From contig NZ_CADFEN010000006.1 in assembly GCF_902833145.1 (NCBI RefSeq), positions 372,001-436,000 of the forward strand: a stretch of 64,000 nucleotides of DNA, given 5' to 3'. The translations under genes and the position numbers were made by a program. Within the stretch, counting starts at the first letter, position 1. Each line of letters starts with the position of its first letter. The stretch comes from Burkholderia sp. BCC0506. GTDB taxonomy: Bacteria; Pseudomonadota; Gammaproteobacteria; Burkholderiales; Burkholderiaceae. Below, one piece after another: positions 1-64,000 of this stretch. The notes beneath the pieces were generated by a model, which searched no databases, was not told the origin of the DNA, and saw only the letters and a program-made list of their open reading frames with translations.

Positions 1-949
1 GCCACGCTTCGCCGGTCCAGCGAAACTGGTCGGTCGCGAGCGCATCGAGCTGCTGCCGAACGAGCGGCACGGCGGCCGGGTGCACGGTCGCGAGCGGCTG
101 CTGCGACTGCGGATCGGACGATGCGGCGGCCAGTTCGGCACGCGCGGGCGTCCAGCGCGGATCGGCGTGCACCGCCAGCGGATCGGCGGCGTCGGGCGAA
201 AACGACGCACCCGGCCGGGCCGCTGCCGGTGCGGCCTGCGCGGGGTCGCGCGCCGGTGCCGGTGCGCCGCCCTGGGCCGGCGGCTGCGCGCTTGCCCGCG
301 CGTCGGCCGGCAGCGGCGGGCGCGGCGCGAGCAGTTCGTCGAGCACGTCGGTCGACTCGTGCGGGACGGCGTCCGGGTCGGCCGGCGCGAGCGCGGTCGC
401 GAGGCGCGCCTGCGGCTCGCGCATCAGCGCCGCGAGCGGACGCTGGCCGGCCAGCCACTGCGCGAGATGGGATTCGTAGAAGAGGCCGCTCTCGCTCACG
501 GCCTGCGCGAGCGCCGCTCGCAGCGCCGCGACCGGCGGCGGCGCGGCCGCGTCGCGCGCCGCCGCGACGGACGACGTTTCAGCGGACGCCGGCGCGGAAG
601 ACGCGGCAGGACCGGACGCGGCCGGCGCCCGCGCGGGCACCGGCGCATCGGTGAGCAGCACGGCGGGATCGGCCAGCAACGGCAGCCGGCCGACGATCGC
701 GGGCGTCGCCTCGCCGCCCGAGCGCGAGATCGCGTCGAGCACGCGCCCGACCTCGGACAGCGCGGTCTGCGTGGAAGCCGGCGGTGCGGCGGGCGGGCTG
801 CCGGCCGGCGGCGCGGACGACGCGCCGGCGCCCGGCGTGCCGACCTGCGAGGTCGCGCCGCCGCCGGCGGGCGCCGATACGGTGCCGGTCAGCAGGCTGT
901 CGAGGCGGCTCGCCAGCAGCGCGGCCGCAACGGAGTCGATACCGGTCAT
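1..949 (-). CDS. FliK-like flagellar hook-length control protein (partial, C-terminus outside window)
   Basis: The reading frame opens with ATG at 949 and stays open to the left edge, so only the first 316 residues or so are visible. The N-terminus reads MTGIDSVAAALLASRLDSLL and is followed by a long Ala/Pro-rich stretch. The last visible residues, around RQQLDALATDQFRWTGEAW, look like the start of the Flg_hook C-terminal domain that FliK proteins use to signal the export gate. It lies 133 bp downstream of fliT on the same strand and probably belongs to the fliS-fliT transcript. It is a second FliK-type protein, because a complete fliK sits at 8119-9495. The function is inferred from the domain start and the context; the decisive C-terminal half is not in the window. 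Confidence 0.75.
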   Translation of the reverse strand, partial: MTGIDSVAAALLASRLDSLLTGTVSAPAGGGATSQVGTPGAGASSAPPAGSPPAAPPASTQTALSEVGRVLDAISRSGGEATPAIVGRLPLLADPAVLLTDAPVPARAPAASGPAASSAPASAETSSVAAARDAAAPPPVAALRAALAQAVSESGLFYESHLAQWLAGQRPLAALMREPQARLATALAPADPDAVPHESTDVLDELLAPRPPLPADARASAQPPAQGGAPAPARDPAQAAPAAARPGASFSPDAADPLAVHADPRWTPARAELAAASSDPQSQQPLATVHPAAVPLVRQQLDALATDQFRWTGEAW

Positions 950-1082
950 GATCGGAGCCTGCTTATCTCAGCCACATCGTTGCGAATCCGGGGCGCGGCA
1001 CGCCGTGCCGCCCGCGGGCCGAGCGCGCGCCGCGGGCGGCGCCGGGCCCGGGCGCCTCGCGCCCGTCACCCGGAACACGGCC

Positions 1083-1415
1083 CTAGCCGCGCGCGCGATA
1101 GAGATCGGTCAATACCTGGGTCGAGCGCCGCGCCTCGAACAGCGCGGACAGCCGCGCGACGTCCGGGCTCGCGAGATCGCGGATCGCGGCGTCATCGGCC
1201 AGGATGCGGCGGATCAGGTCGAGCTTGCGGCCGAGATCCGATTCGTCGAGCGCGACGCCCGGATCGGCCTCCTTCAACGCGTCGACGAGCTGCATGAATT
1301 CGGCCTGCAACCCCGGCAACGCGCTCCAGTCGGCGTCGCGGGCGGCGCACAGCATCCGGCCCGACACGGCGGCGAGCGCCTCGTAACGCGCGAAGTATTC
1401 GGCCTTGTGATTCAT
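1083..1415 (-). CDS. fliT: Flagellar export chaperone FliT
   Basis: This is a 110-residue, mostly helical, acidic protein starting MNHKAEYFARYEAL. FliT proteins are cytoplasmic chaperones for the filament cap FliD and, in enterics, anti-activators of FlhDC. I recognise it from size, helical pattern and its position directly after fliS. The ATG at 1415 overlaps the fliS stop codon as ATGA, so the two are very likely translationally coupled. The frame is open further upstream, but that extension lies inside fliS and is Arg-rich, so it was discarded. FliT sequences are poorly conserved, and synteny carries much of the call. Confidence 0.82.
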   Translation of the reverse strand: MNHKAEYFARYEALAAVSGRMLCAARDADWSALPGLQAEFMQLVDALKEADPGVALDESDLGRKLDLIRRILADDAAIRDLASPDVARLSALFEARRSTQVLTDLYRARG

Positions 1416-1846
1416 CGTGATGCTTCCGCTACCTGTTGCGCGGCCATCCGCGCGACTTCCGGGGCGATGCCCGTCCATGCTTCCTCGAGCGTCGCGAGCA
1501 GGCCGTCGACCTCGACCAGCATCGCGTCGCTCGCCTGCGCGTTCGCTTCCAGCAGGCGCCGGCCGATATACGCATACAGCGCATCGAGCCGGTCGGCGAT
1601 CTCGCCGCCCGCGTCGCGGTTCAGCGACGCCTGCAGGCCGCTCTCGACGATCCGGATCGCCTTGCCGATCGCTTCGCCGCGGCCGGACACGTTGTCCTGC
1701 TGCAAATGCATGCGCGCCAGCGCGATCGCCTGCCGCGCGCCCTGGTACAGCATCGCGATCAGCCGGTGCGGGGAGGCGCCCATCACCCCGGTCTCGACGC
1801 CGACACGCGCGTACGCACTGGCTCCAGCGTGTCCTGGGGAAAACAT
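1412..1846 (-). CDS. fliS: Flagellar export chaperone FliS
   Basis: The 144-residue protein has the FliS pattern: an N-terminal YARVGVETGVMGASPHRLI segment, then a four-helix core including MLYQGARQAIALARMHL and a DRLDALYAYIGRRLLEAN motif. FliS binds the C-terminus of flagellin in the cytoplasm, keeps it unpolymerised and delivers it to the FlhA export gate. It is the first gene after a near-consensus FliA promoter and overlaps fliT by four bases. That fits its role as a late (filament-stage) flagellar gene. Length is normal for the family. Confidence 0.95.
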   Translation of the reverse strand: MFSPGHAGASAYARVGVETGVMGASPHRLIAMLYQGARQAIALARMHLQQDNVSGRGEAIGKAIRIVESGLQASLNRDAGGEIADRLDALYAYIGRRLLEANAQASDAMLVEVDGLLATLEEAWTGIAPEVARMAAQQVAEASR

Positions 1847-1921
1847 GCGCTTCTCCTCGTTATTTGCGTTGGCTATACGGGAGCCGCCGCCGTGCGGTCC
1901 ACGACGCGGCCTTCACCGGAG

Positions 1922-1948
1922 TTATCGGAAGGGATCGGTAAAGCTTTA
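1922..1948 (-). promoter_or_regulatory. FliA (sigma-28) promoter for fliS-fliT
   Basis: Read on the minus strand, TAAAGCTT (1948-1941) is followed by 11 bases and then TCCGATAA (1929-1922). The sigma-28 consensus is TAAAGTTT-N11-GCCGATAA, so 14 of 16 positions match with the exact spacing. It lies 76 bases upstream of the fliS start codon. Late flagellar genes such as fliS and fliT are classic FliA targets. Confidence 0.85.
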
Positions 1949-2058
1949 GGTGCGCGCCGGCTGCCGGCGGGCACGCGATGCCGGCCCGCCGGCCTCATCG
2001 CGCAAGCCCCGCGCCGGCGCCGGACGGTCGCCCCCGGATGCCGGACGCCGGTCAGCCA

Positions 2059-2403
2059 TCACACCGACATCTGCATGATGTCGTTGTAAGCGCTCACCAA
2101 CTTGTTGCGGACCTGGAGCCCGAACTGGAAGCCGATATTGGCTTTCTGCATGTCGACCATCACGTCGTTCAGCGAGATGTTCGGCGCGCCGACCTCGAAC
2201 GCCTTCGCCTCGCCGAGCGCGCGCTGCTGGTCGCCGCTGATCTTGTCGAGCGATGCCTTCATCGCGCTCGCGAACGTGCCGGCCGTCGCCGCGCCCGAGC
2301 CGGCCAGCGCCGCCGTCGGGCTCGCGACGCCGCCGGCGGCCTGCGCGGCCATCGACTGCATCTGTTGCAACACCGAACCGATTCCGCTGACGTTCGCAGT
2401 CAT
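2059..2403 (-). CDS. fliE: Flagellar hook-basal body protein FliE
   Basis: The 114-residue protein ends in the FliE hallmark region: [20 protein letters not shown] followed by a [15 protein letters not shown] tail. FliE is a periplasmic rod component that joins the MS ring to the proximal rod and is among the first proteins exported. The ATG at 2403 was chosen because GGGGAC sits about six bases upstream and because it gives the usual family length; longer in-frame starts would add an unrelated Arg-rich extension. It diverges from fliF across about 250 bp. It is followed on the same strand by fliS, after 212 bp containing the FliA promoter. Confidence 0.95.
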
Positions 2404-2651
2404 GCTGTCCCCAGACATAGAGAAGAGACCCGGACGCACCGGGCGACCCGCCGGCGCCGCACCACGCGCACCATGCCGGATCGCGAAAAAGGATAGCAGC
2501 GCGGCGCGCGTCAAAGCCGCGAAAGTACGGGGGAAACCCCGCTCTTTTCGGTCGATCGGAGTGCGCCCCGGATCACGATAATCGCATCGTGTCATTGTCC
2601 GCCCGCTCGTCCGAGCGAGCTCAGTCGTCCCGCTCCGGAGAAACTCGACGC

Positions 2652-4424
2652 ATGGATTCGCAGGCCAACTCGCTGATCAACCCAGACGCCCGCGCGGGCC
2701 TCAGCCCGGCGCCCGGCGCCGCCGCGGCCGCCGCGTTGCCGGGCGCGGGCGGCGCAGGCGCCGACTTCGGGCTGGGCGGCTTCGCGGAACGCATTCCCGG
2801 CATCTCGCGGATGAAGGGCAACCCGAAGCTGCCGTTCGTGATCGCCGTCGCGTTCGCGATCGCCGCGATCACCGCGCTCGTGCTGTGGAGCCGGGCGCCC
2901 GACTACCGCGTGCTGTACAGCAACCTGTCGGACCGCGACGGCGGCGCGATCATCGCCGCGCTCCAGCAGGCAAACGTTCCCTACAAGTTCGCCGACGCCG
3001 GCGGCGCGATCCTCGTGCCGTCGAGCCAGGTGCATGAAACACGCCTGAAGCTCGCCGCGATGGGGCTGCCAAAGGGCGGCTCGGTCGGCTTCGAGCTGAT
3101 GGACAACCAGAAATTCGGCATCAGCCAGTTCGCCGAACAGATCAACTACCAGCGCGCGCTCGAAGGCGAGCTGCAGCGCACGATCGAATCGATCAACGCC
3201 GTGCGCGGCGCGCGCGTGCATCTCGCGATCCCGAAGCCGTCGGTATTCGTGCGCGACAAGGAATCGCCGAGCGCATCGGTGTTCGTCGACCTCTACCCCG
3301 GCCGCGTGCTCGACGAGGGCCAGGTGCAGGCGATCACGCGGATGGTGTCGTCCGGCGTGCCCGACATGCCGGCCAGGAACGTGACGATCGTCGACCAGGA
3401 CGGCAACCTGCTGACCCAGACCGCGTCCGCGTCCGGCCTCGATGCGAGCCAGCTCAAGTACGTGCAGCAGGTCGAGCACAACACGCAGAAGCGCATCGAC
3501 GCGATCCTCGCGCCGATCTTCGGCGCCGGCAACGCACGCTCGCAGGTCAGCGCGGATCTCGATTTCTCGAAGATCGAGCAGACCTCGGAAAGCTACGGCC
3601 CGAACGGCACGCCGCAGCAGGCCGCGATCCGCAGCCAGCAAACCAGCAGCGCGACCGAACTCGCGCAGGGCGGCGCGTCGGGCGTGCCGGGCGCGCTGTC
3701 GAACACGCCGCCGCAGCCGGCCTCCGCGCCGATCGTCGCCGGCAACGGCCAGAACGCGCCGCAGACGACGCCGGTCAGCGACCGCAAGGACCAGACGACC
3801 AACTACGAGCTCGACAAGACGATCCGTCATACCGAACAGCCGATGGGCAGCGTGAAGCGGCTGTCGGTCGCGGTCGTCGTCAACTACCAGCCGGTCGCCG
3901 ACGCGAAGGGCCACGTGACGATGCAGCCGCTGCCGCCCGCGAAGCTCGCGCAGGTCGAGCAGCTCGTGAAGGACGCGATGGGCTACGACGCGAAGCGCGG
4001 CGACTCGGTCAACGTCGTGAACAGCGCGTTCTCGACCGCGAGCGACCCGTACGCCGACCTGCCGTGGTGGCGCCAGCCCGACATGATCGCGATGGCGAAG
4101 GAAGCCGCGAAGTGGCTCGGCATCGCGGCGGCCGCGGCGGCGCTCTACTTCATGTTCGTGCGCCCGGCGATGCGCCGCGCGTTCCCGCCGCCCGAGCCGG
4201 CCGCGCCGGCGCTCGCGGCGCTCGCGGCACCGGAAGACACGGTCGCGCTCGACGGCCTGCCCGCGCCGGACAAGGCGGCGGAGGAACCCGACACGCTGCT
4301 GCTCGGCTTCGAGAACGAGAAGAACCGCTACGAACGCAACCTCGACTACGCGCGCACGATCGCCCGCCAGGATCCGAAGATCGTCGCCACCGTCGTGAAG
4401 AACTGGGTGTCCGATGAACGCTGA
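2652..4424 (+). CDS. fliF: Flagellar MS-ring protein FliF
   Basis: FliF is the inner-membrane ring on which the rest of the basal body assembles. The 590-residue protein has a short cytoplasmic N-terminus, a first membrane helix at about residues 61-79, and the YscJ/FliF ring-building domain beginning [18 protein letters not shown] Pro/Gln/Ala-rich middle follows. A second membrane helix ([15 protein letters not shown]) lies near residue 490, and a C-terminal tail ending [18 protein letters not shown] is where FliG binds. The ATG at 2652 gives [12 protein letters not shown]; an upstream in-frame ATG at 2589 would add 21 unlikely residues. It overlaps fliG by 11 bases and starts the fliFGHIJK operon. 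Confidence 0.97.
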
Positions 4425-5409
4425 AGGCTTGACCAAGAGCGCGCTGCTGCTGATGTCGATCGGCGAGGAAGAGGCCGCGCAGGTATTCAAGTTCCTCGCG
4501 CCGCGCGAGGTCCAGAAGATCGGCGCCGCGATGGCCGCGCTGAAGAACGTCACGCGCGAGCAGGTCGAGGAGGTGCTGCAGGAGTTCGCGAAGGAAGCCG
4601 AGCAGCACACCGCGCTGTCGCTCGATTCGAGCGAGTACATCCGCTCGGTGCTGACCAAGGCGCTCGGCGAGGACAAGGCCGGCGTGCTGATCGACCGCAT
4701 CCTGCAGGGCAGCGACACGAGCGGCATCGAGGGCCTGAAATGGATGGACTCGGGCGCGGTGGCCGAACTGATCAAGAACGAGCATCCGCAGATCATCGCG
4801 ACGATCCTCGTGCACCTCGACCGCGACCAGGCGTCGGAGATCGCGTCGTGCTTCACCGAGCGGCTGCGTAACGACGTGATGCTGCGGATCGCGACGCTCG
4901 ACGGCATCCAGCCGGCCGCGCTGCGCGAGCTCGACGACGTGCTGACGGGCCTGCTGTCCGGCAGCGACAACCTGAAGCGCAGCCCGATGGGCGGCATCCG
5001 CACCGCGGCCGAGATCCTGAACTTCATGACGAGCGTGCACGAGGAAGGCGTGCTCGAAAGCGTGCGCCAGTACGACGCCGATCTCGCGCAGAAGATCGTC
5101 GACCAGATGTTCGTGTTCGAGAACCTGCTCGACCTCGAGGATCGCGCGATCCAGATGGTGTTGAAGGAAGTCGAGTCGGAAACGCTGATCGTCGCGTTGA
5201 AGGGCGCGCCGCCCGCGCTGCGCCAGAAGTTCCTCGCGAACATGTCGCAGCGCGCGGCCGAACTGCTCGCCGAGGATCTCGACGCGCGCGGCCCGGTGCG
5301 CGTGTCCGAAGTCGAGACGCAGCAGCGCCGCATCCTGCAGATCGTGCGCAACCTCGCCGAGAGCGGCCAGATCGCGATCGGCGGCAAGGCGGAAGACGCG
5401 TATGTCTGA
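4414..5409 (+). CDS. fliG: Flagellar motor switch protein FliG
   Basis: FliG is the rotor protein that binds FliF, carries FliM, and contacts the stator MotA through charged C-terminal residues. The 331-residue product has the normal length. It shows the N-terminal FliF-binding part (TKSALLLMSIGEEEAAQVFK), the middle-domain EHPQ motif within EHPQIIATILVHLD, and a C-terminal torque domain with the VFENLLDLEDRAIQMVLKEV helix. It overlaps fliF at its start and fliH at its end, so translation of the three is probably coupled. Confidence 0.98.
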   Translation: MNAEGLTKSALLLMSIGEEEAAQVFKFLAPREVQKIGAAMAALKNVTREQVEEVLQEFAKEAEQHTALSLDSSEYIRSVLTKALGEDKAGVLIDRILQGSDTSGIEGLKWMDSGAVAELIKNEHPQIIATILVHLDRDQASEIASCFTERLRNDVMLRIATLDGIQPAALRELDDVLTGLLSGSDNLKRSPMGGIRTAAEILNFMTSVHEEGVLESVRQYDADLAQKIVDQMFVFENLLDLEDRAIQMVLKEVESETLIVALKGAPPALRQKFLANMSQRAAELLAEDLDARGPVRVSEVETQQRRILQIVRNLAESGQIAIGGKAEDAYV

Positions 5410-6085
5410 TTCGGCGAGCGATCGCGTGGGCACCCTCACCGCGTACCAGCGGTGGGAAATGGCGTCGTTCGACCCGCCGCCCCCGCCGCCGCCGGCCGAC
5501 GACGCGGCGGCGGCCGCCGCCGCGCTCGCCGAGGAACTGCAGCGCGTGCGCGACGCCGCGCACGCCGAAGGCCATGCGGCCGGCCACGTCGAAGGCCAGG
5601 CGCGCGGCTACCAGGCCGGTTTCGAGCAGGGCCGCGAACAGGGTTTCGAGGCCGGCCAGGCCGAAGCGCGCGAACAGGCCGCGCAACTGGCGGCGCTCGC
5701 CGCGTCGTTTCGCGAAGCCGTCTCGAGCGTCGAGCACGATCTCGCGTCCGAGCTCGCGCAGCTCGCGCTCGACATCGCGCAGCAGGTCGTGCGCCAGCAC
5801 GTGAAGCACGATCCGGCCGCGCTGGTCGCCGCCGTGCGCGACGTGCTCGCGGCCGAACCCGCGCTGTCCGGCGCGCCGCATCTCGCGGTGAATCCGGCCG
5901 ACCTGCCCGTCGTCGAAGCGTATCTGCAGGACGACCTCGACACGCTCGGCTGGACCGTGCGCACCGACGCGTCGATCGAACGCGGCGGCTGCCGCGCGCA
6001 CGCCGCGACCGGCGAGGTCGACGCGACGCTGCCCACGCGCTGGCAGCGCGTCGCCGCCGCGATCGGCAAGGTGAGCACGTGGTGA
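5402..6085 (+). CDS. fliH: Flagellar assembly protein FliH (export ATPase regulator)
   Basis: FliH dimerises, binds the export ATPase FliI and anchors it to the C-ring. The 227-residue protein has the diagnostic run of GxxxG-like repeats ([20 protein letters not shown], then [18 protein letters not shown]) in its helical middle. The C-terminal FliH/T3SS-stator domain has helices such as [18 protein letters not shown] proline-rich stretch (PPPPPPP) lies near residue 25. It overlaps fliG by 8 bases and fliI by 4 bases if fliI uses the GTG start. Confidence 0.93.
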
Positions 6086-7623
6086 CGCGCTCGCCCGACG
6101 CGCTCGCGCACGACGGCATGACGCCGCTCGAACGCGAGCTCGCGCTCGCGTCATTCGGGCCGGCGGCCGCGCACGACCCCGCCGACGACGCCGCGCCGCA
6201 TGCGGCGGCCTCCGCTACCGGCCTCGCCCCGCGCGCGGCGCCCAATCCGCATCTCGCACACTGGCGCACGCACCTGAACGGGCTCGCCGCACGCAGCCAC
6301 CGCGCGCTGCCGCTGCGGCCGTGCGGCCGCCTCACGCGCGCGGCCGGCCTCGTGCTCGAGGCGATCGGGCTGCGCCTGTCGGTCGGCGCCGAATGCACGA
6401 TCGAACTGCCGCCCGGCAGCACGCTGCCGCATGCGGAAGCCGAAGTCGTCGGCTTCGCCGGCGACCGGCTGTTCCTGATGCCGACCACCGACGTCGCGGG
6501 CGTGCTGCCCGGTGCACGCGTGTGGCCGCGCGAAAGCGCGCCCGTCGCCGATCCGCTCGCCGGCGCGAAGCGGCTGCCGGTCGGCTGGGAGATGCTCGGG
6601 CGCGTCGTCGACGCGTCGGGCCGCCCGCTCGACGGCCTCGGCCCGCTCGCGTCGAAAGTCGATGCGCCGCTGTCGGCGCCGTCGATCAACCCGCTCGATC
6701 GCGAGCCGATCCACCACGTGCTCGACGTCGGCGTGCGCGCGATCAACGCGCTGCTCACCGTCGGCCGCGGCCAGCGGATGGGCCTGTTCGCCGGCTCCGG
6801 CGTCGGCAAGTCCGTGCTGCTCGGCACGATGGCGCGCTACACGAGCGCGGAAGTGATCGTGATCGGCCTGATCGGCGAGCGCGGCCGCGAAGTGAAGGAA
6901 TTCATCGAACAGATCCTCGGCGAGGACGGGCTCGCGCGCTCGGTCGTCGTCGCGGCGCCGGCCGACGTGTCGCCGCTGCTGCGGATGCAGGGCGCCGCGT
7001 ACGCGACGTCGCTCGCCGAGTATTTCCGCGACCAGGGCAAGCACGTGCTGCTGCTGATGGATTCGCTCACGCGCTACGCGATGGCGCAGCGCGAGATCGC
7101 GCTGGCGATCGGCGAGCCGCCGGCGACGAAAGGCTATCCGCCGTCGGTGTTCGCGAAGCTGCCCGCGCTCGTCGAGCGCACCGGCAACGGGCCCGAAGGC
7201 GGCGGCTCGATCACCGCGTTCTACACGGTGCTGACCGAAGGCGACGACCAGCAGGACCCGATCGCCGATTCGGCGCGCGCGATCCTCGACGGCCACATCG
7301 TGCTGTCGCGTGCGCTCGCCGAGGCCGGCCACTATCCCGCGATCGACATCGAGGCGTCGATCAGCCGCGCGATGACGGCACTGATCGACGAAACGCATCT
7401 CGACCACGTGCGGCAGTTCAAGCAGATGCTGTCGCGCTATCAGCGCAATCGCGACCTGATCGCGGTGGGCGCCTACGCACCGGGCCGCGACGCGCAGCTC
7501 GACCGCGCGATCGCGCTCTACCCGCGCATCGAGGCGTTCCTGCAGCAGGGCTTTCGCGAATGCGCGCCGTTCGCATCGAGCCTCGCCGCGCTCGATGCGC
7601 TGTTCGACGCTTACGGAGGCTGA
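6082..7623 (+). CDS. fliI: Flagellum-specific export ATPase FliI
   Basis: FliI is the F1-beta-like cytoplasmic ATPase that powers substrate unloading at the flagellar type III export gate. The Walker A motif AGSGVGKS is at about residues 237-244, and the Walker B region is [20 protein letters not shown]. The family's [19 protein letters not shown] follows. I chose GTG at 6082, which overlaps the fliH stop as GTGA and gives 513 residues; ATG at 6118 is the alternative and would remove 12 residues. The N-terminal 80 residues are Ala-rich and variable, as is common in Burkholderia FliI. Confidence 0.95.
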
Positions 7624-7628
7624 TCCCG

Positions 7629-8087
7629 ATGGGCCACGGCTTTCCCCTTCAGCTGCTGCTCGACCGCGCGCAGGAAGATCTCGATTCGGCCGCGAAGCAG
7701 CTCGGCGCCGCGCAGCGCGACCGCACCGCGGCGGCCGAACAGCTCGACGCGCTGCTGCGCTATCGCGACGAATATCACGCGCGCTTCGCGCAATCCGCGC
7801 AGAACGGGATGCCGGCCGGCAACTGGCGCAATTTCCAGGCGTTCATCGACACGCTCGATGCCGCGATCGCGCAGCAGCGCACCGTGCTCGCCGCGGCCGA
7901 AGTGCGCATCGACGAAGCGCGCCCGCACTGGCAGCAGAAGAAACGTACCGTCGGCTCGTATGAAATCCTGCAGGCGCGCGGCGTCGCGCAGGAAGCGCAG
8001 CGCGCCGCGAAGCGCGAACAGCGCGACGCCGACGAACATGCCGCGAAGATCCTGCGCATGCGGGCCGACGCGGCCCGTTCGTCGTAA
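7629..8087 (+). CDS. fliJ: Flagellar export protein FliJ
   Basis: FliJ is a small coiled-coil protein that sits in the centre of the FliI hexamer, like the F1 gamma subunit, and helps the export gate. The 152-residue product is almost entirely helical with heptad-like spacing (LLLDRAQEDLDSAAKQLGAA and later QRAAKREQRDADEHAAKIL). ATG at 7629 begins MGHGFPLQLLLDRA, five bases after the fliI stop. The C-terminus is rich in Lys/Arg and Ala. Sequence conservation in this family is low, so the call leans on length, coiled-coil character and the fliI-fliJ-fliK order. Confidence 0.92.
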   Translation: MGHGFPLQLLLDRAQEDLDSAAKQLGAAQRDRTAAAEQLDALLRYRDEYHARFAQSAQNGMPAGNWRNFQAFIDTLDAAIAQQRTVLAAAEVRIDEARPHWQQKKRTVGSYEILQARGVAQEAQRAAKREQRDADEHAAKILRMRADAARSS

Positions 8088-8118
8088 CCGACCACCGCAT
8101 TCGAACGAGAGAACCGTC

Positions 8119-9495
8119 ATGCCTCCCCTGCCCCTGCTCGGCGCGCTGCTCGACACCGCCGGTGCCGCACTCAAGGCCGCCCGCGGTTCGGGTGCGTCCA
8201 CCGCCGCCAACGATGCGTCGGCCGCCACGAACGCCGTGCCGTTCGCGCAGACGCTCAAGCAAAGCGTCGCCTCGCGTGGCGATACGGCCAACGCCGGCAC
8301 GCCGGACGTGTCGACCAAACAGGCTGCGTCGATACCGGCCGCCGGTGCGAAAACGTCCGGCACGGACGACGACAAGGCGACCGACGACACGACCGCGAAC
8401 GCCGCCACCAACCCCGATGCCGCCGCCCTCGCGGCCGCCGCGGCCGTGCAGGCGCAACTGCAGGCGCGCCCGGACACTGCGACGCCGGCCGACGCGGCGA
8501 GCGCCGCCGCGGCTGTCGCTGCGGCCACGACGCAAAAGACGGCCGTGTCCGGCCAGCCGGACGCCACGGCGGCGCTCACCAACCCTGCGCCGCAGGACGC
8601 GGCCGCCCAACCGACCGCCCCGGCATCGAGCCGCGACGCGCTGCAAGCGGCGCTCGCCAAGCTGACGGGCGGCGCGGGCGCGATAGCGATGCCGGCGAGC
8701 GGCACGACCGCCGCCGCCACGCCGACGGCGCCCGCGGCAGCGACCGCGTCGAACGCCGCCGCGCCGCTGACGCCGAAAGCGCCGACGTTCGACCGCACGC
8801 TCGCCGACGCGAAAGGCGCGCTCGCCACGCAACCGACGCCGACTCAGGTCACGCCGCAAACGCTGCAGGCCGACGCGAACGCGCAATCCGGCGCCCAGCA
8901 CGCGCTCGCGGCGGCCGGCAACGCGACGGACCCGGCCGCCAGCGCGACGCTCGCGGCAGGCGCGACGGCGGCGGCCGCCGCGCAGGCGAACCTGCAGCTG
9001 TCGCCGGCCGCCGGCGCGATCGCCGCCGCCAACGCGCACGTGCTCGCACCGCACGTCGGCACGGCCGACTGGACGGATGCGCTGAGCCAGAAGGTGGTGT
9101 TCCTGTCGAATGCGCACCAGCAGAGCGCCGAGCTGACGCTCAACCCGCCCGATCTCGGGCCGCTGCAGGTCGTGCTGCGCGTCGCGGACAACCATGCGCA
9201 CGCGCTGTTCGTGTCGCAGCACGCGCAGGTGCGCGACGCGGTCGAAGCCGCGCTGCCGAAGCTGCGCGAGGCGATGGAAGCCGGCGGGCTCGGGCTCGGC
9301 AGCGCGACCGTCAGCGACGGCGGCCTCGCTTCGCAGCAACAGCAGCCCAACCCGCAGCAGAGCTTCGCCCACGGCCAGTCGCCGCGGCGCGGGAACGGCG
9401 GACCGTCAGCCGTCGATGCACCCGTCGACGCCGCGCAATCCGCACCGGTCGCCGCGCCCGCGAGCCGCGCCGGCCTCGTCGATACGTTTGCCTGA
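8119..9495 (+). CDS. fliK: Flagellar hook-length control protein FliK
   Basis: FliK is exported during hook growth, measures hook length and switches export specificity to filament proteins. The 458-residue protein has a long low-complexity Ala/Thr/Pro ruler region (residues about 20-310). The compact C-terminal Flg_hook domain contains SAELTLNPPDLGPLQVVLRV, the usual signature. The last 50 residues are Gln/Pro/Ala-rich. The ATG at 8119 follows a GAGAGAAC stretch 31 bases after fliJ. It closes the plus-strand flagellar operon and converges on the GMC oxidoreductase gene with only 27 bases between. Confidence 0.95.
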   Translation: MPPLPLLGALLDTAGAALKAARGSGASTAANDASAATNAVPFAQTLKQSVASRGDTANAGTPDVSTKQAASIPAAGAKTSGTDDDKATDDTTANAATNPDAAALAAAAAVQAQLQARPDTATPADAASAAAAVAAATTQKTAVSGQPDATAALTNPAPQDAAAQPTAPASSRDALQAALAKLTGGAGAIAMPASGTTAAATPTAPAAATASNAAAPLTPKAPTFDRTLADAKGALATQPTPTQVTPQTLQADANAQSGAQHALAAAGNATDPAASATLAAGATAAAAAQANLQLSPAAGAIAAANAHVLAPHVGTADWTDALSQKVVFLSNAHQQSAELTLNPPDLGPLQVVLRVADNHAHALFVSQHAQVRDAVEAALPKLREAMEAGGLGLGSATVSDGGLASQQQQPNPQQSFAHGQSPRRGNGGPSAVDAPVDAAQSAPVAAPASRAGLVDTFA

Positions 9496-9522
9496 GCATG
9501 GGCGCCGCCGTGCGCGCCGCGT

Positions 9523-11163
9523 TCAGCGGCCGTGCACCGCGGCAGCCGCTTCGCCGCGCGGCACGCCGCCCCTGCGCGCGGCGACGATGAAATCCGCCGC
9601 GCGTTCGCCGATCATCACCGACGGCGCATTCGTGTTGCCGCCCACCAGCGTCGGCATCACCGACGCATCGACCACGCGCAATCCTTCGACGCCGCGCACG
9701 CGCAACTGCGGATCGACGACCGCGCGCGCATCCGAGCCCATCCGGCAGGTGCCGACCGGGTGATAGATCGTGTCGGCATGCGCGACGATCGTCGCGCGCA
9801 GCTCCGCTTCGCTCTGGTCCGGCCGCGTGTACAGCTCGCGCCCGCCCTGCGACGCGAGCGGCGCCTGCGACAGGATCCGGCGCATCGCCTGCGCGCCGCG
9901 CACCAGCAGGTCGAGATCGCGCGAATCGCTGAAGAAACGCGGATCGATCAGCGGCGCGTCGCGTGCATCGCCGCTCGCGAGCGCGACCGTGCCGCGGCTG
10001 AACGGCCGCAATGCGCACACGTGCAGCGAATAGCCGAACCCCCAGTGCATCTTGCGGTTGTGATCGTCGACGAGCGCCGTGCAGAAGTGCAGTTGCAGGT
10101 CCGGACGCTCGAGCGACGGATCGCTCTTGATGAAGCCGCCGGCCTCGGCGACGTTGCTCGTCATCATCCCCGTGCGGCTCGAGAAGTAGCGCGCGAGCGC
10201 TGGCGTCATCTTCGCGATGCCGCGCAGGCATACGCCGACCAGCTCCGACGAATTCACGCGCGTGTTGATGATGAAGTCGATGTGGTCGATCAGGTTCGTG
10301 CCGACGTCCGGCGCATCGTGCACGACCGCGATCCCGTGGCGGCGCAGTTGTTCCGCCGGGCCGATCCCCGAACACATCAGCAGTTGCGGCGAATTGAACG
10401 CGCCCGCCGACAGGATCACTTCCGCGCGCGCGTCGAGCGTCTCGACCCGGCCGTTGCGCGACACCGCGACGCCGACCGCGCGTTTGCCGTCGAACGCGAC
10501 ACGCAGCACCGTCGCATCGGGGATCACATGCAGGTTCGGCCGGTCGCGTCCATAGATGTATGCGCGCGCCACGCTGCAGCGCGAGCCGTCGCGATGCGTG
10601 ACCTGATAGAAGCCGACGCCTTCCTGCGTCGCGCCGTTGAAGTCGTCGTTCAGCGGATAGCCGGCCGCGTGCGCGGCCTGGATGAATCGTTCGGAGAACG
10701 GATTGCGAAAGCGCAGATCCGAAACGGTCAACGGGCCGTCCGCGCCGTGCCACGCGTTCGCGCCGCGCTCGTTGCCTTCCGCGCGGCGGAAATACGGCAG
10801 CACGTCCTGCCAGCCCCAGCCCGTCGCGCCGAGCTGCGCCCACTCGTCGTAGTCGCCCGGATGGCCGCGCGTGTAGATCATCGCGTTGATCGCGCTCGAG
10901 CCGCCCATCCCGCGCCCGCGCGGCTGGTAACCGCGCCGCCCGCCGAGCCCCGGCTGCGGCACCGTCTCGTAGCCGTAGTTGGTACCGAGCTTGAACGGCA
11001 CCAGCGCCGCGATGCCGACCGGCATGTTGACGAGCAGGTTGCGCGCCGTATGCGAGCCGGCCTCGATCAGCGCGATCGTCGCATCGGGGCAGGCATCGGC
11101 GAGACGGCCGGCCAGGCTCGAGCCGCCCGAACCGCCGCCGACGATGATGTAGTCGTATTGCAT
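9523..11163 (-). CDS. GMC family oxidoreductase (choline dehydrogenase-like flavoprotein)
   Basis: The 546-residue protein is a FAD-dependent glucose-methanol-choline oxidoreductase. It begins with the dinucleotide-binding motif IIVGGGSGGSSLAGRL and carries the family signatures GRGMGGSSAINAMIYTRG and SAGAFNSPQLLMCSGIGP. It ends with the catalytic HPVGTCRMG region and GGNTNAPSVMIGERAADFI. Such enzymes oxidise an alcohol to an aldehyde with FAD. The true substrate cannot be read from the sequence; choline is only the annotation default. The next gene upstream, read divergently, is an aldehyde dehydrogenase, so an alcohol-to-acid route is plausible. The ATG at 11163 places the Rossmann motif at the extreme N-terminus, as expected. 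Confidence 0.88.
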   Translation of the reverse strand: MQYDYIIVGGGSGGSSLAGRLADACPDATIALIEAGSHTARNLLVNMPVGIAALVPFKLGTNYGYETVPQPGLGGRRGYQPRGRGMGGSSAINAMIYTRGHPGDYDEWAQLGATGWGWQDVLPYFRRAEGNERGANAWHGADGPLTVSDLRFRNPFSERFIQAAHAAGYPLNDDFNGATQEGVGFYQVTHRDGSRCSVARAYIYGRDRPNLHVIPDATVLRVAFDGKRAVGVAVSRNGRVETLDARAEVILSAGAFNSPQLLMCSGIGPAEQLRRHGIAVVHDAPDVGTNLIDHIDFIINTRVNSSELVGVCLRGIAKMTPALARYFSSRTGMMTSNVAEAGGFIKSDPSLERPDLQLHFCTALVDDHNRKMHWGFGYSLHVCALRPFSRGTVALASGDARDAPLIDPRFFSDSRDLDLLVRGAQAMRRILSQAPLASQGGRELYTRPDQSEAELRATIVAHADTIYHPVGTCRMGSDARAVVDPQLRVRGVEGLRVVDASVMPTLVGGNTNAPSVMIGERAADFIVAARRGGVPRGEAAAAVHGR

Positions 11164-11888
11164 GTCACGTCTCCGTCGTGTCATGGAAGGCGCCCGGCAC
11201 CGCCGCGCGACCGCGTCTCCTCTTGTGTTCGGGCATTGTAGGAATGGCCGTCCCGTGCGCGGCGCGCGGATTCAAGAGCGATTCCTCTAAACGCCCGCGT
11301 GAACTAAATTTAAGATGTATCGAGTCGCTTCGCGCGATGCACCGGCCACGAGAAGCCGCTTCGTCGCGAAACGGGAGGAATGACGATGCAGCGCCAGATT
11401 CTGCAGGCCGCGTGTCGACCGGGTGATCCGCAGGTCGCGCGCGCGGCCCGCATTTCATTTCAAACGGCGGCCCGCGCGACGATGCACGGCGCCATGCGTG
11501 CAATCGGTCGAAATCGAACGGCACGTGTCGTCGCCGACCGTTTGGACGGTGTGTCGCCACCGCCGCACGATGCGCGGCGACACGCCGTCGCGGACGCGTC
11601 GCGCAGCCCTGCTTCGGTGCATCGGCGCGCGCGCGCAAGACGGCCTCGCGTGCCCGCGCGTGACCGTATCGCGTCGTGCGCGCCGGCCGTGCGGCACGTT
11701 TTTCGGACGCGGACACCGTCGCGCGGATACGACGCCTGCCGCGCGCCGCAACCGGTTTTCGAGCATCCGTCGCATCCGGCCCCACGCCGCGCGACACGCA
11801 TCACCCGATCCGCGTCGCCGCGCTCGCCGAGCGCGCGCGTGCGGCGTGACGGCCGGCCGATCGGCTTGGCCCAACTGGAGGAGACGAC
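11164..11888. other. 725-bp spacer between the GMC oxidoreductase and aldehyde dehydrogenase genes
   Basis: The first 200 bases are the most AT-rich part (around TGAACTAAATTTAAGATG at 11300-11317) and probably hold the divergent promoters. From 11373 a strong GGGAGGA ribosome-binding-like sequence is followed by ATG codons at 11380 and 11386 and a frame open to 11892, where its stop overlaps the ATG of the aldehyde dehydrogenase gene. The predicted product is Arg/Ala/Pro-rich without a recognisable fold. I do not call it a gene here; see the findings. Confidence 0.5.
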
Positions 11889-13331
11889 ATGAAGAACGAC
11901 CTGCCCGAACTGGCCCCGCAAGCACGGCCGTCGGTCGATGCGCTGACGTCGCTGCTGCACGACCAGCGCGCGGCGTACCTGCGTGCACCGTACCCGGCAT
12001 GGGACACGCGTGCGCAGCACCTGCGCGCGCTGCGCACGATGCTGATCGACCACGCGGATGCGCTCGCCGACGCGATCAGCGCCGATTTCGGCCATCGCGC
12101 GAAGCAGGAAGTGCTGCTGTCGGAAATCTGGATGGCGAAGGAAGAGATCGACGACGCGCTGAAGCACGGCAAGCGCTGGATGAAGCCGATCCGCAAGCCG
12201 ATGAACAAGTGGCTGCGCCCGGCGCGCGCGAAGGTGATGCCGCAGCCGCTCGGCGTGGTCGGCATCGTCGTGCCGTGGAACTACCCGGTGCTGCTCGCGG
12301 CGGGCCCGCTGATCTGCGCGCTCGCCGCCGGCAACCGCGCGATCGTCAAGATGTCCGAACTGACGCCGCGCACGTCGGCGCTGTTCGAGCAGCTCGTCGG
12401 CAAGACCTTCGCGCGCGACCACGTCGCGGTCGTGAACGGCGATGCGGAGGTCGGCGCCGCGTTCAGCGCGCTGCCGTTCGATCATCTGCTGTTTACCGGC
12501 TCCACGCAGGTCGGCCGCCACGTGATGCGCGCGGCCGCCGACCACCTCACGCCCGTCACGCTCGAGCTCGGCGGCAAATCGCCGGCGATCATCGGTCCGA
12601 ATGCGCGCTTCGATGCGGCCGTCGACGCGATCGTCGCCGGCAAGACGCTGAACGCCGGCCAGACCTGCATCGCACCCGACTACGTGCTGCTGCCGCGCGG
12701 GATGGAAGGCGCGTTCATCGAGCGCGCGCGAGCCCGCTTCGCGAAGCTGTATCCCGACCTGTCGGCCAACGGCGACTACACGACGATCGTGTCGCCGCGT
12801 CACTACGCGCGCCTGCAGCAACTCGCGAGCGACGCGCAGGCGGCCGGCGCGCAGCTGCATCCGCTGTCCGACGCGCAATCCGATCCCGCGTCGCGCCGCT
12901 TCGTGCCGTGCGCGCTCACGCAGGTGCCGGGCGCGTCGCAACTGATGCAGGAAGAAATCTTCGGGCCGCTGCTGCCGCTCGTGCCGTACGAGCGGCTCGA
13001 CGAAGCGATCGCCTACGTCAATGCGCGCCCGCGTCCGCTCGCGCTGTACCTGTTCGACGAGGATGGCGGCACGATCGACCGCGTGATGCGCGAAACGATC
13101 TCCGGCGGCGTCACGATCAACGAAACGCTGATGCATATCGCCTGCGGCAGTTTGCCGTTCGGCGGGGTCGGCGCGAGCGGCATGGGTGCGTATCACGGCT
13201 ACGACGGCTTCGTGACGTTCTCGAAGATGAAGCCGGTCGTCACGCAGACGCGGCTGAACGGGCGCAACCTGCTCGCGCCGCCGTACGGCAAGCGCTTCGC
13301 CGCGCTGATCAAGCTGATGCTGAAGTTCTGA
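11889..13331 (+). CDS. Coniferyl-aldehyde dehydrogenase-like aldehyde dehydrogenase
   Basis: The 480-residue NAD(P)-dependent aldehyde dehydrogenase shows VVGIVVPWNYPVLLAAGPL (nucleotide-binding part), LFTGSTQVGRHVMRAAA, the general-base Glu in VTLELGGKSPAIIG, and the catalytic Cys in LNAGQTCIAPDYVLLP. The GQTCIAPDY form and the roughly 480-residue length match the coniferyl aldehyde dehydrogenase (CalB) branch, which also contains medium-chain aldehyde dehydrogenases; the substrate is therefore an inference. The gene follows GGAGGAGACGAC closely and diverges from the GMC oxidoreductase. Confidence 0.85.
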   Translation: MKNDLPELAPQARPSVDALTSLLHDQRAAYLRAPYPAWDTRAQHLRALRTMLIDHADALADAISADFGHRAKQEVLLSEIWMAKEEIDDALKHGKRWMKPIRKPMNKWLRPARAKVMPQPLGVVGIVVPWNYPVLLAAGPLICALAAGNRAIVKMSELTPRTSALFEQLVGKTFARDHVAVVNGDAEVGAAFSALPFDHLLFTGSTQVGRHVMRAAADHLTPVTLELGGKSPAIIGPNARFDAAVDAIVAGKTLNAGQTCIAPDYVLLPRGMEGAFIERARARFAKLYPDLSANGDYTTIVSPRHYARLQQLASDAQAAGAQLHPLSDAQSDPASRRFVPCALTQVPGASQLMQEEIFGPLLPLVPYERLDEAIAYVNARPRPLALYLFDEDGGTIDRVMRETISGGVTINETLMHIACGSLPFGGVGASGMGAYHGYDGFVTFSKMKPVVTQTRLNGRNLLAPPYGKRFAALIKLMLKF

Positions 13332-13406
13332 GCCGCACGGGCCGCGCGCACCGCGCCGCGGCCCCGGCCAACTTGCCGCGCGGCACGAAGCCCGCGCACG
13401 CGATCG

Positions 13407-14429
13407 TCACACGGGCCAGAGCGGCCCTTCCTGCATCGCGCCGATCTGCTCGCGCAATTCGAGCACGCGCGCTTCCCAGTAACGATGCGTGTTGAACCAC
13501 GGGAAGGCGGCCGGAAACGCGGGGTCGTCCCAGCGCCGCGCGAGCCACGCCGCGTAGTGGATCAGCCGCAGCGTGCGCAGCGCTTCGACCAGGTGCAGCT
13601 CGCGCGGTTCGAATTCGCAGAAATCCTCGTAACCGGCGAGCAGGTCCGCCAGCGCGCGCGATGCGCCTTCGCGATCGCCCGGCAGCAGCAGCCACAGATC
13701 CTGCACGGCCGGCGCCATCCGGCTGTCGTCGAAGTCGACGAAATGCGGGCCGGCATCGGTCCACAGCACGTTGCTCGGATGACAGTCGCCGTGCGTGCGC
13801 AGCAGGCGAATCTCACCGGCGCGCTCGAATGCGGCCTCGACGCCTTCGAGCGCGAGCGCGACTGCCGTCTCGTATGCCGGCCTTACGTCATCCGGAATGA
13901 AATCGTGCGCGAGCAGGTAATCGCGCGGCTCGTAGCCGAACGTGGTGATGTCGAGCGCGGGACGCGCGACATACGGCTGCGTCGCGCCGACCGCATGAAT
14001 GCGGCCGATGAAGCGGCCGAGCCATTCGAGCGTGTCGCTGCGGTCGAGATCGGGTGCGCGGCCGCCGCGCCGCTCGAAGATCGAGAAGCGGAAGCCGTCG
14101 AACGCGTGCAGCGTGCGGCCGTCGAAGGCGCGCGCGGGCACCGCCGGAATCTCGCGCGCGGCGAGTTCGGCGACGAACGCATGCTCTTCGAGAATCGCGT
14201 CGTCCGACCAGCGCGCCGGGCGATAGAACTTCGCGACGACCGGCGGGCCGTCTTCGATGCCGACCTGGTAGACGCGGTTTTCGTAGCTGTTGAGGGCGAG
14301 CAGGCGCCCGTCGGTGCGCAGGCCGGCCGGCATCAGCACGCTGTCGAGCGCGTCGAGCACGCACTCGGGCGTGAGGCCGGCGAACGGCGGGCTGGCGGGA
14401 GAAGCGGGAGCGGAAGTGGCGTCTGTCAT
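13407..14429 (-). CDS. srkA: Stress response serine/threonine kinase SrkA (YihE/RdoA family)
   Basis: The protein (about 340 residues) aligns by eye with E. coli SrkA over its whole length. It has the LNSYENRVYQVG nucleotide-binding strand, VVAKFYRPARWSDDAILEEH (Lys of the kinase fold), the catalytic loop LRTHGDCHPSNVLW, the metal-binding FVDFDDSRMAPAVQDLWLLL, and the C-terminal RWDDPAFPAAFPWF. SrkA is a soluble kinase of the aminoglycoside phosphotransferase fold that protects against envelope stress in E. coli. The start is ambiguous between ATG at 14429 (MTDATSAP) and ATG at 14438 (three residues more), and neither has a clear ribosome-binding site. A 70-residue gene lies 54 bases upstream on the same strand. 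Confidence 0.92.
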   Translation of the reverse strand: MTDATSAPASPASPPFAGLTPECVLDALDSVLMPAGLRTDGRLLALNSYENRVYQVGIEDGPPVVAKFYRPARWSDDAILEEHAFVAELAAREIPAVPARAFDGRTLHAFDGFRFSIFERRGGRAPDLDRSDTLEWLGRFIGRIHAVGATQPYVARPALDITTFGYEPRDYLLAHDFIPDDVRPAYETAVALALEGVEAAFERAGEIRLLRTHGDCHPSNVLWTDAGPHFVDFDDSRMAPAVQDLWLLLPGDREGASRALADLLAGYEDFCEFEPRELHLVEALRTLRLIHYAAWLARRWDDPAFPAAFPWFNTHRYWEARVLELREQIGAMQEGPLWPV

Positions 14430-14483
14430 GCCCCGCATTGTGCCGCCAGCCGGACCGAAAGACGAGCGTCCGGTGCGACGCGC

Positions 14484-14696
14484 TTAATGAAGCGCCGCGC
14501 CGGCCGGCAGGACCGATTCGCCGGTGTCGATCAGGTCCTCGAGAAAGAACGGCTCGGTGTTGAGTTCTTTCGACTCACCCGGCACGCCCGCGTACCAGGT
14601 CACCATGGCCATGTCGCCCAGGATGCGCTGGACGATGCCGCGCGCGCCCTTCGGCACCGCGATATGGGTAGTGCAGACGATCGACCCGATATGCAT
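14484..14696 (-). CDS. Conserved hypothetical protein, 70 residues
   Basis: The small protein starts MHIGSIVCTTHIAVPKGARG and ends in TGESVLPAGAALH. A good ribosome-binding site, GTGGGGA, lies about eight bases before the ATG at 14696. Codon use shows the high third-position GC of the neighbours, so I regard it as a real gene. I recognise no domain; the VPKGARGIVQRILGDMAMVTW stretch resembles a small beta-barrel (SH3-like) segment, but that is only an impression. It sits directly upstream of srkA and may be co-transcribed with it. Confidence 0.7.
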   Translation of the reverse strand: MHIGSIVCTTHIAVPKGARGIVQRILGDMAMVTWYAGVPGESKELNTEPFFLEDLIDTGESVLPAGAALH

Positions 14697-15507
14697 GATG
14701 GTTCCCCACTCTTGAATCCTGAAACCCGGCCCGCTGGCGAGCCGGCAAATGCACGATCCGCGCCGCTCTCGGCGGAGCGTTGCGCGTGACCCCATTGTTC
14801 ACGGTTTATCGAAGCGCGAAAAGAAGAAGAAGCGGGCGAAGTGCCGCGAATTCGTCGAATGTCTCCAATCAACCACTGCGCCGGGCACGCACTTGCCCGC
14901 CCGGTTACCCCCATCATACCCTGTCGAATGTGACTGCCCACCGAAACCGTCCGGCGCCGCCGCGCATGCGCGATCGACGCAATGCGCGTAGCGCTTCGCT
15001 TCGTCAGCAGGGGATCATCGAAAGGCGTCGCACGGACGGCAGGCTCGCGTCACATCGCACGCGCCGCATGCCGACCGCTTTTCGCCGTTCGTCGAATGCT
15101 TGCGCGCGCAGCGGCGTCGCGCTGCGTCGCCGTAACATATCGCCCGCGATGCGCAGCCGCCGACGGTGGTTGCGTTCGATGGCTGCCTTGCGGTACCTTA
15201 GGCTTTCATTCGCGTTCAACCGCATTCCGACACGATGCACCCGCTCACGTTCGCCCTTGCCCCATCCCGGCCGCAGTTCGACTCGCGGCCGCAGGCGTGC
15301 GCGCATCCGTCGGTCCTGCCTCCTCCTGTCGCACCGCCGCTCGGCCGCGCTGCGCCGCCCCCTCCGGCGGCACGCGCCGGCTGACTCGCCGGCTTCCGTT
15401 TTCGTCTTCCATTCGCCCCGCCGGCTGCACGTGCGCACGTCATGACGCACGGCGCGTTGCCGCGCGCGCGGATGGAACGTTTCGATCCGTTCGACAGGTG
15501 GATTCAC
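14697..15507. other. 810-bp region without a convincing gene
   Basis: Open frames exist here on both strands, but their products are Arg-rich and out of register with the third-position GC bias. The left part (14700-14935) has A-rich stretches and probably contains the promoter of the 70-residue gene and srkA. The right part, up to the EamA gene, is GC-rich and otherwise featureless. I see no RNA gene or repeat. Confidence 0.4.
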
Positions 15508-16395
15508 ATGGTTTCGTTCAAACGCGCGCTTGCCGCGCATGGCGCGACGTCGCTCTTCGTGCTGCTGTGGAGCAGCGGCGCGATCTTCGCTGAACTCGGT
15601 CTGCGTCACGCCTCCGCGTTCGCTTTCCTCTCTGCCCGTTTCGCGCTCGCATCGCTCGTGCTGCTCGCGCTGGCCTTCATGCGCAAACGCTGGCTGCCGC
15701 CGCGCGGCGAGCGGCGCATGGCCGCGCTGACCGGATTGCTGATGATGGGCGGCTATTCGATCTTCTACCTGCTCGCGCTCGAGCGCGGCATCGCGCCCGG
15801 CGTGCTCGCGACCATCCTCGGCGTGCAGCCGATCCTCACGCTCGCGATCGTCGAGCGTCGCTGGCAACCGGTGCGCATCGCGGGGCTCGCGCTGTCGCTC
15901 ACCGGCCTCGCGCTCGTCGTGGGCCGCGGCGTGAGCGGTGGGACGAGCGGCCTGTCGGCCGCCGGCATCGCATGCGCGCTCACGGCGCTCGTCGCGCTGA
16001 CCGTCGGCTCGCTGCTGCAAAAGCGCGTACGCGCGGCGCCCGGCGACGTGCTGCCGCTGCAGAATGCGATCGGCCTCGCGCTGTGCATCGCGATCGTGCC
16101 GTTCCGGCCGGTGTCGTTCGACATGAGCTGGGCGTTCGTCGTGCCGCTGCTCTGGCTCGGCATCGTGATTTCGGTGATCGCGCAATTGCTGTTCTACCGG
16201 TTGATGCAGCGCGGCGATCTCGTCAACGTGACGAGCCTGTTCTATCTCGTGCCCGTCGTCACCACGCTGATGGATGCCGTGTGGCTCGGCAACCGGCCCG
16301 AGCCGCTCGCGCTCGCCGGCATGGGCGCCATCGTCGCCGGACTCGCGCTCGTGTTCCGTGCCCCGGCCGCACGCCCGCAACCCGACCGCGCGTGA
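15508..16395 (+). CDS. EamA/DMT-family inner-membrane transporter
   Basis: The 295-residue product has about ten hydrophobic segments in two five-helix EamA halves. Examples are LFVLLWSSGAIFAELGLRH near the N-terminus, VLATILGVQPILTLAIVERR closing the first half, and VNVTSLFYLVPVVTTLMDAV in the second. Proteins of this drug/metabolite transporter superfamily export amino acids or metabolites; the substrate cannot be predicted. I chose ATG at 15508, preceded by ACAGGTGG, because it places the first membrane helix at the usual distance. In-frame ATGs at 15442 and 15472 would add a soluble 12-22 residue leader. Confidence 0.85.
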   Translation: MVSFKRALAAHGATSLFVLLWSSGAIFAELGLRHASAFAFLSARFALASLVLLALAFMRKRWLPPRGERRMAALTGLLMMGGYSIFYLLALERGIAPGVLATILGVQPILTLAIVERRWQPVRIAGLALSLTGLALVVGRGVSGGTSGLSAAGIACALTALVALTVGSLLQKRVRAAPGDVLPLQNAIGLALCIAIVPFRPVSFDMSWAFVVPLLWLGIVISVIAQLLFYRLMQRGDLVNVTSLFYLVPVVTTLMDAVWLGNRPEPLALAGMGAIVAGLALVFRAPAARPQPDRA

Positions 16396-16583
16396 GCGCG
16401 CAGGCCGCCGCGCCCACTCGTGCGGCGGCCTGCATCGGACACGTACGGCGATTCCGCGACAATCGAAAGGAACGGGAAAGATACGTGCAAGGCGTTCGTC
16501 TTGGTTGCACGAAAAACGCGCGATTCCCGCGGCTTTCCGCTGATTTTTAATGGTTCGGATAGCGAAAAACGCCGCCGGTTGCC

Positions 16584-16748
16584 TATACTCGAATTGACCG
16601 GCCTGCCCGTATCGGGCCGGACCAACTAGAAACACCCGGCATGGGGCCGGGGTGAGCGCACGCGTGCCGATTTCGGCCGACCTCCCGCAGGGACGGAGCC
16701 CCCAGGCAAGCGTTGAAGCGCCCGCTTCGGCCGACACTGGAGACACGC
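16584..16748 (+). promoter_or_regulatory. Promoter -10 box and structured 5' leader of a small membrane-protein gene
   Basis: A TATACT box at 16584-16589 would start transcription near 16596 and give a leader of about 150 bases. The leader has strong local pairing: CCGGCC...GGCCGG around 16599-16621, CACCCGGC/GCCGGGGTG around 16634-16653, GCACGCGTGC around 16658-16667, and GCCGA/TCGGC just after. It ends in CTGGAGAC before the ATG. I could not match it with confidence to a riboswitch class I know. It may be regulatory, or simply GC-rich sequence. Confidence 0.4.
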
Positions 16749-16934
16749 ATGACGACCTATTTCACGATCGGCGACTTCATCCTGTTGATTCCGATGGCGC
16801 TGGCCGGAGCGCTATTTCTCGGCGCGGTGCCGTGCGCCACCCAGTTCCGTCACAACCTGCTGCGCGTCCTCGGCGTCATTCTCGGCGTCGGCGTCGCGGT
16901 ATTGCTCGTCGAAGGCCTGCCGGCGCTGATCTAG
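16749..16934 (+). CDS. Small two-helix membrane protein, 61 residues
   Basis: The product reads MTTYFTIGDFILLIPMALAG onwards and consists almost only of two hydrophobic helices (about residues 8-28 and 39-60) separated by a short polar turn with a CATQFRHN segment. GGAG lies seven bases before the ATG. No family is recognised. The gene stands alone, converging on the aldo/keto reductase gene, and is preceded by an unusually structured leader. Confidence 0.7.
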   Translation: MTTYFTIGDFILLIPMALAGALFLGAVPCATQFRHNLLRVLGVILGVGVAVLLVEGLPALI

Positions 16935-17043
16935 CGCCACACCACCGGCGCGTGACGCGCATCGCTGCACCGCAGCGATGCAACGAACTGCCTGCGCACG
17001 GCGGTACGGGATGCGATGTTTCGCATCCCATATCGACTTCCGG

Positions 17044-18087
17044 TCAGATCGCCTGATCGGTGGACGGCTTTTCCCACAGGTTGATGCCGCCTTCGGTTGC
17101 GTAACGATCGATCTCCGCGAGTTCCTCCGCCGAGAATTCGAGGTTCTTCAGCGCGCCGACGTTCTCGCGCACCTGCTCCGCGCGGCTCGCGCCGATCAGC
17201 GCGGACGTCACGCGGCCGTTGCGCAGCACCCACGCGAGCGCCATCTGCGCGAGGCTCTGCCCGCGCCGCTCGGCGATCGCGTTGAGCTTGCGCACATGCT
17301 CGAGGTTGTCCGCGCTCAGGTGCTCCTGCTTCAGCGAGCCGCCGCCCGGCTTGTTCACGCGCGCGTCGGCCGGCACGCCGTTCAGGTACTTCGACGTGAG
17401 CAAGCCCTGCGCGAGCGGCGTGAACGCGATGCTGCCCGCGCCGACGTCGTCGAGCGTGCCGAGCAGCTCATTTTCGATCCAGCGGTTCAGCATGTTGTAT
17501 GACGGCTGATGAATCAGCAGCGGGACCTTGTACTGCGCGAGCAGTTCGGCCATCTCGTGCGTCTTCGCGGCCGAGTACGACGAGATGCCGATGTACAGCG
17601 CCTTGCCCTGCTGCACGGCCGATGCGAGCGCGCCGGCGGTTTCCTCGAGCGGCGTATGCGCATCGAAACGGTGCGAATAGAAGATGTCGACGTAATCGAG
17701 CCCCATGCGCTGCAGGCTCTGGTCGAGGCTCGCGAGCACGTACTTGCGCGAGCCGCCGCCGCTGCCGTACGGGCCCGGCCACATGTCCCAGCCGGCCTTC
17801 GTCGAGATCAGCAGCTCGTCGCGATACGGCCGGAAATCCTCCTTCAGCAGCCGGCCGAAGTTGGTTTCGGCGCTGCCGTACGGCGGCCCGTAGTTGTTCG
17901 CGAGATCGAAGTGGTTGATGCCGAGGTCGAACGCGGTGCGCAGGATCTCGCGCTGCGTCGAGATCGGCGTCGAATCGCCGAAGTTGTGCCACAGGCCGAG
18001 CGACAGGGCGGGCAGTTTGAGCCCGGATTTGCCGCAGGTGCGGTATTGCATGCCGGCATAACGTTCGGAAGCTGCTTCGTAGGCCAT
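17044..18087 (-). CDS. L-glyceraldehyde 3-phosphate reductase-like aldo/keto reductase (YghZ/GPR family)
   Basis: The 347-residue protein belongs to the aldo/keto reductase superfamily. It has the catalytic Asp-Tyr part (FDLANNYGPPYGSAETNFGR), Lys in ISTKAGWDMWPGPYG, and His in YVDIFYSHRFD. The NADP-binding C-terminus has ALIGASRAEQVRENVGAL. The GPYGSGGGSRKYVL stretch and length match the YghZ (GPR) subfamily, which reduces L-glyceraldehyde 3-phosphate and methylglyoxal with NADPH. The gene stands alone, so a detoxification role is inferred from the family only. Confidence 0.88.
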   Translation of the reverse strand: MAYEAASERYAGMQYRTCGKSGLKLPALSLGLWHNFGDSTPISTQREILRTAFDLGINHFDLANNYGPPYGSAETNFGRLLKEDFRPYRDELLISTKAGWDMWPGPYGSGGGSRKYVLASLDQSLQRMGLDYVDIFYSHRFDAHTPLEETAGALASAVQQGKALYIGISSYSAAKTHEMAELLAQYKVPLLIHQPSYNMLNRWIENELLGTLDDVGAGSIAFTPLAQGLLTSKYLNGVPADARVNKPGGGSLKQEHLSADNLEHVRKLNAIAERRGQSLAQMALAWVLRNGRVTSALIGASRAEQVRENVGALKNLEFSAEELAEIDRYATEGGINLWEKPSTDQAI

Positions 18088-18280
18088 GAGTCTGTTCCGT
18101 CAGGACATCGTGGGAAGGGACGCGCGCCGGCCGCGCCGATGGCGCGACGGCGGCGAAGGAGTCATACGACGACTATGGTAGCGAAAGCGGCCGGATCGCG
18201 CACGACGGCGCGGCGATGGACGCGACCGCGGCGCTCGCCTACACTGCGGCGTCTCGAATCACCGTTTCAGCGAGGTTGGT

Positions 18281-18487
18281 ATGTCCCGGGTCATCTCGGT
18301 TGCACTGCTCGTCGGCGGCGTCGTGCTGCTGTATTTCGGCGGCCAGTCGTTCCATTCGATCAACGACAACGTGTCGCGCTTCTTCACCGGCTCGCCCGCG
18401 ACCAAGACGATCCTGCTGATCGCCGGCGGCGCCGTCGCGTCGTTCATCGGCCTGATCGGCCTCGCGATGCCGGGCAGCAAGCGCTGA
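18281..18487 (+). CDS. DUF3185 family small membrane protein
   Basis: The 68-residue protein has an N-terminal hydrophobic helix (VISVALLVGGVVLLYFGGQ), a short polar middle with FHSINDNVSRFFTGSP, and a second helix (TILLIAGGAVASFIGLIGLAM). This is the DUF3185 arrangement, a small family of unknown function common in proteobacteria. A GAGGT ribosome-binding site lies just before the ATG. It diverges from the aldo/keto reductase gene and ends shortly before a hairpin that separates it from the convergent dioxygenase gene. Confidence 0.8.
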   Translation: MSRVISVALLVGGVVLLYFGGQSFHSINDNVSRFFTGSPATKTILLIAGGAVASFIGLIGLAMPGSKR

Positions 18488-18537
18488 TCGCGCCGCATCG
18501 CGCGGCTCGCATCGCGCGCGCGGGCCATGCCAAACGA

Positions 18538-18560
18538 AACGGGCGGCCAGGCCGCCCGTT
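18538..18560. terminator. Hairpin between convergent genes
   Basis: AACGGGCGGCC and GGCCGCCCGTT form an 11-bp inverted repeat around a single base between the DUF3185 gene and the convergent dioxygenase gene. No clear U-run follows on either strand, so termination may be weak. Confidence 0.6.
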
Positions 18561-18627
18561 GCTTCATCGGCTCGCGATGCGCGGCATCGCGTGATCGCGG
18601 CGGCTTCGCCGGCCGCGCGACCGGCGC

Positions 18628-19401
18628 CTAGAACTGCACTTCCGGCTTCGACGCCGAACGCGTGCCGGGCACCGGCCGGTTGCTCGCGCCGTGGTACGTA
18701 TACACGAGCGAGAACTTCACTTGGTCGGAACGGTTCTGCCCGGCCGAATGCAACGTGTTGCAGTGGAAGAACACGACGTCGCCCGTCTGCAGCGGCGGAC
18801 AGGTCGCCGCATCGATCATCCTGCGGTTTTCCGGCAGATCGCTGCGGAAGAACTTCGCGTCGTCGAACGCCTCCGGCCCGAATTCGGCCGTATGCGAACC
18901 CGGTACCAGCCACAGCGCGCCGTTCTCGTCGGTTTCCGGCCCGAGCGCGAGCCACACCGACACCATGTCCGAACGCTCGAACGCCCAGTAGCGGAAATCG
19001 CGATGCCAGCCGGTCAGGCTGCCGTACGCCGGGTGCTTCGTCATCATGCAGTTGTGATGCGCACGCGACAGCACGGGCTCCTCGCCGAAATACGCGCGCA
19101 TCCACGCGCCGATCTCGGGCGCGATCGCACGCTCGGCAAACGCCGGATCGCGCGAATACGCATCGAGCAGCCGCCGCACCGTATGCCCGCCCGGCGCATG
19201 CTTGGATTCGGGCGCGCCCGGGTAACGCAGGTCGGCCTCGAACTCGATCGGCTCGGCGGCCTCCTGCAGCTGGCGCTGCGCGATCTGCCTGAGCGCCGCG
19301 CACTGCGCTTCGTCGACGAGGCCGCGCGCGACGACGAAGCCGCGCTCGCGCAATTCCGCGACTTGCGCGCGGATCGATTCCGACTGCAATGGAGACGACA
19401 T
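18628..19401 (-). CDS. Phytanoyl-CoA dioxygenase family protein
   Basis: The 257-residue protein is an Fe(II)/2-oxoglutarate-dependent oxygenase of the PhyH type. The iron-binding HxD lies in GWHRDFRYWAFERSD and the distal His in VVFFHCNTLHSAGQN, followed by the Arg/Ser 2-oxoglutarate-binding part. WLVPGSHTAEFGPE is also typical. Bacterial members hydroxylate diverse small molecules, and the substrate is unknown. ATG at 19401 (MSSPLQSESIRAQV) was preferred over an upstream in-frame ATG because the intervening residues are low-quality and AT-richer. Confidence 0.85.
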   Translation of the reverse strand: MSSPLQSESIRAQVAELRERGFVVARGLVDEAQCAALRQIAQRQLQEAAEPIEFEADLRYPGAPESKHAPGGHTVRRLLDAYSRDPAFAERAIAPEIGAWMRAYFGEEPVLSRAHHNCMMTKHPAYGSLTGWHRDFRYWAFERSDMVSVWLALGPETDENGALWLVPGSHTAEFGPEAFDDAKFFRSDLPENRRMIDAATCPPLQTGDVVFFHCNTLHSAGQNRSDQVKFSLVYTYHGASNRPVPGTRSASKPEVQF

Positions 19402-19753
19402 GGGATGCCAGACGTTTATTGTGTGAATGTGACGATTGTAAATCGGCGCCGGATAGCGCGAACAGCGCCATTGTCGCGCGCAGGGGCATGCCAATCGCGA
19501 ATTTGACCCAGCTCAAGGGAACTGTGCGGCGCGGCACCTGCCTCAGCGACAGGCGGTATGCGGCACGCGCCTTGCGGCACAAGGGTTTATCGCGACTTTT
19601 GCCCGTCATGAATCCCCTGTAGCCTGACGCGGCCTGTCAATTCTGGCGGGCGCGGCGCGCAACGGGTTTCGGTAAGATCCGTTGTGCCATCCGAGGCCGT
19701 TCATACCAGTGCGCTCTTCAGGGCGCCACTCATACAAGCGAAGCATCGTTCAC
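19402..19753. other. 352-bp divergent promoter region
   Basis: This spacer separates the dioxygenase gene (minus) from the small basic protein gene (plus). It is less GC-rich than its surroundings near 19420-19450 and 19590-19640. I see no clear operator, RNA or coding frame. Confidence 0.4.
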
Positions 19754-20095
19754 ATGCCATTCCGTCTGACTTCCCGTTTCAACCGCGCTGCGAAGCGCGT
19801 CATGCCGTCCGCTCCTGCCCGCTCGCTGCGCCATCACCGCGCCCGCACGCAGGCGCTGGCCGAGCGTACGCCCGCGCACAGCCGGCTGGACGGCATCCGT
19901 GCGTGGTTCCACGCGTTTTTCTCGATGATGAGCGCGCAGGCGTTCACCCGCCGCGCCGGCCTGCGCTCGCTGCTGCAGAAGCCGTCGTCGCTGCGCGCGC
20001 TCGCGCTGCGCCGCACGCTCGGCCCGCAGCGCCGCGTCAACCGCCCGCGCCGCCTCGCGGCGAGCAACGGCTGGTTCGGGTTCGGCGCACGCTGA
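19754..20095 (+). CDS. Small, highly basic hypothetical protein (113 residues)
   Basis: The product starts MPFRLTSRFNRAAKRVMPSA and ends SNGWFGFGAR. It is extremely Arg-rich but shows strong third-position GC, a sensible start and stop, and a perfect terminator 65 bases after the stop, so I regard it as a real gene. A central segment, IRAWFHAFFSMMSAQAF, is hydrophobic and aromatic and could be a short amphipathic or membrane-associated helix. No known domain is recognised. Its charge would fit nucleic-acid or membrane-surface binding, but this is speculation. Confidence 0.6.
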   Translation: MPFRLTSRFNRAAKRVMPSAPARSLRHHRARTQALAERTPAHSRLDGIRAWFHAFFSMMSAQAFTRRAGLRSLLQKPSSLRALALRRTLGPQRRVNRPRRLAASNGWFGFGAR

Positions 20096-20160
20096 GCGGC
20101 TACCCGGCGGGCACGGCCCGCACCGATCGCCGTCGTTGCGCCGGCGATCGACATCCAATA

Positions 20161-20187
20161 AAAAACCCCGGCCAGGCCGGGGTTTTT
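20161..20187. terminator. Bidirectional rho-independent terminator
   Basis: AAAAACCCCGGCC and GGCCGGGGTTTTT form a perfect 13-bp inverted repeat around one base, with T-runs on both strands. It lies between the small basic protein gene and the convergent metK gene and can serve both. Confidence 0.95.
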
Positions 20188-20206
20188 CGTTTCAGGCGAA
20201 CGACGC

Positions 20207-21394
<1,188 letters not shown>

Positions 21395-21458
21395 TTTTTC
21401 AGGCTCCTGTGTGGTTACGGTTGGTTTCACGTAGCCAGCTTCGTTGGGCCTGAAGCGG

Positions 21459-21546
21459 CGACGCTTTAGCGGATTACCAGGACCGGGCAGCGCGTGTCGC
21501 GCCAACCGGCTTCGCCCCGCAAGTTGTCAGTTAACTCGGCGAAGCC
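21459..21546 (-). promoter_or_regulatory. SAM-II-like riboswitch candidate in the metK leader
   Basis: Read on the minus strand, P1 is GGCTTCGCC (21546-21538) with GGCGAAGCC (21516-21508), a perfect 9-bp stem. Its 21-base loop ends in TTGCGG, which can pair with CCGC at 21472-21469. GAC (21528-21526) can pair with GTC (21462-21460), bracketing the conserved TAAAG (21468-21464). A small hairpin GCGC-GACAC-GCGC lies in the connecting loop. This is the H-type pseudoknot order of SAM-II. The first loop reads GAGTT instead of the usual GATTT, so ligand binding is not certain. Downstream, TTCAGGC (21454-21448) can pair with GCCTGAA (21404-21398) between the ribosome-binding site and the GTG. Confidence 0.65.
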
Positions 21547-21549
21547 CGT

Positions 21550-21576
21550 ATTATAGCGGCTTTCCTGAATTGTCAC
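21550..21576 (-). promoter_or_regulatory. metK promoter
   Basis: On the minus strand a perfect -10 box TATAAT (21555-21550) lies 15 bases after GTGACA (21576-21571), which matches the -35 consensus at five of six positions. Transcription would begin near 21543, just at the foot of the riboswitch-like P1 stem. Confidence 0.7.
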
Positions 21577-21659
21577 AGAGCGCCGCCCGTGCTGCATCTT
21601 CCGCTGTCTCACCTTCCTGTTCGCAACGTGCCGGCCAGCCGGCCCCACGGAGATTCCGC

Positions 21660-22544
21660 ATGCTAGGCCGCCTCGGCACGCACCTCGCCATCGGCTTGCT
21701 GAAGCTGCTCGCCCTGCTGCCGTACGGTCTGACCGCACGGTTCGGCGATGGCCTCGGCTGGCTGCTGTATCAGATCCCCAGCCGGCGAAAGCGCATCGTA
21801 CATACGAATCTGAAACTCTGCTTCCCCGACTGGAGCGACGCGCGGCGCGAGGAAGTGGCGGGCCGGCATTTCCGTCATGCGATCCGCAGCTACGTCGAGC
21901 GCAGCGTGCAGTGGTTCGGCTCGGAGAAAAAGCTCGCGAAGCTGATCCAGGTCGACAGTGCGGTCGACCTCGACGATCCGGACCTGCCGCCGACGCTGTT
22001 CCTCGGCCTGCACTTCGTCGGCATCGAGGCCGGTTCGATCTGGCTGAACCGTTCGCTGCACCGCCGCTGCGGCTCGCTTTACCAGCCGTTCTCGAACGCG
22101 GTGCTCGAGGAAGAGGCGAAGAAGGCGCGCGGGCGCTTCGACGCCGAGATGGTCGGCCGCGCGGACAGCGCGCGCGTCGTGCTGCGCTGGCTGCGCGACC
22201 GCAAGCCGGTGATGCTCGGCGCCGACATGGACTACGGGCTGCGCAACTCGACGTTCGTGCCGTTCTTCGGCGTGCCGGCCTGCACGCTGACGGCCGTCGG
22301 CCGGCTCGCGAAGACGGGCCGCGCGCAGGTCGTGCCGTTCATCGGCGAGGTGCTGCCGAATTACAAGGGCTACCGTCTGAAGGTATTCAAGCCGTGGGAT
22401 CACTACCCGACCGGCGACGACGATCTCGACGCACGGCGGATGAACGAATTCCTCGAGGAGCAGATTCCGCTGATGCCCGAGCAGTACTACTGGGTGCACA
22501 AGCGCTTCAAGACGCGCCCGCCCGGCGAGCCGAGCCTGTACTGA
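21660..22544 (+). CDS. lpxL: Lipid A biosynthesis late acyltransferase (LpxL/HtrB family)
   Basis: The 294-residue inner-membrane protein has one N-terminal hydrophobic segment (LAIGLLKLLALLPYGLTARF). The acyltransferase HX4D/E motif appears as HFVGIE within LFLGLHFVGIEAGSIW. Further LpxL/HtrB landmarks are YQIPSRRKRIVHTNLKLCFP and EQYYWVHKRFKTRPPGEPSLY at the C-terminus. The family adds a secondary acyl chain to lipid A from acyl-ACP. The exact chain and position (LpxL or LpxM type) are not deducible. It starts 105 bases from the divergent metK promoter, with GGAG before the ATG. Confidence 0.9.
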   Translation: MLGRLGTHLAIGLLKLLALLPYGLTARFGDGLGWLLYQIPSRRKRIVHTNLKLCFPDWSDARREEVAGRHFRHAIRSYVERSVQWFGSEKKLAKLIQVDSAVDLDDPDLPPTLFLGLHFVGIEAGSIWLNRSLHRRCGSLYQPFSNAVLEEEAKKARGRFDAEMVGRADSARVVLRWLRDRKPVMLGADMDYGLRNSTFVPFFGVPACTLTAVGRLAKTGRAQVVPFIGEVLPNYKGYRLKVFKPWDHYPTGDDDLDARRMNEFLEEQIPLMPEQYYWVHKRFKTRPPGEPSLY

Positions 22545-22742
22545 CCCGGCCGCGCGACGTTCGCGGGCGCGCCGTCAGGTGCGCGCCTGCGCTCTCGCCA
22601 CTCCGCACCCGCGCAGGACGCCCCTGTCGGCTGCATGTATCATTTGCGGTTGAGATCAGCACGACGAACGACACCGCCCGGCATGGCCGCCGGCCGTCCG
22701 TATCGTGCCGACCGCCTTGTTCGCCATGGAATTCCGGACCCA

Positions 22743-23612
22743 GTGAAACTCTCGTTCACCAAGATGCACGGCGCGGGCAACGACTTCGTCGTGCTCGACG
22801 GCTACTCGCGCGCGCTGCCGCCGCTCACCGAAGCGCAGGTGCGCGCGCTCGCCAACCGCCACTTCGGCATCGGCGCCGACCAGCTGCTGCTGGTCGAGAA
22901 ACCGACCGTCGACGGCGCCGATTTCAAGTACCGGATCTTCAATTGCGACGGCGGCGAGGTCGAACACTGCGGCAACGGCGCACGCTGCTTCGTGAAGTTC
23001 GTCAACGACCGTGGCCTGACCGACAAGCGCAGCGTGCGCGTGCAGGTGATGAAGGGCCTGATCACGCTGACGATGCAGGACAACGGCGAAGTCGTCGTCG
23101 ACATGGGCGCGCCCGTGTTCGCGCCGGCGCAGGTGCCGTTCGATGCTGCGGGCCTCGACGGCCGCACCGAAGGCCACGACACGCTGTGGCCGCTCGACGT
23201 CGGCGGCGCGACGCGCTGGATCTCGACGGTGTCGATGGGCAATCCGCACGCGGTGCAGGTCGTCGACGACGTCGACGCGTATCCGGTGCTGGAAGAAGGC
23301 CCGCTGATCGAGCGCCATGCACGCTTCCCGCAGCGCGTGAACGCCGGCTTCATGCAGATCGTGTCGCGCCGCGAAGTGAAGCTGCGCGTGTACGAACGCG
23401 GCGCGGGCGAGACGCTCGCGTGCGGCACCGGCGCGTGCGCGGCGGTCGCGGCCGGCATCCGGCGCGGCCTGCTCGATTCGCCCGTGACCGTGCACACGCA
23501 CGGCGGCACGCTGACGATCGGCTGGGACGGCGCGCGCGACGAAGCCGCCGCGCTGATGATGGCCGGCCCCGCCGCGACCGTGTTCGAAGGCGAGATCGAC
23601 CTGAACGCCTGA
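22743..23612 (+). CDS. dapF: Diaminopimelate epimerase DapF
   Basis: DapF converts LL- to meso-diaminopimelate for lysine and peptidoglycan synthesis using two cysteines as acid and base. Both are visible: [17 protein letters not shown] and [16 protein letters not shown]. The N-terminus [20 protein letters not shown] is typical, and the start is GTG at 22743, giving 289 residues. It is followed by DUF484, xerC and rlmI in the order common in beta- and gammaproteobacteria. Confidence 0.97.
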
Positions 23613-23649
23613 TCCTGCCACGTCCCCGATAACTGAACGCACCAGCCAC

Positions 23650-24375
23650 ATGAACGATCGCGAAGTCGCCGACTACCTGCTCGCCAATCCCGAATTCTTC
23701 GCGCAGCACGCCGAGCTGCTCGCGACGATCCGTCTCGCGAACCCGCACGGCAAGGCCGCGATCTCGCTGCAGGAGCGGCAGATGGAGATGCTGCGCGACA
23801 AGAACAAGCATCTCGAACGCCGGCTCGCGGAGCTCGTGCGCTACGGCCACGAGAACGACAGCCTGTCCGCGAAGTTCAGCCGCTGGACCGCACGCGTGAT
23901 CGCGGAACGCGATCCGTACGCGCTGCCGCGCACGATCGCCGACGGCATCGCCGACGTGTTCGACGTGCCGCAGACGGCGCTGCGCGTGTGGGACGTCGCC
24001 GACACCTACGCGCAGGCCGACTTCGCGCGCCAGGTCGGCGAGGAAGTGCGCCTGTTCACGAACGGGCTGTCGACGCCGTACTGCGGCGCGAACACCGGCT
24101 TCGAGGCCGCCCAGTGGCTCGCGCCCGCGCTCGCCGCCCCGGCCGCGAGCGCGGCGGAAGGCGCCGAGGCCGCGCCGGCCGGCGACGGCGCGGCCGCATC
24201 GGTCGCGCTGCTCGCGCTGCGCGCGCCGCTCGCCGGCAACGATGCGCCCGCGTTCGGCCTGCTGGTGCTCGGTTCGCCCGATCCGCGCCGCTTCCACGAC
24301 GGGATGGCCACCGACTTCCTCGCGCAGATCGCGACGCTCGCGAGCGCCGCGCTCACGCGCCTGTTGCCGCACTGA
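23650..24375 (+). CDS. DUF484 family protein
   Basis: The 241-residue protein begins MNDREVADYLLANPEFFAQH, the standard DUF484 opening. A coiled segment with LQERQMEMLRDKNKHLERRL and a GAF-like C-terminal domain (GIADVFDVPQTALRVWDV onwards) follow. An Ala-rich insert lies near residues 160-185. DUF484 proteins are cytoplasmic, and their role is unknown. They almost always sit between dapF and xerC, as here, and may assist XerC or read a small ligand. Confidence 0.9.
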   Translation: MNDREVADYLLANPEFFAQHAELLATIRLANPHGKAAISLQERQMEMLRDKNKHLERRLAELVRYGHENDSLSAKFSRWTARVIAERDPYALPRTIADGIADVFDVPQTALRVWDVADTYAQADFARQVGEEVRLFTNGLSTPYCGANTGFEAAQWLAPALAAPAASAAEGAEAAPAGDGAAASVALLALRAPLAGNDAPAFGLLVLGSPDPRRFHDGMATDFLAQIATLASAALTRLLPH

Positions 24376-24388
24376 TCCGCCGCACGCG

Positions 24389-25309
24389 ATGACCGACGAT
24401 CCGATCGCCGCCTACCTGTCGAACCTGAAACACGTCAGGCAGTTGTCGGAACACACGCTGCGCGCGTACACGCACGAACTCGACGAACTGAAGAAGCTCG
24501 CGGCCGGCCGCCCGCTCGAAACGCTGAGCGCCGCCGACATGCGCGGCGCGGTCGCGCGCGCGCATGCGGGCGGACTGTCCGCGCGCTCGATCTCGCATCG
24601 GCTCTCCGCGTGGCGCGCGTTCTACCGCTGGCTCGCGCAACGCGTCGAGATGCCCGCGAACCCGGTCGCCGCGGTGCGCGCGCCGAAGCGCCCGAAAACC
24701 CTGCCGAAGGCGCTGTCGGTCGACGACGCGTCCGCATTGATGGACGCGCCGCTCGCCGGCACGACCGAAGGCATCCGCGATCACGCGATCCTCGAGCTGT
24801 TCTATTCGTCGGGGCTGCGCCTCGCGGAGCTGATCGGGCTCGACGTCCGGTACACGCAGGCCGACGGCTACCGCTCGGCCGGCTGGCTCGATCTCGCCGA
24901 AGCCGAAGTCACCGTGCGCGGCAAGGGCAACAAGGAGCGCAAGGTGCCGGTCGGCCGCAAGGCGATCGACGCGCTGAACGCGTGGCTCGCGGTGCGCGCC
25001 GAATTCGTGAAGCACGATCCGCATCCGCTGTTCGTGTCGGTGCGCGGCAACCGGATGTCGCCGGGCGTCGTGCGCGAGCGCGTGAAGCGCGCGGCGCTCG
25101 CCGCCGGCATCCCCGCCAACGTCCACCCGCACGTGCTGCGCCACTCGTTCGCGACGCACGTGCTGCAGTCGAGCGGCGACCTGCGCGCGGTGCAGGAACT
25201 GCTCGGCCACGCGAGCGTCGCCGCGACGCAGGTCTATACGTCGCTCGACTTCCAGCATCTCGCGAAGATTTACGACAGCGCGCATCCGCGCGCGAAGAAG
25301 CGCGACTGA
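24389..25309 (+). CDS. xerC: Tyrosine recombinase XerC
   Basis: XerC, with XerD, resolves chromosome dimers at dif during division. The 306-residue protein has an N-terminal SAM-like core-binding domain (YLSNLKHVRQLSEHTLRAY). The catalytic domain has Arg in SSGLRLAELIGLD, the HLR-type box in VLRHSFATHVLQSSGDLRAV, the second His/Trp region in LLGHASVAATQVYTSLD, and the nucleophile Tyr at about residue 283. The ATG at 24389 follows the DUF484 stop by 13 bases, so the two are co-transcribed. Confidence 0.95.
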   Translation: MTDDPIAAYLSNLKHVRQLSEHTLRAYTHELDELKKLAAGRPLETLSAADMRGAVARAHAGGLSARSISHRLSAWRAFYRWLAQRVEMPANPVAAVRAPKRPKTLPKALSVDDASALMDAPLAGTTEGIRDHAILELFYSSGLRLAELIGLDVRYTQADGYRSAGWLDLAEAEVTVRGKGNKERKVPVGRKAIDALNAWLAVRAEFVKHDPHPLFVSVRGNRMSPGVVRERVKRAALAAGIPANVHPHVLRHSFATHVLQSSGDLRAVQELLGHASVAATQVYTSLDFQHLAKIYDSAHPRAKKRD

Positions 25310-25385
25310 CGCGCATCCCGTGTTACCCGCCACGCGCGGCGGCCGGCCCCGGCCGGCGTCGCGCCCGGCCCCTTTCGATCTCATC

Positions 25386-26600
25386 ATGCAAACCGTCACC
25401 CTCAAGCCGTCCAAGGAAAAATCGCTGCTGCGCCGCCATCCGTGGATCTACGCCAATGCGATCGACCGCGTCGACGGCAAGCCCGCGCCCGGCGCGACGG
25501 TGATCGTGCGCGCGCACGACGGCCGTTTCCTCGCGCGCGGCGCGTACAGCCCGCAGTCCCAGATCCGCGTGCGGGTATGGAGCTTCGACGAGCACGAGCC
25601 GATCGATCACGCGTTCTTCAAGCGCCGCGTGCAGCGCGCGGTCGCGCACCGCACGACGATGGTGTCCGGCACGGGCGCGGTGCGGCTCGTGTTCGGCGAA
25701 GCCGACGGGCTGCCGGGGCTGATCGTCGACTACTACATTGCCGACACGGCCGAACCGGGCGCCGCGCCGCGCGGCCAGCTCGTCTGCCAGTTCATGGCCG
25801 CGGGCGTCGAAGCGTGGAAGGACGCGATCGTCGCGGCGCTCACCGGCGCGACCGGCTGCCCGAACGTGTACGAGCGCTCGGACGTGTCGATCCGCGACAA
25901 GGAAGGGCTCGAACAGACGACCGGCGTGCTGGCCGGCGACGCGCCGCCCGCGACGCTGATCGCGAACGAAAACGGCGTGCGCTATCACGTCGACGTGCCG
26001 AACGGCCACAAGACGGGCTTCTACGTCGACCAGCGCGACAACCGCGCGCTCGTCGCGCAGTACGCGGCCGAGCGCGACGTGCTGAACTGCTTCTGCTATA
26101 CGGGCGGCTTCTCGCTCGCGGCGCTCAAGGGCGGCGCGAAACGCGTCGTGTCGATCGACTCGTCGGGCGACGCGCTCGCGCTCGCGCAGCAGAACGTCGT
26201 CGCCAACGGCTTCGACGCGGCGCGCGCGACCTGGCTCGACGCCGATGCGTTCAAGACGCTGCGCCGCCTCGTCGACGACGGCGAGCGTTTCGACCTGATC
26301 GTGCTCGATCCGCCGAAGTTCGCGCCGACCCGCGACAGCGTCGATCGCGCGGCGCGCGCGTACAAGGACATCAACCTGAGCGGCTTCAGGCTGCTGCGTC
26401 CGGGCGGCCTGCTGTTCACGTACTCGTGCTCGGGCGCGATCGACATGGACCTGTTCCAGAAGATCGTCGCGGGCGCGGCCGCCGACGCGAAGGTCGACGC
26501 GCGCATCCTGAAGCGGCTCGGCGCGGGCGTCGATCATCCGCTGCTCGCCGCGTTCCCGGAAGGCGAATATCTGAAGGGCCTGCTGTTGCAAATCGTCTGA
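25386..26600 (+). CDS. rlmI: Class I SAM-dependent 23S rRNA methyltransferase (RlmI-like)
   Basis: The 404-residue protein combines an N-terminal PUA-like RNA-binding domain (KSLLRRHPWIYANAIDRVDG) with a Rossmann methyltransferase. The EEHGIxFxVD-like step appears as NGVRYHVDVPNGHKTGFYVDQ, the SAM-binding motif I as LNCFCYTGGFSLAALKGG, and motif IV as DLIVLDPPKFAPTRDSVDRA. RlmI methylates C1962 of 23S rRNA in E. coli. The family also contains relatives with other targets, so the exact site is inferred. Confidence 0.88.
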   Translation: MQTVTLKPSKEKSLLRRHPWIYANAIDRVDGKPAPGATVIVRAHDGRFLARGAYSPQSQIRVRVWSFDEHEPIDHAFFKRRVQRAVAHRTTMVSGTGAVRLVFGEADGLPGLIVDYYIADTAEPGAAPRGQLVCQFMAAGVEAWKDAIVAALTGATGCPNVYERSDVSIRDKEGLEQTTGVLAGDAPPATLIANENGVRYHVDVPNGHKTGFYVDQRDNRALVAQYAAERDVLNCFCYTGGFSLAALKGGAKRVVSIDSSGDALALAQQNVVANGFDAARATWLDADAFKTLRRLVDDGERFDLIVLDPPKFAPTRDSVDRAARAYKDINLSGFRLLRPGGLLFTYSCSGAIDMDLFQKIVAGAAADAKVDARILKRLGAGVDHPLLAAFPEGEYLKGLLLQIV

Positions 26601-26793
26601 TCGCCCCGATCTTGGCGGACACCCCTGTCCGCCGGCCCCGCCTGTCGGGCCCGCGCTTTCGCCTGTCGTCCGGACGACGGGCGGGGGCTTGACAGGTATG
26701 TTTCAATGGATGGTTGTGCGCCCCGGCTCGCAGCGCGAGGGCGCGACGCACATCCTGGTTTTGACCCCGATTCACGAACCACAGGCGACCGAC

Positions 26794-27873
<1,080 letters not shown>

Positions 27874-28369
27874 CGCACGCGGGGCGGCTGGCCGCCCTTG
27901 CTGCCCGGCCGCCTGCGCGGGCGGCTGCGGCGGCCGCGCGGCGCCTTTTCCGGGCAGGGTTTCGCCGTCATCGCTTTTTCGCGATTTGCGCGTTATATTT
28001 TCTAGATATTGGCGCAGCCGGCGGGGATCGACCCGATACGGCGCCCGCTTGCGATTCAGTTACAATACGTGCCCGCTGGAGTACGGCAACAAACAGGCCC
28101 GGTTCTTGCTGAACCAGTTTTCCGGGCATCGCAACCGCGCCGGATCGCCAATCCGCCTCCCGGCCGCGGCCGATGCGATGTGCCGCGCAGCACACCGGTT
28201 CGCAGCGCGCGCAGATCCGCGCCAGGCCTATCCTGGTATTTGAGAACCGGTTTTCCAGAGGCTTTCGGCCCCGCGGCGGCAAATCGCAAATGATTGCAAG
28301 CGCGGTTGCGGGTAATCCCAAAGTGCAGGCAATATCTGTTGATTTGCCGCACATTGAAGAAGCAAGCAG
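27874..28369. other. 496-bp intergenic region upstream of dksA
   Basis: The left third is GC-rich with imperfect inverted repeats after the CobW gene. AT-rich promoter-like stretches follow (GTTATATTTTCTAGATATTGG around 27992-28012 and CAGTTACAATACG around 28058-28070). The rest up to 28369 would be a long dksA leader. I found no ORF with the coding bias of the neighbours and no RNA gene that I recognise. Confidence 0.4.
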
Positions 28370-28786
28370 ATGACGAAGAAACTCTTGACCGAAGCCGAAA
28401 TCCTGAAGATGAGCGACAAGGATTACATGAATGAGGATCAGCTCGCCTTCTTCAAAAATCGGCTCGAACAGTTGCAGGCGGACATCCTCAAGAATGCAGG
28501 CCAGACGACCGAGAACCTGCGCGAGACGGTGATCGTCCCCGATCCCGCCGACCGCGCGACGATCGAGGAAGAGCACGCGCTCGAGCTGCGTACGCGCGAT
28601 CGCGAACGCAAGCTCCTCAAGAAGGTTCAGCAGTCGCTCGCCCGCATCGATTCCGGCGATTACGGCTGGTGTGAGGAAACCGGCGAGCCGATCGGCATTC
28701 CGCGCCTGCTCGCGCGTCCGACCGCCACGCTGTCGCTCGAGGCGCAGGAGCGCCGCGAGCTGCGCCAGAAGCTGTTCGGCGACTGA
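28370..28786 (+). CDS. dksA: DksA family transcription factor with a degenerate zinc finger
   Basis: DksA binds the RNA polymerase secondary channel and works with ppGpp. The 138-residue protein has the coiled coil (MNEDQLAFFKNRLEQLQADI to ETVIVPDPADRATIEEEHAL), with the PDPADRAT tip carrying the two functional Asp residues. In the globular part the four zinc Cys of E. coli DksA correspond here to C101, T104, S122 and A125, so zinc cannot be held in the usual way. Pseudomonas DksA2 has a comparable loss. It is probably the housekeeping DksA of this organism, though a second copy elsewhere is possible. Confidence 0.93.
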   Translation: MTKKLLTEAEILKMSDKDYMNEDQLAFFKNRLEQLQADILKNAGQTTENLRETVIVPDPADRATIEEEHALELRTRDRERKLLKKVQQSLARIDSGDYGWCEETGEPIGIPRLLARPTATLSLEAQERRELRQKLFGD

Positions 28787-28823
28787 TCGAGCGGCATTCC
28801 GCTCGAATACACGCTGCTTCCCG

Positions 28824-28851
28824 AAAGCGCGCGGCCTGCCGCGCGCTTTTT
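28824..28851 (+). terminator. Rho-independent terminator of dksA
   Basis: AAAGCGCGCGGC and GCCGCGCGCTTT form a 12-bp stem with a two-base gap (in practice a slightly shorter stem with a normal loop), followed by TTTTTG. It lies 38 bases after the dksA stop codon. Confidence 0.92.
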
Positions 28852-28898
28852 GTTTTTCCGGCACCGGTTTCCGGCCGCCGGCCGATTTGCCGCCCCCT

Positions 28899-28926
28899 CT
28901 TGATATCCCGGCGCCCGCCCTAAAAT
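28899..28926 (+). promoter_or_regulatory. Heat-shock (sigma-32-like) promoter candidate for hslVU
   Basis: CTTGATA (28899-28905) resembles the sigma-32 -35 element CTTGAAA. About 13 bases later, CCTAAAAT (28919-28926) could be the -10 region; it also reads as a TAAAAT sigma-70 box. It is 100 bases upstream of hslV, whose operon is a standard heat-shock target. Confidence 0.5.
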
Positions 28927-29025
28927 GAAACGGACGCGCGCCGGGCCGCTCCCCGGCGCACTGCGGATTCACGCGGCGGCGCGTCGCGTCGCCCGACTCT
29001 TCCCCGTTTTTCTCAAGGAACGCAG

Positions 29026-29562
29026 ATGGAGCAATTTCACGGCACGACCATCGTTTCGGTCCGGCGCGGCGACAAGGTCGCACTCGGCGGCGACGGCCAG
29101 GTAACCCTCGGCAACATCGTCATGAAGGGTGGCGCGCGGAAAGTGCGGCGGATCTACAACAACCAGGTTCTGGTCGGATTCGCGGGCGGCACCGCCGATG
29201 CGTTCTCGCTGCTCGACCGCTTCGAGGCGAAGCTCGAGAAGCACCAGGGCAACCTGACCCGCGCGGCCGTCGAGCTCGCGAAGGACTGGCGCACCGACCG
29301 GATGCTGCGCCGCCTCGAAGCGATGCTGATCACGGCCGATGCGACCACCACGCTCGTCATCACCGGCAACGGCGACGTGCTCGACCCGGAAGGCGGCATC
29401 TGCGCGATCGGCTCGGGCGGTGCCTACGCGCAGGCAGCCGCCCGCGCGCTCGCGGAGAACACCGCGCTGTCCCCGCGCGAGATCGTCGAAAAATCGCTCG
29501 AGATCGCCGGCGACATGTGCATCTACACGAACCACAACCGCATCATCGAAACGATCGAGTAA
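29026..29562 (+). CDS. hslV: ATP-dependent protease subunit HslV
   Basis: HslV is the N-terminal-threonine protease that forms a double hexamer and degrades proteins unfolded by HslU. In this 178-residue product the mature N-terminus [20 protein letters not shown] is preceded by MEQFHG. Thr7 is therefore the probable nucleophile after removal of a six-residue propeptide, whereas E. coli HslV starts directly with MTTIV. The [16 protein letters not shown] segment is typical. hslU follows after ten bases. Confidence 0.98.
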
Positions 29563-29572
29563 GGACCGCACC

Positions 29573-30916
29573 ATGAGCACCATGACCCCTGCCGAGATCG
29601 TCTCGGAACTCGACAAGCACATCATCGGCCAGGCGAAGGCGAAGAAGGCCGTCGCCGTCGCGCTGCGCAACCGCTGGCGCCGTCAGCAGGTCGCCGAGCC
29701 GCTGCGCCAGGAAATCACGCCGAAGAACATCCTGATGATCGGGCCGACGGGCGTCGGCAAGACCGAAATCGCGCGCCGCCTCGCGAAGCTCGCCGATGCG
29801 CCGTTCATCAAGATCGAAGCGACCAAGTTCACCGAAGTCGGCTACGTCGGCCGCGACGTCGACAGCATCGTGCGCGACCTGATCGAGATCTCGGTCAAGC
29901 AGACGCGCGAAGCCGAAATGCGCAAGGTGCGCAGCAAGGCGACCGACCAGGCGGAAGACCGCATCCTCGACATCCTGCTGCCGCAACCGCGCGCGGTCGG
30001 CTTCGGCGGCAATGCCGAGCACGCGAACGACGACAACAACGCGACGCGCCAGACCTTCCGCAAGCGCCTGCGCGAAGGCCAGCTCGACGACAAGGAAGTC
30101 GAGCTCGACCTCGAGCAGCCGTCGGTCGGCATGGACATCATGGCGCCGCCCGGAATGGAAGAGATGACCGAGCAGATCCGCTCGATGTTCTCGAACCTCG
30201 GCGGCGGCAAGAAGCAGCGCCGCAAGGTCAAGATCAAGGAAGCGCTGAAGCTCCTGACCGACGAGGAAGCGGCGAAGATGCTCAACGAAGAGGAAGTGAA
30301 GACGAAGGCCGTGCAGAACGTCGAGCAGAACGGCATCGTGTTCCTCGACGAGATCGACAAGATCACGTCGCGCAACAACGAAGGCAGCGGCGGCGAAGTG
30401 TCGCGCCAGGGCGTGCAGCGCGACCTGCTGCCGCTCGTCGAAGGCACGACGGTCAACACGAAATACGGGATGGTGAAGACCGATCACATCCTGTTCATCG
30501 CGAGCGGTGCGTTCCACCTCGCGAAGCCGAGCGACCTGATTCCCGAGCTGCAGGGGCGCTTCCCGATCCGCGTCGAGCTCGATTCGCTGTCGGTCGAAGA
30601 CTTCGAGGCGATCCTCGATGCGACCGACGCGAGCCTCGTCAAGCAGTACCAGGCGCTGCTCGCGACCGAAGACGTGCAGCTCGAATTCGCCGCGGACGGC
30701 ATCCGGCGCCTCGCCGAGATCGCGTTCGCGGTCAACGAGAAAACCGAGAACATCGGCGCGCGCCGGCTGTACACGGTGATCGAGAAACTGCTCGAGGAAG
30801 TATCGTTCTCGGCCGGCAACCACGCCGGCGAGCGCGTGACGATCGACGCGCAGTATGTCGACCGCGCACTCGGCGAAGTGTCGCAGGACGAGGATCTGTC
30901 GCGCTACGTGCTGTAA
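29573..30916 (+). CDS. hslU: ATP-dependent protease ATPase subunit HslU
   Basis: HslU is the AAA+ unfoldase that feeds HslV. The 447-residue protein has [20 protein letters not shown] at the start, Walker [18 protein letters not shown], the GYVGRDV pore motif, and Walker [12 protein letters not shown]. The sensor and C-terminal region has [20 protein letters not shown] and the HslV-binding end DLSRYVL. ATG at 29573 gives [14 protein letters not shown], the usual length. It is co-transcribed with hslV and ends at a strong terminator. Confidence 0.98.
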
Positions 30917-30937
30917 CGCGCGCGGTGCTCGACGAGA

Positions 30938-30969
30938 AACGGGCGGCCCCTGCGGGGGCCGCCCGTTTT
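30938..30969. terminator. Bidirectional terminator between hslU and the RegA-type gene
   Basis: AACGGGCGGCCCC pairs with GGGGCCGCCCGTT (30955-30967) around TGCG, followed by a T-run to 30969. On the minus strand the convergent response-regulator gene can use the same hairpin. Confidence 0.92.
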
Positions 30970-30983
30970 CGTTGGCGCGCCGC

Positions 30984-31526
30984 TTACTGCCGCACCGGCT
31001 TCTTCGCGAGCTTGCGCTGCAGCGTGCGGCGGTGCATGTTCAGCGCACGCGCGGTGGCCGAGATGTTGTTGTTGTTCTCGGCCAGCACGCGCTGGATGTG
31101 CTCCCATTCGAGCCGGTCCACCGACAGCACGACCGGATTCTCGAGCGCCTCTTCTGCCTGCACCTCGGTCGCGTTGGTCTGCAGCGCGGCCAGGATCGAC
31201 TCGACGTTCGCCGGCTTCGCGAGGTAGTTGTCGGCGCCTTCCTTCACGGCCTGCACGGCGGTCGCGATGCTCGCGTAGCCGGTCAGCACCAGGATCCGCG
31301 CATCGGGCTGCAGGTCGCACAGCGGCGCGATCAGGCTCAGCCCCGAATCCTCGCCGAGATGCAGGTCGACGGTGATGAACTGGAACTTGCCGCCCGCGGC
31401 GAGCCGCAGCGCCGCCTCCTTGTCGTGCGCCTGCTGGACCGCGTAACCGCGGCGCTCGAGGCCGCGCGCGAGCGTGCCCGCGAACACCTCGTTGTCGTCG
31501 ATCACCAGGAAATTGTTCTCGCTCAT
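30984..31526 (-). CDS. regA: RegA/PrrA/ActR-type redox response regulator
   Basis: The 180-residue protein has a receiver domain (NFLVIDDNEVF, phospho-acceptor Asp54 in ITVDLHLGEDSG, Lys of YLAKPANVES) and a C-terminal Fis-type helix-turn-helix (NISATARALNMHRRTLQRKL). This short architecture without an output ATPase is that of RegA/PrrA/ActR/RoxR, which switch genes for respiration and redox balance. It lies 13 bases downstream of the matching RegB-like kinase gene. The naming is by architecture and context; targets are unknown. Confidence 0.9.
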   Translation of the reverse strand: MSENNFLVIDDNEVFAGTLARGLERRGYAVQQAHDKEAALRLAAGGKFQFITVDLHLGEDSGLSLIAPLCDLQPDARILVLTGYASIATAVQAVKEGADNYLAKPANVESILAALQTNATEVQAEEALENPVVLSVDRLEWEHIQRVLAENNNNISATARALNMHRRTLQRKLAKKPVRQ

Positions 31527-31539
31527 GGGGTTTCTCCGT

Positions 31540-35277
<3,738 letters not shown>

Positions 35278-36051
35278 CGGAAAGCCAGGCCACACCCTCC
35301 CGCCCGCGCCCGAAGCCGGGCGAGCGCCGCGTCATGATCCTGCAGACGCTCGCGGCGATGCTCGAGGCCCCGAAACCCGAGAAAATCACGACGGCCGCGC
35401 TCGCGGCCCGGCTCGACGTGTCGGAAGCCGCGCTGTACCGGCATTTCACCAGCAAGGCGAAGATGTACGAAGGGTTGATCGAGTTCATCGAGCAGGCGCT
35501 GTTCGGGCTCGTCAACCAGATCGTCGCGAAGGAGCCGAACGGCGTGCTGCAGGCGCGCACGATCGCGCTGACGATGCTCAATTTCGCCGCGAAGAACCCG
35601 GGGATGACGCGCGTGCTGACCGGCGAGGCGCTGGTCGGCGAGGACGAACGGCTGACCGAGCGCGTGAACCAGTTGCTCGACCGCATCGAGGCGACCGTCA
35701 AGCAATGCCTGCGGGTCGCGCGCACCGAGGCGAATGCGCCGCTGGACGGCGCGACGCCGTTCGTGTTGCCGGCCGACTACGATCCCGGCGCGCGGGCGAG
35801 CCTGCTCGTCAGCTACGTGATCGGCCGGTGGCATCGGTTCGCGAAGGGCGGATTCCAGAAGCCGCCGGGCGAGCAGGCCGATGCGCATCTGCAGCTGATC
35901 CTGCATTGACGCGCGCCTGACGCGCACACACGCTGTCGCGCCAGCCCGTCGCAACGCCGTCTCTGCAGGCGTCGAAATTCGAACTCGTCCAATTCCACCC
36001 ACCACTCGGCCGGGTTAATTTCCACCTGTCCAGGTAAAAACAGGTGAACGA

Positions 36052-39000
36052 GTGAATTGCGCATCCCTGCATTTTCGAGCCTCCGCCGACGCGCGGCGTG
36101 CCGTTGACGAGCCGTACGGCCCACCATCATTCGCGCCGCGCGCCGCGCAACTCGCACGCGCCGCGCTGCTCGCGGGCACGATAATGCCGTGTGCTTCGGC
36201 AGCCGAGATCACCGACGGCGGCGCACAGCGCGCGAACGGCGTCGTGCTCGACGTCGCGCCGGGTCAATATTCGACGGCCGGCTACGGCGAACCGGTGTTC
36301 TCCGCCGTCAATGGCGGCGTGCTGACCACCACCGGCAAGACCCGCGTGCTCTCGTCCGGCGCCAATTCGGCCGGTGCCGCCGTCAGCGGCGCCGGCTCGC
36401 GCATCGCGCTGCGCAACACCGAAATCCGCACCCGCGGCTTTCTTGCGACCGGCATCGACGCCCGTCTCGGCGGCAGCGTACATGCCGAAGACATCTCCAT
36501 CGATACCGACGGCAAGAACGCGCACGGCGTCTATGTCGACGTCAACGGCACCCGCGTGGATATTGTCGACAGCGCGGTCGTGACGCGCGGTCGGGAAGCC
36601 CACGGCATCGCGGTGAACTCCGCGCCCGGCGCGATCATCAACGTCGCCGACACACTGGTCCGCACCAGCGGCACGGCCGCGTACGGCATGTTCCTCAGCT
36701 ACGACGACATCCGTGCGACGCTGGCGCGCACCGACGTCGGGACCACCGGCGACTACGCGTCGGCGCTTTTCATCCCCGGCGCGTCGGTGGCGACGCTCGG
36801 CGACGCACGCCTGCAAACCGACGGTTACGCCGCGCTCGGCGTGGACACACGCCAGGGTCGGGTCGAACTTGCCCGCACGCGCGTCTTCACGCACGGCCAG
36901 AGCGCGCACGGGTTGTACGCATCGAAGGAGTACGACCCGACGCCGATCGTGCGGACAACCGATACCGACGTGGTCACGACCGGCGAGCGTTCGATCGGCG
37001 CGGTTGCGCGGCTCGGCGGCCGGATCGCGATGAAGGGCGGCAGCATCGCGACCAGCGGCCAGCGAGCCTACGGCATACTGTCGAGCGGCGCGGATTCGAT
37101 CGCGTCGATCGACGACGGCGTCATCGCGACGACCGGCAAGGACGCAACCGCGCTGTACGTCGGCCAAAGCGGCACGATCGAGACGCGGCGCACGGACGTG
37201 CGCGCCGCCGGCGACGGTGCGGCGGCTGCGGGCGTCGACGGCGGCACGCTGGCGATTGACGGCGGCACGCTCTTCAGCGAACGGCACGCCGCGCTCGATG
37301 CGTCCGGCGGCGCCGTCTCGCTGAACGGTAGCGCACGCATTGCAAGCGGCACCGGCACGCTGCTGTCCGTCGATGCGCGGACGGGCGCGCCCGTCCGGCT
37401 GACCCTCGGCACCGGCGCGCAGGCGGCGGGCGACATCGTCAATCGGCCGGCCGACAAAGGCAGCCCGCCAGCGCCCGCCGTAACCGACGTCGCGCTGTCC
37501 GGCGCGGCGATGTGGGCGGGCGCGACGCACGCGGTGCGCGCACTGTCGCTCGACACCGGCAGCCGATGGGCCGTCACCGGCGATTCGACGGTCGGCTCCA
37601 TCGCACTGAACGACTCGACCATCGCGTTCGCGCCGGGTGACGCGCGCCCGCCCCGCACGCTCGTCGTCGAGGGCGACTATGCGGCGCGGGACGGTCGACT
37701 GGTCGTCAATACGGTACTGCGCGACGACACGTCGCCGACCGACAGGCTCGTGATCGACGGCGGGCACGCGTCCGGCAACACCGGGATCGTCGTGAAGCGC
37801 GCCGGCGGCGACGGTGCGCAAACGCGGGTCGGCATCCCGATCGTCGAGACCCGCAACGGCGGCACGACCAACGCAACGGCGTTCGCGCTCGACGCGGCGT
37901 CGGATGGCTACCGGAACGGCTTCGGCACGTTGTCCGCCGGCGGCTACGACTACATGCTCAAACGCGGCGGCGACGGCGGCCACGAGGAAAGCTGGTACCT
38001 CACCTCGGCCGCGAGACCCGTGCCGCCCTCGCCCGGCCCGGTCGATCCCGACCCGCCGATCGAGCCGGAAGTTGTCCCGCCGCGCGCCGCCGCCCCCGAA
38101 CCCGATGCGTACCTGGCCAACGCCGATGCGGCCGCGATGATGGCGATCCATACGCTGCATCAACGGGACGATCGATCGCTGCGCGCCGACCAACCAGCGT
38201 CCGGCTCGCTCGACGGCGCCGTCTGGCTGCGCGCCGAGGGGCAGTTCACGTCGATGTCGGGCGGCAACCGCAGCGTGTCGGGCAACGGCCGCCTGATTCA
38301 CGCCGGCGCCGATCTGCTCCGTTTCGACGACGGCCGCGGCGGCAGCGTCCGGGCCGGCGCGATGGGCATGTACGGCAGCCAGACGAGCTGGTCGACGCGC
38401 CCGCTGTGGAACGCGATCGAGCAACGCGTCATGGATGCCACCGCGCGCGGCAGCGTGGGCGGCTACAACGTCGGCCTGTACGGCACCTGGTACGGCAACC
38501 GCGACATCCTGTCCGGCCCCTATGTCGATGCCTGGTTCATGTATGGCGCTTATGCGAACAGCGTCGGCGGCAGCCTCGCGGCCGACTCGTACCGGTCGCG
38601 CACGGTGACAGGCTCGATCGAGACCGGCTATTCGTTCCGCTTCTACGAGCGCGGCGACACGCGTTTCTATGTCGAACCGGAAGCACAGCTTGTCGTGTCC
38701 GACTATCGCGCGAACGCCCATGACTCGCCCGCCGGCCACCTCGACGGCCAGGGCTCGACCGACGTGCTGACCCGCCTCGGCGTGCGCGTGCACGGCGTGA
38801 CCGCGATGCCGTCCGGCGGGGAATTGCGGCCGTTCATCGAGGCGAACTGGTGGCATGGCCCCGGATCGCGGTCGCTGACGCTCGACGGCAATACGTTCTC
38901 GTTCGGCGTGCCGCGCGATCGCGCCGCGTTCCGTCTCGGCGCGACGGGCCAGCTGTCGAAGCGCTTCGCCGTATCGGCCCGGCTCGGGGTGGAAGCCAAC

Positions 39001-39054
39001 CTGTCCAACTATGTCGTCGTCAAAGGTGAGTTGGCGGCCAAATACCGCTGGTGA
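36052..39054 (+). CDS. Type Va autotransporter with beta-helical passenger
   Basis: The 1000-residue protein has a long N-terminal leader with a hydrophobic stretch LARAALLAGTIMPCASAAEI and a likely signal cleavage near residue 51. The passenger carries at least ten T-x-G repeats 24-29 residues apart (residues 127-387), as in pertactin-type helices. A Pro-rich linker follows near 660-685. The C-terminal autotransporter beta-barrel of about 270 residues ends in ELAAKYRW, with the final aromatic residue needed for outer-membrane insertion. No protease triad or RGD was noticed in the passenger. The surface role (adhesin-like) is inferred from architecture. It is flanked by core genes on both sides, which suggests an accessory insertion. 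Confidence 0.93.
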   Translation: MNCASLHFRASADARRAVDEPYGPPSFAPRAAQLARAALLAGTIMPCASAAEITDGGAQRANGVVLDVAPGQYSTAGYGEPVFSAVNGGVLTTTGKTRVLSSGANSAGAAVSGAGSRIALRNTEIRTRGFLATGIDARLGGSVHAEDISIDTDGKNAHGVYVDVNGTRVDIVDSAVVTRGREAHGIAVNSAPGAIINVADTLVRTSGTAAYGMFLSYDDIRATLARTDVGTTGDYASALFIPGASVATLGDARLQTDGYAALGVDTRQGRVELARTRVFTHGQSAHGLYASKEYDPTPIVRTTDTDVVTTGERSIGAVARLGGRIAMKGGSIATSGQRAYGILSSGADSIASIDDGVIATTGKDATALYVGQSGTIETRRTDVRAAGDGAAAAGVDGGTLAIDGGTLFSERHAALDASGGAVSLNGSARIASGTGTLLSVDARTGAPVRLTLGTGAQAAGDIVNRPADKGSPPAPAVTDVALSGAAMWAGATHAVRALSLDTGSRWAVTGDSTVGSIALNDSTIAFAPGDARPPRTLVVEGDYAARDGRLVVNTVLRDDTSPTDRLVIDGGHASGNTGIVVKRAGGDGAQTRVGIPIVETRNGGTTNATAFALDAASDGYRNGFGTLSAGGYDYMLKRGGDGGHEESWYLTSAARPVPPSPGPVDPDPPIEPEVVPPRAAAPEPDAYLANADAAAMMAIHTLHQRDDRSLRADQPASGSLDGAVWLRAEGQFTSMSGGNRSVSGNGRLIHAGADLLRFDDGRGGSVRAGAMGMYGSQTSWSTRPLWNAIEQRVMDATARGSVGGYNVGLYGTWYGNRDILSGPYVDAWFMYGAYANSVGGSLAADSYRSRTVTGSIETGYSFRFYERGDTRFYVEPEAQLVVSDYRANAHDSPAGHLDGQGSTDVLTRLGVRVHGVTAMPSGGELRPFIEANWWHGPGSRSLTLDGNTFSFGVPRDRAAFRLGATGQLSKRFAVSARLGVEANLSNYVVVKGELAAKYRW

Positions 39055-39201
39055 AGCGTGTTGGCCGCCGCGTGCCGGCGGCCCGTACTGCCTGCGCGGC
39101 ACGCGTCGGTCGAGCCGACCGGTGCGGCCGCGCCATCCACCTGACAGGCCGAAGCCGGCTCCGCCTCCGGCGACCGCATCCGCGCTATCCGCAATTTCCG
39201 C

Positions 39202-39207
39202 TATACT
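39202..39207 (+). promoter_or_regulatory. -10 box of the metX promoter
   Basis: TATACT at 39202-39207 would start transcription near 39214, at the base of a 13-bp hairpin and just upstream of the SAM-II aptamer. No convincing -35 hexamer is seen at the standard distance. Confidence 0.5.
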
Positions 39208-39210
39208 CCT

Positions 39211-39241
39211 CCGACTTGCCGCCCCCTCGGCGGCAGGTCGG
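39211..39241 (+). promoter_or_regulatory. Long hairpin at the 5' end of the metX leader
   Basis: CCGACTTGCCGCC (39211-39223) and GGCGGCAGGTCGG (39229-39241) pair over 13 positions with one G-U, around the loop CCCTC. It would form at the very 5' end of the mRNA and may protect it. Without a following U-run it is not a terminator of the gene upstream. Confidence 0.7.
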
Positions 39242-39243
39242 AA

Positions 39244-39340
39244 GCGCGCCGATTTGCTGACTCGATTGCGGGCGCGCGAACCGGCCGGGGCGTGAATGTG
39301 CGTTCGTCCCGGCGGTTCACTACAAATGCGGCTAAAGAGG
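39244..39340 (+). promoter_or_regulatory. SAM-II riboswitch aptamer upstream of metX
   Basis: P1 is GCGCGCC (39244-39250) with GGCGCGC (39271-39277). Its loop begins GATTTG and ends GATTGCG, as in SAM-II. TTGCG (39266-39270) can pair with TGCGG (39327-39331), and CTC (39261-39263) with GAG (39337-39339), giving the H-type pseudoknot around the invariant GCTAAAGAGG (39331-39340). A hairpin at 39279-39317 (AACCG/CGGTT and CCGGG/CCCGG) is inserted in the long loop. SAM-II elements bind S-adenosylmethionine and repress translation of methionine genes. Confidence 0.87.
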
Positions 39341-39406
39341 TCGTCAGCCGCGCACCTTCGCCTCCGCGCACCGCCGACACCGTTTAGCCGCCCAGTCATA
39401 AGGCGG
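39328..39406 (+). promoter_or_regulatory. Translational expression platform of the metX riboswitch
   Basis: GCGGCTAAA (39328-39336), part of the SAM-binding core, is exactly complementary to TTTAGCCGC (39383-39391). The overlapping CCGCC (39388-39392) is complementary to GGCGG (39402-39406), the ribosome-binding site of metX. The two helices exclude each other. With SAM bound the core is occupied, so CCGCC can mask the ribosome-binding site; without SAM the 9-bp helix forms and frees it. Confidence 0.75.
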
Positions 39407-39411
39407 AACGA

Positions 39412-40557
39412 ATGGAATCGATCGGCATCGTCGCTCCACAGACCATGCACTTCGCCGAACCGCTGCGCTTGCAAAGCGGCAGCGTGATCGGCAACTATCA
39501 GCTCGTCGTCGAGACCTACGGCGAGCTCAACGCCGCGCGCTCGAACGCGGTGCTCGTGTGCCACGCACTCAACGCGTCGCACCACGTCGCCGGCGTCTAC
39601 GCGGACGATCCGCGCAGCACCGGCTGGTGGGACAACATGGTCGGCCCGGGCAAGCCGCTCGACACCAACCGCTTCTTCGTGATCGGCGTGAACAACCTCG
39701 GCTCGTGCTTCGGCTCGACCGGCCCGATGAGCATCGACCCGTCGACCGGCAAGCCGTACGGCGCGAAGTTTCCGGTGGTGACCGTCGAGGACTGGGTGCA
39801 TGCGCAGGCGCGCGTCGCCGACGCATTCGGCATCGAGCGCTTCGCCGCGGTGATGGGCGGCAGCCTCGGCGGCATGCAGGCGCTCGCGTGGAGCCTGATG
39901 TATCCGGAGCGCGTCGCGCACTGCATCGACATCGCATCGACGCCGAAGCTGTCCGCGCAGAACATCGCGTTCAACGAGGTCGCGCGCTCGGCGATCCTGT
40001 CCGATCCCGATTTCCACGGCGGCGACTACTACGCGCACGGCGTGAAGCCGAAGCGCGGCCTGCGCGTCGCGCGGATGATCGGCCACATCACGTACCTGTC
40101 CGACGACGACATGGCCGAGAAATTCGGCCGCGCGCTGCGCCGCGCGGACGGCGCGCTCGACGCGTACAACTTCAGCTTCGACGTCGAGTTCGAGGTCGAG
40201 TCGTACCTGCGCTATCAGGGCGACAAGTTCGCCGACTACTTCGACGCGAACACGTACCTGCTGATCACGCGCGCGCTCGACTACTTCGATCCGGCGAAGG
40301 CGTTCGACGGCAACCTGACGGCCGCGCTCGCGCACACGCAGGCGAAATACCTGATCGCGAGCTTCTCGACCGACTGGCGCTTCGCGCCCGCGCGCTCGCG
40401 CGAGATCGTGAAGGCGCTGCTCGACAACAAGCGCACGGTCAGCTACGCGGAAATCGATGCGCCGCACGGCCACGATGCATTCCTGCTCGACGACGCGCGC
40501 TATCACAACCTGCTGCGCGCGTATTACGAACGAATCGCCATCGAGGTGGGCGCATGA
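39412..40557 (+). CDS. metX: Homoserine O-acyltransferase MetX
   Basis: MetX acylates homoserine, the first committed step of methionine synthesis. The 381-residue alpha/beta-hydrolase has the oxyanion region [19 protein letters not shown], the [20 protein letters not shown] signature, the nucleophile Ser in [16 protein letters not shown], and the catalytic His in [14 protein letters not shown]. Whether the donor is acetyl- or succinyl-CoA cannot be settled from the motifs I can see; beta- and gammaproteobacterial MetX proteins include succinyltransferases. It is coupled to metW by an ATGA overlap and preceded by a SAM-II riboswitch. Confidence 0.96.
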
Positions 40558-41162
40558 ACCAGCAAGCACTGAATTCCCTGTCCGCGCGCGCGGACTTCCG
40601 CGCGATCGCGCGCTGGGTCGAGCCGCGCGCGACCGTGCTCGACCTCGGCTGCGGCGACGGCTCGCTGCTGTCGCTGCTGATGGAAGAGCTCGACGTCACC
40701 GGCTACGGGATCGAGCTGAACGACGCCGGCGTGCTCGCGAGCACGAAGAACGGCATCAACGTGATCCAGCAGAACCTCGAGGACGGCCTGCGCCTGTTCG
40801 AGGATCACAGCTTCGATTTCGCGATCCTGTCGCAAACGCTCCAGACGATTCACCAGACCGCGGCAATCCTGCGCGAAACCGCGCGGGTCGGGCGCGAATG
40901 CATCGTGTCGTTCCCGAACTTCGGCTACTGGGCGCACCGGCTGTCGGTGCTGCGCGGCCGCATGCCGGTGTCGAAGTCGCTGCCTTACCAGTGGCACAAC
41001 ACGCCGAACGTGCGGGTGCTGACGATCAAGGATTTCGAGGCGCTCGCGCCGGAAGTCGGCGTCACGATCCTGGACCGCATCGTGCTGCACGAAGGCCAGC
41101 CGATTCGATGGGGAGCGAACTGGCGTGGTAGTCTTGCTGTCTACCGCGTCAAGCGCAGCTGA
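40554..41162 (+). CDS. metW: Methionine biosynthesis protein MetW
   Basis: The 202-residue protein has a methyltransferase-like fold with [18 protein letters not shown] (motif I), [12 protein letters not shown], and the MetW signature [20 protein letters not shown] followed by [20 protein letters not shown]. MetW is required together with MetX for homoserine acylation in several proteobacteria and appears to activate MetX. Start and stop overlap metX as ATGA. Confidence 0.97.
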
Positions 41163-41277
41163 ACCGGGGGCCGTTGACGGAAGATCCGGTCCGCACGCGC
41201 GAGCGGCCGCCCCCACTGCGCCGCTCGCGCCGCCTGCGCTGCCGCCGCCTTCAGTCAACGCTACCCAGTTCCAGTCC

Positions 41278-42699
41278 ATGTCGAAAACGCCACACGAGGC
41301 GCCCGCACTCACCGCTCACGAGGATCACCCCGGCTGGCGCGCCTATCTGAACACGCACATGCTGATCTGCGTGTTCCTGGGCTTCACGTCGGGCCTGCCC
41401 CTCTTCACGCTCGTCTACCTCGTGCAGGCATGGCTGCGCTCAGAGGGCGTGAACCTGAAGGAAATCGGCCTGTTCGCGCTGATCCAGTTCCCGTATACGT
41501 GGAAATTCCTGTGGGCGCCGCTGATGGACCGCTACATCCCGCGCCTGCCCGGCTGGCGGCCGGGCCGCCGGCGCGGCTGGCTGCTGCTCACGCAGGTGCT
41601 GCTCGCCGGTGCGATCGCCGCGCTCGGCTTCGTGTCGCCGCGCGATTCGATCTGGACGGTCGCCGCGCTCACGACGCTCGTCGCGTTCTTCGGCGCGAGT
41701 GCCGACATCGTGATCGACGCGTACCGCCGCGAGCTGCTGCGCGACACCGAGCAGGGCCTCGGCAACGCGGTACACGTGAACGCGTACAAGCTCGCCGCGC
41801 TGATCCCCGGCTCGCTCGCGCTGATCCTGTCCGACCACCTGCCGTGGGACGCCGTGTTCGCGATCACCGGCGCGTTCATGCTGCCGGGCATCCTGATGAC
41901 GCTCGTCGTGCGCGAGCCGGAAGTGGTCGGCGCGCCGCCGCGCAACCTGCGCGACGCGATCGTGCTGCCGTTTCGCGAATTCATCCAGCGCGACGGCTGG
42001 GCCGGCGCGCTGCTCGTCATCGCGTTCATCTTCCTGTTCAAGATCGGCGACACGATGGCCACCACGCTGTCGACGTCGTTCTTCCTCGACATCGGCTTCA
42101 GCCGCACCGAAATCGGCATCGTCGCGAAGACCACCGCGCTCGTCGCGAGCGTCGCCGGCGGCATCATCGGCGGCGTCTGGCTCGTGAAGATCGGCATCGG
42201 CCGCGGGCTGTGGATCTTCGGCGCGCTGCAGATGGTATCGACGCTCGGCTTCGCGTGGCTCGCGCAGCTCGGCCCCGGCTCGCCGGTGCTCGCGGTGCTC
42301 TACGACTTCACGGTCGCCGCCAGCCACGCGCTCGCGTCGTTCATGTCGGTGTTCGGTATCGAGATCACGCCAACGCTGAGCCCGATGACGGTCGCCCTCG
42401 CGATCGTCTACGGGTTCGAAACCTTCACGACCGGCCTGACGATGGCCGCGTTCGTCGCGTATATCGCGAGCACGACCGACCCGCGCTATACGGCCACGCA
42501 GTTCGCGCTGTTCACGAGCCTCGCGTCGGTGCCGCGCACGCTCGCGTCGGCCGCGAGCGGCTTCGTCGTCGCGAAGATCGGCTGGTACGACTATTTCATC
42601 GTGTGTACCGCGCTCGCGATTCCCGGCATGCTGCTGCTGTTCAGGATCGCGCCGTGGAACGGTGCCGCACGCAACGGCGAGGCGAGCCGTGCGCGGTAA
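41278..42699 (+). CDS. ampG: Muropeptide permease AmpG (MFS)
   Basis: AmpG imports anhydro-muropeptides released by cell-wall turnover for recycling, which in many species also controls beta-lactamase induction. The 473-residue protein has 12 or so membrane helices. Near the N-terminus are the AmpG hallmarks FLGFTSGLPLFTLVYLVQAW and IGLFALIQFPYTWKFLWAPL followed by MDRY, and further on SADIVIDAYRRELL. The start at 41278 (MSKTPHEAPALTAH) was chosen over an upstream in-frame start because the extension is low-complexity. Confidence 0.9.
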   Translation: MSKTPHEAPALTAHEDHPGWRAYLNTHMLICVFLGFTSGLPLFTLVYLVQAWLRSEGVNLKEIGLFALIQFPYTWKFLWAPLMDRYIPRLPGWRPGRRRGWLLLTQVLLAGAIAALGFVSPRDSIWTVAALTTLVAFFGASADIVIDAYRRELLRDTEQGLGNAVHVNAYKLAALIPGSLALILSDHLPWDAVFAITGAFMLPGILMTLVVREPEVVGAPPRNLRDAIVLPFREFIQRDGWAGALLVIAFIFLFKIGDTMATTLSTSFFLDIGFSRTEIGIVAKTTALVASVAGGIIGGVWLVKIGIGRGLWIFGALQMVSTLGFAWLAQLGPGSPVLAVLYDFTVAASHALASFMSVFGIEITPTLSPMTVALAIVYGFETFTTGLTMAAFVAYIASTTDPRYTATQFALFTSLASVPRTLASAASGFVVAKIGWYDYFIVCTALAIPGMLLLFRIAPWNGAARNGEASRAR

Positions 42700-43741
42700 C
42701 CGCCGGCAGCGCCTCGCGCACGCGGCGGCCGCGTTGAGCGTCGGCGCGGCGGCACTGGCCGCGACGGGCGCGCATGCGACCGACACCGGCGCGGCCGCGG
42801 CGGGCTCCGCGCCGGCCGCGGCGCAGCCCACGCCGCCCGCCCCGGCCACGTCTGCCGCACCCGTTCCGCCGTCGGCCGCCGAAGGCGCGCAGCCGACCGG
42901 CGCGGCGGTGCCGGCGAAGGCCTATACGCCGACGCCGCAGCAGGTCCGCTACGGCAACGCGATCGCGTTCCGCACGCTGATCCCGTCGCCGCTGCTCGAA
43001 CAGCTCACCGCGAGCGAATACGCGCAGATCGTCCAGGCGGCCGCCGACAGCAACCGCCTGCTGAGCGCGAACCAGCCGCGCGTGAAGCGGCTGCGCGCGA
43101 TCGTCGCGAAGCTCGCGCCGTATTCGGTGAAGTGGAACGACCGCGTGAAAAGCTGGGCGTGGGACGTCAACGTGATCCGCTCGCGCGACATCCGCCTGAG
43201 CTGCCTGCCGGGCGGCAAGGTGCTCGTGTACGGCGGCATGCTCGAGCGCGTGCGCCTGAACGACGACGAGTTCGGCGTACTGCTCGCGCACGGCATCGCG
43301 CATGCGCTGCGCGAACACGCGCGCAGCAACTTCAGCGCGACCTCGCAGACATCGTTGCGCGCGGCCGCGCTGCCGCCGCTGTTCGGCGTCGGCGAGCCGC
43401 TGCCGCAGGCGCTGAACCTCGGCGAGCGCCTGCAGTCGCTCCACTACGATCCGACCGACGAAACCGAGGCCGACGTGATCGGCGGCGACATCGCCGCACG
43501 CGCGGGCTTCGATCCGCGCGCGGCGATCACGCTGTGGGACAAGCTCGCGGCCGCCACCCGCGCGAACAAGGCGTCCGGCTTCATCTACACGCACCCGTAC
43601 AGCAACGCGCGCCGCCAGGATCTGCTGAACCGGCTGCCGGACCTGATGCCGCTGTATGCGAAGGCGACAGGCAAACGCGTCGAATCGCTGCCCGACTACG
43701 CGGGCATCAGCGCGCAGCGGCGCAAGATCGTGCGTCGCTGA
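42689..43741 (+). CDS. M48-family peptidase-like protein lacking the catalytic glutamate
   Basis: The 350-residue protein has a signal peptide (RLAHAAAALSVGAAALAATG, cleavage near AHA-TD), a Pro/Ala-rich spacer, and a periplasmic M48 domain. The zinc helix reads LLAHGIAHALREHARS, so the normal HExxH is HGxxH (residues 201-205). The third ligand Glu is kept in DETEADVIGGDIAARAGFD. The change from GAA or GAG to GGC needs two substitutions, which argues against a simple read error. It is therefore probably a non-catalytic or altered homologue. GTG at 42689 overlaps the end of ampG and has GGCGAGG upstream; the two genes are likely one transcript. Confidence 0.85.
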   Translation: MRGNRRQRLAHAAAALSVGAAALAATGAHATDTGAAAAGSAPAAAQPTPPAPATSAAPVPPSAAEGAQPTGAAVPAKAYTPTPQQVRYGNAIAFRTLIPSPLLEQLTASEYAQIVQAAADSNRLLSANQPRVKRLRAIVAKLAPYSVKWNDRVKSWAWDVNVIRSRDIRLSCLPGGKVLVYGGMLERVRLNDDEFGVLLAHGIAHALREHARSNFSATSQTSLRAAALPPLFGVGEPLPQALNLGERLQSLHYDPTDETEADVIGGDIAARAGFDPRAAITLWDKLAAATRANKASGFIYTHPYSNARRQDLLNRLPDLMPLYAKATGKRVESLPDYAGISAQRRKIVRR

Positions 43742-43762
43742 GCCGGCCGGCGACGCCGGACG

Positions 43763-44707
43763 CTATGCATCCGCGTCCGCCATGGCCGGGCGCACCCCGC
43801 TGTCACGCATCCAGCGCACGTCATCGCCGGGGCTGCGGCCGAACAACCGCTTGAACTCGCGACTGAACTGCGACGCGCTCGCATAGCCGACCCGCGCGGC
43901 CGCCGCGCCGGCGCCCAGCCCGTCGCGCACCATCATCAGCCGCGCCTGGTGCAGCCGCGCGGTCTTCACGTACTGCATCGGCGACGTCGCCGTCACGTGC
44001 TTGAACTGCGCGTGGAACACCGCGAGGCTCATCCCGGCTTCGCGGGCGAGCGTCTCGACGTCGAGATCGGCCGTGAGTTCCGCATGGATGCGCCGCAACG
44101 CCTTCGCGATGCGGCCGAAATGATGCTGCTGCACGAGCGCCGCGCGCATCGCGTCGCCCTGCTCGCCGGTCAGCACGCGATACGCGATCTCGCGCATGAT
44201 CGCCGGACCCAGCACGCGCGTGTCGTGCGGCGACGCGAGCGCTTCGAGCAGCCACACGACCGCATCGGCCAGCGGCGCGTCGAGCGGCGTCGAATAGACG
44301 CCGAGCGGCTCGCTGAGCGCCGCGCCGAGCGTCTCGTCGAGCAGGATCGCGAGCTCGGCGATCACCGCGAGATCGACGCGGATCGAGATCGCGAGAAATG
44401 GCTCGTCCTTGCTCGCGAACGTCTCGCATTCAAACGGCAGCGGCACCGACAGCACCAGGTATTGCTGCGCGTCGTATACGAACGAACGGTCGCCGAGATA
44501 GCCGAGCTTGCGCCCCTGGCACACGACGACGATGCTCGGCTCGTACAGCACCGGCATGCGCGGTACGGAATGCGTGACACGAATGAAGCGCACGCCGTCG
44601 AGCGCCGCGAGCGTGTCGCCCTCGTTCGGCGCGAGCCGGGTGTGGAGCTCGATCATGCGGCGCTGCAGGCGCTCGCCCGCGTCGGCCAAAAGGGGCTGGA
44701 AGCTCAT
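43763..44707 (-). CDS. AraC-family transcriptional regulator
   Basis: The 314-residue protein has an N-terminal AraC_N-type sensor domain (VTHSVPRMPVLYEPSIVVVC, then QQYLVLSVPLPFECETFAS). The C-terminal AraC double helix-turn-helix contains LAREAGMSLAVFHAQFKHVT, SPMQYVKTARLHQARLMM and VGYASASQFSREFKRLFGRS. It is divergent from an alcohol dehydrogenase gene, a common local regulator-target arrangement, so it probably senses an alcohol or aldehyde and activates that gene. This is inference. Confidence 0.9.
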   Translation of the reverse strand: MSFQPLLADAGERLQRRMIELHTRLAPNEGDTLAALDGVRFIRVTHSVPRMPVLYEPSIVVVCQGRKLGYLGDRSFVYDAQQYLVLSVPLPFECETFASKDEPFLAISIRVDLAVIAELAILLDETLGAALSEPLGVYSTPLDAPLADAVVWLLEALASPHDTRVLGPAIMREIAYRVLTGEQGDAMRAALVQQHHFGRIAKALRRIHAELTADLDVETLAREAGMSLAVFHAQFKHVTATSPMQYVKTARLHQARLMMVRDGLGAGAAAARVGYASASQFSREFKRLFGRSPGDDVRWMRDSGVRPAMADADA

Positions 44708-44933
44708 TGGCGTGGTCCTGTCCGGCAAGAGAATCTGGCTGGCAATGTAGCACCTTGAACGTGTTTTGACGGCCGTTCGCGGCAAATTCGAGAGGAATAG
44801 GCAAAGCTTCGAGACCTTCGTGTATTTCGCCGCGGCGCCGCGCTCCTTACGATGACGTCCTGTCTCGCCGCATCGCCACATGGTGCGGCGGCAGTCTGTT
44901 TCACCGGATGTTTTCCGGACAAGGAGCCATTGC

Positions 44934-45986
44934 ATGAGCACGACCTATGCCTACGCGGCGACCGATTCGCAATCGCCGCTCGCCCCGTTCGAATTCCAGC
45001 GTCGCGCGCTGCGCGACCTCGACGTCCAGATCGACGTCCTCTACTGCGGCGTCTGCCACTCCGACCTGCACCAGGCGCGCAACGAATGGCGCAACACGAT
45101 CTACCCGGTCGTACCGGGCCACGAAATCGTCGGCCGCGTGAGCGCGACCGGCCCGCAGGTCTCGCGCTTCAAGGTCGGCGAGCTGGTCGGCGTCGGCTGC
45201 CTCGTCGATTCGTGCCGCACCTGCGCGAGCTGTGAAGAGGGCCTCGAGCAGTATTGCGAGAACGGCTTCGTCGGCACCTACAACGGCCAGGATCGCGTGA
45301 CGGGCGACATCACGTACGGCGGCTATTCGACGCAGCTGGTCGTCGACGAGGCGTTCGTGCTGCGCGTGCCGGACACACTCGACCCGGCCGGCGCCGCGCC
45401 GCTCCTGTGCGCGGGGATCACGACCTATTCGCCGCTGCGGCAGTGGAACGTCGGCCCCGGCAAGAAGGTCGGCATCGTCGGTCTCGGCGGCCTCGGCCAC
45501 ATGGGCGTGAAGCTGGCGCGCGCGATGGGCGCGCACGTCGTGCTGTTTACGACGTCGCCGTCGAAGATCGAGGACGGCAAGCGGCTCGGCGCGCATGAAG
45601 TCGTGATCTCGAAGGATGAAGCGCAGATGAACGCGCACCTGAACAGCTTCGACTTCATCCTGAACACGGTCGCCGCGCAGCACGACCTGAACCCGTTCCT
45701 CAACCTGCTCAAGCGCGACGGCACGATGACGCTCGTCGGCGCGCCGGAGCACGACCATCCGTCGCCGCAGGTGTTCAACCTGATCTTCAAGCGCCGCCGC
45801 CTCGCGGGCTCGCTGATCGGCGGAATCGCGGAAACGCAGGAAATGCTCGATTTCTGCGCGGAGCACGGGATCACGTCCGATATCGAGACGATTCCGATGC
45901 AGCAGATCAACGCCGCTTACGAGCGGATGCTGAAGAGCGACGTGAAGTACCGGTTCGTGATCGACATGGCGTCGCTCAAGCAGTAA
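44934..45986 (+). CDS. Zinc-dependent NAD(P) alcohol dehydrogenase (YahK-like)
   Basis: The 350-residue protein is a medium-chain dehydrogenase/reductase. It has the catalytic zinc site CGVCHSDLHQARNEW with GHE, a four-Cys structural zinc loop (CRTCASCEEGLEQYC), and the Rossmann GLGGLGHMGVKLARAMGAHV. The LVDSCRTCASCEEGLEQYCE form with a YNGQDRVTGDITYGGYS stretch matches the YahK/cinnamyl alcohol dehydrogenase group, which reduces many aldehydes with NADPH. GGAG precedes the ATG. It is followed by a strong terminator. Confidence 0.92.
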   Translation: MSTTYAYAATDSQSPLAPFEFQRRALRDLDVQIDVLYCGVCHSDLHQARNEWRNTIYPVVPGHEIVGRVSATGPQVSRFKVGELVGVGCLVDSCRTCASCEEGLEQYCENGFVGTYNGQDRVTGDITYGGYSTQLVVDEAFVLRVPDTLDPAGAAPLLCAGITTYSPLRQWNVGPGKKVGIVGLGGLGHMGVKLARAMGAHVVLFTTSPSKIEDGKRLGAHEVVISKDEAQMNAHLNSFDFILNTVAAQHDLNPFLNLLKRDGTMTLVGAPEHDHPSPQVFNLIFKRRRLAGSLIGGIAETQEMLDFCAEHGITSDIETIPMQQINAAYERMLKSDVKYRFVIDMASLKQ

Positions 45987-46000
45987 GCGCCGCCCCAAAC

Positions 46001-46034
46001 GAAACGGGCCGCCTGTCGAGAGGCGGCCCGTTTC
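46001..46034. terminator. Bidirectional terminator between the alcohol dehydrogenase gene and xthA
   Basis: GAAACGGGCCGCCT and AGGCGGCCCGTTTC form a perfect 14-bp inverted repeat around GTCGAG between two convergent genes. T-runs are short (TTT) on both strands. Confidence 0.85.
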
Positions 46035-46071
46035 GCATCCGGCGGCTACGCACGCGGTGCAGCGCCGGCCA

Positions 46072-46845
46072 TCACTTCGTGTAGTCGTAGTCGACCGTCA
46101 GCGGCGCATGGTCGCTGAACTTGATGTCCTTGAAGATCGACGTGCTTTTTGCGGTACCGGCCACGCCCGGCGTCGCGATCTGGTAATCGATCCGCCACCC
46201 GACGTTCTTCGCGTACGCCTGGCCGCGGTTGCTCCACCACGTGTACTGCTCGGGGCGCGGGTCGAGCGTGCGGAACACGTCGACGTAGCCGACGTCGTCG
46301 AACAGCTTCGTGAGCCACTCGCGCTCTTCCGGCAGGCAGCCCGAGTTCTTCTGGTTGCTCTTCCAGTTCTTGATGTCGATTTCCTTGTGGACGATGTTCA
46401 CGTCGCCGCACAGGATCACCTCGCGCTTCTTCTTCAGCGCGGCGAGGTGCGGCATGAATTCGGCCATGAAACGGAACTTCGCCTGCTGGCGCTCTTCGCC
46501 GCTCGAGCCGGACGGCACATACACCGACACGACCGACAGCTTGCCGTAGCGCGCCTCGACGTAGCGCCCTTCGGGATCGAACTCGCTGCTGCCGAAGCCG
46601 ATGATCACGTCGTCGGGCTCGCGGCGGCTGTAGACGCCCGCGCCGCTGTAGCCTTTCTTCTCGGCGTGGTGGAAATAGCTCTTGAAGCCGTGCGGCTCGA
46701 CGAATTCGGCCGGCAGGTCGTCGGCCGATACCTTGATTTCCTGCACGCACACGCAATCGGCGTTCTGTTCGCCGAGCCAGTCGAAGAAGCCCTTCTTCGC
46801 GGCGGAGCGGATGCCGTTCAGGTTGGCGGTGATCACTCGCATCAT
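46072..46845 (-). CDS. xthA: Exodeoxyribonuclease III
   Basis: The 257-residue protein is an ExoIII/AP endonuclease of the EEP fold: VITANLNGIRSAAKKGFFDW, the metal-binding QEIKV, CGDVNIVHKEIDIKNWK, YTWWSNRGQAYAKNVGWRID with the terminal ATP-like RIDYQ, and the catalytic SDHAPLTVDY. It repairs abasic sites and has 3'-exonuclease activity. Two adjacent ATGs (46845 and 46842) are possible; GGAACC before the first favours it. The PPK2 gene ends 40 bases upstream on the same strand, so they may share a transcript. Confidence 0.95.
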   Translation of the reverse strand: MMRVITANLNGIRSAAKKGFFDWLGEQNADCVCVQEIKVSADDLPAEFVEPHGFKSYFHHAEKKGYSGAGVYSRREPDDVIIGFGSSEFDPEGRYVEARYGKLSVVSVYVPSGSSGEERQQAKFRFMAEFMPHLAALKKKREVILCGDVNIVHKEIDIKNWKSNQKNSGCLPEEREWLTKLFDDVGYVDVFRTLDPRPEQYTWWSNRGQAYAKNVGWRIDYQIATPGVAGTAKSTSIFKDIKFSDHAPLTVDYDYTK

Positions 46846-46885
46846 GTCGGTTCCGTTCAGTTCGATGTTTTTACAGGGTGGCAGC

Positions 46886-47725
46886 TTAACGGATCTTCAC
46901 GCCTTCGAGCTCGGGCTTCGGCGGCGGGAATTCCAGCTTCATGTCGGTCATCGTGCGCAGCAGCAGCTCGGCGATCATCACGTTGCGGTGCGTCTTCGAG
47001 TTCGCCGGGATCACGTACCACGGCGCATGCTCGGCCGACGTCGCGGCGAGCGCGTCGCGGTACGCGGACTGATAGGCATCCCAGTGCTTGCGCGCGTCGA
47101 GATCGGAGATGTCGAACTTCCAGTGCTTGGTCGGATCGTCGATACGCGCCTGCAGCCGCGCGCGCTGCTCGTCCTTCGAGATGTGCAGGAAGCACTTGAC
47201 GATGGTCGTGCCGTTCTCGAACAGCATCGTCTCGAAATCGCGGATCTGCCGGTAGCGGCGCTCGCACTCCTTGTCGCCGATCGCGCCGAGCACGCGCGGC
47301 ACCAGGACGTCCTCGTAGTGGCTGCGGTTGAAGATCGCCAGTTCGCCGGCCGCCGGCACCTGCGCGTGCACGCGCCACAGGAAGTCGTGCGCGGCCTCGA
47401 TCGGCGTCGGCGCCTTGAACGGCACGATGCGCAGGCCGAGCGGGTCGACCTCGCGAAACACCGCGCGCACGGTGCCGTCCTTGCCGCTGGTATCCATCCC
47501 CTGCAGCACGAGCAGCACGCGCTTCTTCTGCTGCGTGTGCAGGCGCTCCTGCTGCACGTCGAGCTCGGTCGACACGACCGACAGCCGTTCGCGGTCGGCC
47601 TCCTTCGAACCGGACGAAAACGGCTTCGCGGCCGGGTCGAACGCGTCGAGCCTGAATGCGGCGGCTTCCTTCTCGCGCGTGCTGTAAGGCACGCGGAAAT
47701 CGTCGAGCGACGGTTGTTTGGCCAT
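46886..47725 (-). CDS. PPK2-family polyphosphate:nucleotide phosphotransferase
   Basis: The 279-residue protein has the PPK2 Walker A QGMDTSGKDGTVRAVFREVD, the lid-region NRSHYEDVLVPRVLG, and FENGTTIVKCFLHISKDEQR with DPTKHWKFDISDLDARKHWD. Single-domain members use polyphosphate to phosphorylate AMP, ADP or other nucleotides; the class (I, II or III) is not settled from motifs alone. GGAGGAACG precedes the ATG at 47725. The role is likely nucleotide regeneration or polyphosphate use under stress. Confidence 0.92.
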   Translation of the reverse strand: MAKQPSLDDFRVPYSTREKEAAAFRLDAFDPAAKPFSSGSKEADRERLSVVSTELDVQQERLHTQQKKRVLLVLQGMDTSGKDGTVRAVFREVDPLGLRIVPFKAPTPIEAAHDFLWRVHAQVPAAGELAIFNRSHYEDVLVPRVLGAIGDKECERRYRQIRDFETMLFENGTTIVKCFLHISKDEQRARLQARIDDPTKHWKFDISDLDARKHWDAYQSAYRDALAATSAEHAPWYVIPANSKTHRNVMIAELLLRTMTDMKLEFPPPKPELEGVKIR

Positions 47726-47778
47726 TCGTTCCTCCGTTGGACGGTGCGATGCATACGATAACGCATCCACCAAACGCA

Positions 47779-47812
47779 ACGGGCCGCCCCGAACTGATTC
47801 GGAGCGGCCCGT
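47779..47812 (-). terminator. Terminator after gatB
   Basis: ACGGGCCGC (47779-47787) pairs with GCGGCCCGT (47804-47812), with an inner CCGAA/TTCGG helix around CTGA. It lies 31 bases downstream of the gatB stop on the minus strand, with no long T-run. Confidence 0.7.
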
Positions 47813-47843
47813 CGTCAGGCGCGGTTCAGGCGCGCGCGCATGC

Positions 47844-49319
47844 TCAGCCGAGCTTCTTCTTCAGCAGTTCGTTGACCTGCTGCGGATTGGCCTTGCCCTT
47901 GGTCGCCTTCATCGCCTGGCCGATCAGCGCGTTGAACGCCTTTTCCTTGCCCGCGCGGAATTCCTCGACCGATTTCGCGTTCGCCGCGAGCACTTCGTCG
48001 ATGATCGCTTCCAGCGCGCCGGTGTCGGAGATCTGCTTGAGGCCCTTCGCGTCGATGATGCGGTCGGCCGCGCCGTCGTCGGTCGCCTTCTCGTCCCAGA
48101 TCGTCGCGAAGATTTCCTTCGCGATCTTGTTCGAGATCGTGCCGTCGGCGATGCGCTGCAGCAGCAGCGCGAGCTGCGCGGCCGACACCGGAATCGCGTC
48201 GATCTCGATGCCGTCGCGGTTCAGCTGCGACGACACGTCGCCCATCAGCCAGTTCGCGGCGATCTTCGCGTTCGCCGCGCCGGCCTTCGCGACCACCGAC
48301 TCGAAGTACGCGGCCATCGCCTTGCTCGACGTCAGCACGCCCGCGTCGTACGCGGACACGCCGTACTCGTCGACGAAGCGCTGCTGCATCGCGGCCGGCA
48401 GCTCGGGCATGCCGGACTGCACGCGCTCGATCCAGTCCTGGCCGATCACGAGCGGCATCAGGTCGGGATCGGGGAAGTAGCGGTAGTCGTGCGCGTCTTC
48501 CTTGCTGCGCATCGAACGCGTCTCGCGCTTGTCCGGATCGTAGAGGCGCGTTTCCTGCACGACTTCGCCGCCGTCCTCGATCAGCTCGATCTGGCGACGC
48601 ACTTCGTAGTTGATCGCTTCCTCGAGGAACCGGAACGAGTTCAGGTTCTTGATTTCCGCGCGCGTGCCGAACTTCTCCTGGCCGACCGGGCGCACCGACA
48701 CGTTCGCGTCGCAGCGGAACGAGCCTTCCTGCATGTTGCCGTCGCAGATGCCGAGCCACACGACGAGCGCGTGCAGCGCCTTCGCGTACGCGACGGCCTC
48801 GGCCGCGCTGCGCATTTCCGGCTCGGTGACGATCTCGAGCAGCGGCGTGCCCGCACGGTTCAGGTCGATCCCGGTCATTCCGGCGAAGTCTTCATGCAGC
48901 GACTTGCCCGCGTCTTCCTCGAGGTGCGCACGGGTCAGGTTGACGGTCTTCTCGTACGCGGGCTTGCCGGCCTTCTCGTTGGCCGGCACCTGGATCGTGA
49001 TCCGGCCGCCCTGCACGACCGGAATCTCGTACTGGCTGATCTGATAGCCCTTCGGCAGATCGGGGTAGAAATAATTCTTGCGCGCGAAGATGCTGCGCGG
49101 CGCGATGGTCGAGCCGATCGCGAGGCCGAAGCGGATCGCCCGCTCGACCGCGCCGCGGTTCAGCACCGGCAGCACGCCCGGCAACGCCAGGTCGACCGGG
49201 CACGCCTGCGTGTTCGGCTCGGCGCCGAACTGCGTCGATGCGCCCGAGAAGATCTTCGAGACGGTCGACAGTTGCGCGTGCGTCTCGAGACCGATAACGA
49301 CTTCCCACTGAGTAGCCAT
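47844..49319 (-). CDS. gatB: Aspartyl/glutamyl-tRNA amidotransferase subunit B
   Basis: GatB is the kinase and tRNA-binding subunit of GatCAB, which turns Glu-tRNA(Gln) and Asp-tRNA(Asn) into the amidated forms. The 491-residue protein has [20 protein letters not shown], the zinc/kinase region around [37 protein letters not shown], and the C-terminal YqeY-like tail [20 protein letters not shown]. The order gatC-gatA-gatB, four bases after gatA, indicates one operon. Confidence 0.98.
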
Positions 49320-49323
49320 GTGC

Positions 49324-50814
49324 TTACACCCCTGCCGGAACTTGCTTGTGCCAGTCGGTCGCGCGCTGGAACGCGTCGGCGACCTGCAGCATCCGGGCTT
49401 CGTTGAAATAGTTGCCGATGATCTGCAGGCCGACCGGGCGCTTCGCGTTCGCGCCCGCGCCGAAGCCGCACGGCACGCTCATGCCGGGCAGGCCCGCGAG
49501 GCTCACCGACAGCGTGTAGATATCCGCGAGATACATCTGCACCGGATCGTCGCCCTTCGCGCCGAGATCCCATGCGACCGTCGGCGACGCCGGGCCCATG
49601 ATCACGTCGCAGGACTTGAACGCTTCCTGGAAATCGTTCGCGATGATGCGGCGGATCTTCTGCGCCTGCAGGTAGTACGCGTCGTAGTAGCCGTGCGACA
49701 GCACGTAGGTACCGACCAGGATCCGGCGCTTCACTTCAGGCCCGAAGCCTTCGGCGCGCGACTTCTTGTACATGTCGAGCAGGTCGCCGTACTGCGCGGC
49801 GCGGTGGCCGAAGCGCACGCCGTCGAAACGCGACAGGTTCGACGACGCTTCCGCCGGCGCGATCACGTAATACACGGGGATCGACAGTTCCGTCTTCGGC
49901 AGCGACACCGGCACGAGCGTCGCGCCGAGCGCTTCGTATTGCTTGAGCGCCGCGTCGATCGCCGCACGCACGTCGTCGGCGAGGCCGTCGCCGAAATACT
50001 CGTTCGGCAGACCGATGCGCACCCCCGCGAGCGGCTTGCCGGCATCGTTGCCGGCCGCCCACGGCTGGCCGAGGTGGCGCGTGAAGTCTTCGTCGTCGCG
50101 CTCGAGGCTCGTCGAGTCGCGCTCGTCGAAGCCCGCCATCGCGTTCAGCAGCAGCGCGCAGTCGGATGCGCTCTGCGCCATCGGGCCGCCCTGGTCGAGC
50201 GACGACGCGAACGCGATCATCCCGTAGCGCGACACGCGCCCGTAGGTCGGCTTGATACCCGTCACGCCCGCGAACGACGCGGGCTGGCGGATCGAGCCGC
50301 CGGTGTCGGTGCCGGTCGCGGCCGGCGCGAGGCGCGCGGCGACGGCCGCCGAGCTGCCGCCCGAGCTGCCGCCCGGCACCGCGTTCGTGTCCCACGGGTT
50401 CTTCACCGCGCCGAATGCGGAATTCTCGTTCGACGAGCCCATCGCGAACTCGTCCATGTTGGTCTTGCCGAGCGTGACCATGCCGGCCGCTTGCAGGCGG
50501 GCGACGACGGTCGCGTCGAACGGGCTCTCGTAATTCGCGAGCATCTTCGAGCCGGCGGTCGAGCGCCAGCCGCGCGTGACGAACACGTCCTTGTGCGCGA
50601 TCGGCAGGCCGGTCAGCGCGCCGCCCGCGCCGCGGGCGAGCTCGGCATCGGCGGCTTTCGCCTGCGCGAGGGTAAGGTCGGCGTCGACGTGGACGAACGC
50701 GTTGAGGTCGCGCGCGGCGTCGATCCGTTTCAGATAGTGCTGCGCGAGCTCGACGGCCGAGCATTCCTTGGCGGCGAGCGCGGCGCGCAGTTCGGTCAGG
50801 CTTTTTGCGTGCAT
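49324..50814 (-). CDS. gatA: Aspartyl/glutamyl-tRNA amidotransferase subunit A
   Basis: GatA is the amidase subunit that releases ammonia from glutamine. The 496-residue protein has the Ser-cisSer-Lys triad motifs: Lys in [17 protein letters not shown], the serines in [18 protein letters not shown], and [20 protein letters not shown]. It also has [20 protein letters not shown]. It sits between gatC and gatB on the same strand. Confidence 0.98.
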
Positions 50815-50883
50815 TGAGTGGTTTTCCTGGGAATTCTGGGTGGCGCGCGGCGCTGGACGGCCGGCGCGCTTGTCATCGAATGC

Positions 50884-51183
50884 TTACTCGATCACCTTCG
50901 GCACGAGATAGAGGCCGTCCTGGACGGCCGGCGCCGGACGCTGGTTGTCGTCGCGATCGACGACTTCCGTCACGGCGTCGTCGCGCAGGCGCTGCGCGAC
51001 TTCCTGGATCTGTTCGATCGGGTGGGCGAGCGGCGCGATGCCGGCGGTGTCGACCGCCTGCATCTGCTCGACGAGGCCGAAGAATTCGTTGAGCTGGCCG
51101 AGCGTGTGCTCGGCGTCGGCGTCGGCCATTTCGAGTCGCGCCAGGTGCGCGATGCGTTTCACATCGGTCAGGGTCAGGGCCAT
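50884..51183 (-). CDS. gatC: Aspartyl/glutamyl-tRNA amidotransferase subunit C
   Basis: GatC is the small subunit that wraps around GatA and stabilises the complex. The 99-residue protein shows [20 protein letters not shown], the [20 protein letters not shown] core, and the C-terminal [11 protein letters not shown]. It is first in the gatCAB operon and diverges from mreB across 367 bp. Confidence 0.97.
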
Positions 51184-51550
51184 GCGATCACCGGAAAAAC
51201 AAGGCTGCGCAGCGCATCGAAAGCAGCGCTGCGGCGGGGGGTTGGAGGGTGCGATCCCACCCTCAAAAATCGGGGCCGAAGCGGCAAAAATACCGCCCGT
51301 TTCGATTCAAATACCGTGAAATTATAAGGTATCATTACGCGTTCGACCCAAACCCGGCAGCCTTTTCCCGCACCGTTTCGCCCTGTTTCGGCAAGCCGTG
51401 CGTGCTTCGTGCGATCCCCGGTAGACATCACTCGCAGCTTCGTGCGCCGCGGCGGCCGCTTCCGCCACGCTTCCCGAGGCTGTTATTTTTTCCGCTGCCG
51501 CCCTCAGCGCTCGCTATGCAGGGCCGGCCCAGAGCGAAACAGGATTCTGA
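51184..51550. other. Divergent promoter region between gatC and mreB
   Basis: On the minus strand a perfect TATAAT box (51326-51321) would serve gatCAB and give a leader of about 130 bases. That leader contains a 7-bp hairpin GAGGGTG/CACCCTC at 51245-51264. On the plus strand the AT-rich stretch TATTTTTTCC (51483-51492), in the mreB leader, and upstream sequence around 51330-51345 are promoter candidates for mreB, but no clear hexamers stand out. Confidence 0.5.
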
Positions 51551-52594
<1,044 letters not shown>

Positions 52595-52732
52595 TCGCCG
52601 AGTGATCGCCTAGGCAGTCCCGTTTGATATGACGCACCCGCGGCGTGGCCGGATCGCTCGTTCAGAACGAACCGCCGCGCCGTTTGCGCGTCTGAGCATT
52701 ATTTAACCGATCACACGCGCCCGGCGCCGACC

Positions 52733-53809
52733 ATGGAATACAGTCCGCCGCCCCTCTTCAAGCAAGGTCCGCCCGCGCTCGCGCGGCTCATCTTCTTCGT
52801 CGCCCTCGCCATCGCGCTCCTCGTGTCGGACGCGCGCTTCAGCACGCTCGAAATCGTGCGCGGCGTGCTCGGCACCGTGCTGTACCCGCTGCAACGCGCG
52901 GCGCTCGTGCCGCGCGACCTGTTCATGGGCGCGGCCGACCTCGCCGTCACCGGTGCGACGCTGCGCCACGAGAACGACGCTCTCCGCAAGCGCAACCTGC
53001 AACTGTCCACACAGGCCAACCAGGCCGCCGTACTCACGCAGGAAAACGCGCACCTGCGCGCGGTGCTCGAACTGCGCCAGCACATCGCGACGCAATCGAC
53101 GCCGGTCGAGATCCAGTACGACACGAGCGATCCGTTCACGCAGAAGATCGTGATCGGGCAAGGCTCGCAGCAAGGCATCCAGGACGGTTCGCCCGTGGTC
53201 AGCGAAGACGGCGTGATCGGCCAGGTCACGCGCGTGTTCCCGCTGCAATCCGAAGTCACGCTGGTCACCGACCGCGATCTCGCGATTCCCGTGCAGGTGC
53301 TGCGCACCGGCCTGCGCAGCGTGATCTACGGCACGCCGAAGGGCGATTCGCTCGACCTGCGCTTCGTGCCGACGAGCGCGGATCTCGTCGCCGGCGACGA
53401 GCTCGTCACGAGCGGCCTCGACGGCGTCTATCCGCCGGGCCTGCCGGTCGCGAAGGTCGTGCGCGTCGACAAGCTCGCCGATACCGCGTTCGCCCGTGTG
53501 ACCTGCGCGCCGGTCGCGGCCGTGCGCGGCGCGCGCCAGATGCTCGTGCTGCATTACCGCAACGACATCCCGCCGCGCCCGGCGGAGCCCGATCCCGCCG
53601 CCGAGAAGAACGCGAAGGGCAAGAAGGGCGCGAAAGCCGCCGCGAAGGGCGAGAAGGCAGAGAAAACCGACAAGGCCGACGCGAACGCGAAACCGGCCGC
53701 CGCGACCCAGCCCGCCGGCGCGAACCCGGCACCGGCCGCTGCCGCACCGGCCAAGCCGGCCGCCGCGCCCGCGAAGCCCGCCGCCGGGCAATCAGGAGCC
53801 CAGCGATGA
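52733..53809 (+). CDS. mreC: Rod shape-determining protein MreC
   Basis: MreC is a periplasmic protein with a single N-terminal membrane helix (LARLIFFVALAIALLVSDAR). A coiled coil follows (LRHENDALRKRNLQLSTQAN), then two beta domains that bind PBP2 and activate it (IGQGSQQGIQDGSPVVSEDG). The 358-residue product is longer than E. coli MreC because of a C-terminal tail of about 75 residues rich in Ala, Lys and Pro (from residue 283). It overlaps mreD by four bases. Confidence 0.95.
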   Translation: MEYSPPPLFKQGPPALARLIFFVALAIALLVSDARFSTLEIVRGVLGTVLYPLQRAALVPRDLFMGAADLAVTGATLRHENDALRKRNLQLSTQANQAAVLTQENAHLRAVLELRQHIATQSTPVEIQYDTSDPFTQKIVIGQGSQQGIQDGSPVVSEDGVIGQVTRVFPLQSEVTLVTDRDLAIPVQVLRTGLRSVIYGTPKGDSLDLRFVPTSADLVAGDELVTSGLDGVYPPGLPVAKVVRVDKLADTAFARVTCAPVAAVRGARQMLVLHYRNDIPPRPAEPDPAAEKNAKGKKGAKAAAKGEKAEKTDKADANAKPAAATQPAGANPAPAAAAPAKPAAAPAKPAAGQSGAQR

Positions 53810-54318
53810 ACCGCCCGCAATACATCCTGCAGCCGGTCAATCCGTACTTCATCGTCTTCAGCCTCGCCGCCGCGTTCCTGCTGAACCTGATGCCGTGGGG
53901 CCGCCTGCCCGGCGTGCCCGACTTCGTCGCGCTCGTGCTGCTGTTCTGGAACATCCACCAGCCGCGCAAGGTCGGGATGGGCGTCGCGTTCGCGCTCGGC
54001 ATCCTGATGGACGTGCACGACGCGGGGCTGCTCGGCGAGCACGCGCTCGCCTATACGCTGCTGTCGTACGGCGCGATCACGATCCACCGCCGCGTGCTGT
54101 GGATGCCGATCGGCGTGCAGGTGCTGTACGTCACGCCGCTGCTCGTCGCCGCGCAGCTCGTGCCGTTCGTGATCCGCCTGCTGATGGGCGCCGCGTTCCC
54201 CGGCTGGCGCTACCTCGTCGACGGTTTCGTCGAAGCCGCGCTGTGGCCGATCGCGAGCCACCTGCTGCTGATGCCGCAACGCCGCCCGGTCGACCCGGAC
54301 GATACGCGCCCGATCTGA
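53806..54318 (+). CDS. mreD: Rod shape-determining protein MreD
   Basis: MreD is a small inner-membrane member of the elongation complex. The 170-residue protein has about five hydrophobic segments (FIVFSLAAAFLLNLMPWGRL, DFVALVLLFWNIHQPRKVGM, VLYVTPLLVAAQLVPFVIRL) and the conserved ALGILMDVHDAGLLGEHALAY signature. It overlaps mreC as ATGA. Confidence 0.95.
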   Translation: MNRPQYILQPVNPYFIVFSLAAAFLLNLMPWGRLPGVPDFVALVLLFWNIHQPRKVGMGVAFALGILMDVHDAGLLGEHALAYTLLSYGAITIHRRVLWMPIGVQVLYVTPLLVAAQLVPFVIRLLMGAAFPGWRYLVDGFVEAALWPIASHLLLMPQRRPVDPDDTRPI

Positions 54319-54419
54319 GCCGGACCGATCTTGAATACCCGCCGCCCCCACGCCCGCCGCGCGCCGCGCTCCGGGGCGGCCCCTCGCCCGTGCCCGCGCG
54401 CGGGCCAGATTGCGCTTAA

Positions 54420-56690
54420 ATGACCGAATTCAACGACACCCAACAGCAGCTCTCGAAGTTCCGCCTGCGCGTCGCGGCGGCGGGCGTGTTCGTGTTCGTC
54501 TGCTTCGGGCTGCTCGCGAGCCGCTTCTTCTACCTGCAGCTGATGCAGCACGGCAAATACGCGCTGCAGGCCGAGGAAAACCGCATCTCGGTCGCACCGA
54601 TCGTGCCGAACCGCGGCATCATCACCGACCGCAACGGCGTGATCCTCGCGAAGAACTACTCGGCGTACACGCTCGAGATCACGCCGTCGAAGCTCGACGA
54701 CACGCTCGACAACACGATCGACAAGCTGTCCGAGATCGTCCCGATCGACGCACGCGACCGCCGCCGCTTCAAGAAGCTGCAGGAAGACTCGAAGAACTTC
54801 GAGAGCCTGCCGATCCGCACGCGGCTCACCGACGCCGAAGTCGCGCGCTTCACCGCGCAGCGTTTCCGCTTCCCCGGCGTCGACGTGCGCGCGCGGCTGT
54901 TCCGCCAGTACCCGCTCGGCATGACGGCCGCGCACGTGATCGGCTATATCGGCCGGATCTCGAAGCGCGACCAGGATCGCATCGACGCGATGAGCGACGA
55001 CAACGACAGCGACCAGGAGCACTACGATCCGCGCCGCGACGCGAACAACTACAAGGGCACCGACTACATCGGCAAGATCGGCGTCGAGCAGAGCTACGAG
55101 ACCGAACTGCACGGGCTGACGGGCTTCGAGGAAGTCGAGGTGACGGCCGGCGGCCGGCCGGTGCGCACGCTGTCGCGCACGCAGGCGACGCCCGGCAACA
55201 ACCTCGTGCTGTCGCTCGACATCGGCCTGCAGCAGGTCGCCGAGCAGGCGTTCGCCGGCAAGCGCGGCGCGCTCGTCGCGATCGAGCCGAAGACGGGCGA
55301 CGTGCTCGCGTTCGTGTCGTCGCCGAGCTTCGACCCGAACTCGTTCGTCGACGGCATCGACCAGCAGACCTGGGACGAGCTGAACAACTCGCCCGACAAG
55401 CCGCTGCTGAACCGCCCGCTGCACGGCACCTACCCGCCCGGCTCGACGTACAAGCCGTTCATGGCGCTCGCGGGCCTGACGCTCGGCAAGCGCACGCCGG
55501 GCTGGGGCTTCCAGGACCCGGGCTACTTCACGTTCGGCGGCCACACGTTCCGCAACGACGTGCGCTCGGGCCAGGGCTGGGTCGACATGAACAAGGCGAT
55601 CATGGTGTCGAACGACACCTACTTCTACATGCTCGCGCGCGACCTCGGCGTGAACGCGATCGCGAACTTCATGAAGCCGTTCGGCTTCGGCCAGATCACC
55701 GGCATCGACATCCAGGGCGAGGCGCGCGGGATCCTGCCGTCGACCGACTGGAAGAAGAAGGCGTTCAAGAAGGCCGCGCAGCAGAAGTGGTTCGACGGCG
55801 AGACGATCAGCCTCGGGATCGGCCAGGGCTACAACTCGTTCACGATCCTGCAGCTCGCGCATGCCACGGCAACGCTCGCGAACAACGGCGTCGTGATGAA
55901 GCCTCACCTCGTGAAGGAAGTCGAGGATCCGATCTCGCGCGCGCGCCATCTGACCGTGCCGAAGGAAAGCGAGGTGATCCCGCTGAAGGCGGCCGACATC
56001 GACGTCGTGAAGCGCGGGATGGAGAACGTGATCGAGAACCCGTCCGGCACCGCGTACAAGGTGTTCCGCGGCGCGCCGTACCTCGCCGCCGGCAAGACCG
56101 GTACCGCGCAGGTGTTCTCGCTGCAAGGCTCGAACTACAAGGGCCACCTGCTCGCCGAGCACCTGCGCGACCACGCGCTGTTCATCGCGTATGCGCCGGT
56201 CGACCACCCGCAGATCGCGCTCGCGCTGGTCGTCGAGAACGGCGGCTGGGGTGCCCAGGCCGCCGGCCCGATCGCGCGACGCGTGCTCGACTACTACCTG
56301 GTCGAGCGCCAGAACCCGAAGAACGAAGCCGCGGCCGTGGCCGCCGCGGCGTCGGCGACCGAGCCGGTGAGCGCGCCGGTGGTCGGTGACACGTCGAAGC
56401 CGGCCACGATCGCGGCCGGCTTCACCGCGCTGCCGCAGCCGGTCGTGCCGTCGGCCGCCAGCGCGGCCGAGGCCGCGTCGGGTGCCTCGGGCGCGGCGGG
56501 CGCCAGCGCCACGGCGCCGGCCGACGCGAGCGCCGCGGCGCCGATGCCCGCGAGCCTGCCGCCGATCCGGCGCCCGCACCGGCCGCGCCGGCCCGCCAGC
56601 GACGCGCAGCCGCTCGCCGCCGCGCCGCGGGACGACAACCATCGTGCGACGGCCCCCGCGAAAGCGGTGGACGCCGGCACCGCTCATTAA
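54420..56690 (+). CDS. mrdA: Penicillin-binding protein 2 (MrdA)
   Basis: PBP2 is the transpeptidase of the elongation machinery. The 756-residue protein has one N-terminal membrane helix (VAAAGVFVFVCFGLLASRFF). The non-catalytic pedestal has RGIITDRNGVILAKN. The transpeptidase motifs are STYK (Ser342), SND (Ser397) and KTGTA (Lys559). It is about 120 residues longer than E. coli PBP2 because of an Ala/Pro/Arg-rich C-terminal tail from about residue 640. It is followed after 11 bases by mrdB, its SEDS partner. Confidence 0.96.
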   Translation: MTEFNDTQQQLSKFRLRVAAAGVFVFVCFGLLASRFFYLQLMQHGKYALQAEENRISVAPIVPNRGIITDRNGVILAKNYSAYTLEITPSKLDDTLDNTIDKLSEIVPIDARDRRRFKKLQEDSKNFESLPIRTRLTDAEVARFTAQRFRFPGVDVRARLFRQYPLGMTAAHVIGYIGRISKRDQDRIDAMSDDNDSDQEHYDPRRDANNYKGTDYIGKIGVEQSYETELHGLTGFEEVEVTAGGRPVRTLSRTQATPGNNLVLSLDIGLQQVAEQAFAGKRGALVAIEPKTGDVLAFVSSPSFDPNSFVDGIDQQTWDELNNSPDKPLLNRPLHGTYPPGSTYKPFMALAGLTLGKRTPGWGFQDPGYFTFGGHTFRNDVRSGQGWVDMNKAIMVSNDTYFYMLARDLGVNAIANFMKPFGFGQITGIDIQGEARGILPSTDWKKKAFKKAAQQKWFDGETISLGIGQGYNSFTILQLAHATATLANNGVVMKPHLVKEVEDPISRARHLTVPKESEVIPLKAADIDVVKRGMENVIENPSGTAYKVFRGAPYLAAGKTGTAQVFSLQGSNYKGHLLAEHLRDHALFIAYAPVDHPQIALALVVENGGWGAQAAGPIARRVLDYYLVERQNPKNEAAAVAAAASATEPVSAPVVGDTSKPATIAAGFTALPQPVVPSAASAAEAASGASGAAGASATAPADASAAAPMPASLPPIRRPHRPRRPASDAQPLAAAPRDDNHRATAPAKAVDAGTAH

Positions 56691-56701
56691 CGGAGAAAGG
56701 C

Positions 56702-57850
56702 ATGCAATTCGACAAGCGCGCCTGGCTCGACAAGATCAAGCAGATGTTCGCGGGCTTCGACCGCCCGCTCGCCCTCATCGTGTTCCTGCTGCTGTGCGTC
56801 GGCATCGTCACGCTGTACAGCGCGTCGATCGACATGCCGGGCCGCGTCGAGGACCAGTTGCGCAACATCCTGCTGACGTTCGTGCTGATGTGGGTGATCG
56901 CCAACATCCCGCCGACCACGCTGATGCGCTTCGCGGTCCCGCTCTACACGTTCGGGGTCACGCTGCTGATTGCCGTCGCGCTGTTCGGGATGACCAAGAA
57001 GGGCGCGAAGCGCTGGCTGAACGTCGGCGTCGTGATCCAGCCGTCGGAAATCCTCAAGATCGCGACGCCGCTGATGCTCGCGTGGTACTACCAGCGCCGC
57101 GAGGGCGGGCTGCGCTGGTACGACTTCGTCGCCGCGTTCGGGATCCTGCTGGTGCCGGTCGGGCTGATCGCGAAGCAGCCCGACCTCGGCACCGGCCTGC
57201 TCGTGTTCGCGGCCGGCTTCTTCGTGATCTACCTCGCCGGCCTGTCGTTCAAGCTGATCGTGCCCGTGCTCGTCGCGGGCGTGATCGCGGTCGGCTCGAT
57301 CGCCGTGTTCGAGGAACGCATCTGCCAGCCCGAAGTACAGTGGCCGCTGATGCACGACTACCAGAAACACCGGGTGTGCACGCTGCTCGACCCGACGTCC
57401 GACCCGCTCGGCAAGGGCTTCCACACGATCCAGGCCGTGATCGCGATCGGCTCGGGCGGCGTGCTCGGCAAGGGCTACCTGAAAGGCACGCAGGCGCACC
57501 TCGAATTCATTCCGGAAAAGCACACCGACTTCATCTTCGCGGTGTTCTCGGAGGAATGGGGGCTCGCCGGCGGGCTCGTGCTGCTCACGCTGTACATGTC
57601 GCTGATCGCGCGCGGGCTCTACATCGCCGCGCAGGGCGCGACGCTGTTCGGCCGGCTGCTCGCGGGTTCGCTCACGCTCGCGTTCTTCGTCTACGCGTTC
57701 GTCAACATCGGGATGGTGAGCGGCGTGCTGCCGGTCGTCGGCGTGCCGCTGCCGTTCATGAGCTACGGCGGCACCGCGCTCACGACGCTCGGCATCGCGA
57801 TCGGGATGATCATGAGCGTCGGCCGGCAGCGGCGGCTGATGAAGAGCTGA
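56702..57850 (+). CDS. mrdB: Peptidoglycan glycosyltransferase RodA (MrdB)
   Basis: RodA is the SEDS-family glycan polymerase that works with PBP2. The 382-residue protein has about ten membrane helices and the SEDS signatures ILKIATPLMLAWYYQRREGG, KQPDLGTGLLVFAAGFFVIY, FIPEKHTDFIFAVFSEEWGL and GVPLPFMSYGGTALTTLGIA. The catalytic Asp is expected in the EKHTDFIF loop region. It is the last gene of the cluster and is followed by a terminator. Confidence 0.97.
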   Translation: MQFDKRAWLDKIKQMFAGFDRPLALIVFLLLCVGIVTLYSASIDMPGRVEDQLRNILLTFVLMWVIANIPPTTLMRFAVPLYTFGVTLLIAVALFGMTKKGAKRWLNVGVVIQPSEILKIATPLMLAWYYQRREGGLRWYDFVAAFGILLVPVGLIAKQPDLGTGLLVFAAGFFVIYLAGLSFKLIVPVLVAGVIAVGSIAVFEERICQPEVQWPLMHDYQKHRVCTLLDPTSDPLGKGFHTIQAVIAIGSGGVLGKGYLKGTQAHLEFIPEKHTDFIFAVFSEEWGLAGGLVLLTLYMSLIARGLYIAAQGATLFGRLLAGSLTLAFFVYAFVNIGMVSGVLPVVGVPLPFMSYGGTALTTLGIAIGMIMSVGRQRRLMKS

Positions 57851-57878
57851 CCGCGGCCTGCACCGCCACACACGAACA

Positions 57879-57899
57879 CGGCGCCGAGGCGCCGTTTTT
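57879..57899 (+). terminator. Terminator of the mre-mrd operon
   Basis: CGGCGCC (57879-57885) and GGCGCCG (57888-57894) form a GC stem followed by TTTTTC, 28 bases after the mrdB stop codon. Confidence 0.88.
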
Positions 57900-57915
57900 C
57901 ATTGGGCGGGGCCGC

Positions 57916-58662
57916 TCACTGCGGCGGCGCATGCGGCTTGCCCGGCTCCGCGCCGGCGCCCGATGCCGGCGCCTTCAGCCGCGCGCTCAGCTCCTTGAAT
58001 TTCATCCCGGCGGTCTCGTCGCCCTGCGCGGCCGCCGCCGCGTAATACGCCCGCGCGATGTTCAGGTTCTGCGCGACGCCGTCGCCGCCGCGCTCGTAGA
58101 ACGACGCGGTCACGTACTGTGCGGTCGGCTCGCCCGCGTCGGCGGCCTGCTTGTACCACGCGAACGCCTGCCGGTTGTCGCGCGGCGTGCCGCGCCCGTC
58201 GAGGAACTGGTTCGCGAGCGACAGTTCGGCCTGCACGTGCCCCTGCTTCGCGGCCCGCAGGAACCAGCGATGCGCTTCAGCCGGATTGCGCGCGACGAAC
58301 TCGCCATCGTCGAACATCCGGCCGTACACGTACTGCGCATGCGACATGTTCGCTTCCGCCGCGCGCTTGAGCCAGCGCAGCCCTTCGTCGACGTTCGCCG
58401 TCACGCCTTCGCCCGTCAGCAGCATCATCGCGTAATTGAACTGCGCGAGGCGATCGCCGCGCTCGGCCGCATCGTGGAACTGCACGAGCGCCGCGCGATA
58501 GTCGCCGGCGTTGTAGTCGGCGACCGCCGATTGCGTCTCGCGCGACGGATCGGGCTTCGCTTGCGGCGCGCCCTGCGCGGCGGCCGCCGCCCATACGGCC
58601 CACAGGCCGACCATCGCCCCGATTCGCGCGCGCCTGAGGCACGCACCGTCTGCGCCGTTCAT
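57916..58662 (-). CDS. Sel1-repeat (tetratricopeptide-like) exported protein
   Basis: The 248-residue protein has a signal-like N-terminus (ARIGAMVGLWAVWAAAAAQG). Four or five Sel1-type helical repeats of about 36 residues follow, such as RLAQFNYAMMLLTGEGVTAN, AHAQYVYG-type SHAQYVYGRMFDDGEFVA and VQAELSLANQFLDGRGTPRD. The C-terminus is Pro/Ala-rich. Sel1 proteins are scaffolds for protein contacts in the periplasm; the partner is unknown. Its ATG overlaps the stop codon of the upstream aldolase gene. Confidence 0.85.
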   Translation of the reverse strand: MNGADGACLRRARIGAMVGLWAVWAAAAAQGAPQAKPDPSRETQSAVADYNAGDYRAALVQFHDAAERGDRLAQFNYAMMLLTGEGVTANVDEGLRWLKRAAEANMSHAQYVYGRMFDDGEFVARNPAEAHRWFLRAAKQGHVQAELSLANQFLDGRGTPRDNRQAFAWYKQAADAGEPTAQYVTASFYERGGDGVAQNLNIARAYYAAAAAQGDETAGMKFKELSARLKAPASGAGAEPGKPHAPPQ

Positions 58663-59444
58663 GACCGTACCTCCTGCAGCGCCTGCCGCGTCGCGCGCAA
58701 CAGCCAGCTCACGTCGGCCGACACCGCGATCATCCGGTAGCCGGCCTCGCGATACTGGCGCGCGGCCGCCGTATCGCCCGCGAAGATGCCGACCGCGACG
58801 CCCGCCTGCTTGCCGGCCGCGAGCACCCGCGCCACCGCGGTTTCGACGTCCGGGTGACGGATATCGCCGAGATGGCCGAGGCTCGCCGCGAGATCGGCCG
58901 GGCCGACGAACAGGCAATCGACGCCGGGCGTCGCCGCGATCCGCTCGACTTCGTCGACGCCGCGCGCCGATTCGATCTGCACGACCACCGCGACTTGCGC
59001 ATTCGCCGTCTGCAGGTAGTCGCGGCGCATGCCGAACGCCGCCGCGCGTACCATGCCCGCGACGCCGCGCAGCCCGTCGGGCGTGTCGGGCGACGGGAAG
59101 CGCGTGAGCCGCACCGCGTGCGCGGCGTCGTCGGGCGTCTCGATGCACGGGAACATCAGCGTGCGCGCGCCGGCGTCGAGCGCGCGCTTCACGAGCCACG
59201 GCTCGCGCGCCGGCACGCGCACGACGGGCTCGCTCGGCAGGTGCGCCGCGGCAATCGCGCGCAGTTGCGACGCCACGTCGCGACTGTCGTTCGGCGCATG
59301 CTCCATGTCGATGCAGAGCCAGTCGTAACCGGCATGCGCGAGCGCTTCCGCGGCCGATTCGCTGCCGAGCGACAGCCACAGGCCGTACAGCGGCTCGTCA
59401 CCGTCGCGCAGGCGTTGTTTGAGGGAATTGGTGAGCGTGCTCAT
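58659..59444 (-). CDS. HpcH/HpaI-type class II aldolase
   Basis: The 261-residue protein is a metal-dependent pyruvate aldolase of the HpcH/HpaI family. It has LYGLWLSLGSESAAEALAHA, the catalytic DWLCIDMEHAPNDSRDVASQ, metal-binding VVVQIESARGVDEVERIAAT, and CLFVGPADLAASLGHLGDIR. Relatives cleave 4-hydroxy-2-oxo acids in aromatic catabolism or rhamnonate degradation. With no catabolic neighbours here, the substrate cannot be assigned. GGAGG lies seven bases before the ATG. Confidence 0.9.
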   Translation of the reverse strand: MSTLTNSLKQRLRDGDEPLYGLWLSLGSESAAEALAHAGYDWLCIDMEHAPNDSRDVASQLRAIAAAHLPSEPVVRVPAREPWLVKRALDAGARTLMFPCIETPDDAAHAVRLTRFPSPDTPDGLRGVAGMVRAAAFGMRRDYLQTANAQVAVVVQIESARGVDEVERIAATPGVDCLFVGPADLAASLGHLGDIRHPDVETAVARVLAAGKQAGVAVGIFAGDTAAARQYREAGYRMIAVSADVSWLLRATRQALQEVRS

Positions 59445-59790
59445 CGATACGGCCTCCGGAACGGCAATCGAACGGGACCAGCAACAGGCGAAGCGGAACG
59501 CACGCCGCCGGGCAACCGCAGCACGGCGGTGGCAGATTACGCGCCGGAGAACGTGAGTCGGCCCGGCACGGCCGATCTGACAGCGCGGGCCGCGCAATGG
59601 GTCATGCGAGCGTTGTTCGGCGCCGCACGACGATCATAGCGCGGCGGCATGCGGAATGCGGGAACCGACGGAGGGAAGCCGTGCCGACGCGCAGGCAGAC
59701 GCGGCGGCGGGGCGCAAGGGAAGGCGACGCCGCAAGGCGCGGCGACGGGCAGCCCGCGCCGCACGGCATGGGCTGCCGGGGAAGGCAGGA
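59445..59790. other. 346-bp region between the aldolase gene and queD
   Basis: This holds the upstream region of the aldolase gene (minus strand) and the downstream flank of queD. It is GC-rich; open frames on both strands give Arg-rich products without coding bias. I see no terminator with a T-run and no repeat. Confidence 0.4.
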
Positions 59791-60243
59791 TCAGCGGCCG
59801 GGCTGGCGCTCGACGTCGGCCCAGCAGTTCGGCGTTTCGTACAGACGCACGCGCTCGAGGCGCAGGTTCACGCCGTAGTGCGCGTCGTACACGTTCGCGA
59901 GCAGGTCGAACGCGATCGCCGCGAGGTTTTCGACGGTCGGGATCCGGTCGATCACGACGGTCTTGTGGTCGGCCATCTGCTCGAGGAACGAGCGCACGAC
60001 CTCGTCGCGCGCGTAGACGAGGAACGCGTGGTCCCACTTGCTGACGAGGTGCTCCATCGCGAGCGCCTTCACGTCGGCGAAATCCATCACCATGCCGCGG
60101 TCGGGCGCCCCCTCGGTATCGACGAGATCGCCGCGCAGCGTGATTTCGAGCACGTAGCGATGGCCGTGCAGGTTCCTGCACTGGCTGCGGTGATCGGGAA
60201 TGCGGTGGCCCGCGTCGAATTCGAGTTTTCGGGTAATCAGCAC
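59791..60243 (-). CDS. queD: 6-carboxy-5,6,7,8-tetrahydropterin synthase QueD
   Basis: QueD makes carboxytetrahydropterin from dihydroneopterin triphosphate, an early step toward queuosine. The 150-residue protein has the zinc ligands and catalytic Cys in FDAGHRIPDHRSQCRNLHGH, MVMDFADVKALAMEHLVSKW, and LETPN-type ending RVRLYETPNCWADVE. It is last of the queC-queE-queD run on the minus strand, 18 bases after queE. Confidence 0.96.
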   Translation of the reverse strand: MLITRKLEFDAGHRIPDHRSQCRNLHGHRYVLEITLRGDLVDTEGAPDRGMVMDFADVKALAMEHLVSKWDHAFLVYARDEVVRSFLEQMADHKTVVIDRIPTVENLAAIAFDLLANVYDAHYGVNLRLERVRLYETPNCWADVERQPGR

Positions 60244-60261
60244 GATGTCAAAAGCCGTGGC

Positions 60262-60894
60262 TCAGGGAATGTTCAGATATTTGTGGGTCTGCATCGACAG
60301 CCGCCACTGCGGATGACGCTTGCACCAGTCGATCGCGAGCTTCGTGTTGAGGTCGCGCGACGGGCCGTCCATCGGCTGGACGAGGAAATATTCGAAGTCG
60401 AGCTTCGCGTAATCGGCGAGCCGCTGGTTGTCCTGCGGCACGACGACCTTCAGTTCGTTGCCCTTCGTGACGACGAGCGGCGCATCGGCCTTCGGGCTCA
60501 CGCAGATCCAGTCGATCGATTCGAGCACGGGCAGCGAACCGTTGGTCTCGATCGCGATCTCGAAGCCCGCCGCATGCAGCGCGTCGACGAGCGGCTGGTC
60601 GAGCTGCAGCATCGGCTCGCCGCCCGTGCAGACGACGAAGCGGTGCGCTTCGCCGTCCGGCCACAGGCCGGCGATCGTCGCGACGAGCGCCGCGGCGTCC
60701 TTGAACTTGCCGCCGTTCTCGCCGTCGGTGCCGACGAAGTCCGTATCGCAGAAGCGGCACACGGCCTCCGCACGATCCTCCTCGCGGCCCGACCACAGGT
60801 TGCAGCCGGCGAACCGGCAGAACACGGCCGGCCGGCCCGCGTTCGCGCCCTCGCCCTGCAACGTGTAGAAAATTTCCTTGACCGCGTAAGTCAT
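60262..60894 (-). CDS. queE: 7-carboxy-7-deazaguanine synthase QueE (radical SAM)
   Basis: QueE contracts the pterin ring to 7-carboxy-7-deazaguanine. The 210-residue minimal radical-SAM protein has YTLQGEGANAGRPAVFCRFA, then C-NLW followed by 14 residues and CRFC, a CX14CX2C cluster motif rather than the usual CX3CX2C. That expanded motif is the one established for Burkholderia multivorans QueE. TGGEPMLQLDQPLV is the SAM-binding GGEP part. It follows queC by 75 bases. Confidence 0.95.
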   Translation of the reverse strand: MTYAVKEIFYTLQGEGANAGRPAVFCRFAGCNLWSGREEDRAEAVCRFCDTDFVGTDGENGGKFKDAAALVATIAGLWPDGEAHRFVVCTGGEPMLQLDQPLVDALHAAGFEIAIETNGSLPVLESIDWICVSPKADAPLVVTKGNELKVVVPQDNQRLADYAKLDFEYFLVQPMDGPSRDLNTKLAIDWCKRHPQWRLSMQTHKYLNIP

Positions 60895-60969
60895 CGTGCT
60901 TCGTCCGGCTCGCGCCGCTCGTTGTCGATCAGAATCCGTTGTCCATCAAGCGCTGCCCGCGCCGCCGCG

Positions 60970-61704
60970 TCACAGCGGCGCTTCGGTCACCCGCTCGCCC
61001 TTCAGGTAGGCTTCGTAGCCGCGCTTGCGCAGCTTGCACGCCGGGCATTCGCCGCAGCCGAAGCCCCAGTCGTGCAATTCCGCGCGCTCGCCCACGTAGC
61101 ACGTGTGCGTCTCGACGCGGATCAGCTCGACGAGCGCCTCGCCGCCGAGCTGTTCGGCGAGCTGCCAGGTCTGCGCCTTGTCGAGCCACATCAGCGGCGT
61201 CTCGAGCACCATGCGCGTGTCCATCCCGAGATTCAGCGCGACCTGCAGCGCCTTCATCGTGTCGTCGCGGCAGTCGGGATAGCCGGAAAAATCGGTCTCG
61301 CACATCCCGCCGACCAGCACGCGCAGCCCGCGGCGATAGGCGATCGCCGCGGCGATCGTCATGAACATCAGGTTGCGGCCCGGCACGAACGTGTTCGGCA
61401 GGCCGTTCGCCGCCGTCTCGATCTCGATCGTGCGCGTCATCGCGGTATCGCTGATCGCGCCGAGCACCGACAGGTCGATCATGTGATCGTCGCCGAGCCG
61501 GTCCGACCACGCCGGAAACTTGCGCTTCAGCGCTTCGCGCACGCCTTCGCGACACTCGAGTTCGACGCGATGACGCTGCCCGTAATCGAAGCCGAGCGTC
61601 TCGACCGTCTGGTAGCGTTCGAGGGCCCACGCCACGCACGTGGCCGAGTCCTGCCCGCCGGAAAACAACACGAGCGCGCCGTCTTTAGCGTCTGTCCGAA
61701 TCAC
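60970..61704 (-). CDS. queC: 7-cyano-7-deazaguanine synthase QueC
   Basis: QueC converts carboxydeazaguanine to preQ0 with ATP and ammonia. The 244-residue protein has the PP-loop [40 protein letters not shown], and the zinc-binding [20 protein letters not shown]. Translation most likely starts at GTG 61704 ([14 protein letters not shown]), because the frame further upstream is Arg/Pro-rich and unlike the family. I looked for a preQ1 riboswitch in front and saw none. Confidence 0.95.
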
Positions 61705-62015
61705 CGTGATACTCCGTGAATGTGTAGGCTCGCGTCGCGCTGCGTCCCGAGGCCGGCGGCCGCCGGACGGCCCGACGCGGCCGGCCTGCGCCGGCTCGAC
61801 CAGTATAGGCAGCGCGGTCGGCCGCGAATGCGGCGGCGCGCTTATACCGCTCATCGCGCGGCATCGTTGCCGCGCGCCACGGCAGGCGCGCCGCGGGCAG
61901 CCTGCCATGCGCATGAAGCGATGCGCTAAGTCATTGAGCGGGCACGGATTTTATCATGCCCCGGCGAATGCTGCCGGGCCCGCCGCCCACCTCACGCAAT
62001 ACCCACCACAAACGA
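61705..62015. other. 311-bp region upstream of queC
   Basis: This holds the queC promoter region and the flank of the tRNA-Phe terminator. It is GC-rich with a few AT-rich spots (for example TTTTATCATGCC at 61950-61961, which on the minus strand gives a GATAAAA box). No gene or RNA is recognised. Confidence 0.4.
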
Positions 62016-62049
62016 AAAACCCCAAGAACCTTCCGATTCTTGGGGTTTT
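62016..62049 (-). terminator. Terminator of tRNA-Phe
   Basis: AAAACCCCAAGAA (62016-62028) and TTCTTGGGGTTTT (62037-62049) form a perfect 13-bp stem around an 8-base loop, with a T-run at the minus-strand 3' end. It lies six bases after the tRNA. Confidence 0.93.
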
Positions 62050-62055
62050 AAATGC

Positions 62056-62131
62056 TGGTGGCCTGGGACGGAATCGAACCATCGACACGCGGATTTTCAA
62101 TCCGCTGCTCTACCAACTGAGCTACCGGGCC
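62056..62131 (-). tRNA. tRNA-Phe (anticodon GAA)
   Basis: On the minus strand the 76-base gene begins GGCCCGGTAGCTCAG and ends with an encoded CCA. The anticodon stem GCGGA/TCCGC holds the loop TTGAAAA, so the anticodon is GAA. The D-loop (AGTTGGTAGA) and T-loop (TTCGATT) are normal. In the acceptor stem the fifth pair is C62127 with A62064, a mismatch; the other six pairs are G-C. Confidence 0.96.
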
Positions 62132-62191
62132 AACGAAGAATGAAAGTATATCGAGCTCTTCGTCCCTGAGCAAGTGCTTTCGCAAAATATT

Positions 62192-62893
62192 TTACAGCGC
62201 GCCTTCGGACGGCTTCTTGCCGAGCTCGACGCCGAGCTGCTTGAGCTTGCGATACAGGTGCGTGCGCTCGAGGCCCGTCTTCTCCGCGACGCGCGTCATG
62301 CTGCCGTTCTCGCGCGCGAGGTGATATTCGAAGTACGCGCGCTCGAACGCATCGCGCGCTTCGCGCAGCGGGATGTCGAACGGGATCGCGGCCGTCTGGC
62401 CCGCGAGGCCGAGCGCCGACGCCATGTCGTCGCCGAGCGTCGGCAGCGCCGCCGCGGATGCGACCGCCGCCGGCCCCGCGGCCGGCCCGGCGCCCGCCTT
62501 CGCCGCCGCGTTCGCGGACACCGGCGCCGCGCCGCGCGCGAGACCGTGCTCGACCGCCTTCAGCAGCTTCTGCAGCGCGATCGGCTTCTCGAGGAAATCG
62601 AGCGCGCCGATCTTGGTCGCCTCGACGGCCGTATCGATCGTCGCGTGCCCGGACATCATGATCACGGGCATCGTCAGCAGCCCCTGCGCCGCCCATTCCT
62701 TGAGCAGCGTGACGCCGTCGGTATCGGGCATCCAGATATCGAGCAGCACGAGATCGGGCGCCTGATTCAGCCGGTATTCCCGCGCGGCCTGCGCGTTCTC
62801 CGCCGCCTCGACGACATGTCCTTCGTCGCTGAGGATCTCCGAGAGCAATTCCCGGATGCCCATTTCATCATCTACCACCAGGATGGTTGCCAT
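62192..62893 (-). CDS. ntrX: NtrX-type response regulator without an AAA+ domain
   Basis: The 233-residue protein has a receiver domain (ILVVDDEMGIRELLSEILSD, phospho-acceptor Asp52 in LVLLDIWMPDTDGVTL, Lys in DFLEKPIALQKLLKAV). An Ala/Pro/Gly-rich linker spans about residues 125-160, and a Fis-type helix-turn-helix closes it (MTRVAEKTGLERTHLYRKLK). Canonical NtrX of alphaproteobacteria carries a sigma-54-interacting AAA+ domain in the middle, which is absent here. It starts directly after the ntrY stop codon. Confidence 0.9.
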   Translation of the reverse strand: MATILVVDDEMGIRELLSEILSDEGHVVEAAENAQAAREYRLNQAPDLVLLDIWMPDTDGVTLLKEWAAQGLLTMPVIMMSGHATIDTAVEATKIGALDFLEKPIALQKLLKAVEHGLARGAAPVSANAAAKAGAGPAAGPAAVASAAALPTLGDDMASALGLAGQTAAIPFDIPLREARDAFERAYFEYHLARENGSMTRVAEKTGLERTHLYRKLKQLGVELGKKPSEGAL

Positions 62894-64000
62894 TTACGCT
62901 GCCTTTGTCTGCTCACTTGCTTTTGTCTTGGCGGGCGTCGCCCCGTCCTGTGCGCCCGGTTCGGCGCCTGGCGTATCGCTCGCCATCTGCAGGAAGAGGA
63001 TCGACACCTGCGCACCCTCGACGGTCTCGCCGTGCATGCGATTGCGCAGATCGATCCGCGCGCCGTGCTCGTCAACGATTTTCTTGACCGTGGCCAGCCC
63101 GAGCCCCGTGCCCTTCGCCTTCGTCGTCACGTAAGGCTCGAACGCGCGGGTCAGGATGCGTGCCGGAAAACCGGGCCCGTTGTCGGACACGGTAAGACGT
63201 ACCGCGACGCGCGTTTTGCCCTCCGCGTCCGGGTCGCCATATTCTACTGTCTTGGTTTCGATCAACACACGCGGATGCGCGGACTCCGCGACCGAATCCT
63301 GCGCATTCTGCAGCAGGTTGTGAATCACCTGGCGCAATTGCGTCGCGTCGCCGCGAATCACCGGCAGCGACGGCGCGAGCTCGGCGACGATCGGGCTCTT
63401 GCCTTCGCCGACGCCGTACAGCCCGAGCACCTCGCTCGCCAGATCGTTCAACTGCAGGTTCGCGAGCACCGCCGGCGGCGTGCGCGCGTATTCGCGGAAA
63501 TCGTCGACCATCCGCTTCATCGCGGCCACCTGGTTCACGATCATCGTCGCGCCGCGCTTGAGCACGTCCGCGTCGGGCGGCGCGAGCTTGTCCGACAGCT
63601 TCATCTGCAGCCGCTCGGCCGACAGCTGGATCGGCGTCAGCGGATTCTTGATCTCGTGCGCGAGCCGCCGCGCGACCTCGCCCCACGCGACCGAACGCTG
63701 CGCGGAAATCACGTCGGAGATGTCGTCGAACACGACGACGTAACCGGACGTCTGCGGATCGTCGGCCTGCCCCTCGACCGTCGACACGAGGCGCGTGCCG
63801 CGCACGAGCAGCGTCAGCGGATCGGTCTCGCCCGGCACCTCGATCGCGAACTGCTGCTGCCAGTGGCCGCGATCGCCGCCGCCGCCGTCGGACGCCGCCT
63901 CGCGATCGGCGAACGCCTTGCGCACCATCGCGCCGAACCCGGCGGCCACGCCGATCCGGTCGAGCGTCGTGCCGATCAGCGCGTTGAACGGCTGCCGGAA
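62894..64000 (-). CDS. ntrY: NtrY-type sensor histidine kinase (partial, N-terminus outside window)
   Basis: Only the C-terminal 368 residues are visible; the frame continues past the right edge. A PAS-like region (around TLLVRGTRLVSTVEGQADDP) precedes the H-box RRLAHEIKNPLTPIQLSAER. The ATPase boxes are HNLLQNAQDSVAES, DNGPGFPARIL and GTGLGLATVKKI, and the C-terminus is Ala/Lys/Thr-rich. NtrY is an inner-membrane kinase tied to nitrogen or redox signals. Its TAA stop abuts the ntrX start codon, indicating tight co-translation. Confidence 0.93.
   Translation of the reverse strand, partial: FRQPFNALIGTTLDRIGVAAGFGAMVRKAFADREAASDGGGGDRGHWQQQFAIEVPGETDPLTLLVRGTRLVSTVEGQADDPQTSGYVVVFDDISDVISAQRSVAWGEVARRLAHEIKNPLTPIQLSAERLQMKLSDKLAPPDADVLKRGATMIVNQVAAMKRMVDDFREYARTPPAVLANLQLNDLASEVLGLYGVGEGKSPIVAELAPSLPVIRGDATQLRQVIHNLLQNAQDSVAESAHPRVLIETKTVEYGDPDAEGKTRVAVRLTVSDNGPGFPARILTRAFEPYVTTKAKGTGLGLATVKKIVDEHGARIDLRNRMHGETVEGAQVSILFLQMASDTPGAEPGAQDGATPAKTKASEQTKAA

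Follow-up and report, generated by a model that had tools for sequence, protein, structure and literature searches.

A SAM-II-like pseudoknot in the metK leader of Burkholderiales, a candidate riboswitch for product feedback on SAM synthetase

SAM synthetase, the product of metK, makes the methyl donor of most methylation reactions, and SAM-VI occurs at metK in other lineages. Passages of two papers (PMC2864571, PMC4239095) also place SAM/SAH (RF01727), SAM-III and SAM-Chlorobi at the metK of other lineages, and the SAM/SAH RNA is, according to the part of PMC7367207 drawn on here, likewise an H-type pseudoknot. For the beta-proteobacteria, the relevant passages of Leyn et al. 2014 (PMC4239095) leave metK without a known methionine regulator, their own attempts to find one having failed; the leader element that they do describe has, in those passages, only metX and metZ as named targets. 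A start-site study in B. cenocepacia that compared long 5' untranslated regions with Rfam names the SAH and sucA motifs, and not metK, in its passages on that comparison (PMC4603805). In the sections of the open-licence literature consulted, no description of a metK element in beta-proteobacteria was found.

The pocket of SAM-V (RF01826), whose numbering was mapped onto the metK element in this analysis, is described in passages of PMC6061858: U47, in contact with U8, binds the adenine of SAM, the sulfonium lies opposite the U20:A48.U9 triple, and the A50 of an A50-A18 pair holds the aminoacyl end, both U47 and A50 being bonded to SAM. According to the same passages, P2a includes the Shine-Dalgarno (SD) sequence in at least 86% of SAM-V elements (PMC6061858). 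We show herein that a SAM-II-like leader precedes metK in at least 49 genera, which makes it a candidate answer to the missing metK regulator of beta-proteobacteria. Judged from sequence comparison, the leader is likely to be a riboswitch that provides product feedback on SAM synthetase; its element probably senses SAM and represses metK.

The window, the whole stretch of DNA analysed, is 64 kb long. In it, metK (20207..21394, - strand) encodes a 395-aa SAM synthetase that matches PDB chain 3iml_A (E 6.7e-255). The gene starts with GTG at 21394-21392, and the Shine-Dalgarno sequence AGGAG, assigned from sequence, lies at 21404..21408 on the same strand. The pseudoknot of the metK leader occupies 21546-21460, also on the - strand, as do all of its parts. 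P1 pairs GGCTTCGCC (21538..21546) with GGCGAAGCC (21508..21516), a covarying strand, and the sequence of its loop is GAGTTAACTGACAACTTGCGG. The L1 third strand, GAGTTAACT (21529..21537), keeps the equivalents of U9 and U10 and has G at the equivalent of U8. P2a is formed by GAC (21526..21528) and GTC (21460..21462), and P2b by GCGG (21517..21520), which is preceded by UU at 21522-21521 (the U19 and U20 equivalents), and CCGC (21469..21472); both helices covary. The UAAA at 21465..21468, equivalent to U47, A48, A49 and A50 of SAM-V, is present in all 73 metK elements selected by covariance model (CM). Between P1 and P2 stands an insert hairpin, GCGCG-ACA-CGCGC (21490..21502; 21502-21498 paired with 21494-21490), which is variable in length and missing in many genera.

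A sequence-only reading of this DNA had named P1, the small hairpin, P2b (GCGG/CCGC), P2a (GAC/GTC) and a pairing of TTCAGGC with GCCTGAA (21454-21448/21404-21398), and all of these are present where that reading had put them. Its count of nine P1 pairs is right for the window, but conservation is limited to the inner six. A descriptor made of P1, L1, TTGC, P2b and GCTAAA has its sole match in the 64-kb window in the metK leader, and because no second site is found the pseudoknot is not a chance occurrence. A second CGCTAAAG at 61683-61690 is at chance level (0.97 expected), and the descriptor does not match there. By folding energy alone the leader does not stand out (z -1.19, with 22 of 200 shuffles equally good). 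The metK frame is also open upstream to TTG 21505 (21505-20207, - strand, 432 codons), and a gene caller could be led by this to add 37 residues to MetK across the putative riboswitch; an N-terminal extension from this TTG was rejected, being without conservation.

The position of the promoter bears on the length of P1. A -10 box, TATAAT (21550..21555, - strand), ends 3 nt before P1, and its position is conserved among the leaders of relatives: of 69 leaders, 63 have a box with at least 5 of 6 matches in the 20 nt that precede P1, versus 6 of 276 control windows, and in 57 of the 69 the gap between box and nominal P1 is 3-4 nt. The usual spacing between a -10 box and the transcription start is 6-7 nt. 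Given this spacing and the conserved box, metK transcription probably starts inside the first P1 strand, so that the working P1 would be about six bp; the outer three P1 positions probably lie at or upstream of the start. Among 69 sequences these outer pairs fail to form in 37, 37 and 29, and the inner six are almost always paired.

By a motif rule, 70 of 80 metK loci of other species carry the pseudoknot. The locus of a Vallotia endosymbiont (L017) holds a decayed copy (21.3 bits), 8 of the 80 loci give no match above 8 bits, and L062 offers just 3 nt of upstream sequence. Ten loci (L017, L038, L039, L041, L043, L045, L046, L047, L062 and L076) were left out of alignment A1, which has 71 rows, the window included, and is the source of covariance model R1. 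The rows of A1 were picked by the motif G[A/G]GTTA plus GCTAAA[G/T], and the invariance of the motif columns in it is thus by construction. In its own 7.3 Mb genome, R1 scores the metK leader at 81.3 bits, as expected for a window that is among the 71 training rows, and the next site at 14.7 bits; within the 64-kb window it finds nothing besides the metK leader at E<=10. A search of 399 sampled Burkholderiales genomes with R1 at E<=0.01 gave matches in 206 of them, spread over 102 of 158 genera; a second sample, drawn from the class with Burkholderiales included and overlapping that of the order, gave 33 matching genomes out of 274. Both counts mix metK elements with elements at other genes, which account for a large share of the weak matches. 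The search of the order returned 30 loci, and in 29 of them the gene directly downstream is metK. The same holds for 81 of 109 strong R1 matches examined, these 81 representing 49 genera; the 109 consist of 29 of the 30 returned loci (the own genome being omitted) and 80 picked among the matches listed, with genomes already fetched and the weaker end passed over, and L300, on a contig that runs out after 300 bases, is among the 28 not followed by metK.

The helices are maintained by compensatory change. In A1, pairing is seen in 88.1% of cells versus 78.6% with the 3' letters shuffled (0/500), double-change cells number 149 versus 62.7 (0/500), and the covariation score is 0.301 versus 0.144; sliding the partners by 1-3 columns brings pairing down to 26-46%. 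P2b varies by genus, as GCGG/CCGC, GCAG/CTGC, GCAA/TTGC, GCGA/TCGC or GCGT/ACGC. P2a is mostly GAC/GTC, or G(A/G)(A/G)C/GTTC with a coordinated extra pair, the four-base 5' arm being found in 19 of the 19 GTTC leaders of A1. A second alignment, A2, comprises 101 CM-selected rows (98 distinct) from 100 of the 109 loci, namely 20 of the 29 plus the 80, and, being selected by R1, inherits its bias. Over the 98 distinct rows P2b is 98.7% paired, with 35 double-change cells, and P2a is 83.3% paired. Two further statistics of A2 are weak: pairs with double changes were reached by 19 of 500 shuffles, and further pair types were not above shuffles, 499 of 500 being as high. Since R1 encodes P1 alone, P2 was not fitted by the model. 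As judged from these alignments, P1, P2a and P2b covary across relatives. Loss of P1 and of the GAC/GTC and GCGG/CCGC pairs in relatives had been named as grounds for giving up the sequence-only reading; these pairs are kept, with covariation.

By the Rfam rule the element is SAM-II-like and not SAM-II, because none of its scores is over the cut-off. In the window, no relevant match came from Rfam, whether at the gathering thresholds or at permissive E-values; a permissive match to a MIAT exon was rejected as chance. The SAM-II model (RF00521, cut-off 36 bits) does not match the window element. On the R1 elements of 40 genomes it gave nothing over 36 bits and weak matches in two (G031, 20.9 bits; G239, 20.4 bits), in a set where a non-metK gene follows the best R1 element in at least four genomes (G170, G223, G027, G297); elsewhere in the genome, 13 of the 40 have a SAM-II match over the cut-off. 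A sub-threshold SAM-II match of 22.1 bits on the metK leader of L053 was the sole one among 16 loci scanned. Neither SAM-V (threshold 41 bits) nor SAM-II long loops (RF01726, threshold 44 bits) matched the R1 element in the 40 genomes, and the SAM/SAH, SAM-III, SAM-Chlorobi and SAM-VI models had no match in the window. The covariance model from metK leaders that the sequence-only reading had called for was thus built, and the SAM-II and SAM-V models give no over-threshold match on the element. R1 in turn is marginal on canonical alpha SAM-II (best L177, 14.2 bits, E 0.067). One metZ leader (G043:C1:1470145) is matched by both models, at 26.7 bits by R1 and, below threshold, at 31.5 bits by Rfam SAM-II, which supports common descent with SAM-II.

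The likenesses and differences can be set out against each described system. With SAM-II (RF00521) the metK elements share an H-type pseudoknot with P1, P2b and P2a, the L1 third strand, the UUGC and GCUAAA core, a methionine-pathway target, and C at the position 18 equivalent. They differ in having G for U8 in most cases (the metK element of the window has G in place of the U8 of the SAM-II third strand GAUUU), a P2a of 3-4 bp, an optional insert hairpin, a platform that masks the SD and start, and a best SAM-II score seen of 22.1 against a cut-off of 36. Common to them and SAM-V (RF01826) are the pocket residues, the proposed control of translation and, where the element is long, a hairpin standing between P1 and P2; in contrast to SAM-V, the SD of the metK element (21408-21404) lies about 50 nt past P2a (21462-21460) and is masked by a separate helix. 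The metXZ element is, in the relevant passages of PMC4239095, also a pseudoknotted leader in the same bacteria, but it has metX or metZ as its target and a proposed terminator, whereas the metK element of the window is without a U-run before the SD. On these comparisons the metK element is a new variant within the SAM-II/SAM-V superfamily, outside the Rfam threshold. This suggests that a sizeable group of SAM-II relatives is missed by current Rfam models.

Two helices that exclude each other through shared strands lie 3' of P2a, on the - strand. P4 (21429..21464), GCGT-C-GCC-GCTTC with GAAGC-T-GGC-T-ACGT, has GTC in common with P2a and GCC-GCTTC in common with the other helix; its general form is GCGTC-GCC with GGC-N-ACGC, to which the window adds GCTTC/GAAGC. 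The other, here called the off helix, pairs GCCGCTTCAGGC (21448..21459) with GCCTGAA-AAA-GTGGC (21390..21404), and its 3' strand covers the SD end and the GTG start. Written out as GCCGC-TTCAGGC / GCCTGAA-AAA-GTGGC (21459-21448/21404-21390), it is longer than TTCAGGC/GCCTGAA. When own strands were compared with strands permuted between species, own strands paired more strongly: the off helix of 55 representatives gave -931 versus -725 (sd 22.5; 0/5000) and P4 gave -604.6 versus -550.5 (sd 8.1; 0/5000). After correction for composition, in 27 stricter representatives, the off helix gave -6.09 versus -1.49 (sd 0.59; 0/5000), and P4 was weaker (17/5000).

Equilibrium folding reveals no switch, and for that reason the switch model is put as a kinetic one. 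Burial of the SD on blocking the P2a strand was expected and was not seen in 71 leaders: by partition-function folding, the SD and start are largely paired either way, with a mean unpaired value of 0.21 when the P2a strand is left free versus 0.25 when it is blocked, a quantity that falls in 25 and rises in 46 of the 71. The window folds with the off helix at -26.5 kcal/mol versus -15.9 with SD and start held open. The off state of the sequence-only reading thus stands as a helix that is present and coevolves, but equilibrium folding is unchanged by the block that was expected to favor it. We infer the ligand (SAM), the direction of control and the kinetic choice alike, and the proposed scheme would run as follows. 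The RNA would begin at P1, which would form first during transcription. With SAM in the pocket, P2a, P2b and the third strand of L1 would lock into the pseudoknot and tie up GUC (21462-21460), so that P4 (21464-21429) could not use it; with P4 prevented, GCC-GCUUCAGGC (21459-21448) would be free for GCCUGAA-AAA-GUGGC, and the resulting off helix would mask the SD end and the GTG start, turning translation off. Without SAM, P4 would form first and hold both GUC and the anti-SD strand, and ribosomes could start, since the anti-SD strand would be held by P4; translation would be on.

The pocket bears on the identity of the ligand. The equivalents of U9, U10, U19, U20, G21, C22, C46, U47, A48, A49 and A50 are present in 73 of 73 metK rows of A2 and are unchanged also in the 28 other rows, an invariance that is partly built in, the model having been trained on rows picked by the GTTA plus GCTAAA motif. 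The claim of the sequence-only reading that the element is SAM-II-like and diverged is borne out in that the core contacts are retained, G replaces U8 and the Rfam models do not recognize it. The U8 equivalent is G in 61 of the 73 metK rows, the window included, and U in 12; it is G in 12 of the 28 other rows, which include L300. A change of A18 to C as a metK-specific feature of the pocket was rejected: the position 18 equivalent is C in 72 of 73 metK rows, and canonical alpha SAM-II matches have C in 21 of 29 and A in 7 of 29. The change of U8 to G represents a natural experiment on the role of the third strand in SAM-II/SAM-V pockets. Because U8 is altered, the pseudoknot might serve another methionine-cycle ligand, e.g. 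SAH or a mixed SAM/SAH response. The bias toward G at metK (61/73 against 12/28) and the contact that U8 makes in SAM-V with U47, the adenine binder (passages of PMC6061858), would fit such a change, but the U20:A48.U9 triple credited with SAM versus SAH discrimination is intact in 73 of 73, U8 is retained in 12 of the 73, the product of the target gene makes SAM, and a separate SAH riboswitch (RF01057) lies near metK in 6 of 16 relatives' loci scanned. Another ligand is thus unlikely in our judgement. Since G8 may still be able to donate a hydrogen bond to U47 O4, SAM would be the likeliest ligand, its affinity or specificity possibly being altered.

The level and agent of control admit other readings. 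Transcription termination, in the manner of the metX/metZ elements, would agree with the terminator-antiterminator mechanism that passages of Leyn et al. 2014 propose for metXZ (PMC4239095) and with the terminator-like hairpins with U-runs that follow, by eye, in most metZ relatives; we hold it to be quite improbable for metK, where the window's leader has no U-run between P2 and SD, and where the 3' half of the leader pairs with the SD and start in a coevolving manner. That Rfam does not recognize the element could also mean that the leader is the target of a protein, be it a ribosomal one, MetK or an RNA-binding regulator, and that the likeness to SAM-II is convergence. This is very unlikely: conservation falls on the bases that make up the SAM pocket, and the same architecture is found ahead of metZ, metX, metH and metN genes, as would fit a shared small-molecule sensor. 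Conservation at the level of DNA or coding, as an operator or as extra N-terminal residues of MetK, can draw on the open 432-codon frame (21505-20207) but is scarcely credible: base-pair changes are compensatory, the aptamer stretch ranges from 62 to 128 nt among relatives with non-triplet indels, and homology to the 395-aa MetK starts at residue 1, 2 or 3 in 80 relatives. A SAM-responsive riboswitch that controls translation of metK is the reading we prefer.

R1, although trained on metK leaders alone, also finds metZ, metX, metH and metN leaders, and the genes behind non-metK R1 elements were confirmed by NCBIfam for L200, L199, L209, L214 and L211. The metX/metZ leaders found by R1 have the form GATTTGA...CAGCTTGC...GCTAAAGCG and are probably the metXZ element of Leyn et al. 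2014, as far as the passages on it describe it (PMC4239095). It is possible, though we lean slightly against it, that the metK element is a distinct class of the SAM-II superfamily with a pocket re-tuned by U8 to G, and one arm of a larger, mostly unrecognized SAM-II-like regulon of Burkholderiales that would take in metZ, metX, metH, metN, MoxR-like ATPases and a small, uncharacterized MYDC/MFDC protein (often then a MATE exporter), with tandems as a two-step logic gate.

Several observations were made alongside. The window itself holds, at 39236-39345 on the + strand, a SAM-II-like leader of metX (NCBIfam) with the core GATTT...ATTGC...GCTAAA and a long insert, part of which Rfam SAM-II matches at 17.3 bits, below the cut-off; it too is probably the metXZ element, on the same passages of Leyn et al. 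2014 (PMC4239095). SAM-II-like elements stand upstream of metH (L209, L214) and metN (L211), identified by NCBIfam, and genes for methionine synthase or a methionine ABC transporter follow elements also in L212 (by eye) and L248 (tblastn). In L220, a metK (NCBIfam) from the same class and another order has a SAM-II match of 39.2 bits, over the Rfam cut-off. A genome from the same family as the window has, at G031:C1:1328605-1328674, a sub-threshold SAM-V match (29.1 bits, E 0.008) that does not coincide with its R1 element.

Tandem SAM-II-like elements, roughly 90-180 nt apart, occur in L181-L190, L110, L222, L223, L225, L229, L252 and L258. In L181-L190 the first element is followed, by eye, by a terminator-like hairpin with a U-run. 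In four genomes with tandems, the Rfam SAM-II model gives the first copy 44.8, 36.9, 34.3 and 34.2 bits. Downstream of the tandems of L181-L189 come genes for a small MYDC protein and a MATE transporter rather than metK. MYDC/MFDC small proteins of about 95-115 aa stand directly behind metK-type elements in many Burkholderiales (L184:452-787, L313:70-411, L282:104-400, the tandem L181-L189 and about 20 more); Pfam gave no match on the three from L184, L313 and L282. A MoxR-like AAA+ ATPase (L225:1621-3051; Pfam AAA_5, bpMoxR) follows a similar element, as do, by eye, MoxR-like ATPases in L271, L273, L280 and L221. A further form of the element, CGGATTTAATCGATAACTTGCC...GGCTAAAGCGTCGC, precedes an open frame of roughly 60 aa in L193, L194 and L195, and in L193 and L194 this frame is followed by alanine dehydrogenase (NCBIfam alaDH for L193).
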